This document shows, one piece after another, positions 1 through 33,762 of a stretch of 33,762 nucleotides of DNA (position 1 is the stretch's first letter; each line of letters begins with the position of its first letter). The stretch lies in contig MWBZ01000036.1 in the NCBI GenBank assembly GCA_002069765.1, positions 1 through 33,762 of the forward strand, in the 5' to 3' direction. The translations under genes and the position numbers were made by a program. The notes under the pieces are model-generated. The model was not told the DNA's origin and ran no database searches. It worked only from the letters and a program-made list of their open reading frames with translations. This DNA is from a bacterium ADurb.Bin243. Lineage in GTDB: Bacteria; Muiribacteriota; UBA9980.

Positions 1-2
1 GC

Positions 3-1160
3 GGGGCCGATTTTTCGGTTTCTTCTCTTTCCAGGCAGATGCTTCTAAAGCCCCAGCACATACAGCAGATAATGTCGAACCCGAACGCCGAAAGCCTCAG
101 GGAGGCCATTTCGAAGATGGCCGATATGAGCGCCGAAGCCGGCGAAATGCTCGCCGAAAAAAATACCGCTTTAAACGGGGCCGCCATAAATTCGATATTG
201 AACGAAATGAGTTCGCTGGTGGAATTCTGGAGCGATATAAAAAAATACGGCGACGGAAATATTTTATGGTGCTCTCTCCCGTGGCAGCCGCCGGGCCGTT
301 CTCAGCAGGGCGTCCACCTGAACGTCGAGCTTATATCTTCTCCGCTCGACGTGGCGTCTATTTTGAAGCAAAACCTTTTCGAGCAAAAAGAAAGCGTTAT
401 ACTTACTTCGGCGACGCTCGCCACCGAAAACAACTTTAAATATATAAAAAGCGAAATAGGCCTCGATGGAAGGCAAACGGCCGAAGTGATATTCGATTCG
501 CCTTACGATCTTCAAAAACAGGCGGCTTTTATAATAGCGCCTCTGGCGGCCACGCCCAAAGACCGTAATTTCAACGACGAAGCCTCGCGATGGATACAGG
601 ATATCATACACGAATCCAGGGGCCGCACGCTCGTTTTATTCACTTCGAAGTTTATGATGGAATATGTTTATTCGCAGATTTCAACGGGCCTTTCGCTCGA
701 CGGATATAAAATTTATATGCAGGGCCAGAAGCCGCGTATAGAGCTTCTCGATATTTTCAAAAAAGATACCGGTTCCTGCCTGTTCGCTCTGGACAGTTTT
801 TGGGAGGGAATAGACGTTAAGGGCGAGTCGCTCTCCACGCTTATTATTACAAGGCTTCCGTTTAAAGTGCCGTCGCATCCGCTGAACGAAGCTCGCGACA
901 ATTATCTGCTCAAAAATAACCGAAATCCTTTTTACGAGTCGTCCATTCCATGGACTATCCTGAAATTGAAGCAGGGCGTGGGCCGCCTTATACGCCATAA
1001 AACCGACCGGGGGGTTCTGGCCGTTTTAGACACCAGGCTGCGCGATACTTCATACGGCAGGAAAATAGCCGGGGCGCTTCCGCGATATCATTATTTAAAC
1101 GATATAAAGCAGATTAAAAATTTTCTGGCCGGCCGCGCCGACGCCTTCAGGTCGAATTGA
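3..1160 (+). CDS. dinG: DinG-type ATP-dependent DNA helicase, C-terminal part (5'-truncated by window edge)
   Basis: This is the C-terminal half of an XPD/DinG-like superfamily 2 helicase, which unwinds DNA 5' to 3' using ATP. The frame is open to the first bases of the window, so the ATG at 39 is probably internal and the Walker A, iron-sulfur and DEAH regions lie upstream. The visible motifs are all C-terminal helicase ones: ILTSATL, then LVLFTS (motif IV), SFWEGID (motif V, followed by the family-typical TRLPF and PSHPL) and QGVGRLIR (motif VI with both arginines), ending with VLAVLDTRL. These look intact, so I infer an active helicase. It ends 63 bases before a second, degenerate DinG paralogue on the same strand, with which it is probably co-transcribed. 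Whether it also carries an N-terminal exonuclease domain cannot be seen. Confidence 0.9.
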   Translation, partial: GADFSVSSLSRQMLLKPQHIQQIMSNPNAESLREAISKMADMSAEAGEMLAEKNTALNGAAINSILNEMSSLVEFWSDIKKYGDGNILWCSLPWQPPGRSQQGVHLNVELISSPLDVASILKQNLFEQKESVILTSATLATENNFKYIKSEIGLDGRQTAEVIFDSPYDLQKQAAFIIAPLAATPKDRNFNDEASRWIQDIIHESRGRTLVLFTSKFMMEYVYSQISTGLSLDGYKIYMQGQKPRIELLDIFKKDTGSCLFALDSFWEGIDVKGESLSTLIITRLPFKVPSHPLNEARDNYLLKNNRNPFYESSIPWTILKLKQGVGRLIRHKTDRGVLAVLDTRLRDTSYGRKIAGALPRYHYLNDIKQIKNFLAGRADAFRSN

Positions 1161-1223
1161 CGCAAGAGGGCCGTTTTTCCCGCCGCGGTGAAAAAAGCCT
1201 ATTATCGTATAGAAAGAGTAGTT

Positions 1224-4136
1224 ATGACAGCGTATTTAAAAGACAATTTTCTGACATTGAATTTCTGGTCCAAGTTTAAAAAACCCTTGGTTTTTCTTGA
1301 TTTTGAAACCACCGGCATCAATTTCGAATCCGACAGGATTATCGAAATCGGCGCATTTCGGGTAAAAAACAACCAGATAGGCGAGCAATACGCCGCTTTG
1401 ATAAATCCCGGAGTGGCGGTGCCTCAAAACATAACCGCGCTTACCGGAATCAGCTCCGAAATGCTTGCAGGCGCGCCTGCTATAGAGTCGCAGAAAGAAA
1501 AATTCGCCGAATTCGTCGGCGGAGCCGTTGTGATAGCCCATAACGCGAGTTTCGAAAAAACTTTTATCGCCCGCGACTTCGCTGAGGCGAAACCGGCCGA
1601 TTTTATCGACAGCTGCGAGATCGCCATGCTTATTATGCCGGCTTTAAAATATTTTAATCTCGAAAAGATACTCAACGTTTTTAATATTAAAGAAAGCGAA
1701 GACCACAGGGCGTTCATAGACGCCGTGGACACTTATTACGCCCTGAACCACCTGATCTCTTATTCTCTGGCGACACATAACGAAGAATATTATAAAATGA
1801 TACTCGCCAGCGCCGCAGGCTGTATGAGCCCTTCCACCGTTGAATTTTTTAAAATTTTATATTCGGCGTACAGGGAATTGAACAAGGGTTCAGGCGCCAG
1901 AAAGGCTTCAACCGCCGCCTGCCCGCGTCAGGAATTTCCCGCCGAAGGGCAGTCGTATTTCAAATTCGCTCCCGAACCGGGCCTCGGCGATTCGCTCGAT
2001 ATGCTTTTCGCTTCCCTTAACGAAAAAAACAGGTTGACCAACGACGATTATATAGTTCAGTCCGGCCTTGTTTCGACCACGCTGAAAACATTCGCCGAAT
2101 CGCGATGCGCCATGGTGGAAATCGCTCATAAGATGAACCGCATAGATTGCCTTTTGCATGCCGGGGCCATTCATGCCAGGCGCACCGGCGAAAGCGTTTT
2201 TATTATCGAGTCTCAGCAGGCTGCGATCGACACCATAGCTAAAAAGCATATTCCGATCGCTATGAAGGCTTTTAACGGCGAAATAAAGTTTCACGCGTTG
2301 AAAGAGCCCGAAAATTATATATGCAACCTGAATTTTGAGCTGCTCGAGGAAAACGCTTCGGACGGCGAGGAAAAATTTTTCCTTCTTTATATCAAATGTT
2401 ACCTGACAGCCTCTCCCGACGGCCATCTCGAAAACGTGGCGCCTTTTCTGACCAATAAATATCCAAGGCTCAAGCAGCATCTCGAATTTATAAAATCTTC
2501 GTCGGATTACTGCCTCAGAGAAAAATGCCCGAGGAATAAAAACTGCTACTTTAAAAACGCGCATTATCATTTTTTGAATTCGGACGTCATAATAACTTCC
2601 ATCGCGACTTATTTAAAATGGAAAGAAATACTTTCCGGGTTGAAAAAAGAAAAAACGCTCAACATTATAATGGACCAGGCGCATAAGATCGAAGACGCCA
2701 TGGTGGAGGCTTTCAGCGGAAGATTCAACGAGCGCGAGCTGTTCGGCGTTCTGGAAGAATTTAAAGATTATTACTCGGTTCTGGTTTCGGCCTGCGCGGC
2801 TTCCCGCGACAGCTCAGGCCGGGGCGGATCGGAAAGAAGCGCTCCAGCCGGGGAAACGGGCGCGAATCCGGCCGAAGGCGACGGCAATTTATGCGTTGAA
2901 AACGCATTGAAGACGGCGCTGCACTCTATCGGCGCGGCGCAGGATTTTTTCGGATGCCTGAAGGCCATAGTCGACCAGATGGCTTTCTGCCGCGACGGCG
3001 CGAAGCCGCCGGCGCCTTCGTCCATAGCTTTGAACAAGCTGGTCGAAGACTGCCAGATGCATGAAATATTTTTTGAAAAACTTATCAACCTTTCGATAAA
3101 TCTTAAGAACGCCCGCCGCACGCTTGAAAAGATCGTAAAGAATATGCTCTATTCTCAAAGCGAAGAGTTTTGCGGATGCAAAAAAAGCGAGGCGGTCTTT
3201 AAAACCCATAAATTTTTAAAATGCATTCAAAAATACGATAATTTTATAGTTCTGATAATTCAGTCGTCGGACCTGACTTTCGTTTCTTATTTAAAGCTGG
3301 ACGGCTTCAAGCAGGAATGGTACATACACGTGGAACCCGTGGACATTGGAAAAATTTTATCTAAAAACATCTTCGGCGACGCCAAAAGCTTTATTCTGGT
3401 TTCCTCGGCTCTTTCTGTCGGAACGAGCTATGAATTCATCAAATGGAACCTGGGCCTTCAAAAGTACAGAAAGCTCGAGCTCACCTCCTACTCGCAATAC
3501 TGCAACAACGTTAAGCTCGACCTTATGGTGCCGCGCGAAATGCCCGTCTTCGACTCGAAAAATACGGCGCCTTTCATATCGCGCTTAAGCGAAATGATAG
3601 TGAAAATCGCGGCAAAGAAGCCCCAGAAAACAATGGTTTTATTTAACTCGGTCGAGCGGATGACGAGCGTTTTTAAAATCGTGAACGAAACGCTTGCCGC
3701 CCGCGGAATAAAATGTTTTTATCAGAGGGGCGAAATGCTCAGCGATAAAGCCCGCGAATTTTTAAAAAGCGAAGCGGCATGCGTCATCCTCGGCTCGCAG
3801 GGGCTTATGGATTTTACCGACCTGTGCGACGAGTCGATAGACACTCTGATAATAGAAAAGCTTCCGTTTCCGTTCTTCGAAGACCCGCGCATCGCCATAA
3901 GAAAGAAAAAGGCCGCAACCGACGGCCTTCAGGAATTCGAAGAATATATGCTTCCTAAAACCATACTGAAAATTAAACAAACGATAGGGCGCATCGGGGA
4001 AAAAAACGGAAAAGGCCTTCTGGTTATAGCCGACTCCAAACTCATAAACGCGAAATATTTCGGCGAAGTCTTAAACGCGCTTCCGCTTTATAACACTTAC
4101 TATACTTTTGAAGAATACTGGAGGGATAATAATTAA
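1224..4136 (+). CDS. DnaQ-like exonuclease fused to a DinG-like helicase with decayed ATPase motifs
   Basis: The 970-residue protein joins an N-terminal DEDD 3'-5' exonuclease to a DinG-like helicase. The exonuclease (about 20-185) looks intact: DFETTG with D26 and E28, AHNASFE (Exo II), and HRAFIDAVDT (Exo III). The helicase part keeps the four DinG iron-sulfur cysteines (C367 in ENYIC, then C430, C435 and C441 with 4- and 5-residue spacing, as in E. coli DinG). The Walker A site, normally EAGTGTGKT, reads HAGAIHARR (about 312-320). DEAH reads DQAH (484-487), motif V reads GLMDFTD, and motif VI reads QTIGRIGE without the final arginine. I infer a nuclease or structural partner that cannot hydrolyse ATP. 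A low-complexity linker lies near 530-560. I chose ATG 1224 with AAAGAG in front; GTG 1188 has no ribosome site. Confidence 0.88.
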   Translation: MTAYLKDNFLTLNFWSKFKKPLVFLDFETTGINFESDRIIEIGAFRVKNNQIGEQYAALINPGVAVPQNITALTGISSEMLAGAPAIESQKEKFAEFVGGAVVIAHNASFEKTFIARDFAEAKPADFIDSCEIAMLIMPALKYFNLEKILNVFNIKESEDHRAFIDAVDTYYALNHLISYSLATHNEEYYKMILASAAGCMSPSTVEFFKILYSAYRELNKGSGARKASTAACPRQEFPAEGQSYFKFAPEPGLGDSLDMLFASLNEKNRLTNDDYIVQSGLVSTTLKTFAESRCAMVEIAHKMNRIDCLLHAGAIHARRTGESVFIIESQQAAIDTIAKKHIPIAMKAFNGEIKFHALKEPENYICNLNFELLEENASDGEEKFFLLYIKCYLTASPDGHLENVAPFLTNKYPRLKQHLEFIKSSSDYCLREKCPRNKNCYFKNAHYHFLNSDVIITSIATYLKWKEILSGLKKEKTLNIIMDQAHKIEDAMVEAFSGRFNERELFGVLEEFKDYYSVLVSACAASRDSSGRGGSERSAPAGETGANPAEGDGNLCVENALKTALHSIGAAQDFFGCLKAIVDQMAFCRDGAKPPAPSSIALNKLVEDCQMHEIFFEKLINLSINLKNARRTLEKIVKNMLYSQSEEFCGCKKSEAVFKTHKFLKCIQKYDNFIVLIIQSSDLTFVSYLKLDGFKQEWYIHVEPVDIGKILSKNIFGDAKSFILVSSALSVGTSYEFIKWNLGLQKYRKLELTSYSQYCNNVKLDLMVPREMPVFDSKNTAPFISRLSEMIVKIAAKKPQKTMVLFNSVERMTSVFKIVNETLAARGIKCFYQRGEMLSDKAREFLKSEAACVILGSQGLMDFTDLCDESIDTLIIEKLPFPFFEDPRIAIRKKKAATDGLQEFEEYMLPKTILKIKQTIGRIGEKNGKGLLVIADSKLINAKYFGEVLNALPLYNTYYTFEEYWRDNN

Positions 4137-5964
4137 TAAATTCGAATATATCCTGCAAAACGTATCCAAACCGCAGCAGTACATCGGCTGCGAGTACGGC
4201 CTGAAGCGAATGGAAACGGACGCGCCGGAAAATAAAAACGCCGTTAAAGTGCTGCTTTCGTTTCCCGATACTTACGAGATCGGTATGTCTAACTTCGCGG
4301 TAAAAATATTGTTTGAAATAATGGAATCTATCGACGGCGTAATATGCGACAGGGCTTTTTTGCCCGAAGACGACTGCGCCGCCCTGATGAAAAAAATCGA
4401 TTATCCCCTGCACTCGCTGAACTACCGCATTCCGGCGGCGGAATTCGACGCCATAGGCGTCACTCTCGAATACGAGCTCAATTATTCGAACGTGCTTCAT
4501 TTGCTGGATCTGGCCGGAATCGCGCTTGAATCGAAGGACAGAAAGGAAACCGACCCCGTCGTGATCGCCGGAGGTTCCGCGTGCGTGAACCCGGAGCCCA
4601 TGGCCGACTTTATAGACGTATTTTTTATCGGAGACGGCGAAGAGGCCGCTGCAGAAATATGCGCCGTTTTGAAAGAAAGTAAAAAGTCCGGGCTTAGCCG
4701 CGGCGAAAGAATAAAGGCGCTTTCAAGGCTCCGGGGCGCTTACGTTCCGGCTTATTACGAGCCGGTTTATGGCGAACCGGGCGTCCAGGCCGGAATTAAA
4801 AAAATTCAGGACGGAGCGCCGGAGCGCATAAAAGTCAGGACTATAAAGGACCTGGATTCGGCTTTTCATCCGGTTAAATTGATAGTGCCTAATTTCGAAA
4901 CGGTTTTTAACCGCGGAGTGGTAGAAATCGCCCGCGGCTGCAAGAACGCGTGCCGCTTCTGCCAGGCGGGGTTCATCTACAGGCCTTACCGCGAAAGAAG
5001 CGTAGAAAACATAAAAAGCATAATAAAAAAAATATTTTTGAACACCGGCTATACCGAGTTTACTCTGTCTTCGCTTTCGGCGACCGATCACGGCGGGCTC
5101 AAAGAGATAATAAACTACACTCTGGGCCTGAACGAAGCAGGAGAAGAATTCCGCGGCGCGCTGTTTTCGGTTTCGCTTCCTTCGCAGAGGATTTCGACGT
5201 TTTCGGTCGAACTGGCGGGGCAGCTTTCCAAAAATAAAAAATCGGGCCTGACTTTCGCTCCGGAAGCCGGGTCGCAGAGGATGCGCGACGTGATAAATAA
5301 GAACGTATCGGAGCAGGATCTTTATACAACGGCTGAAGCGGCCGTCGCTTCCGGATACAGGCTTATAAAGCTTTACTTTATGATAGGCCTTCCGTTCGAA
5401 ACGGACGAAGACCTTCTCGAAATGGCAAGGATCATAAGCCGGGTCGCGGCTATAGCGCGCGAGAAAAAAACTCGCGGCTTTTCGATGAACGTAACTTTTT
5501 CCACCTTCGTGCCGAAGCCTCACACTCCTTTTCAATGGGCGCGGCAGGCTTCGCGCGAAGAGGTGGTCAGAAAGCAGGAGCTGATAAGGGAACAGCTGAA
5601 AAAATACCGCGAGATTTGCCTTAAATTCACCAGATACAGCGTCACTGAATTAGAATCCGCGTTCGCGCGCGGTTCGCGGAAACTTTGCGGAGCGCTTCTC
5701 GACGCTTATAAAGACGGATGCCGTTTTGACGCATGGGACGACAGATTGAAACTCGAAAACTGGCGGAGCGCCTTCGAAAAAAACGGCATGAAACTGGCCG
5801 ATTACGCCACGCGGGAAATCAAACCGGGCGATTATCTTCCCTGGTCGTTAGTCGATACGGGAATCGATGCGGGCTTTCTTGAAGAGGAATTCGAAAGCGC
5901 CGAAAAAGAAAGGGCGACGCCTGCATGCGATCCCGGAAGATGCAAACGCTGCGGAATATGCTAG
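4108..5964 (+). CDS. B12-binding-like radical SAM protein (TIGR03960 type)
   Basis: This radical SAM protein has an N-terminal cobalamin-binding-like domain (about 45-190, with SFPDTYEIGMSNFAV and VIAGGSACVNPEP). A radical SAM core follows, with CKNACRFC (C278, C282, C285) binding a 4Fe-4S cluster. The C-terminus has a cysteine cluster (CDPGRCKRCGIC). The order and the length of about 610 residues fit the TIGR03960 family, which usually sits beside or is fused to DUF2344, as here; its substrate is not established. Start: TTG 4108 is the nearest conventional codon and overlaps the upstream gene by 29 bases, but no ribosome site precedes it. A strong GGAGGG at 4120-4125 instead points to ATA 4126, ATA 4129 or ATT 4132. 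Starting at ATT would give the usual short leader before VSKPQQYIG. Family call is firm, start is not. Confidence 0.9.
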   Translation: MKNTGGIIINKFEYILQNVSKPQQYIGCEYGLKRMETDAPENKNAVKVLLSFPDTYEIGMSNFAVKILFEIMESIDGVICDRAFLPEDDCAALMKKIDYPLHSLNYRIPAAEFDAIGVTLEYELNYSNVLHLLDLAGIALESKDRKETDPVVIAGGSACVNPEPMADFIDVFFIGDGEEAAAEICAVLKESKKSGLSRGERIKALSRLRGAYVPAYYEPVYGEPGVQAGIKKIQDGAPERIKVRTIKDLDSAFHPVKLIVPNFETVFNRGVVEIARGCKNACRFCQAGFIYRPYRERSVENIKSIIKKIFLNTGYTEFTLSSLSATDHGGLKEIINYTLGLNEAGEEFRGALFSVSLPSQRISTFSVELAGQLSKNKKSGLTFAPEAGSQRMRDVINKNVSEQDLYTTAEAAVASGYRLIKLYFMIGLPFETDEDLLEMARIISRVAAIAREKKTRGFSMNVTFSTFVPKPHTPFQWARQASREEVVRKQELIREQLKKYREICLKFTRYSVTELESAFARGSRKLCGALLDAYKDGCRFDAWDDRLKLENWRSAFEKNGMKLADYATREIKPGDYLPWSLVDTGIDAGFLEEEFESAEKERATPACDPGRCKRCGIC

Positions 5965-6045
5965 CGGCCGGAACGAAAAAGTCTAGCGCAAGAAGGTTTT
6001 TGATGAATTTTCTTAAGACGAACGCGAAAGGAATTATATAAGAAT

Positions 6046-6729
6046 ATGCAAACGCAGAAGAATGAATTTATTTTGCAGGCCTGGTATGAAAAGAACGGCT
6101 TAATAAAATATACGGCGCACAGGGACGTTATAAACGTTTTTTACATCTCGCTCATAAGGGCGAAGCTTCCGCTTTGCTATACCGAGGGCTTCAACAGAAT
6201 ACCGCGGCTTTCATTTTCGCCGGCTCTGTCTCTCGGGATTTCGTCTAAATGCGAATTCGTGAATATTTATTTAAATAAACGCGTCGAAGCGGATGGCGAA
6301 CTGTTAAAAAGATTCAACGACGCTTTTCCGCCGGGCATAATCTTTAACCGGCTCGAATACGTGGAAACGGATATCAATAAAACGGTCGAAAAGATAAAAG
6401 CTTTTGAATACCGCTGCGAAATAGAAGCGGATTGCTCCCTCATGGAGGAAATCGGCGAAGAGATAAAACAGAAAATAGCGGCGATCGGTTCCGCCGAAAA
6501 AGTCATGGTTAATTATAACGACCGAGTGAGGGATATCAGGCCTTATATAGACGGATGCGAATTTTTTTCGGCTTCCGGCCGGGCGGGCTTTACGGTGAAA
6601 ACCCTTTTGATCGCGGGAAGCTCTATCAAGCCGCAGCTGGTTATGAATTATATTATGGAAAAATATAAAGAAAAGGCGATGTATTGCGTAAGCATTCAAA
6701 AGGAAAAAATTATTTATAAAAGCCAATAA
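6046..6729 (+). CDS. DUF2344 / TIGR03936 family protein, partner of the radical SAM protein
   Basis: This 227-residue soluble protein matches the DUF2344 family: it opens with GLIKYTAHRDVINVF and continues with YTEGFNRIPRLSFSPALSLG, which correspond to the conserved HLD and GFNP-like blocks. In many bacteria this domain is fused to the C-terminus of the TIGR03960 radical SAM protein or encoded directly after it. Here it is a separate gene 81 bases downstream. Its molecular role is unknown; genomic pairing suggests it works with the radical SAM enzyme. ATG 6046 is the first start; a possible AAAGGA at 6027-6032 lies rather far upstream. The following response regulator begins only 5 bases after the stop, so translation is probably coupled. 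Confidence 0.85.
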   Translation: MQTQKNEFILQAWYEKNGLIKYTAHRDVINVFYISLIRAKLPLCYTEGFNRIPRLSFSPALSLGISSKCEFVNIYLNKRVEADGELLKRFNDAFPPGIIFNRLEYVETDINKTVEKIKAFEYRCEIEADCSLMEEIGEEIKQKIAAIGSAEKVMVNYNDRVRDIRPYIDGCEFFSASGRAGFTVKTLLIAGSSIKPQLVMNYIMEKYKEKAMYCVSIQKEKIIYKSQ

Positions 6730-6734
6730 GTTTT

Positions 6735-8969
6735 ATGTTAAAAGAAAAGATATCCGAGCTGAAAATCTTAATAGTCGAAGACAACGCGCTGGAAAGGAAA
6801 ACGATTTCGGCGTTTCTTAAGATGTCCGGCTATTTTAATTTTGAAGAGGCTTCGAATAAGCGGGAGGCGCTCGAAAAAATTTATCTTTATAAGCCGGATG
6901 TAGTGCTCATGGATATTTCGCTCGACGAAGCCCAGGCCGGACTCGAAGTGGCGGAGCTTATTCATAACGACGAGAATATAGATACCGCGCTGATTTATAT
7001 TACCGCCCACTCGCGCCAGGAAGTATTCGACCGGGCAAAGATCACCAATCCTTATGGTTATATTATAAAACCTTTTACCAGAGAGTCGCTCGCTATTTCC
7101 GTCGAGATGGCTTTCAACCGCAAAATGCTAGAGTTCCGTTTAAAAGAAAGCGCGCAAATTTTCAAAACCTCCGTAGAAACGATGCTCGATTGCTTCGGGA
7201 TTTACAGCGCGGTCAGGGATGCGAACGGCGCGATCGTCGATTTTACTATCGAATACGTCAACGCTTCCGCCTGCGCGGGAAATAAAATGAGCCGCGAAGA
7301 GCAGGTGGGGAAAAAACTTTGCGAGATATTGCCGTCGCATCGTATTAACGGCCTTTTTGAAGAATACTGCAGAGTGGTCGATGAAAAAAAGCCTTTAATA
7401 AAAAATGATTTCGTGGTTACCGATGAAAAAAAGCCTTATGCTCAAAGGATTTTCGATATAAGGGCGGTCAATTTAAAGGATGGTTTCGCGGCGGCCTGGC
7501 GCGATGTCGGAGAAAGGAAAAAAGCCGAAGAGGCGCTTATAAGAAGCGAAGAAAAGTACCGCGACATAGTCGAAAATTTGAGCGAAGGATTCTGGTTCGT
7601 AGACAACAATTTAAAAACTATTTTCGTCAACAAAAAAATGAACGAAATACTCGGCTACGGAGTGGATGAGCTTTGCGGCCGGCGTATAGCCGATCATATT
7701 TATGAAGAACAGCTTGAGATTTTTCATAAAAATGTCGAAAGCCTTAAGGCGGGTGTAAAAAACCAGTTCTCGCTTTTGCTTAACCATAAGAAAGGTCATC
7801 AGGTTTATGTAAAAGCGACTCTAAGCGAATTTACCGATAATTTTGGCCGGGTGAAGGGGATTTTCGCCTTTTTTAACCATAATACTTCGGTGGTGAATAT
7901 CGCCGAAGAAATGGAATCGCGGGATGAATATTCCGAGTTTATATCTTCAAGAAAGCTGCTTGTCGGCAACAGCAAATTCGTCAATGATTTATATACGATA
8001 TTACCGTCTATAGCCGAAAGCGATTGCAACGTCCTTATAGAAGGCCCGTCGGGGGCAGGAAAGAGTTTGATAGGAAGGACTATCCATCAGGCTTCCGAAC
8101 GCAAGGACGCCCCGTTTGTAGTCGTAAATTGCGGCGCGCTTCCGGACGCGCTTATTGAATCCGAGCTGTTCGGCTATGTTAAAGGCGCGTTTACCGACGC
8201 CAAAAAAGACAAGCCGGGCAAATTTTCTATAGCTTCCGGGGGGACTATATTGCTTGACGAAATAGGCGAGCTGCCGCTTCATCTTCAGGTGAAAACGCTT
8301 CACGTTATAGAGGATAAAATGTTCGAGCCGCTCGGATCGAATGTTTCGCAAAAGGTAGACGTGAGAATAATCGCCGCCACCAACAAAAACCTTCTCCAAT
8401 TGATCGAACAGAAGAAATTCAGGGAAGACCTTTATTACAGGCTTAAAATCGTAAATATTAAAGTGCCCGCTCTCAAGGACCGCAAAGAGGATATTTTGCT
8501 TTTAGCCAAGCATTTTATAAAAAAGTTAAATCAGAAGTATGGCAAAAATATAAACTGTATATCCGATACTCTTATAAAGTTTCTTTTGTCATATAATTTT
8601 CCGGGCAATGTAAGAGAGTTATATAATATTTTTGAGCACGCTTTCGTTTTTTCTAACAGCTCGATAATCGATATAGAGCAGCTGTCCGAAGATTATCTGG
8701 AGATTTATAAAAAAAATGTAACTCCGAATCGTGATGGTATGGTTACAAATTTGCCGGGGAAGGGTTTTGCGGGTGAATTGCCCGATAGAACTATTAACGG
8801 CATCGGCCCGTTAATTGATAAAGCTCGGGATAACAAAGAATATTCCGAACTTTTAAAGGCTCTTGAATTATTTAATAATAATAGGAATAAAACCGCTGAT
8901 TATTTAAAGATAAGCCGTATGGCGTTATGGCGCCGTATGAAAAAATACGGCCTTCTGGAGATGTTATAA
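6735..8969 (+). CDS. Sigma-54-dependent response regulator: receiver-PAS-PAS-AAA+-Fis-type HTH
   Basis: The protein is a 744-residue sigma-54 activator. A receiver domain (1-125) has D60 as phospho-acceptor, T90 and K112. Two PAS domains follow (about 143-260 and 270-385). The AAA+ domain has Walker A GPSGAGKS (437-444), Walker B TILLDE (504-509) and arginine-finger region FREDLYYRL. The C-terminus (about 705-744) is a Fis-type helix-turn-helix ending NRNKTADYLKISRMALWRRM. The sigma-54 contact loop reads GAFTDA (484-489) rather than GAFTGA, with the key threonine kept. It should respond to phosphorylation and possibly a PAS ligand, and remodel closed sigma-54 polymerase complexes. No partner kinase is adjacent. 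It probably shares the dinG-radical SAM transcript. Clustered TGTAAC sites begin in its last 250 bases, and a sigma-54 promoter lies 330 bases beyond the stop, the obvious candidate target. Confidence 0.95.
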   Translation: MLKEKISELKILIVEDNALERKTISAFLKMSGYFNFEEASNKREALEKIYLYKPDVVLMDISLDEAQAGLEVAELIHNDENIDTALIYITAHSRQEVFDRAKITNPYGYIIKPFTRESLAISVEMAFNRKMLEFRLKESAQIFKTSVETMLDCFGIYSAVRDANGAIVDFTIEYVNASACAGNKMSREEQVGKKLCEILPSHRINGLFEEYCRVVDEKKPLIKNDFVVTDEKKPYAQRIFDIRAVNLKDGFAAAWRDVGERKKAEEALIRSEEKYRDIVENLSEGFWFVDNNLKTIFVNKKMNEILGYGVDELCGRRIADHIYEEQLEIFHKNVESLKAGVKNQFSLLLNHKKGHQVYVKATLSEFTDNFGRVKGIFAFFNHNTSVVNIAEEMESRDEYSEFISSRKLLVGNSKFVNDLYTILPSIAESDCNVLIEGPSGAGKSLIGRTIHQASERKDAPFVVVNCGALPDALIESELFGYVKGAFTDAKKDKPGKFSIASGGTILLDEIGELPLHLQVKTLHVIEDKMFEPLGSNVSQKVDVRIIAATNKNLLQLIEQKKFREDLYYRLKIVNIKVPALKDRKEDILLLAKHFIKKLNQKYGKNINCISDTLIKFLLSYNFPGNVRELYNIFEHAFVFSNSSIIDIEQLSEDYLEIYKKNVTPNRDGMVTNLPGKGFAGELPDRTINGIGPLIDKARDNKEYSELLKALELFNNNRNKTADYLKISRMALWRRMKKYGLLEML
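8718..8747. promoter_or_regulatory. Outlying TGTAAC / GTTACA half-sites inside the activator gene
   Basis: TGTAAC lies at 8718-8723 and GTTACA, within GGTTACAAAT, at 8742-8747, inside the 3' part of the sigma-54 activator gene. They match the half-sites concentrated after its stop codon. They fall in coding sequence between the AAA+ domain and the HTH, so they may be chance or distal sites of the same operator array. Confidence 0.3.
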
Positions 8970-8974
8970 CAAAA

Positions 8975-8996
8975 TGTAACGGCGGAAAAATGTAAC
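8975..8996. promoter_or_regulatory. Tandem TGTAAC half-sites directly after the activator gene
   Basis: Two direct copies of AAAATGTAACG lie at 8971-8981 and 8987-8997, with TGTAAC at 8975-8980 and 8991-8996, 16 bases apart start to start. They share the hexamer of the palindrome at 9076-9089 and probably belong to the same protein-binding array. The likely binder is the activator encoded immediately upstream, which is inference from position. Confidence 0.45.
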
Positions 8997-9069
8997 GATT
9001 TTTGTTCGGGCTCTTTGATTTTGTTGAAAAATGCGTTTTATGCAAATGAAAGCGTGTTTTGGGAAAATG

Positions 9070-9108
9070 ATAACGGTTACAAATGTAACTTTATAACGGT
9101 TACAAATG
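9070..9108. promoter_or_regulatory. Palindromic GTTACAAATGTAAC element and direct repeat, probable upstream activator sequence
   Basis: A 14-base palindrome, GTTACA-AA-TGTAAC, occupies 9076-9089. The 16-base word ATAACGGTTACAAATG occurs at 9070-9085 and again at 9093-9108, 23 bases later (about two helical turns). Fis-type sigma-54 activators bind such palindromes, usually 80-250 bases upstream of the -24/-12 promoter. The sigma-54 promoter at 9300-9316 lies about 190-230 bases downstream, which fits. That the upstream gene product is the binder is inferred from location. Confidence 0.6.
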
Positions 9109-9299
9109 AAAAACTTGACGGTTTTAAAATTGATTTTCTAATTTTCGAATGACGAATTATGTGATAAAAAACCTCTCGACGGCGGATTTTGGAGTTTAAC
9201 AAATCTGAAATTCGCTTCGCTGACGCTTATGGGAGGCGAAAATGCCTGCCAACCGCTGGTTTTGTGGATGGAATGTCGATTCTTATTGCGTATGACAAA

Positions 9300-9316
9300 T
9301 TGGCACGATATTTGCT
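9300..9316 (+). promoter_or_regulatory. Sigma-54 (-24/-12) promoter
   Basis: TTGGCACGATATTTGCT matches the sigma-54 consensus at essentially every conserved position: TGGCACG for the -24 element, four bases, then TTGCT for -12. The second G of GG (9303) and the C of GC (9315) are 12 bases apart, the strict spacing required. Transcription should begin near 9327. It lies about 330 bases after a sigma-54 activator gene and about 25 bases before a structured terminated sequence, and no gene begins before that terminator. Confidence 0.8.
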
Positions 9317-9326
9317 TAATAAATTG

Positions 9327-9425
9327 TGGCACTTAACGAACCCAATTTATGCCGTTGCGAACAGCTGAAATATTAAGCACTTTCAGCGCTTCAATTTGAT
9401 GTGACGTTCGCGACGGCTTTTTTTT
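9327..9425 (+). ncRNA. Predicted sigma-54-dependent small RNA of about 100 nt
   Basis: The start is inferred from the -24/-12 promoter; the end is the T-run of an intrinsic terminator. The predicted transcript has an unstructured A/C-rich 5' part (about 9327-9350), including GUGGCACUUAACGAACCC. A two-level hairpin follows: a 12-pair outer stem (9351-9362 with 9406-9417, one G-U pair) and an inner 7-pair stem (GCTGAAA 9364-9370 with TTTCAGC 9381-9387) around a 10-base loop. No open reading frame with a ribosome site lies within it. Alternatives are a sigma-54-driven leader with an attenuator reading into the RNase gene, or a terminator of incoming transcription. I recognise no known RNA family. 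Confidence 0.6.
9351..9425 (+). terminator. Strong intrinsic terminator
   Basis: GCCGTTGCGAAC (9351-9362) pairs over 12 positions with GTTCGCGACGGC (9406-9417), with one G-U wobble. Eight T residues (9418-9425) follow at once, then further T-rich sequence. The large loop contains a nested 7-pair hairpin. It separates the sigma-54 promoter from the sigma-70 promoter of the RNase gene. Confidence 0.8.
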
Positions 9426-9447
9426 ATTTTCTTTTCTAATTTATGTC

Positions 9448-9476
9448 TTGAAACTTTTCCAAATATTTAATATAAT
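9448..9476 (+). promoter_or_regulatory. Sigma-70 promoter of the RNase E/G gene
   Basis: TTGAAA at 9448-9453 and TATAAT at 9471-9476 are separated by exactly 17 bases. Transcription should begin near 9483, giving an A/T-rich leader of about 100 nt before the TTG start at 9584. The promoter lies just after a terminator, so the RNase operon is independent of the sigma-54 unit unless that terminator is read through. Confidence 0.8.
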
Positions 9477-9583
9477 ACTATGATTATTTTTTTATTGCAC
9501 AGAAAAGGAAAAGTGTAATTATTTGTATTTTAGTTATGTAATTTTTGGTATTATATTTTTGCTTATTGAAAGGGGTTTATGTT

Positions 9584-11059
9584 TTGGAGAAAAAAATTAT
9601 TATTCATGTCGATGACGACGAAACCCAGATTGTTATTCTCGAAGATAACAAACTGGCCGAATTTTATGTAGAGCGCGAAGAGTCGCTCCGAATCGTTGGA
9701 AACATATATAAAGGAAAAGTTTCCAACGTTCTTCCCGGGATGCAGTCGGCCTTTGTCGACGTAGGCCTTGAAAAAGACGTTTTTTTGCATATCGACGATT
9801 ACCACATAGAAGGCGTTGAAAAAGACGACGCCATAAGCATGAAAGACATTTCCATCAGAGACGTACTGCAGGTCGGCCAGGAAATAGTGGTGCAGATAAT
9901 GAAAGACCCTCTCGGCACCAAAGGCGCCAGAGGCACTACTTTTCTTACGCTTCCCGGACGCTTTTGCGTGCTTTTGCTCAACGAAAAAAGCATTTACGTT
10001 TCGCGCCGCATCACCGACGAGAGCGAACGCGCGAGGCTGAAATCCATCGGAGATAAGCACTGCCCCGAAGACATGGGCCTTATTATAAGAACGGCCGCTT
10101 CCAACTCCACCAGCGAAATAACCGAAGAAGAAATAGAAACGGATATCAAGTTCCTTCTTCAGCTATGGGACAAAATCGTGGGCAGAATACATAAATCAGG
10201 CGTTTATGCCATGATACATAACGAATTGAATATAGCCATGAAAATCCTGCGCGATTTATTCACTCACGACGTAAGCGAAATATACGTCGATTCCGAAGAA
10301 CAGTATATGAAATTGCGCGAATATTTCGAATTTATGGCGCCTCGCGAAGTCGAGAAGCTAAAATTATACAAAGACGAAGTTTTTATCTTTGAAAAAATGG
10401 GAATAGACCGCCAGATCGACCGCGCGCTTAAGACCCACGTATGGCTCAATTGTGGCGGATATATTATTATCCAGAAAACGGAGGCCCTTACCGCTATCGA
10501 TGTAAATACAGGTAAATTTACCGGTCAGGACGATCTCGAAGAAACCGTATTTAAAACCAATCTGGAAGCTGCATATGAAATAGCCCGCCAGATAAGGATT
10601 CGCGGTATCGGCGGAATAATAATAGTCGACTTTATAGATATGATAAAAGATGATCATAAAAATAAAATAATGGAAGTAATGCGCGAAAACTTTAAAAAAG
10701 ACAAATCGAAAAACTCCATTATAGGCATCACCGAGTTCGGACTCGTAGAAATCACGCGCGAGCGCGTTTCAAAATCCATAAACGAAGTTCTTCTGCAGCA
10801 TTGCCCGTATTGTAAGGGCACCGGCAAAGTTTACGCGTCGAAATTAATTTCTAATAAAGTCAGAAGCGAAATCGCTAAAATGGCTAAAATGTCCGAGTCG
10901 GATAAAATCCTGGTCAACACTCATCCCGACGTGGCGGCCCACCTGCTCGGCGAAGAAGGCGAGCGCGTCAAGCTGCTCGAAACCCGCCTCGGCAAAAGCA
11001 TTTTTGTTCGCGCTGACGAGACTTATCATGTCGAGCAAATTCAGGTAAGCGTTATGTAG
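9584..11059 (+). CDS. rng: Ribonuclease E/G family endoribonuclease
   Basis: This 491-residue protein is the catalytic core of RNase G/E, which cuts single-stranded A/U-rich RNA and acts in rRNA maturation and mRNA decay. An S1 domain (about 35-120, VGNIYKGKVSNVLPGMQSAF) comes first. The DNase I-like site follows, with AIDVNTGKF (D306) and IIVDFID (D349), matching the magnesium-binding D303 and D346 of E. coli RNase E. The zinc-link CPYCKGTG (C407, C410) lets the enzyme dimerise. There is no long C-terminal degradosome scaffold, so it is of RNase G size. I chose TTG 9584 because AAAGGGG ends 8 bases before it; the longer frame from TTG 9545 adds residues unlike the family, and ATG 9579 is out of frame. 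It probably leads a four-gene transcript. Confidence 0.95.
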   Translation: MEKKIIIHVDDDETQIVILEDNKLAEFYVEREESLRIVGNIYKGKVSNVLPGMQSAFVDVGLEKDVFLHIDDYHIEGVEKDDAISMKDISIRDVLQVGQEIVVQIMKDPLGTKGARGTTFLTLPGRFCVLLLNEKSIYVSRRITDESERARLKSIGDKHCPEDMGLIIRTAASNSTSEITEEEIETDIKFLLQLWDKIVGRIHKSGVYAMIHNELNIAMKILRDLFTHDVSEIYVDSEEQYMKLREYFEFMAPREVEKLKLYKDEVFIFEKMGIDRQIDRALKTHVWLNCGGYIIIQKTEALTAIDVNTGKFTGQDDLEETVFKTNLEAAYEIARQIRIRGIGGIIIVDFIDMIKDDHKNKIMEVMRENFKKDKSKNSIIGITEFGLVEITRERVSKSINEVLLQHCPYCKGTGKVYASKLISNKVRSEIAKMAKMSESDKILVNTHPDVAAHLLGEEGERVKLLETRLGKSIFVRADETYHVEQIQVSVM

Positions 11060-11137
11060 AATTTTTTATATAATAAAAATTTGATGCGATTCAAAAACGG
11101 CCCTGCTTGTGAGCGCGGCCGTAAACAGGAGGTAAAT

Positions 11138-11359
11138 GTGCCTATATTTGAGTTTAAGTGCAAAAAATGCGGCGAAAAATTCGAAAAAATACAGCTTAAA
11201 AGCGCGCCGGACCCGTGCTGTCCGTCATGCGGAGCGGCCTCCGACCGGTTGATTTCCAGCTTCGGTTTCGTCGGCTCCGGCGACGGCAAAAGCTCGGCTA
11301 AAATAGGCCACAGCTGCGGTTCATGTTCTACGCATAACTGCGGTTCCTGCTCGCATTAA
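11138..11359 (+). CDS. FmdB-type putative zinc ribbon protein
   Basis: This 73-residue protein has the FmdB/CxxC zinc ribbon pattern: it begins PIFEFKCKKCGEKFEKI and a second pair, CCPSCG, completes a four-cysteine zinc site. The tail is rich in Gly, Ser, Cys and His (HSCGSCSTHNCGSCSH) and could bind a second metal. Such proteins are called regulatory by homology with FmdB of methylotrophs, but the role is not established. GTG 11138 is preceded by an ideal AGGAGG (11127-11132) five bases away, and the family begins exactly here. An upstream ATG-less extension to 11081 is unsupported. It follows the RNase gene by 78 bases. Confidence 0.9.
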   Translation: MPIFEFKCKKCGEKFEKIQLKSAPDPCCPSCGAASDRLISSFGFVGSGDGKSSAKIGHSCGSCSTHNCGSCSH

Positions 11360-11391
11360 AAGCGGGCTTCATTGCCGTAATGTCGCGCCTG

Positions 11392-11413
11392 GCAGCCTTA
11401 ACGCGATGGCTGC
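11392..11413. other. Small hairpin between the FmdB-like gene and the next gene
   Basis: GCAGCC (11392-11397) and GGCTGC (11408-11413) form a 6-pair stem with a 10-base loop in the 91-base gap. The sequence after it is TAAAAATTTTATAT, without a clean T-run, so it is at best a weak terminator or a processing site. Confidence 0.3.
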
Positions 11414-11450
11414 GTAAAAATTTTATATAGACAGGAGAGTTCAGAGTTTT

Positions 11451-12503
11451 ATGCATATAAGCGATTTAAAATATATACCCCTTGTTTTAGTTTTGCTGCT
11501 TCTGGTTAAAAGCGATGTTTCATACGCTAACGCTTCCGAAAAAGAAGAGCTCAAAAAAGTTAAAGCGAGAATAAGCGACGCGGCCGCGCAGCCTCTAAAA
11601 AATGCGGCGGTCTTAAAGGTGGCGGAGTTTGAAACCGGCACCGCGGAAAACTGCTTGGGCGTTTTAAAAACCCATACCGGAAAAGTGCCTTTCGGCATGT
11701 TCAACGCGCCTTCTTCGTTTTTCGTCGATGAAAAACAGAATTTATATATCATTGACTGCAGAAATTACAGAATCAGCGTTTTCGACCTTAAAGAAAAGTG
11801 CGATTTCGTCAAATCCATCAACTATTTCACCGATAAAGAACATATCGCGCATATGATCGATCTGGCCGTTACGCCTGACGGCTCCATATATCTCGGCGAT
11901 AATAAAAATTTATCGGTGGTTAAGTTTTCTTCGCTCGGGATACCTGAAGCGGTTTTCGGCGCGAAAGAAAAAGAATTTTCCGGTTTAAAGCAGATAAACG
12001 AAATAGCCGTAGATAAAAAAAATGTATTGTACGTAAAAGATTACGTGCAGCGCAAGATTTTTAAATTCGCTTCGAACGGCAAAAAAAGCTCTTACGACGG
12101 CGAAATCGCGTTTACGAGCGGGCTTTGCTTTTTTTCCGATAACGCCCATCCTTATTTTGAGTTCCACGAAGATTCAAAATCATGGAAAGTGTTTGCCGCG
12201 CTGGCTGACGGTGAAGTCGAAAAGATGATAACCGAGATTAAACGCGAATCGCCCGATCAAAATATCCAATTCATAGGAATCGATTCAGTCGATAACCTTT
12301 ATATTAAGTCTTTCTCGCGCGGGGCTATCGAAATAATAAGGGTTTCACGCGACGGCAAGACGGTAGATAAATTCGCGGGTCATAATCAGCCGGATTTCGA
12401 CGCCACGAGATTTTTCTTTGTGGACCCCGTTAAAAAATCAGTTTACGCCGTAAAATATAACGGTAAAAATATTCAAATCGACGAACTTTTAAAAACGAAA
12501 TAA
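11451..12503 (+). CDS. Exported NHL/beta-propeller-like protein of unknown function
   Basis: The 350-residue protein starts with a signal peptide: hydrophobic YIPLVLVLLLLV, then SYA as a probable signal peptidase I site near residue 26, so it is likely periplasmic or extracellular. The body resembles six-bladed propeller folds of the NHL type. Repeats of the form FFVDEKQNLYIIDCRNYRIS, LAVTPDGSIYLGDNKNLS, IAVDKKNVLYVKDY and IGIDSVDNLYIKSF recur at about 45-60 residues. Such propellers usually bind ligands or proteins; no catalytic motif is visible. An AGGAG lies 13 bases before the ATG, a long spacing. The next gene begins 12 bases after its stop, so the two are probably co-translated. Confidence 0.75.
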   Translation: MHISDLKYIPLVLVLLLLVKSDVSYANASEKEELKKVKARISDAAAQPLKNAAVLKVAEFETGTAENCLGVLKTHTGKVPFGMFNAPSSFFVDEKQNLYIIDCRNYRISVFDLKEKCDFVKSINYFTDKEHIAHMIDLAVTPDGSIYLGDNKNLSVVKFSSLGIPEAVFGAKEKEFSGLKQINEIAVDKKNVLYVKDYVQRKIFKFASNGKKSSYDGEIAFTSGLCFFSDNAHPYFEFHEDSKSWKVFAALADGEVEKMITEIKRESPDQNIQFIGIDSVDNLYIKSFSRGAIEIIRVSRDGKTVDKFAGHNQPDFDATRFFFVDPVKKSVYAVKYNGKNIQIDELLKTK

Positions 12504-12514
12504 GGTGCGTTTAA

Positions 12515-13447
12515 TTGTCTATTACTAACTTATACAGGGGCCTCGCTTTTTTTCATTACGGGATTATCGAAAAAATCAGGCGCGAGACCAAAAAGCTTCA
12601 GGACGGCGATTGCGCCGACATAGTTTTAAGTTTTGACCTCAATAAGAGCTCCCAGAAAGTTAAAGCGACCCTCGCCGCGGGGCAGTATATAATCCGAAAC
12701 CGCCATAAAATTTCATTCGGCCACGAGGAATCGGCCGATGAAATTACCATAAGCGATAAGCTGATAGCGCTTCTCGAGAGCACGCCCGAAAAAATTTACG
12801 CTGTCGATTTTATCACGCTTGAAGCGGTCCCGCTACATTTTGCGTCGGAATACGGAAACGTAAAGCTGGCTGCGACCGACGACGCGCCCACGATGGAGAT
12901 AGACGGCGTTAAAATGCACCGCAGCCAGGGAATAAGCCCCTGGGACGATTCAAAATGCAAGGCGCGCGACATAGTGAAACGCGGAATGAGCGTTTTAGAC
13001 ACGTGCACCGGCCTGGGCTATACCGCCATTATCGCGGCGAAAATGGGCGCCAGGTCCGTGATTTCTTTTGAAAGGAATCCGGCGGTCTTAAAAATCGCTT
13101 CTTATAACCCATGGTCTCAGGATTTTTTTGAAAATACGGTCATTAAATCCAATCTGGCCAACGTTTACGATGAAATATTCAAGTTCGAAGATTCGCGCTT
13201 CGACGCCATAATACACGATCCGCCTCGTTTTTCGCTTGCCGGTGAACTGTATTCGGCCGATTTTTATAAAGAAGCGCACCGCGTATTGCGCCATGGCGGA
13301 AAGATGTTTCACTACATCGGCGATCCGCACTCGTCTTTCGGCAAAAAACATTACGCGGGAATAAATATGCGCCTGCGCGAAGCAGGATTCGATACCGTGG
13401 TTTACCATAAAAATTACGGTATAATGTGTCAGAAATTGTCTTTTTGA
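12515..13447 (+). CDS. SAM-dependent methyltransferase, COG2521-type
   Basis: This 310-residue protein has a Rossmann methyltransferase fold in its C-terminal two thirds. Motif I is VLDTCTGLGYTAI (160-172), the acidic post-I strand ends FERNP, and the catalytic loop is HDPPRFSLAGELYS (234-247). DPPR is typical of enzymes that modify nitrogen atoms in nucleic acids or proteins. The combination DTCTGLGYT, NPWS, DPPRFSLAGELY and FHYIGDP is what I remember of COG2521, described mainly from archaea; the substrate is not known to me. The N-terminal 130 residues may bind substrate. TTG 12515 has AAGGTG 7 bases upstream, overlapping the previous stop. The 3' end overlaps the convergent PAP2 gene by 19 bases. 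Confidence 0.8.
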   Translation: MSITNLYRGLAFFHYGIIEKIRRETKKLQDGDCADIVLSFDLNKSSQKVKATLAAGQYIIRNRHKISFGHEESADEITISDKLIALLESTPEKIYAVDFITLEAVPLHFASEYGNVKLAATDDAPTMEIDGVKMHRSQGISPWDDSKCKARDIVKRGMSVLDTCTGLGYTAIIAAKMGARSVISFERNPAVLKIASYNPWSQDFFENTVIKSNLANVYDEIFKFEDSRFDAIIHDPPRFSLAGELYSADFYKEAHRVLRHGGKMFHYIGDPHSSFGKKHYAGINMRLREAGFDTVVYHKNYGIMCQKLSF

Positions 13448-14091
13448 AACCGTTCGATAATAAGGGCCGCAAGATATGAACCCAGGCAGATTCCCCCGAT
13501 TACGTCCATAGGCCAGTGAGAGCCTTCGTAAACTCTTGAAATAAGCATTAAAGCGCAGACGGAAACGATAAAAGTTTTTGCCCGCGCTTTAATTTTTTCG
13601 CTATTTATTTTCAATTGCGCCATGTAAAAAAATACGATCGAGAGAATAACGCTTCTGGTGGCGTGTCCTGAAGGATAAGCGTAAGGCGTGAACGGCGAAT
13701 AAATCGGCACCGGAATTTTAAGGCCGCGCCGGAATTGCGCAAAAACTTTCGGCTGCTCCACGCTGAATTTCATTGAAAGCTCGACTGCCACGGAAAGCCC
13801 GAAAAATAAAAGCAGATAAAACGCGGCTTTTTTATGATTTTTAAGATACAGCCAGGCCGCGAGGGCCGCGGTTATGACGCCAGTCACTTCGCCGCTGCCG
13901 AGTATCGTGAAAAAAAGCGAAAGCCGGTCGAAAACTTCGAGCGGCGCCGACTGGATAAGCTTTATCAACGCCAGGTCTATCGCAAAAACCGAGCGCGACG
14001 CCACCAGGGCGGTAAGCGCCGCAAGCGCTGCCAGGAAGTATTTTCTTTTACAGGTAATATAGCTTATCATGCGGTTAAAATTCTGAATCAA
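13429..14091 (-). CDS. PAP2-type membrane phosphatase
   Basis: The 220-residue integral membrane protein has about six hydrophobic segments and the second and third signatures of the PAP2 superfamily: PSGH (140-143) and SRVYEGSHWPMD (185-196; arginine 186, histidine 192, aspartate 196). The first signature, K-x6-RP, is not clear; the region reads MKFSVEQPKVFAQFRR. Relatives dephosphorylate phosphatidate, undecaprenyl pyrophosphate or lipid A with the active site on the outer face of the membrane. It is the last gene of the minus-strand operon, 26 bases after the preceding membrane protein. TTG 14091 is the longest start; ATG 14070 is nearly as likely, and neither has a clear ribosome site. 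Confidence 0.8.
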   Translation of the reverse strand: MIQNFNRMISYITCKRKYFLAALAALTALVASRSVFAIDLALIKLIQSAPLEVFDRLSLFFTILGSGEVTGVITAALAAWLYLKNHKKAAFYLLLFFGLSVAVELSMKFSVEQPKVFAQFRRGLKIPVPIYSPFTPYAYPSGHATRSVILSIVFFYMAQLKINSEKIKARAKTFIVSVCALMLISRVYEGSHWPMDVIGGICLGSYLAALIIERFQKDNF

Positions 14092-14117
14092 CTATTACTT
14101 TTTTTCTTAGAAAACTA

Positions 14118-15551
14118 TTACTTCACAACCGCGGGCGCGGCCGCCTTTCCTGCCGCCGCGTTCATTTTATTGGCGACATCGGTAACGTAGGGCCTTTTTG
14201 CGTATAATAAAAGCCTCAGAAGCGAAGTTTTGAAACCGAGGGTGTCGTCTTCTTTAATCGCGCGGTCAAGGTTTTCAGTGTTTTTATCCAGATATAGCAT
14301 TATATCGTCGCGTTTTTCTTCTACATAGCCCAGATACGAATGCTGGCCGAACCCGTCGAAGATCTGGTCGGGCATCATGGCTTCTATATCGCCGCAGAGA
14401 ATAAAATCGGTAAGCGCGTTTTTTACCTCGTAACCGCTCATATAAGAGTAATTAACCGTATAATCTTCGTCTTTTGAACCGTCGGTTTTAACGTCTTTGC
14501 TTTCAGTCCTTGAAAACAAAACTTTTCCGATTATTTCCGTCGTGTCGTCGATTACGCCGTTGCCGTCCAGATCGAGATAATAGCGGTAAACGCAGTCGTC
14601 GGCATAGTTAAACCAGAAATCCTCGAACGCGATTTTGGCTATATCGCCCTTTGCGTCGGACAGGACATATCCGCCGTTTAAAATGCGCCATGGGAAAGCG
14701 TCCCAGTATTGCGAAATTTTAAACGCGTATATTTCTTCGCTCGATTTTACGCCGTTGAAATAATCGCTCATGCTTTGAAAAACGCCGGGTATTTCATTGA
14801 AAAGATATAAGTCCGAGCCCTGCGGCATTACTCCGAAAAGCCCTGTTTCGGCCGAATGATATATAAGCTTCGACTTGCCGGCGTTTTGTTCGTAAAGTTT
14901 TGTACTGTACCTGTATTTATCTCCCAGAAGGCCGAAGTAGCGGCGGCCGTCCGTGAGCCGGTAGCGCCAGACGGGCTTTTGTGCGCCTTCGTCGATCACG
15001 TAAGTGTCGGCGTCAACGGAGCGGGCTATTTCGGGGGCCGTTTCGAGCGTTATCAGCTTGATTTCTTCCGTGGCGGCGCGGGCGTCTATAATGCCGGCAA
15101 CGTTCTGGATATAATTTGAACGCGCGATATCGAATATGGCGCGGGATTTTTCGGACTTGGTCGAAGCCTGGGCCACTTTTTGATAAGTGGTATTTAAAAG
15201 TTCGTATTCGTCTATATCTCCTATTTCACGGCGCTTGGATTTGCACATTATGGCTTTGATCCGAACGTCGTTTTCGCCGGCCTGCATGGTTTCTCCGCTG
15301 AAGATGCCGCCTTCGGAGATGGAGGCGCTCGAAGAACGGTCCACGTGATATCTTGATGAATTGACCGACAGCGTCACCGACTCGTTTACCCTATAAATGA
15401 CGTTGCGTTCTGGATATGAAAGCCGTGACGTGAGATAAAAGTAAAGAAAAAGCCCTATTATAATGCCTCCGAATAAAATTATTCCGAGCGCGCCGACTAT
15501 CCATTTTCTGAGCCATACCGGAATCCGGTCGAGTCTTTCGCCAATAGTCAT
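14118..15551 (-). CDS. Single-pass membrane protein of unknown function with an EF-hand-like loop
   Basis: I do not recognise this 477-residue protein. A short N-terminus (MTIGERLDRIPVWLRKW) precedes one transmembrane helix (about 16-41), and the remaining 430 residues should lie outside the cytoplasm. That domain looks like a beta-rich extracytoplasmic fold and contains DLDGNGVIDD (coding bases near 14548-14578), an EF-hand-like calcium-binding pattern. A helical, charged C-terminal stretch with DKNTENLDRAIKEDD follows, and it ends in an Ala-rich tail. I chose ATG 15551 because AAGGA lies 7 bases before it; the TTG at 15572 would overlap the upstream gene. It sits in the AAA+ operon and may be its envelope-facing component, which is inference. 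Confidence 0.7.
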   Translation of the reverse strand: MTIGERLDRIPVWLRKWIVGALGIILFGGIIIGLFLYFYLTSRLSYPERNVIYRVNESVTLSVNSSRYHVDRSSSASISEGGIFSGETMQAGENDVRIKAIMCKSKRREIGDIDEYELLNTTYQKVAQASTKSEKSRAIFDIARSNYIQNVAGIIDARAATEEIKLITLETAPEIARSVDADTYVIDEGAQKPVWRYRLTDGRRYFGLLGDKYRYSTKLYEQNAGKSKLIYHSAETGLFGVMPQGSDLYLFNEIPGVFQSMSDYFNGVKSSEEIYAFKISQYWDAFPWRILNGGYVLSDAKGDIAKIAFEDFWFNYADDCVYRYYLDLDGNGVIDDTTEIIGKVLFSRTESKDVKTDGSKDEDYTVNYSYMSGYEVKNALTDFILCGDIEAMMPDQIFDGFGQHSYLGYVEEKRDDIMLYLDKNTENLDRAIKEDDTLGFKTSLLRLLLYAKRPYVTDVANKMNAAAGKAAAPAVVK

Positions 15552-15568
15552 ATTAAGATCCTTTAATA

Positions 15569-16165
15569 TCAATAATTATTCAATTTATCGTCGAGTTTTT
15601 TATTCGACTCGTAATTTTTCTTTTCTTTATCGCCGTCTTCTTTTTTATCGCCGTCTTTGAATATATTTTCGGAAGCTTTAGCTATGCCTTCGCCTACCGA
15701 CTTCAATCCGTCCTTGATATTGCTTCCGGCATCCTGTATGGCTTCTACGACGGATTTGCGGGCGCCGTCGTCGTCCGCTTTCGTGCCGGTAGCGTCTGCG
15801 GATCCGGCCGGAAACTTTTCGCTTTCAGCCCCGGCGGCGGGGGAATCTACCGTTTTATCATCGCCGGCCGCGGTTTTGGAAGAGGGTTTCTTAAACGCCC
15901 AGTCGTAGGATTTAAGAAAAAAATCGCCCGTCACAAAGCCGAGGACCATTCCCGCAAGGCAGAACGGAGCGTTAAAGAAGCTGAGGGTGAAAAATCCCAT
16001 GAAAAAATAAGGGGCCATTACTATCGCCAGCGAAAGCCCGAGCTTGAATTTAAAGGTTTTTCCATTTATCCACTCGCTTTTTTTAAAATCTTCGCCGGAA
16101 AAATACCTGTCGAGAACGCTTATAAAAAGAGCTATTATGAAATATCCCAGAAGCCAGTTAATCAT
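15569..16165 (-). CDS. Small membrane protein with a charged cytoplasmic or periplasmic tail, unknown
   Basis: The 198-residue protein has three hydrophobic segments in its first 90 residues (WLLGYFIIALFISVL; LGLSLAIVMAPYFFMGFF; FFNAPFCLAGMVLGFVTG). About 105 hydrophilic residues follow, rich in Ala, Asp, Lys and Ser. The tail contains an amphipathic stretch, VVEAIQDAGSNIKDGLKSVG, and a duplicated KDGDKKEDGDK (coding bases about 15627-15662, an imperfect DNA direct repeat). No family is recognised. Its ATG lies inside the end of the preceding gene (ATGATTAA, 8-base overlap), with AAGGAG 11 bases upstream, so translational coupling is likely. Its place among AAA+ operon genes suggests a membrane anchor for that system. 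Confidence 0.7.
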   Translation of the reverse strand: MINWLLGYFIIALFISVLDRYFSGEDFKKSEWINGKTFKFKLGLSLAIVMAPYFFMGFFTLSFFNAPFCLAGMVLGFVTGDFFLKSYDWAFKKPSSKTAAGDDKTVDSPAAGAESEKFPAGSADATGTKADDDGARKSVVEAIQDAGSNIKDGLKSVGEGIAKASENIFKDGDKKEDGDKEKKNYESNKKLDDKLNNY

Positions 16166-17480
16166 TAATTACATCACTCCTTCTTAATTCACCCGATAGG
16201 TATTTTAGAATATAATATTTCTTTTCGAGCGGCATTCGCACGAGCTCCCTTTCGAGCGCTCCCGCGTCGCTGTAATAACGGCGCACGAAATTGTGCGTGT
16301 CGAAGAGACAGAGCAGCTTATTTACGACGTTGAATTCCGTTTTTGCGAACGCCAGAAGATATTTCGCTTCTTGAGGCATTCTGGCGATTTCTTTCTTTTT
16401 ATTAACTCCAGGACGCTCGAATACTCCCTTTAATTCGTGCAAAGAATTTATGATTTCGGGCATGCCGGAACTTTGCTCCGACCTCGCCCTTTCGAGTTCG
16501 AATTTTGAAAGCCTGTTGACGTCGTAGCCTTTTTCAAGAAGGAATAAATCTTCGAGCAGTTCGGCTTTTTCAAGGATAAAAGCCGGGTTTGTATGGAAAT
16601 TTATAAAATTAAGGGATTGCAGATTTTCGATTACGCTTGCGGAGCTTATTTCAACCGGATATAAGCCGGCTTCCGGTTCGCCGGCGGGCGCGTAATCGCC
16701 TTTGTTGTAAAAAAGCAGCGTGTTTTTATTCGCGGCGTCGAATAATGAAATAATAGTCCTCGGGTAATTCATGTAAAAAGACTGCAGCGCTATGGAAATT
16801 TCGTTTACATAAACTTTTTTGAATATATTTTTTACGCCGCGGCCGGTTTTTTTGACTATTTCCATAATTTCGGCGATATAGGCGTCGGAGAGTATATTGT
16901 CGTCGTCGGCGAGGCCGGAGGCGAGGCTCTGAAGCCTTGAAATATCGGCGACGCGCTCTCCGGCGGTGTCGATATTCATTGTTACGCTGCGCAGCCGGTG
17001 GATTTTGGAAATGTCGTCGAAATTTCTGAGGTTGAACTTGTATTGTATTATGGCGGCTTCGTCTTTCGTCAAAAACTTTATTATTTCGTCGTATTTTTTA
17101 TAAGCGGCGTTCAGGCATTCTTCGAGAAACGAAAAAGGCGCGTCCGCGAGCCTTGCGTCCTGCTGTTCCGGCGAGACCACTATTGAATAATAAGTGGCCG
17201 GCGGCATGAAAAGATAGTTCGGGTTATTCAAAAACTCCGCGATTTCAGGGCAATACCCGTTTTTGTCCATCAGGTACGAGGCGTTTTCTGGAAGGCCGTC
17301 CAGCTGAGAATAGCCGAACACCTTTTTTAAAACGTCTATATAGCGTTTTAAAAGAAAACCGTCGAGCCTGAAAATGTGGTCGGTTTTAAACAGCCTTTCA
17401 AGCAGAGCTTGAGATTCTTTTTCGTATTTTTCCTCATAAAGGCTTTTATATGAGCCTTCACTGCCGTTTTTTTCACTCAT
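16158..17480 (-). CDS. Unknown helical cytoplasmic protein of the AAA+ operon
   Basis: This 440-residue protein matches no family I know. It has no signal peptide or transmembrane helix and is predicted to be almost wholly alpha-helical, with charged amphipathic segments (for example LLEDLFLLEKGYDVNRLSKF) and few glycines. No catalytic motif is visible. Its start codon overlaps the end of the AAA+ ATPase gene (ATGAGTGA), and its stop overlaps the following membrane protein gene by 8 bases, so all three are translationally coupled. An adaptor or structural subunit working with the ATPase is the simplest guess. Confidence 0.75.
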   Translation of the reverse strand: MSEKNGSEGSYKSLYEEKYEKESQALLERLFKTDHIFRLDGFLLKRYIDVLKKVFGYSQLDGLPENASYLMDKNGYCPEIAEFLNNPNYLFMPPATYYSIVVSPEQQDARLADAPFSFLEECLNAAYKKYDEIIKFLTKDEAAIIQYKFNLRNFDDISKIHRLRSVTMNIDTAGERVADISRLQSLASGLADDDNILSDAYIAEIMEIVKKTGRGVKNIFKKVYVNEISIALQSFYMNYPRTIISLFDAANKNTLLFYNKGDYAPAGEPEAGLYPVEISSASVIENLQSLNFINFHTNPAFILEKAELLEDLFLLEKGYDVNRLSKFELERARSEQSSGMPEIINSLHELKGVFERPGVNKKKEIARMPQEAKYLLAFAKTEFNVVNKLLCLFDTHNFVRRYYSDAGALERELVRMPLEKKYYILKYLSGELRRSDVIND

Positions 17481-19377
17481 CGGATTTTTTGCCCTCGTAT
17501 AATTTAACGAATTCTTTTTTAGCTTCGTATTCGTTGATCATGGAATTCAAAATGCGCTCGCGGGCCGAAGTTTTAGCGTCGGATTTATACCTCGCTTCGG
17601 AGTTGAAATACCTTTCGAGCTCGCTCATCACTTTTTCAGCCGTTATAGGCTTGTATAACTCCTTGAGTTTATTGACTTTTTCGACGAAACTCAATTTCAG
17701 AAAGGTTTCGGGTTTCGTAAAAAATTCCTCGGGTATTTCGAAATCGGCGGAATACTCTTTGAGGTTCTCGCCTATGCTGTGTATCGGCCTTCCGGTGAAG
17801 CGCTCGTCTTTTTTCTTGAATTCGATGCAAAGCCTGCCGATATCTTCCCAGGTGCAGCCCTTTTTGCCGCCGCCCGATATTTTAGAAATAAAATCCGAAA
17901 GAATTCCGCCGCCGGTTCCGCTTTTTTCTTGCGCGGCCGTGTTTTTTTCAGGCGCCGCGGCCGGCTCCATGCTTTTGGGTTTAACGAAATCGGTGTCGCC
18001 GTCCACTTTTAAAATACCGGCTTTCAATTGCGGCTGAAGTTTGGTGAATATCAGCGAAGCGTAATCCTGCCATGTTTCGGGGCCGGCCACCAGATAGCGC
18101 TGGTGGAACCTCTGCCTTAAAGCCGAATCAGTGGAGGTGGGCTCGTTGGTGGCGGCGTAAACCTGGCAGTTGCCTATGGGCTTTGTGAACATGCCGTCTA
18201 AAAACTGCATCGTGATATTTAAAACGTCTTTATCGGATCCGCCCATGTTGGGATCGCCGCGCGAGAGCAGCAGAAGGTCTACGTCGTCGAAGAAAACCAG
18301 CATGAGCTTGTTTTTCTGCTTTGTTTTATCCAGCCTGTCGAGCAGGTTTTTACCCGTCTTGCCGTAATATTCGTCTTTTATTCGCTGGTCGATGGATATG
18401 AATTCCACGGGCGTTCCGGTCTGCTCGCCGCGCTCGTGCAGCCTCGACATCGCGAGCTTGAAGAGCGAAGTTTTTCCGGTGCCCGGAAGGCCGTCGAATA
18501 AAACGCTCCAGGAGAGGCCGCCTAATACCGAAATGGGATTGAGCGCCTCTTTGACATCGAAAAGAGCCAGCCTGTCGACATTTCTGATAACGCCGCGCTT
18601 GGAGTCGCTGTTGCCGACGATTTCTTCAGGGCGCACTTTTACGAACTCGATTTTCTGCTCTGACGTGGAGTATTGCGAATCAAAATTAGAAACGCTTATG
18701 TCGTCGCCTTCGACCTTGAATACCGTATTTGAAACCAGCGCCAGCAGGTCGTCGGAAAACTTTTTGCGGTTGTTCACGCAGGCGTTTTTGAGCTGTATGA
18801 AAAAATTATTGGAAAGCCCGACATAATCTATGGAATCTATTATGATCTTCTTTCCCGATTCGTCGGCCGTGTTCAGCGCGTGGACGTAATCGCAAAGAAG
18901 AGTGGATATCGTATCGATTTTACCCTTTGTGAATATGAAATAATCTTCGGCGAGTTTAATCGCGGGAAGGTTTTCGCGTGAATTAACGCTTAGAATGAGC
19001 CCCATTTTTATGGAAACATAACTTGCGAGGGCGAAAAGAGAATAAGTAGTGACGAATTCGAGAGTATCGCGGAATTTTCTTTCGTCGCGGCCGGCGGGCG
19101 AACTTATCATGTGGCCGAGACCGCTTTTGTTTTCCAGCAGATCGAAAATGACCATATATACGCCGAGCCCTTTTCTGATCGCGCGAAGCGCTTCGGCCTC
19201 TTCGAGAGTGTGCAGGTGCTGCTCGTCGGGAACGACTTTCATAACGAAGTCGAAAAGGTTAATCTTGCGCTGGTTGTACAATATATTGGTCATGCGGAAT
19301 TCGCATTCCTCGAGGTGCTTTTTTATGTCGTCCGCGGTTATCGGATGAACGTTGTTTGCTGCGCTTACATTACTCAA
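17473..19377 (-). CDS. AAA+ ATPase of unknown system
   Basis: The 634-residue protein has a 280-residue helical N-terminal region without recognised domains, then a classical AAA+ module. Walker A is GLPGTGKT (296-303), Walker B is MLVFFDDVD (359-367), sensor 1 is AATNEPTS (408-415), and the arginine finger region is LRQRFHQRY (420-428). A disordered Ala/Lys/Gly linker (about 460-500) and a helical C-terminal region follow. It resembles single-ring remodelling ATPases more than helicase loaders or proteases; the substrate is unknown. TTG 19377 is chosen because GGGGGAG lies 6 bases upstream and the codon overlaps the preceding stop. It is embedded in an operon of unknown genes with overlapping ends. 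Confidence 0.88.
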   Translation of the reverse strand: MSNVSAANNVHPITADDIKKHLEECEFRMTNILYNQRKINLFDFVMKVVPDEQHLHTLEEAEALRAIRKGLGVYMVIFDLLENKSGLGHMISSPAGRDERKFRDTLEFVTTYSLFALASYVSIKMGLILSVNSRENLPAIKLAEDYFIFTKGKIDTISTLLCDYVHALNTADESGKKIIIDSIDYVGLSNNFFIQLKNACVNNRKKFSDDLLALVSNTVFKVEGDDISVSNFDSQYSTSEQKIEFVKVRPEEIVGNSDSKRGVIRNVDRLALFDVKEALNPISVLGGLSWSVLFDGLPGTGKTSLFKLAMSRLHERGEQTGTPVEFISIDQRIKDEYYGKTGKNLLDRLDKTKQKNKLMLVFFDDVDLLLLSRGDPNMGGSDKDVLNITMQFLDGMFTKPIGNCQVYAATNEPTSTDSALRQRFHQRYLVAGPETWQDYASLIFTKLQPQLKAGILKVDGDTDFVKPKSMEPAAAPEKNTAAQEKSGTGGGILSDFISKISGGGKKGCTWEDIGRLCIEFKKKDERFTGRPIHSIGENLKEYSADFEIPEEFFTKPETFLKLSFVEKVNKLKELYKPITAEKVMSELERYFNSEARYKSDAKTSARERILNSMINEYEAKKEFVKLYEGKKSDE

Positions 19378-20566
19378 TCAGATCTCCCCCTTCTAAAAGG
19401 CCGTAAATTTTTGCGGGCTTGCCGGTCTCGTCTTTGTCGCGAAGGTATTGCTTAAGTTTAAACGGAACTATCATATAATCGTAAACGAATTTATCTGAAA
19501 AAATCTCGCGGCTGTTTGCGTAGCCGAACAGCGAATTGAAAAAGTTCTTGACTACGGAGCTTTCTTTTATAGTTTTTATCGAAACCAGCCCGGAAGCCTG
19601 AAATTTAAATAAAAACGGATTTTTGGGCTCCATTTTGATCAGCCTGTCGATATGCTCTTCGTTGATGGTAGTGGGCGAATAATAAGGCCCGAGAGTATAT
19701 TTCATAATTACTTTAGGATGGATTTCATGGTCGAAAGTATCTAAATGATGCGCCAGCCTGAATAAATCCTGCTTGTAGTAATTTTTTATCTCGTCTAAAA
19801 ACTGATGCGAACCGTCCTGCCGGAGCTGTTTTGGAGATTGCGAATTTTGCGTCAGCAGCATGGAATAAAAATGAAAAATATTATAGCGCTCGTCGAAACC
19901 GTAAAATATTAGTTTATAAAGGTTTTGCCCGTCCTTTTCGCCTATAAGGACGGGTTTGTTCATTTTATAATCTGAAATAATGCTTTTTTTATCTTTTATA
20001 TATGAAAAATAATTATATTTTGCGTAGGAAAGCTGCTCGCGGATGGGGAATTCGCCGTCGAAGATGGCGTTCATGGCGTTTTTGACTATATCGTCGAGCG
20101 GCGGAAGCATATCCAGCTGGGCGGCGGCCGATTCGTGGTCTTTTTTAAAATTCCACAGGTCCGTGAAATGAGGGAATCCGGATTCCGTAGGGTCTATGGA
20201 AAGCGATGTCGCGTTTATGCCTTTATGCTGCAGTATAAATTTGCGTTTTAGCGCGTTAAAGAAGAATATAAGCTCGTCTAAAAATTCGCAGAAGTCTTTT
20301 TTCGTATCGAAGCTTTCTTCGAGCGGAGCTTTGAAAGAGTAGTTCTCGCTGTTGTAAAAAAGGTCTTTGAGCCTGGTTATTATTAAAATGACGTTGGCGA
20401 GGTAGCCGTTTATTTCTTCGGGCTGTAAAGACTTAACGTTAACCTCGCCAGTTTTAAGGTTAAAAAAATTGGCGAGGTTAACGTCGGTATTAACGGATGA
20501 GTTTTCGTTCTGCGATCTTTCGGCGCCTCGGTCGGCGTCGGTATTATCGATGTTATTTGTATTCAT
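19370..20566 (-). CDS. Unknown soluble protein preceding the AAA+ ATPase
   Basis: I do not recognise this 398-residue protein. The first 35 residues are Asn- and Asp-rich and probably disordered. The rest is mixed helix and strand without signal peptide or membrane span, with many aromatic residues ([38 protein letters not shown]). No catalytic signature is visible. Its ATG lies inside the last codons of pdp (14-base overlap), and its end overlaps the ATPase start, which argues for balanced co-expression with the ATPase. A partner or substrate adaptor is plausible; no function is claimed. Confidence 0.75.
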
Positions 20567-21887
20567 AGGTGAATACGCCCTGCGAATTAACTATATAATG
20601 AATAAGCGATTGTATTTTGGGCATGCGCGACGTGAACGCGTAGGCGCTTAAAAGCCTGTCGTAGGCTATTTTGGCCAGACCCATGTCGTTGGCGTGTATG
20701 GTGACTATCTTCGTGCCGGATTCGACGTAGTCGCCGATCTTTTTCTCGAGAATAACGCCTACGGCGGGATCTATAGTGTCTTCTTTGGTGGCCCTGCCGG
20801 CGCCGAGGATCATGGCGGCGTTTCCTATTTCCATGGCGTTTATTTTTTCTACATAGCCTTCGTGCGTTGCCAGCACTTCTACTTTAAATTTTGCCTTGGG
20901 CAGTTTATCGTAGTCGTCTACCGCAGATGAATCGCCGCCCTGGGCCTCGATCATGTTTTTGAATTTGTTGAGCGCCATGCCCGAATCGAGGGCGGAAAGC
21001 AGCATCGCCTTGGCGTCTTTGTAGTTGCCGCAGATATTGCCGCAGATGAGCATATGCGATGAAATTTCGATGGCCAGTTCTTCGAGGTCGGAAGGGCCGC
21101 GGCCGCGGAGCGTGTCGATGGCCTCTATGACTTCTATGGAATTGCCTATGGCGCGTCCGAGCGGCTGGTCCATGTCGGTTATCAGCGCTATCGTCTGGCG
21201 TTTGGCGCCGGTGCCGATCTCGACCATGGAGCGCGCGAGCGCTATAGCTTCCTGGGGCGTCTGCATAAATGCGCCCGAGCCGGTTTTGACGTCAAGGACT
21301 ATAGCGTCGGCTCCGCCCGCGAGCTTTTTGCTCATTATAGAGCTCGCTATAAGGGGAATCGAGTCTACCGTTCCGGTAGAATCGCGAAGGGCGTACATTT
21401 TTTTATCGGCCGGAACCAGGTTGCCCGTCTGGCCGACGACGGCGATTTTATATTTATTTACGTTATTTATGAATTGTTCGGATGAAAGGTTTATCTGAAA
21501 GCCGGAAATGGCTTCGAGTTTATCGAGCGTTCCGCCCGTATGGCCGAGGCCGCGCCCGCTCATTTTGGCTACGGGCACTCCGCAGGCCGCGCAAAGCGGC
21601 GCGACTACGAGCGTGGTTTTATCGCCTACGCCGCCGGAGCTGTGTTTGTCGACTTTTATTCCCTCGATTTTGGAGAGATCGACCATATCGCCTGATTTAG
21701 CCATCGTTTCGGTTAGATATAAAGTTTCCTGGGCGTTCATAGACTTGAAATAGACGGCCATTAAAAAAGCCGCCATCTGATAGTCTTTTATTTCTCCGGT
21801 TACATAGCCCGAAACCATAAACTCTATTTCTTCGCGGGATAACGTGCCTCCATTCCTTTTCTTTAAAATTATATCATAAGGCCGCAT
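20553..21887 (-). CDS. pdp: Pyrimidine-nucleoside phosphorylase
   Basis: This cytoplasmic enzyme splits uridine, deoxyuridine or thymidine with phosphate into a free base and (deoxy)ribose-1-phosphate in nucleoside salvage. The 444 residues span the family's helical and alpha/beta domains. [12 protein letters not shown] (phosphate-binding loop) and [17 protein letters not shown] (the family signature) are intact, as are [22 protein letters not shown] and [10 protein letters not shown]. Length and the [11 protein letters not shown] form fit the Pdp type; thymidine phosphorylase (deoA) is the alternative. ATG 21887 follows GGGGG by 8 bases and a sigma-70 promoter by about 30. It is the first gene of the operon, and the next gene starts inside its last codons, an unusual setting for a salvage enzyme. 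Confidence 0.95.
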
Positions 21888-21921
21888 GTAAATTACCCCC
21901 TAAAAAATTAAACTATGGCAA

Positions 21922-21950
21922 ATTCTATCATATTAAAAGCTAAAAATCAA
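21922..21950 (-). promoter_or_regulatory. Sigma-70 promoter of the pdp-AAA+ operon
   Basis: On the minus strand TTGATT (21945-21950) and TAGAAT (21922-21927) are 17 bases apart. The predicted start lies about 30 bases before the pdp ATG. It is the only good promoter seen upstream of the whole overlapping operon down to 13429. Confidence 0.65.
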
Positions 21951-21977
21951 TTAATTTTTACTAAATTAACAATATAT

Positions 21978-22028
21978 AAAAACGCCCGCCGGTTCGATAA
22001 TCTATAATTACCTCGCGGCAGGCGTTTT
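21978..22028 (-). terminator. Intrinsic terminator after the exported phosphatase gene
   Basis: AAAACGCC-x-GCCG (21979-21991) pairs with CGGC-x-GGCGTTTT (22016-22028), about 12 pairs with one mismatch. Reading the minus strand, the stem ends in TTTTT. It separates the HD-GYP/phosphatase unit from the pdp promoter. The stem is A/T-flanked on both sides, so it may also act weakly on the other strand. Confidence 0.7.
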
Positions 22029-22065
22029 AAAATCTTTATGTATAAGGTCCTGTATTATAAAAGTT

Positions 22066-22917
22066 TTAACGTTTGATTGAACTTAATTGGTATTTTCCGG
22101 CGGTGGCGGGACTCTGTTCGGCCACTTCGGGCCAGAAGTAAAGGATGAGCTTTTTATATGTCGGCGTCTGCTTCAGGCCGCCGAGCGTTCCGCTGTGAGT
22201 GCCTTTGGAAATTACCGCTTTAAAAGCTTCTTCGCCGCTGTAGCCTTTTCTGAGCACGAGATATTTGGCGATTACCGAGCCGGTGCGGTCGCAGCCCCAG
22301 TTGCAGTGCACATAGGCGCCTTCGTCTATAAGGCGCATGAGCGTTTCGGTTTGTTCCGCGTCGGGAACCGTTTCTGAATTCATCCGGCACGGGTAGAAAT
22401 TGAGATCCAGCTCGGCGCAAAATTCTTTTATCATTTTAATTTCGCGGCCCTGCGTGACCGGAACGTTTAAAGCGATTATATTTTTGGCGCCTATCACTTT
22501 TAGGAATATGAGATACTTCTTTACGCGTTCGGGGCTGTTTGCCAGCGTTACAGGATTAAAAAGATTGCCGCCCGCGAAGAGTTTTTTATCTATGACCCTG
22601 AAGTTATAAGGATACTTGCCGGAGCCTTTGACGTCGTCGAACTTAATGCAGTCGCTGTGGCGGTCGGCCGATAGCGATTCGCCGAGTTTTTTATTTTTTG
22701 AAGAGTTTTCGTCGATTTCGCCGCCTGAAAAACCGTCGGATGTGATTTCTTCCGCGGCGTCTTTGTAAAAATAATTATGATACGGGCTTTTTTCTATGTA
22801 AGCTACCGAGGCGAGCCGGTCGGAAGCCGAATTATAGGCGTGCGCGGCCGGCGAAAAAAGCAGCGGGGTTATTGCGGCTGCCGCCATTAATAATGAGTTA
22901 AATTTAATGTTTCTCAT
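22066..22917 (-). CDS. Exported cysteine-dependent (dual-specificity/tyrosine) phosphatase
   Basis: The 283-residue protein begins with a signal peptide (FNSLLMAAAAITPLLFSPAAHA, probable cut after AHA at residue 27), so it should act in the periplasm or outside. The second half has the cysteine-phosphatase fold. The signature HCNWGCDRTG carries nucleophile C205 and R211, the C-x5-R loop that holds phosphate. FRVIDKKLFAGGNLF upstream resembles the start of bacterial DSP/tyrosine phosphatase domains. Substrates could be phosphoproteins, phosphoinositols or inositol phosphates; the sequence does not decide. It lies 32 bases after the HD-GYP gene, with which it is probably co-transcribed, and is followed by a terminator. 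Confidence 0.85.
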   Translation of the reverse strand: MRNIKFNSLLMAAAAITPLLFSPAAHAYNSASDRLASVAYIEKSPYHNYFYKDAAEEITSDGFSGGEIDENSSKNKKLGESLSADRHSDCIKFDDVKGSGKYPYNFRVIDKKLFAGGNLFNPVTLANSPERVKKYLIFLKVIGAKNIIALNVPVTQGREIKMIKEFCAELDLNFYPCRMNSETVPDAEQTETLMRLIDEGAYVHCNWGCDRTGSVIAKYLVLRKGYSGEEAFKAVISKGTHSGTLGGLKQTPTYKKLILYFWPEVAEQSPATAGKYQLSSIKR

Positions 22918-22949
22918 GCACCATCATTACTTTAATTATTGTGGGAAGT

Positions 22950-25220
22950 CTAAAACAGGCTGAGCGGTTTTATTATGCCGTCGACCATGGATTTGATTCC
23001 CGATATATTAATTATATTATCGTTCGCAATTTCGATATCTTCACTAATTTTTTTACATTTATCAGAAATTTTTACGAAAATTCCTACGATTTCAGGATCG
23101 AACTGGCTTCCCGCGCATCTTTTGATCTCTTCGAGCGCCACTTCATGAGAAAGTCCCTTGCGGTAAGGCCTGGTTGAAGTCATGGCGTCGTAAGTGTCGG
23201 CAAGCGCTATTATTTTGGAGCCGAGGGGGATTTGATCGCCTTTGAGGTTGTCGGGATAGCCTTTGCCGTCGAAGCGCTCATGGTGGTGCTTGATCTGAAG
23301 GCATACGCTTTTTAAAAATTCGACGGATTCCAGTATGCGCGCTCCGGTGATAGGGTGGTTCTTTATGCAGTTGAATTCGTCGTTGGTAAGGCTCGACGGC
23401 TTTTGCAGTATGGATTCGGCTATTCCGATCTTGCCGATATCGTGCAGAAGAGCGGCGTGCTTTAGAGTGTTGATTTCGTTTTCGCTCATTCCGATTTCAC
23501 GCGCGAGCGCGAGCGCGAGGCCCGTTACTCGCCGCGAATGGCCGTGAGTGTAAGAATCTTTGGCGTCCAGCGCGGCGGCCAGGCTCTGCACCGTTTCAAG
23601 ATAAACCCTGAGCAGGTCGTTATAAAGATTTGAATTTTCTATGGCTACCGCGGCATGGCACGAAATAGTGGTGAGCAGATTGAGATTGTCTTCGCTGAAA
23701 GACCCGCCTTTATCGAGGAGCCTTTCGCAGCATATTACTCCTTCGACGCGGTTTTTAACCATTATCGGCGAGCATATTAGCGATTTGGGAAGCTCGTCGT
23801 GCAGAACGTTATGCTTTTTATATGACGGCTCCAGAAATGTGTTCGCTATTAAGCGCGGCTTGCCTTTTTTAGCCACCGCGCCGGCCACGCCTTCGCCGGG
23901 GGCGAATGTGAGCTCGTTGACGTATTGCTCGGGAAGCCCGATGTGCGAAATGATTCTGAGCCGTTCGCGCCTTTCGTCCCAGAGCATTATTGAAGCCATG
24001 TCGGCGTCGAAAATGCTTTTCATGCTTTCTATGATTCTGGCTATGATATTTTTTAAATCGAGCGATGAGTTAAGCGCGAGGCCCAGGTTGTGCAGCATCG
24101 TTATTTCGACCAGACGCTGCTCTTTCTGAGTGTAAAGCCTTGCGTTCTCGATAGCGGTGGCTATTTGGGTGGCGAGAGTTTCCAGAAGCTGCAGATCGCT
24201 GTCGTTGAAAACTTCCGAATTTTTTTTATTATTGACGTTTATTACCCCTATTACTTTGTCTTTGATTATTAAAGGAACCGACAGAACCGATTTTGTTTTG
24301 TAGTCGGCGCCGGTTTTAGAATATTTGGAGAAGTCAGGGTCTTTTGAAATATCGGTTATGAGGAGAGGCTTGCCTGTTTTGGCGACGTATCCGGCGATGC
24401 CTTCGCCCATTTTTGTTTTTGCGCTTTTTATTATCGTTTCGTCGAGGCCGTGCGCCACTACTATTTTTAAAGTTTGCGGATCGCCGCCGAGAAGCATGAG
24501 CGAACATATTTCAACGCCCATGACTTCGGAGATGAGCACAATGGTCGTTTTTAAAAGCGTTTGCAGTTCGAGAGTGGAATTTATTATTCCGGAAACCTTA
24601 TTTAGCGCGGTAAGCCGTTTAACCCTTTCCTCGGCTTTGCTGCGAAGCTTATAATTATCGGCCAGAAGAGAAGACGCTTCTTCGATTTCGTATTTTTGAG
24701 TGGAATTCTGTATGAGCATATCTACCGATGTCATAAGAAAATTGGCCTTGGCTTTATAATTAGGAAGCGAAATCAACTCGATGTCTCTCAAGTAATCGCG
24801 TATTTCGTCGAAGTTGAGCTTGAGTTCGGCGTTGCGCTGCAGCTTTTCGAGGAACGCCTGTTTGTCTTCGCGCGTAAGAAAAACGGCTTCTCCGGTTATA
24901 TAGCCTATTATCGTGGATTTTTCTATTTTGATGGGGACTACGAAAAAAGAGAGCCCGCGGCCGCACTTTATGACGCTGAATCCTTCGACTCCGAAAGAGA
25001 AAATGCTGTCTCCGACGGTATCGCAGCATCCTTCGGCGACGCTGGAGTGCTCGAGAAAAAGGCTGCAAATCTTTTTTGGGGGCTGTTTGGCGAAGATAAT
25101 GCCGAAAGATTCGTCGCGCAGGGCGACGCTGATATTGGTAGCGAGCTGAAAGTTAAGCATCAAATTTTTCAGGTCGCTTAATTTGATTATTTTTTCATGC
25201 TTCCATTTTTTTTCTGCCAT
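22950..25220 (-). CDS. PocR-GAF-GAF-HD-GYP protein, probable cyclic-di-GMP phosphodiesterase
   Basis: The 756-residue protein has four parts: a PocR-like sensory domain (about 15-170, with cysteines in KKIC, EGCC and IKCGRGLSFFVVPI that may bind metal or haem), two GAF domains (about 215-355 and 380-525), and a C-terminal HD-GYP domain (about 545-720). The last has HSRRV, ALLHDIGKIGI (HD), IKHHHERFDGKGYP (the HHE and GYP blocks) and ADTYDAMTS, all the metal and substrate residues expected of an active phosphodiesterase that degrades cyclic di-GMP. No transmembrane span is seen. ATG 25220 follows TGGAG by about 5 bases; the longer frame from 25319 adds a hydrophobic stretch with no family match. 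A strong promoter lies about 120 bases upstream. Confidence 0.92.
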   Translation of the reverse strand: MAEKKWKHEKIIKLSDLKNLMLNFQLATNISVALRDESFGIIFAKQPPKKICSLFLEHSSVAEGCCDTVGDSIFSFGVEGFSVIKCGRGLSFFVVPIKIEKSTIIGYITGEAVFLTREDKQAFLEKLQRNAELKLNFDEIRDYLRDIELISLPNYKAKANFLMTSVDMLIQNSTQKYEIEEASSLLADNYKLRSKAEERVKRLTALNKVSGIINSTLELQTLLKTTIVLISEVMGVEICSLMLLGGDPQTLKIVVAHGLDETIIKSAKTKMGEGIAGYVAKTGKPLLITDISKDPDFSKYSKTGADYKTKSVLSVPLIIKDKVIGVINVNNKKNSEVFNDSDLQLLETLATQIATAIENARLYTQKEQRLVEITMLHNLGLALNSSLDLKNIIARIIESMKSIFDADMASIMLWDERRERLRIISHIGLPEQYVNELTFAPGEGVAGAVAKKGKPRLIANTFLEPSYKKHNVLHDELPKSLICSPIMVKNRVEGVICCERLLDKGGSFSEDNLNLLTTISCHAAVAIENSNLYNDLLRVYLETVQSLAAALDAKDSYTHGHSRRVTGLALALAREIGMSENEINTLKHAALLHDIGKIGIAESILQKPSSLTNDEFNCIKNHPITGARILESVEFLKSVCLQIKHHHERFDGKGYPDNLKGDQIPLGSKIIALADTYDAMTSTRPYRKGLSHEVALEEIKRCAGSQFDPEIVGIFVKISDKCKKISEDIEIANDNIINISGIKSMVDGIIKPLSLF

Positions 25221-25346
25221 TTTTGCTCCAGTGTTAAATTTTAATTCCAGCAAAATAATACTCGTAAAAATCGAAAAAAGAGAAAACTCTAAGCGGGTTT
25301 CCTCTATATCAATCAACAACCGGACTTTTTAGTATATAATAACAAC

Positions 25347-25375
25347 ATTATACCAGAAAAAAATAGAGTTGGCAA
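25347..25375 (-). promoter_or_regulatory. Sigma-70 promoter of the HD-GYP gene
   Basis: On the minus strand TTGCCA (25370-25375) and TATAAT (25347-25352) are 17 bases apart, with an extended -10 (TGGTATAAT). It predicts a leader of roughly 120 nt before ATG 25220. Together with the plus-strand promoter at 25448-25476 it explains most of the 333-base gap 25221-25553; I see nothing else there. Confidence 0.75.
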
Positions 25376-25447
25376 GATTTTTTATTAATATTTTAATTTT
25401 TAAATTCAAGAACCGCTTACAGTAAGATATGCTTTAAATTATAATTG

Positions 25448-25476
25448 TTGACAACGTTAAAGTAATTTAGTAAAAT
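25448..25476 (+). promoter_or_regulatory. Sigma-70 promoter of the exported MBL-fold gene
   Basis: TTGACA (25448-25453) and TAAAAT (25471-25476) are separated by 17 bases, close to full consensus. Predicted start is near 25483, about 70 bases before the ATG at 25554. It is divergent from the HD-GYP promoter, with about 70 bases between the two -35 boxes. Confidence 0.75.
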
Positions 25477-25553
25477 TAATTTACAGCATTATAACGTCGG
25501 CGCTTATTAATAGGCCGATATTTTTAAACTATATCCATTCAAGGTCGTGAAAT

Positions 25554-26318
25554 ATGTTTTTAAAATTCCCGATTTTTGCGTTCGCCATATTGACGGTTTT
25601 ATTAATTTTTTCCTGCCCGGCATATGCTTCAGAAGAAGTGCAATCAGTTTTAAACGAGCGGACCGTTCAAAAAAATACGGCAAAAATAACATGGTTCGGC
25701 CACTCGATGTTTCTTATCGAATTCGAAACCGTAAAAATATTATTCGACCCGTATTCCGATATCGGTTATCCTCTGCCGGTAAGGCCGATCAGCTGCGATA
25801 TCCTTTCGGTTTCGCACAAGCATCAGGACCATTCGAACCTGAGCATAGCCGGCGGCGCATATACCCTCAAAGATTCCGAGGGCGTTTCCAATATATGCGG
25901 CTTAAGCGTCAATATGATAAAAAGCTTTCACGACCGTAAAAAAGGCGAGGACCGGGGCGTGAATTTTATAACCGTCTTCGATTACGATAACGTACGGTTC
26001 GCCCATCTGGGCGATCTCGGCGCCTTCGACGACGAGCTTCTTAAAACCATCGGGCGCGTCGATGTGCTTATGATTCCGGTAGGCGGCTATTACACGATCG
26101 ACGCTTATGACGCCTGGGAAATTATAAGATACCTCACACCAAAAATAATAATTCCCATGCATTATAAAACGGAAATGCTCGATAAAAAAATACCCATCGA
26201 TACGGCAGACAAATTCATCTCGGGCCGTCCGGGCGTTAAATATTTCGAAGACGGCAGCTGCGAGATAAATTTAAGGCAGCTGCCCCGTGAAGAGGTTATT
26301 TACTTATTTAAACTGTAA
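25554..26318 (+). CDS. Exported metallo-beta-lactamase-fold hydrolase (UPF0173-like)
   Basis: The 254-residue protein has a signal peptide (PIFAFAILTVLLIFSCPAYA, probable cut after residue 25; the internal C21 is a poor lipobox) and then an MBL fold. Metal ligands are visible: H50 in WFGHSMF, the SHKHQDHS motif (H88, H90, D92, H93), a HLGD block and PMHY near the C-terminus. The domain resembles the cytoplasmic UPF0173/UlaG-like group of metal-dependent hydrolases, usually without a signal peptide, so export is unusual. The substrate is unknown. AAGGT lies 8 bases before ATG 25554, and a good promoter lies upstream. It is followed 10 bases later by a pilin-like gene. Confidence 0.88.
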   Translation: MFLKFPIFAFAILTVLLIFSCPAYASEEVQSVLNERTVQKNTAKITWFGHSMFLIEFETVKILFDPYSDIGYPLPVRPISCDILSVSHKHQDHSNLSIAGGAYTLKDSEGVSNICGLSVNMIKSFHDRKKGEDRGVNFITVFDYDNVRFAHLGDLGAFDDELLKTIGRVDVLMIPVGGYYTIDAYDAWEIIRYLTPKIIIPMHYKTEMLDKKIPIDTADKFISGRPGVKYFEDGSCEINLRQLPREEVIYLFKL

Positions 26319-26328
26319 GGGTGGAATA

Positions 26329-26844
26329 ATGATTTCAACTTTGCCCGGGCGTCCGCGAAGGGCCGCCATGATAGAAATAATCGTAATATTGGTGTTATCA
26401 GTGGCATTGACCGTGGGCGCTATTTACCTTAAATATTCGCTTCAAACCGTCGACAGCATTCTCGTCCAGGCCCACCGTATAAAAGCCCGCAACCTGGCTT
26501 ATGCCGCTTATCAAAAAGCGCTCATAACATTAAAGCACCAGTATGCGGCCGGAAACACCAGCTGGCGTTATCCCGAACAGAAGGTCGCGCCGGACAGCCA
26601 GATGGAAAGAAAACTCGGCGACGGCAATTACAAGCTGCTCAAGGTTGAAATCGTAAGAGATCTCCAGACTCCGTACGAGCTTATAAACCGCACTTTCCAT
26701 AACGCCCAGTATGTCATCGGCGACGCGGAATACGGCAAATACGACGTTTACAGAATAATATCCATGGGCGAAGTTCCTTCGTCGAAAACGCGCATTAAAT
26801 TAACTTCTCTGGTTAAAGTCATCAAGGAAAAGGTCAGGTATTAG
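26329..26844 (+). CDS. Pilin-like single-pass membrane protein
   Basis: This 171-residue protein has a short basic N-terminus (MISTLPGRPRRA), one hydrophobic helix beginning AMIEIIVILVLSVALTVGA and then a hydrophilic domain. The glutamate at the start of the helix and the layout resemble type IV prepilins and pseudopilins, but the exact G-F-x-x-x-E processing site is missing, so cleavage by prepilin peptidase is uncertain. The body (HRIKARNLAYAAYQKALITL and a later beta-rich part) also fits a minor pilin. I chose ATG 26329, preceded by AAGGGTGG; GTG/ATG-like starts further upstream overlap the MBL gene without a ribosome site. It lies between two exported-protein genes. Confidence 0.7.
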   Translation: MISTLPGRPRRAAMIEIIVILVLSVALTVGAIYLKYSLQTVDSILVQAHRIKARNLAYAAYQKALITLKHQYAAGNTSWRYPEQKVAPDSQMERKLGDGNYKLLKVEIVRDLQTPYELINRTFHNAQYVIGDAEYGKYDVYRIISMGEVPSSKTRIKLTSLVKVIKEKVRY

Positions 26845-26897
26845 GCGGAAACGCTCAGCGCATCGCCGCATTAAAGACGAGCTTACGGAGGGCAGGC

Positions 26898-28238
26898 ATG
26901 AAATTAAATTATGAAGAAATTTTAAAAAAGGCGGCCTTTTTCGCTATACGGATTTTTGCCGTAACTGCCGTGATTTCGGCCGTTTCGTGCCGCGCGCTTC
27001 CGGCCGCCGCCGATGACGGTAAAACCGATTATCAGCAGGGGTTTCCGGTTTCCATTACCGGAGACATATACGGGCAGATCAAAGTGGCCGATATCGACCG
27101 CGACGGTAAAAATGAAATGATTTTCGGCGCTTCCGACGGCATGGTGCACATAGTCGGCGCCGACGGCAAGGAAAAAAGGTTCGGCCTCTGGCCGAAACAG
27201 ACGGGCGGGCCCATCCTTTCTTCGGTGGCCGTGAGCGATAAGGGCAAATCCAAAGTGATCGCCGGAAGCCTCGACGGCAAAGTTTATTGCATGGACCTGT
27301 ACGGCAAAACCGAATGGACTTACGACACCAAAGGCAATACCGCTTTTTCGAGCCCACAGCTGTGCGAAGGTCCCGACGGAAAGCTGAAAACCTACATAGG
27401 CTCTAACTCGGGCCGGGTCGTAAGGCTCGACGACGAAGGAAACGTCGAATGGCAGACTAATGTGGGTGCGCCGGTCAGCGCTCCGGTTAAAGTGCTGGAT
27501 ATCGACAACAAAAATAAAGCCGACGTCGTAGTGCGCGATACGAGCGGAAAAGTGAGCGTTTACCGCGACGGGCAGCTTAAAACCAACTGGCCCCAGAGTT
27601 TCGGTTCTAACACCGGATACTGGCCGTTCGAAGTCAATGTGGTAGATATAGATAAAGACGGCCGTTCGGAAATAATCAGCCAAACGACCCTTCCTTACTC
27701 AGTTAAAGTGCTCGATTCGGACGGCAACACTAAAATAAGCCAGCCGCTTCCCGCCGAGTCGCATTCGCAGGTGCGCATGGTAGATATAGATAAAGACGGC
27801 GAGCTGGACATGGTTTTAACTTACACTCACGCCGACAATAAAGGCGCCTTTATAGACGTAAGAAACCAGAAAGGGCAGTCGCTCTCCGGATGGCCCAGAA
27901 AAATAGGGCGTTACATAAAAAGCGTTCCGCAGATAGCCGACGTAGACGGCGACGGCGAGCCGGATTTTATTTTCACTTCGTTTAACGATGAAACCAAGGA
28001 AAAAGCCGGTTATGTAAACGTGCTCACGGCGCGCGGAGATCAGGTGCCCGGATTTCCTAAATATATCGGAAAGACTTATTGCACCCCGACGGTCGCGGAT
28101 ATAGACGGCGACGGCCGCTTAGATATAATAGTGGCGGGCGGCGTCGGGCTCACCGCCCCGCAGCTGCACGTATTCAAAGCGCCCGCGGCCGCCCCCATAA
28201 AAATGCTGGTCCTTGGAACTCAGTATGAAAATTATTGA
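26898..28238 (+). CDS. Exported FG-GAP/VCBS-repeat beta-propeller protein
   Basis: The 446-residue protein has an N-terminal signal peptide (AAFFAIRIFAVTAVISAVSC, cut probably near ALPAAA, or a lipoprotein cut at the cysteine near 35). A chain of FG-GAP repeats follows. Calcium-binding D-x-D-x-D-G loops recur at ADIDRDGKNEMIF, VDIDKDGRSEI, VDIDKDGELDMVL, ADVDGDGEPDFIF and ADIDGDGRLDIIV, spaced about 50-80 residues, interleaved with PQQ-like blades such as SLDGKVYCMDLYGKTEWTY. The integrin-alpha-like propeller probably mediates binding at the cell surface; no enzyme motif is seen. ATG 26898 has GGAGG 7 bases upstream. It probably ends the transcript that starts at 25483. Confidence 0.88.
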   Translation: MKLNYEEILKKAAFFAIRIFAVTAVISAVSCRALPAAADDGKTDYQQGFPVSITGDIYGQIKVADIDRDGKNEMIFGASDGMVHIVGADGKEKRFGLWPKQTGGPILSSVAVSDKGKSKVIAGSLDGKVYCMDLYGKTEWTYDTKGNTAFSSPQLCEGPDGKLKTYIGSNSGRVVRLDDEGNVEWQTNVGAPVSAPVKVLDIDNKNKADVVVRDTSGKVSVYRDGQLKTNWPQSFGSNTGYWPFEVNVVDIDKDGRSEIISQTTLPYSVKVLDSDGNTKISQPLPAESHSQVRMVDIDKDGELDMVLTYTHADNKGAFIDVRNQKGQSLSGWPRKIGRYIKSVPQIADVDGDGEPDFIFTSFNDETKEKAGYVNVLTARGDQVPGFPKYIGKTYCTPTVADIDGDGRLDIIVAGGVGLTAPQLHVFKAPAAAPIKMLVLGTQYENY

Positions 28239-28319
28239 TTTTTATATTGTTTTTAAACGTTGCGGCGGGCAAATTATCCGTTCGAATGGATATATTTAAT
28301 AAAATTATTATTGATTTTA

Positions 28320-28348
28320 TTGACATTTTTTTTAATTTTTACTATAAT
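28320..28348 (+). promoter_or_regulatory. Consensus sigma-70 promoter of the hybrid kinase gene
   Basis: TTGACA (28320-28325) and TATAAT (28343-28348) are separated by a 17-base T-rich spacer, a full-consensus promoter. Predicted start is near 28355, about 45 bases before ATG 28401. The rest of the 162-base gap after 28238 is A/T-rich with no clear terminator. Confidence 0.85.
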
Positions 28349-28400
28349 ATCGTGATTAAATTAATAAATATATAGAAAAACGCTCATTTTGAGGTGTGTG

Positions 28401-29936
28401 ATGAATAGTTCCGCAAATAAGGTATTGATTATCAGTAATCCTTCGATAGTCGAAGGCGTAATCGCCCAGTCCCGTAAGTTCGACTATCCTATCGAAATAA
28501 TATTTGAAAAAGATTTTAACGCGGCAGAAGGCATTCTTAGTTCAAGCGGCGCGGGCTCGGCCGTCATAGATATCGACGAAAATATCGAGCCGGCGTCTAT
28601 AAGCGCGCTGGCGGCTAAATTTGAATTGACGGCGTTTTTGATAGTTTCAAGCGTTTCAAACGATAAAAAAGCGTCCGAACTTCTGGACACTAAAATTTTT
28701 AATTACGTAGCTAAAACTCACAACTACGAAACCGTTCTATTTAAAAATATATGCCTGGCCCTCGAAAGGCAGAAAAACATCGATTCACAGAAGGTTTTTT
28801 CAACGCAGATCAGCAAGATAAACACCGAAATCAAAAAAGTGGAAAATATCAAAACCGAGCTTATCGAAAACCTCTGCCATGAGCTGCGCACGCCGCTGGC
28901 TTCCATAAGGGGCTATACCGAACTCGTCTTAAAGAATAAAATGGGCGAAGTAAACCAGAAACAAAACAACGCGCTTTCGATAGTGCTTAAAAATGCCGAT
29001 AAAATGCTGGTGCTTATCGACGAGCTTTCTGATTTCTCTAAAATCCAGAATTATAAAAACTCATCCAATATCAGAAAAATCGATGTCATAAGCGTAGTGT
29101 CCGAAGCGGTTGCGGCTCTGGCCACTAAATCTATAGAAAAAAATATTACCGTAGATTTCACTCTCGCCACCAGGCCGTTTTTTATAAGCGCCGATTTTTC
29201 CCAGATATCCTATGTATTTACGACTTTAGTCAATAACATAATAAAAACCAAAGAAAACAATTCTAAATTCGATATTGTCTACACTCATACCGATAACGAC
29301 ATAACTATAAACTTTAATTCGGTCAATATACTAAGGGATTACCCCGAACTCGATATCCGCCTGAACGGATTTTTCCAGAAAGCCAATACGGCTGAAAGCG
29401 GCCTCAGCGTGGAATTCACTTTGATAGCCGAAATAATCATGCTTCACGGCGGCGTGATTAAAGTCGTCAAAAACGAAGCCGACGGCTCTCAAACCATAAC
29501 CATCACCCTTCCGCTTTATATCGAAAAAGACATTTCCTATATGAACGAAGGCGAAAACGTGAGAAAAGGCGGAAAACGCAAGCTCATTATAGTCGACGAC
29601 GATTCGGACTGCATAGGGCTGCTTTCTACTATTTTAGAGCCGGATTATAACGTCGTAGTCACCAATTCGGCATTTTCTATGTTCAAGGCGCTCGAAATAC
29701 ACAAAGACTGTTCGCTGATACTGCTCGATATCAATATGGTCGATCTCGACGGCATTTCCATATGCAAGATGCTGAAAAATAATCCCGATTACTCGGCCAT
29801 ACCGGTTTTAATGATATCGGCATCCATGCAGGAGCAGAAAAAACGCCAATCGCTCGAAGCGGGCGCGCTGGGATTTCTTGAAAAACCCTTCGAGGCCGAT
29901 AAAATATCGACCTTTATAAAAAATATAGTTATTTAA
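28401..29936 (+). CDS. Hybrid signalling protein: receiver-like domain, histidine kinase with decayed ATP site, C-terminal receiver
   Basis: The 511-residue soluble protein starts with a receiver-like domain (about 5-120) lacking a full set of acidic residues, then a coiled coil and a HisKA dimerisation domain with an intact H-box, LCHELRTPLASIRGY (H160). In the HATPase_c region the N-box (VNNIIKTKENN) is weak, the G1 box (D-x-G-x-G) is absent, with FNSVNILRDYPE in its place, and G2 is only SGLSV. The C-terminal receiver (about 395-511) looks complete: DDD near the start, LLDINM with the phospho-aspartate, ISAS and EKPF. I infer it may be phosphorylated by another kinase rather than by itself. 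ATG 28401 follows GAGGTG. The SPFH gene lies 28 bases downstream. Confidence 0.85.
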   Translation: MNSSANKVLIISNPSIVEGVIAQSRKFDYPIEIIFEKDFNAAEGILSSSGAGSAVIDIDENIEPASISALAAKFELTAFLIVSSVSNDKKASELLDTKIFNYVAKTHNYETVLFKNICLALERQKNIDSQKVFSTQISKINTEIKKVENIKTELIENLCHELRTPLASIRGYTELVLKNKMGEVNQKQNNALSIVLKNADKMLVLIDELSDFSKIQNYKNSSNIRKIDVISVVSEAVAALATKSIEKNITVDFTLATRPFFISADFSQISYVFTTLVNNIIKTKENNSKFDIVYTHTDNDITINFNSVNILRDYPELDIRLNGFFQKANTAESGLSVEFTLIAEIIMLHGGVIKVVKNEADGSQTITITLPLYIEKDISYMNEGENVRKGGKRKLIIVDDDSDCIGLLSTILEPDYNVVVTNSAFSMFKALEIHKDCSLILLDINMVDLDGISICKMLKNNPDYSAIPVLMISASMQEQKKRQSLEAGALGFLEKPFEADKISTFIKNIVI

Positions 29937-29964
29937 TCCTTAACGGTTCTGAAAGGAGCGCTCC

Positions 29965-30903
29965 ATGGAAGCGAAAGAAGCGAAACAGGCGGCCAATGAA
30001 GTAATTTACGATTTTTCAAAATTGTTCGCGAAGCCTGCGGGTGCGCATGTTTCGCTGGGAGCGCCGATCAGAAGGGTTCTCTTCTGGATACCCGCTCTGG
30101 CATATGCCGGCTATGTGATCATGCACTCTTTGTGGATCGACCCTTTATTTATGGTCGAATCGCTTATCGGGCTTATAATTTACGGCGTAATTATTAACAC
30201 GGTAAGGGTGGCGGCTCAATGGGAGCGCGGAATCGTTTTAAGGCTCGGAAAATTCTGCGCCATAAAAGGTCCCGGCCTTATCTTCGTGGCCCCGGTCGTA
30301 GATTATGTGCAATTCGTCGATACGCGCATTCAGGCGCTTAATATTCCCCGTCAGAAAGTGATTACCCGCGACAACGTCCCCGCCGAAATCGACGGCGTTT
30401 TGTTTTTTTTAGTCATGGACGTCGAGCGCGCCATAGTCAAGATACAGGATTTTAAATTCGCGATTTCTCAGTACGCCCAGGCGGTTTTACGCGACGTGGT
30501 GGGCGGCCTATCGCTCGACGATCTTTTAGTAGAGCGCGAGCAGATCCAGCAGCAGATAGCTAAAATCGTAGAAGAGCGTATAAGCGACTGGGGAATTCAC
30601 GTAGATTCGATAAGGCTCTTAGACATAGACCTTCCGGAAGATCTCAAGAAAATGATGTCGCGCCAGGCTTCAGCGGAACGTGAAAAGCGTGCGACAATAA
30701 CCAAGGCCGAAGGCGATAAGCTTGCCGCATCGAGCCTGGTGGACGCGGCCGCTATGATGCTTAAAAGCCCCGGCGCCATGCACCTGAGGACGCTCCAAAC
30801 TATGGACGGCCTGGGCTCCGGCAATTCTAACACCGTCGTTTTTTTCCCGACGGAATTAAGCGAAGCCATAAAACAAATCGGGCCTGTTATTAATCAAAAA
30901 TAG
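29965..30903 (+). CDS. SPFH/Band 7 stomatin-like membrane protein
   Basis: The 312-residue protein has an N-terminal cytoplasmic stretch, two adjacent hydrophobic segments (about 27-50 and 55-73) and an SPFH (stomatin/prohibitin/flotillin) domain: QWERGIVLRLGKFCAIKGPGL, RIQALNIPRQKVITRDNVPAEIDGV split by short gaps, and the C-terminal coiled coil RQASAEREKRATITKAEGDK. Length and motifs match bacterial slipins. These assemble into large membrane rings and often scaffold proteases or organise membrane regions. The usual partner, an NfeD-type protease, is not adjacent. AAAGGAG lies 7 bases before the ATG. It is probably co-transcribed with the hybrid kinase. Confidence 0.93.
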   Translation: MEAKEAKQAANEVIYDFSKLFAKPAGAHVSLGAPIRRVLFWIPALAYAGYVIMHSLWIDPLFMVESLIGLIIYGVIINTVRVAAQWERGIVLRLGKFCAIKGPGLIFVAPVVDYVQFVDTRIQALNIPRQKVITRDNVPAEIDGVLFFLVMDVERAIVKIQDFKFAISQYAQAVLRDVVGGLSLDDLLVEREQIQQQIAKIVEERISDWGIHVDSIRLLDIDLPEDLKKMMSRQASAEREKRATITKAEGDKLAASSLVDAAAMMLKSPGAMHLRTLQTMDGLGSGNSNTVVFFPTELSEAIKQIGPVINQK

Positions 30904-30930
30904 GCCTTCTATAATAAAACCAAACTTATA

Positions 30931-32340
30931 TTAAAGAGTTTCATAGAGATGCTCGCAAAATTTAGACAGCGTATCTACGTCGTCGTATTTCTTTTCGAGC
31001 TCTTCTTCGGCCGGCAGTTTTACTCCCAGGCTTACTTTTTCGAAGAGAAGGCCGATATAACGGCTTCTGGCTATATTGCGAAGGTCGTAATACATCTGAA
31101 GATTACGCAGAGTGTTTTTTACGGCCTGCTTTATAGAAAGAGGATAATTGCCTATATTTACGGTTACATTTTCGTTTTTATTTAAAATCATCGCGCATCC
31201 GAGATCTATTATCTTTAAAAAAATGCTCTGGCGCTCGCGCAAATTTAATTTATTTTCGATAGCCGGCTCCGAAAGCAGCGTGAGATAAATTAAGAAAGCG
31301 GAATTGATCGAGTCGGAAAACACGTTGATAAGCGAAGAGGTTAAAAGCGTACCGGACGGCTGATCCGTTTTACGAAGCGTTCCGATATTGGTTTTAATTT
31401 TCTGCAGCCGCGAAGGATTTGCGGCGATAAATCCGTCGATTTTAAAGTTGCCGCTTTTCAATCTTTTTAAAATTGCAGATGCCGGAAACTTAATATGATT
31501 AAAGCTCTGCATCAGCATGACGGCTTTTTTCTCGTAAAGTTTAGCGAGTGCTATTTTGGTATAAAGATCCTGCGCGGCTGATGATTTCAAGTTTTGTATC
31601 TCTATGTCTATTTTTTGCGTTTTCTCTTTTAAGGCTTCCACGCATACTGAAAGCAGGCCCAGATTATATAGCGAATCGTAGTCGTCGCCGAGCGATTCGG
31701 CGTAAGCTTTGAAATCGCTTGCGGTGGAGTTGAGCGCAGTTTTTATATTGTTGACGGTGTCCGCGCCGATGCTCTGATTGAATTCGTCTTCGGACGCCGG
31801 GCTTACAAGAGGAATTCCGGAGAATATAGTGGAAAACGAATAATCTTTCTGCTTTTGGCCGTCCGGCCATGAAACCGTTATCGTCACTTTTGAGATGAAT
31901 TCGCCAAGCCCTTCGTAGCCGCTCAATTCGGAAGCGTTAATGCGGTAATGATAATTTTCGATTTTTTTCATGTCGAAGCTGGAAGCGTATCCGGCGATAT
32001 CGTCGTTTAACTTTCCGTCCAGATTGAAGTCTTCGACAGTCATAAAAAAAGGCGAATCGGGGCTGAGCACTTTATAGCTTTTGTCGTAGTTTTTAATATC
32101 CTTTAAAAAATATGGATTTTCGCGAATAGTATTATCGATGTCTTCCATAAGCTTATTGGCTATGCTCATAGCGACGTAATAATGCAAGACTTTTTCGCGC
32201 TCGTTGTTGTTCGAGCTTACTATAGATATTATGAACGTGACGGCGAACATTAAAATCGTAATGGCTACGAGCATTTCGACGAACGAAAAGGCTTTGCTGT
32301 GTGGGATTATGAAAATGCTTGATTTCGGATTTTTAATCAT
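30931..32340 (-). CDS. Prepilin-type N-terminal methylation-domain protein (pseudopilin-like)
   Basis: The 469-residue protein begins with a 17-residue leader ending KA, then FSFVEMLVAITILMFAVTFI: the prepilin peptidase site with F at +1 and E at +5, followed by the pilin helix. It is far longer than typical major pilins. The rest has a beta-rich part (HYRINASELSGYEGLGEF, VTITVSWPDGQKQKDYSF, as in minor pilins) and then a long helical region of about 280 residues with no family match. It is probably a minor pseudopilin of a type II secretion or type IV pilus-like system. Its ATG lies 2 bases after the preceding stop, so translation is coupled. It converges on the SPFH gene with a 27-base gap without a visible terminator. 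Confidence 0.85.
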   Translation of the reverse strand: MIKNPKSSIFIIPHSKAFSFVEMLVAITILMFAVTFIISIVSSNNNEREKVLHYYVAMSIANKLMEDIDNTIRENPYFLKDIKNYDKSYKVLSPDSPFFMTVEDFNLDGKLNDDIAGYASSFDMKKIENYHYRINASELSGYEGLGEFISKVTITVSWPDGQKQKDYSFSTIFSGIPLVSPASEDEFNQSIGADTVNNIKTALNSTASDFKAYAESLGDDYDSLYNLGLLSVCVEALKEKTQKIDIEIQNLKSSAAQDLYTKIALAKLYEKKAVMLMQSFNHIKFPASAILKRLKSGNFKIDGFIAANPSRLQKIKTNIGTLRKTDQPSGTLLTSSLINVFSDSINSAFLIYLTLLSEPAIENKLNLRERQSIFLKIIDLGCAMILNKNENVTVNIGNYPLSIKQAVKNTLRNLQMYYDLRNIARSRYIGLLFEKVSLGVKLPAEEELEKKYDDVDTLSKFCEHLYETL

Positions 32341-32342
32341 AT

Positions 32343-33485
32343 CTATTTCTTGTTCTTATCGTAATTTTTATTTATCAACTCGTTATATTTTTTTGCGGCC
32401 ATAGCCGAGAAACTGTTGGGCTTTGCGACAGCGAGATAATCGCTGGTGGCTTGATTGGCGGCATTTTTGTCGTCTTCGGTAGCCGCGCCAAAAAATCTTT
32501 TAAACCCGAATTTGAGATTGGCAAGCCCGGCTTTGGCCCAGGCTGCGACCCTCTGCGAATAAGGCGCCTGGCCCTGAGGCTTGCCGCCGCCGAGGTTGGC
32601 GCCTCCGCCCTGGCCCGGCGCGCCGCCGCCTCCGGCTGGTTGAACCGGTTGATTTATTCCGCCTCCCTGCATTTGCGGAGGAGCCGGGGGAGCTTCAGGC
32701 GCGGGGCCGCCAGCCGGTTCCTGATTGCCGGCGATCTGCTGGGCGTTCGCCAGCTGCATGGAGGTGTCGGTCTTTTTAAGCGCGTTAAGCGTGAGCAGGT
32801 CTGAATTCTGAGAATTGGGCGGAACCATGTTTACCAGCTGGTTTTGCCCGTCGGCGCCGATTTTAGGAATCTGGTTCAAGATTGCCGGATCTGCCGGGGC
32901 GTTGAGCTTCTGGAGGATTTGTTTTATATTGTTTGTGTTTTCGAGCGATTTTACTATGTGGGACTTATTGTTGAGGTTATCGCGCATGTTTTTGAGCGTG
33001 TTAAGTATTTTTTGGGGCGTTTTTGGCGAAACTTTATTGGAGGGAAAATCGTCGATGGCGTAAAATGACGAGTAGGCCGGGACGATTTTATTAAAACTGT
33101 TCACGAGGCTCTGCTGGTATTTGACTCTGTAAAAAATGGCGCGCGAAGCCGAATCGCATTTTGAGAGTATCCAGATATCGAGCGACTCCGCTTCGTCTTC
33201 TGAATCATAGCACAGAAGCTCGCATACGGCGCCTTCGAAATTGAACTGTTCGTTATAGGCTGAATCTTTGCAGGGGCGGTTTTCATAAGAAAGCGATTTG
33301 AGCCTCCAGCTGAATTTCTGGTAAAGCGCTCTGGAGGCGAGGTCTGCCTTTATAAGGGCCTCGCTTTTGACGATCTGGGTCATTTCGCCCCGGTTCAATA
33401 TGGTTACGTTGGAAAGAGAAAGCGCCACGAAGGCGACTAAAACTATAACCATGTAAGTGGCGATACCTTTATTGTTTTTTATCAT
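32343..33485 (-). CDS. GspK/PilX-like membrane protein with a Pro/Gly-rich region
   Basis: This 380-residue protein has a pilin-like N-terminus, MIKNNKG then IATYMVIVLVAFVALSLS, without the usual glutamate at +5, as in GspK and PilX tip proteins. The next 120 residues have four or five cysteines and resemble a small globular pilin domain. Residues about 255-308 are a Pro/Gly/Gln-rich, probably disordered stretch (PAPEAPPAPP, then GGGG-containing segments), and the last 70 residues are helical. I infer a minor pseudopilin with a long flexible arm. ATG 33485 follows AGGGTGG. It lies between two other prepilin-like genes on the same strand. Confidence 0.78.
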   Translation of the reverse strand: MIKNNKGIATYMVIVLVAFVALSLSNVTILNRGEMTQIVKSEALIKADLASRALYQKFSWRLKSLSYENRPCKDSAYNEQFNFEGAVCELLCYDSEDEAESLDIWILSKCDSASRAIFYRVKYQQSLVNSFNKIVPAYSSFYAIDDFPSNKVSPKTPQKILNTLKNMRDNLNNKSHIVKSLENTNNIKQILQKLNAPADPAILNQIPKIGADGQNQLVNMVPPNSQNSDLLTLNALKKTDTSMQLANAQQIAGNQEPAGGPAPEAPPAPPQMQGGGINQPVQPAGGGGAPGQGGGANLGGGKPQGQAPYSQRVAAWAKAGLANLKFGFKRFFGAATEDDKNAANQATSDYLAVAKPNSFSAMAAKKYNELINKNYDKNKK

Positions 33486-33522
33486 AACATACCACCCTGC
33501 TTTATTTTTTACAGTGTCGTTA

Positions 33523-33762
33523 TCAATGTATAAACTCGCCGGCGTAATAGTTTTTGAGAGTGACCTGCGTTATAAGGTCGGTTTCTTCTTTGTTGGAAAA
33601 AAGCTTCAGGTTCACGGCGGCGGAGCCTTCTGAAAAAGTGGTGAAAATAAGCCTTTTAATATGGCTGATGACTTCTTTTTCAGCCCCTACGGCTCCGGTC
33701 GTGGGGTTTTTAGTTACGCAGTAAAGCCTGTAGCCTTTTATTTCGGTTTTATCGTCTTCCAG
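33523..33762 (-). CDS. C-terminal end of a prepilin-like cluster protein (cut by window edge)
   Basis: An open frame of 79 codons runs from the window end to TGA at 33523-33525. It encodes a beta-rich tail with TEIKGYRLYCVTKN, EGSAAVNLKLFSNKEE and ITQVTLKNYYAGEF. The pattern VTLKN near the C-terminus is common in minor pilins of the PilW/GspJ type. It ends 37 bases before the GspK/PilX-like gene on the same strand. It is too short and partial to assign firmly; the start lies outside the window. Confidence 0.65.
   Translation of the reverse strand: MEDDKTEIKGYRLYCVTKNPTTGAVGAEKEVISHIKRLIFTTFSEGSAAVNLKLFSNKEETDLITQVTLKNYYAGEFIH

Follow-up and report, generated by a model that had tools for sequence, protein, structure and literature searches.

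The window, i.e. the whole stretch of 33,762 nucleotides analysed here, quite probably encodes a sigma-54-dependent, trans-acting regulatory small RNA (sRNA) of about 100 nt, which would be controlled by the activator gene lying next to it. A sigma-54-controlled regulatory sRNA beside its activator was also the main reading of an earlier note on this DNA (the original prediction), and both the sequence and its conservation across four congeners argue for it. For the comparisons, 40 genomes of the phylum were used, four of the genus and 36 others. The congeners of the window genome (G000; 5.0 Mb in 317 contigs) are JAKPTH010000362 (G001), Candidatus Wallbacteria GWC2_49_35 (G002) and UBP16 UBA6123 (G003); "four congeners" or "four species" hereafter means the window genome together with these three, all of them Ca. 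Wallbacteria of one genus, where the window organism is placed by way of its congeners. The features of the locus are collected in Table 1.

Table 1. Features of the sRNA locus, in window coordinates.
Feature	Position	Strand	Basis or remark
Candidate activator gene: receiver (11-121), PAS domains, AAA+ sigma-54 interaction domain, Fis-type HTH	6735-8969	+	Pfam, motifs and orthologues
Candidate enhancer (UAS), five half-sites	8975-9104	.	Half-site enrichment; palindrome
Half-sites TGTAAC	8975-8980, 8991-8996, 9084-9089		
Half-sites GTTACA	9076-9081, 9099-9104		
Palindrome GTTACAAATGTAAC	9076-9089		Between activator gene and sigma-54 promoter
Sigma-54 promoter, -24/-12 TGGCACGATATTTGCT	9301-9316	+	Perfect consensus; element kept in 4/4 congeners
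Terminated non-coding RNA, ~100 nt	about 9326-9425	+	Strict conservation from predicted start across RNA; no conserved ORF
Single-stranded 5' block GUGGCACUUAACGAACCCAAUU, presumed seed or contact region	9326-9349	+	Conserved in four species; unpaired in all four folds
Intrinsic terminator, 12-bp stem GCCGUUGCGAAC/GUUCGCGACGGC and nested hairpin with invariant loop AAUAUUAAGCAC	9350-9425	+	Fold; compensatory changes in the consensus fold
Sigma-70-type promoter of rng, TTGAAA-17-TATAAT	9448-9476	+	Promoter scan; same elements visible in congeners
rng, RNase E/G family (RNase G) gene, TTG start	9584-11059	+	PF10150, E 6e-99; neighbour, not thought part of the RNA unit

The original prediction had described a near-perfect -24/-12 promoter, a start about ten bases past it, then a strong terminator (12-pair stem, nested 7-pair hairpin, eight T) with no gene in between, and an RNase gene with its own sigma-70 promoter beyond. 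The description holds, and the promoter match proves to be perfect (TTGGCACGATATTTGCT spans 9300-9316). The perfect TGGCACGNNNNTTGCW occurs only once in the window, and a -24/-12 scan of the window with two mismatches allowed gave a count no higher than chance. Genome-wide there are six perfect TGGCACGNNNNTTGCT sites; by inspection, four lie just 5' of gene starts, while the present one and that at locus L022 (see below) precede an ORF-less terminated RNA. The window genome has one rpoN gene, and no sigma-70 promoter overlying the RNA start came out of the promoter scan. With the -12 element set at C9315, the predicted +1 falls at about 9326-9328, which is where the strictly conserved block begins. 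A match to the -24/-12 region in genome G033 was rejected as a chance match within coding DNA. Folding of 9326-9425 reproduced the terminator, i.e. the 12-bp stem, the nested 7-bp hairpin and then the T8 tract (9418-9425), at -29 kcal/mol with z = -3.15; a simple terminator scanner had missed it because it takes loops of 3-8 nt only. No ORF between promoter and terminator is conserved across the four congeners, and the sigma-70-type promoter of rng recurs in them. As for known families, the RNA has no Rfam match at the gathering score and nothing meaningful at E up to 5, and no covariance model of Qrr, GlmY/GlmZ or other Rfam sRNA families matched it; the RNA family thus appears to be new and absent from Rfam.

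The same order of elements is shared by all four congeners: activator gene, GTTAC half-sites, -24/-12, RNA, terminator, rng promoter and rng. Within this order, conservation steps up at the predicted +1. From the activator stop to -25 the identity to the window is 60% in G001, 30% in G003 and 19% in G002, whereas for the RNA's 5' block of 25 nt the figures are 100%, 96% and 96%, respectively. The 22-mer TGTGGCACTTAACGAACCCAAT of the RNA 5' end is identical in 4/4 congeners; among 382 genomes it was found in no other at 0-2 mismatches, and at three mismatches it has a match in two unrelated genomes. Both the -24/-12 element and the stem, on whose conservation in related genomes the original prediction depended, are kept in all four. 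In the stem, every alignment cell with letters on both sides is paired, and across the four sequences two pairs changed on both sides, from U-A to C-G and from C-G to U-A. When the stem partners were slid by 1-3 columns the pairing fell to 33-44%, versus 99% unshifted, and the covariation exceeds shuffles only weakly with n = 4 sequences. The covariance search for the hairpin in relatives, which had been proposed with the prediction, was run with a model of the RNA and scored 113-127 bits in the four congeners and at most 28 bits in the 36 other phylum genomes. The best non-genus match, that of 28 bits, is a terminator by inspection, and the best of the weak matches inspected outside the genus lack the 5' block, being either coding DNA or terminators of a generic kind. 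Beyond the genus, none of the genomes searched yielded the RNA.

The original prediction had also pointed to the activator gene beside the RNA as its possible switch, and what surrounds that gene is consistent with the proposal: it is adjacent and carries a sigma-54 interaction domain, rpoN is present, and candidate enhancer sites lie between it and the RNA. The activator matches PF00072, PF00989/PF08448, PF00158 (E 4e-64) and PF02954, with a Walker A motif GPSGAGKS and a receiver motif MDIS, and its orthologues adjoin the same RNA in three congeners. Its sigma-54-contacting loop reads GAFTDA instead of GAFTGA (8184-8201, codons 484-489), a form common to the activator, its congener orthologues and a paralogue. 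Between the activator stop and the promoter (331 nt), five TGTAAC/GTTACA half-sites are observed versus 0.12 expected, and the matching interval holds seven in G001, four in G003 and four in G002. The number, order and distance of the half-sites differ between species, and G003 is without the full palindrome. The palindrome GTTACA-N(1-4)-TGTAAC is local to this locus, with one occurrence in the 5.0-Mb genome, and the other sigma-54 promoters examined have none or one half-site within 350 bp upstream. Two more half-sites lie in the 3' part of the activator gene (TGTAAC 8717-8722 and GTTACA 8742-8747). On these grounds of sequence, the adjacent activator probably controls the RNA via the GTTAC half-sites.

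Further palindromes were met in the congeners. Contig C231 of G001 (L140, 1-2000) carries a paralogous PAS-AAA+-HTH activator of 42% identity followed by GTTACA/TGTAAC boxes including a second palindrome, and then by a weaker -24/-12 (TGGCATGATTTATGC) with a CheA-like gene ~210 nt on. Since this paralogous activator also adjoins a palindrome, the GTTACA/TGTAAC motif fits the activator sub-family; at the same time the similar boxes beside a paralogue count, like the variation of the half-sites between species, against the link of the sites to this one activator. A non-coding stretch of contig C242 of G002 (L138, 1501-1560) has a GTTACAAAATGTAAC palindrome and several TGTAAC boxes, near which no activator gene or -24/-12 was recognised.

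A working scheme can be put forward as follows. A signal would switch on the receiver/PAS-AAA+-HTH activator, which may then bind the GTTAC half-sites and open the sigma-54 promoter; sigma-54 polymerase would make the ~100-nt RNA, which its own terminator would stop short of the rng promoter; and the invariant single-stranded 5' end, perhaps together with the invariant hairpin loop, would contact target mRNAs or a protein. We infer that the RNA is expressed, is controlled by the adjacent activator and acts by base pairing. Among RNAs that have an intrinsic terminator and whose single-stranded 5' end is conserved, base pairing is the mode of action met most often. Antisense matches to GGCACUUAACGAACCC number 17-23 per genome in the four genomes, slightly above the 10-15 of a reversed control, and among those inspected in the four genomes none was convincing as a recurrent start-site target of the 5' block. 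A 127-aa ORF pair (G000:C80 and G001:C168) was set aside as a target, being one pair seen, from the two closest species. The pairing of the 5' block with the start regions of the enhancer-binding protein gene and of rng was no better than shuffles, and that of the hairpin loop with the rng start region was weak (z -1.6). Hfq (PF17209) was not found in the 96%-complete window genome by a search that was positive in 5 of 14 control genomes, therefore any pairing would have to do without Hfq or rely on a different chaperone.

The main rival to a base-pairing sRNA is a protein-binding RNA, a sponge or GlmY-like decoy which titrates an RNA-binding protein. The invariant single-stranded block and the loop could be protein contacts, the search for target mRNAs gave none, and the wiring is as in CrcZ and GlmY. 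Against this, the RNA has no repeated binding motif of the sponge kind: it is without GGA motifs and without AANAANAA motifs, so that the multiple GGA motifs in loops that mark a CsrA sponge of CsrB/RsmZ type are absent, and of the marks of a CrcZ-type Hfq/Crc sponge, repeated A-rich CA motifs and the Hfq protein itself, neither was found. We consider such a decoy unlikely. A small peptide gene behind the sigma-54 promoter is extremely improbable: the window does have an ATG frame of 16 codons at 9349, but it lacks a preceding Shine-Dalgarno sequence, is frameshifted in G001 and likewise not preserved in G002 or G003, and the sequence changes spare the stem, not codons.

The position in front of rng suggests yet another reading, in which sigma-54 transcription passes the terminator under some condition, by attenuation or in a riboswitch-like way, and raises RNase G, the RNA being a conditional leader of rng. 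The RNA indeed lies directly 5' of rng in 4/4 congeners, and the rng of the window shares 96% identity with that of G002 or G003. This reading is disfavoured because the terminator is conserved, its stem and T tract intact in all four, and because the rng promoter, which follows the terminator in the congeners as well, is separate. The only obvious antiterminator pairing, that of CGAAC (9337-9341) with GUUCG of the 3' stem, is by eye not maintained in G002, where the stem is now GUGAAC/GUUCAC with the 5' block unchanged; no conserved antiterminator fold was seen by eye in the four congeners, nor is there an Rfam riboswitch match. What is more, rng occurs without the RNA across the phylum: the gene is found in 37/40 genomes and the RNA stands in front of it in the genus only. 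Outside the genus, rng closely follows a DUF2344 gene at 17 loci, usually with a radical-SAM gene before the latter, and an activator upstream of rng was not found in any locus examined there. Within the genus, the space from DUF2344 to rng is taken up by the activator gene together with the RNA, and they therefore behave as one unit, while the proximity of rng looks like a matter of the insertion site. Taken with these points, a leader of rng seems even less likely than a decoy, and the trans-acting sRNA is the reading that we retain.

At L022 (1501-1670; G000:C21:42694 onwards) another perfect -24/-12 site stands before a terminated RNA that has no ORF. Like the window RNA, it adjoins an NtrC-type regulator gene and is conserved in 4/4 congeners, with a core identical in all four; unlike it, the L022 RNA is longer (~140 nt) and its response regulator gene is convergent, whereas that of the window lies upstream. 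An enhancer-like inverted repeat, TTGTGCGTA..TACACACAA, is found upstream, and the phylum yielded no further occurrence of the 26-nt core. The best local match between the two RNAs is not significant (P 0.24), i.e. no common motif was detected. That the design recurs in the genus is shown by this unrelated sigma-54 RNA with its neighbouring NtrC-type regulator; a differently relaxed -24/-12 scan (7 matches) gave no third ORF-less RNA. Other strong -24/-12 sites (L019, L020, L021, L024, L026 and L030) each stand before a gene, by eye including a sigma-70-family factor and receiver-domain proteins, and several have upstream inverted repeats, so the sequence could reveal a large part of the sigma-54 regulon. 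It is possible, and we propose it only tentatively, that the genus uses dedicated enhancer-binding proteins with a single sRNA as their main output, that at least two such activator-RNA pairs exist, independent of each other and with RNAs that are not related, and that in a cell apparently without Hfq its sigma-54 signalling runs via Hfq-independent riboregulators.

An apparently undescribed sRNA family is thereby added for a candidate phylum of which a literature search returned passing mentions only. The wiring in which a sigma-54 activator sits beside its own sRNA, best known from gamma-proteobacteria, is suggested to recur far outside them, with two cases in a single genome. Both the activator-RNA link and the target pairing are open to direct test, thanks to the invariant 5' block and to a palindrome that is unique in the genome.

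Regarding known systems, in the CbrB-CrcZ/CrcY system of Pseudomonas and Azotobacter crcZ adjoins cbrB, and CrcZ is a longer RNA with repeated CA motifs which bind Hfq/Crc. There, as is proposed here, an NtrC-family activator drives an sRNA from a sigma-54 promoter; unlike CrcZ, the window RNA is without CA repeats, Hfq was not found in its genome and it has no Rfam match. The CbrB subsites upstream of crcZ are TGTTAC/GTAACA (PMC6296734). These have the GTTAC core in common with the window half-sites, which is a lead and not a proof of relation, and the window half-sites form GTTAC-N4-GTAAC instead of the CbrB spacing. In Vibrio, qrr1 adjoins luxO. LuxO is a receiver-AAA+-HTH activator driving Qrr1-4 from sigma-54 promoters (PMC4878744), and the window resembles this pair in combining an activator of that architecture with an sRNA from a sigma-54 promoter. 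Unlike LuxO, the window activator also has PAS domains and the GAFTDA loop, and the Qrr RNAs act with Hfq and have an Rfam family that the window RNA fails to match. In enterobacteria, the response regulator QseF/GlrR controls the sigma-54 promoter of the sRNA GlmY (PMC7073468). GlmY acts as a decoy that binds RapZ, and its sigma-70 and sigma-54 promoters overlap, whereas for the window RNA the scan gave no sigma-70 promoter across the start and Rfam gave no match. The kind of system is already known from CbrB-CrcZ, LuxO-Qrr and QseF-GlmY, with which the window locus shares the same wiring while being unrelated in sequence.

Follow-up and report, generated by a model that had tools for sequence, protein, structure and literature searches.

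A conserved AAA+ gene core with variable membrane neighbours in an operon of bacterium ADurb.Bin243

Introduction

The stretch from position 1 to 33,762 of contig MWBZ01000036.1 of bacterium ADurb.Bin243 (the window) contains seven closely packed genes, among them a nucleoside phosphorylase, an AAA+ ATPase, membrane proteins and a phosphatase. Do they form a single functional unit? A preliminary description had proposed an envelope-associated machine, expressed from one promoter. We find that the seven-gene operon is not one unit: p398-AAA-DUF6638 belongs together with a membrane module and with a coiled-coil partner, whose gene is located elsewhere in this genome. The nearest named relatives of this genome are Candidatus Wallbacteria.

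Gene layout

The features of the region are as follows.

20553..21887, minus strand: pdp, pyrimidine-nucleoside phosphorylase, first gene (NF004747, 613 bits, cut-off 559)
19370..20566, minus strand: p398, soluble protein of 398 aa, core partner 1, with no Pfam, NCBIfam, PADLOC or PHROG family
17473..19377, minus strand: AAA+ ATPase of 634 aa, PF00004 (E 1.4e-17) plus long N- and C-terminal regions
16158..17480, minus strand: p440, soluble protein of the DUF6638 family (PF20343; 41.4 bits, cut-off 27), core partner 2
15569..16165, minus strand: p198, membrane protein, small part of the membrane module; hydrophobic segments 1-19, 46-64 and 66-84, charged tail
14118..15551, minus strand: p484/p477, large part of the membrane module; start at ATG 15551 or TTG 15572
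13429..14091, minus strand: PAP2-superfamily phosphatase (E 3.1e-17)
21922..21950, minus strand: weak promoter-like site 5' of pdp, TTGATT-17-TAGAAT, 9/12

The seven consecutive minus-strand open reading frames at 13429-21887 are present as first described, and so are the tight junctions: pdp and p398 overlap by 14 nt, p398/AAA, AAA/p440 and p440/p198 by 8 nt each. At the p198/p484 junction there is a 4 nt overlap if p484 starts at TTG 15572, or a gap of about 17 nt if it starts at ATG 15551. The ATG start gives a protein of 477 aa and agrees with the starts in relatives. PAP2 begins 26 nt downstream of p484 and is probably co-transcribed with it. The dN/dS values are 0.03-0.18 for all seven (compared with loci L003 and L005; PAP2 with one relative), which indicates purifying selection, so they all look like real genes. 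The gene order is intact in the window's genus, in the whole of L003 and up to the contig end in L005.

The single promoter could not be confirmed. The sole candidate (21950-21922) scores 9/12, and chance alone often yields sites of such a score (27 were found, 17.9 are expected). The upstream gene, 178 nt from pdp, has the same orientation. This gene (22066-22917, minus strand) codes for a dual-specificity-phosphatase-like protein and is preceded by a gene for a PocR-GAF-GAF-HD_5 protein (22950-25319, minus strand). L003 has open reading frames in both places which are similar by size comparison alone.

Core gene order

Four of the proteins had been considered to belong to no family. This is still the case for p398, p198 and p484, which match nothing in Pfam or NCBIfam, but p440 is a DUF6638 protein. 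Its match to PF20343 (E 1.1e-10) is over the curated cut-off and is limited to roughly positions 13-185 of a profile with 439 positions. Alphaproteobacterial DUF6638 homologues found in the same gene order match the full-length profile, with up to 703 bits. No function has been described for this family, and a literature search found no paper which names it. Homology between p398 and DUF6638 was rejected. Structure prediction from the sequences of three close relatives gave a mean pLDDT of 42.5 for p398 and 37.4 for p440; PDB profile searches with p398, DUF6638, DUF1523, the coiled-coil protein and p484 found nothing usable.

The order p398-AAA-DUF6638 is kept in a distant Wallbacteria family (genome G032), in Alphaproteobacteria and in Vibrio chromids. 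Homologues of p398 adjoin the AAA gene in loci L017-L020, L023 and L081-L093. All 13 Pseudomonadota loci that were fetched have the order coiled coil-(p398)-AAA-DUF6638; one of them is L092, where p398 has no scored row of its own and a 377-aa open reading frame occupies its slot. The replicons of Rhizobiaceae and Vibrio are concordant in core order. In several Pseudomonadota loci AAA and DUF6638 are separated by further genes, which depend on the lineage: Rhizobiales have a DUF559 endonuclease there, Rhodobacterales DUF4145/HEPN-like (a weak match) and AbiJ_NTD4 proteins. The module is single-copy, with stable chromosomal flanks (a cho transporter and formate-THF ligase in 5/6 Rhizobiales loci). 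Identity of the core proteins across phyla is about 20-25%, and the conservation of synteny at such a low identity points to a joint function.

A scattering of these genes in relatives would have spoken against a common machine. What we find is mixed: p398-AAA-DUF6638 stays together, pdp and PAP2 drop out. The window's genus is the only one in which these two genes were seen beside the core, and they are missing from the fetched Pseudomonadota loci; the G032 contig begins at p398, so the upstream position of pdp lies outside it.

Pairs of p398 and DUF6638 without AAA occur in two Wallbacteria lineages, G029-G031 and G032 (C312). The pair of G029-G031 sits behind an ABC-2 permease (the ABC ATPase is seen in G031), while the G032 pair has no such permease. 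In G029 and G031 it is followed by a short protein whose N-terminus contains a hydrophobic segment. Loci L025 (419-4028), L048 and L049 show an AAA-less variant, a row of ABC-2 permease, p398-like and DUF6638-like genes, with a short N-terminal-hydrophobic protein in L025 and L048.

The AAA+ ATPase

The AAA domain (PF00004) scores 64.9 bits, with a cut-off of 21.2. The ATPase was thought to have all catalytic motifs, and most of them are indeed found: Walker A (GLPGTGKT), the sensor-1 asparagine (N411) and the arginine fingers (R421/R423). The exception is Walker B (FFDDVD). Classical AAA proteins have DE in this motif, with a catalytic glutamate, and here the second position is aspartate, as it is in 21/21 AAA homologues.

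Full-length homologues, with about 25% identity, are found in Alphaproteobacteria (including Rhizobiaceae replicons), in Vibrio replicons and in G032. A sample of 398 Pseudomonadota genomes includes 25 which have such a homologue. Among the 381 genomes drawn as relatives, mostly from outside the phylum, Wallbacteria alone matched the AAA search. The tree of these AAA proteins has long branches.

Coiled-coil and membrane partners

A coiled-coil protein of about 360 residues precedes the core in Proteobacteria. It is present in 25/25 Pseudomonadota genomes with the AAA gene and in 1/55 of the others (Fisher p 7e-20, kinship ignored). This single exception and a R. leguminosarum plasmid contain remnants of the module, in which the coiled-coil gene is directly followed by DUF2333 (L098 5982-8550, L099 4777-7131); p398, AAA and DUF6638 are absent and the usual flanks are kept. 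The window's genus has a homologue away from the core (G000, C150; E 3.2e-7, hhalign E 1.2e-5). This match is divergent and weaker, and includes a stretch beyond plain heptad repeats; coiled-coil similarity can inflate such scores. G032 yielded no homologue; its contig does not include the upstream side of the core. In the window's own genome (L047, C150) the homologue has a family-less protein of 494 aa in its vicinity (3101-4219 and 346-1830), and L051 has the two side by side.

Several candidate relatives of this protein were discarded. A relationship to PspA was rejected, since the hhalign result is within the range of shuffled controls. The family has no Pfam match to ESCRT-III or PspA, and none to TelA at E up to 5, so it does not indicate a Ter/TelA stress system. 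A 361-aa Pseudomonas plasmid protein was also rejected as a homologue. One genome of the Pseudomonadota set has a DUF2333 gene near pspA, with two open reading frames between them (L096 5303-8510); four other DUF2333 neighbourhoods have no annotated pspA.

On the other side of the core, most lineages encode a membrane-anchored protein after DUF6638, of a type which varies by lineage (transmembrane segments were assigned by hydropathy plot alone). In the window's genus this slot contains p198 and p484. The latter has one transmembrane helix near its N-terminus, followed by about 430 residues which are probably outside the cytoplasm; by sequence, it is found only in this genus. G032 has a 191-aa transmembrane protein in the place of p198 (L023 4456-5031), with no detected homology to it, and a 3-TM exported protein. 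The slot is occupied by DUF2333 (PF10095) in 5/6 Rhizobiales loci and by DUF1523 (PF07509) in 10/10 loci of Rhodobacterales type, sometimes behind a small 2-TM protein. The exceptions are Vibrio, with no membrane gene directly after DUF6638, and L019, which also deviates.

Profile comparison of the membrane proteins of different lineages detected no relation between them. Homology of p484 to DUF2333 or DUF1523 was discarded for lack of a detectable sequence relation, and that of p198 to the small transmembrane proteins of G032 or Rhodobacterales was rejected after comparison. Both DUF2333 and DUF1523 are also found at sites distant from any such AAA gene; a single T6SS paper mentions DUF2333, as uncharacterised (PMC5256989). 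The recurrence of a membrane neighbour which is not homologous from one lineage to another suggests a link to the envelope. The idea of an envelope-associated machine gains support, of a genomic kind: a membrane-anchored or exported protein follows the core in Wallbacteria, Rhizobiales and Rhodobacterales.

Possible role of the module

Our preferred reading, to which we would give about an even chance judging from sequence, is that the module may be a remodelling machine, driven by the AAA+ protein and coupled to the envelope through membrane anchors which are exchangeable. The AAA protein would form a hexamer, with a nucleotide cycle which might be slow or switch-like, given aspartate instead of glutamate in Walker B. 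p398 and DUF6638 would be adaptors of this hexamer, and the coiled-coil protein would serve it as a substrate or scaffold. The membrane module (p198 and p484; elsewhere DUF2333, or a 2-TM protein and DUF1523) would dock the machine at the inner membrane, and could pass movement to the periplasm or sense it. pdp and PAP2 would share the transcript in the window's genus, outside the machine.

Other explanations should be weighed against this one. The genes might simply be unrelated passengers on a common transcript. The restriction of pdp and PAP2 to one genus fits this, as do the membrane proteins, which are not detectably homologous between lineages. The core, on the other hand, keeps its order between phyla in which its proteins are about 20-25% identical, and the co-occurrence of the coiled coil with AAA is almost perfect. 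Chance packing is not expected to persist so long, which makes this explanation very unlikely. A role in conflict or anti-phage defence, in which AAA and its partners sense infection and the variable nucleases or HEPN proteins are the effectors, has some points in its favour: the best PADLOC matches of the AAA domain are IetA models (E 7e-11), and the DUF559 endonuclease, DUF4145/HEPN-like (weak) and AbiJ_NTD4 genes between AAA and DUF6638 vary by lineage. The IetA match, however, is limited to the common AAA domain, no PADLOC model matched p398, DUF6638, p198 or p484, and scans of viral contigs found no phage or viral-contig homologues of the module. Since these phage links are absent and the flanks of the single-copy module are stable in the chromosome (5/6 Rhizobiales loci), we consider a defence role improbable.

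It is also conceivable that pdp is a true partner, and that the machine serves deoxynucleoside salvage or responds to a nucleoside-like signal. Different deoxynucleoside genes are found beside the module in three lineages: pdp, thymidine kinase (6/8 rhizobial loci: L017, L020, L081, L083, L098 and L099) and deoC (four Rhodobacterales loci: L084, L086, L087 and L105); in L098, L099 and L105 these genes are near module remnants. A stress connection might be read from a Pseudomonas plasmid, where DUF1523 directly precedes a TerD-vWA protein (L104 4992-6629), but this stretch is without the core. The deoxynucleoside pattern involves three different enzymes and was picked post hoc. Furthermore, a clear gap separates tdk from the module, the deoC genes of L084, L086 and L087 lie on the opposite strand, and the surroundings of the module in Vibrio, L019, L082, L090 and L091 yielded no deoxynucleoside gene. 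We believe this link to be unlikely.

The remodelling machine may be drawn in a more specific form, as a membrane remodeller similar to Vps4/ESCRT-III and of separate origin: a coiled-coil polymer at the inner membrane, a DD-type AAA hexamer, two adaptors and interchangeable anchors, the hexamer disassembling or pulling the polymer through the adaptors. We propose this version as a distinctly speculative one, with little likelihood of being right in full.

The gene set is apparently undescribed so far, a literature search having found no paper on the module. Common Alphaproteobacteria which are genetically tractable preserve the order of a four-protein AAA+ module, and an uncultured phylum preserves that of its three-gene core. 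The module apparently has no published function, and its named parts permit a direct test in laboratory strains. If our reading is true, a constant core with differing membrane partners would show one motor fitted to different envelopes.

Comparison with known systems

The AAA domain, with Walker A, sensor 1 and arginine fingers, is common to the window's ATPase and those of CDC48, CdvC/Vps4 and IetA. Unlike the classical AAA remodellers, the window's protein has a DD Walker B and long unmatched regions at both termini, and it is far under every equivalog cut-off. For CdvC/Vps4, the equivalog score is 32.7 bits (cut-off 650), and the coiled-coil family was not recognised as a partner of ESCRT-III/PspA type. 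In the case of IetAS the likeness consists of AAA-domain similarity: the score with NF042959 is 29 bits (cut-off 510), no IetS-like partner matched, and the module has other partners and a stable chromosomal context. PspA/IM30 (ESCRT-III-like) systems also combine a coiled-coil partner with an AAA protein, but the coiled-coil family described here has no similarity to PspA above shuffled controls. Finally, the membrane proteins DUF2333 and DUF1523 occupy, in Rhizobiales and Rhodobacterales respectively, the place after DUF6638 which corresponds to p198 and p484 in the window.
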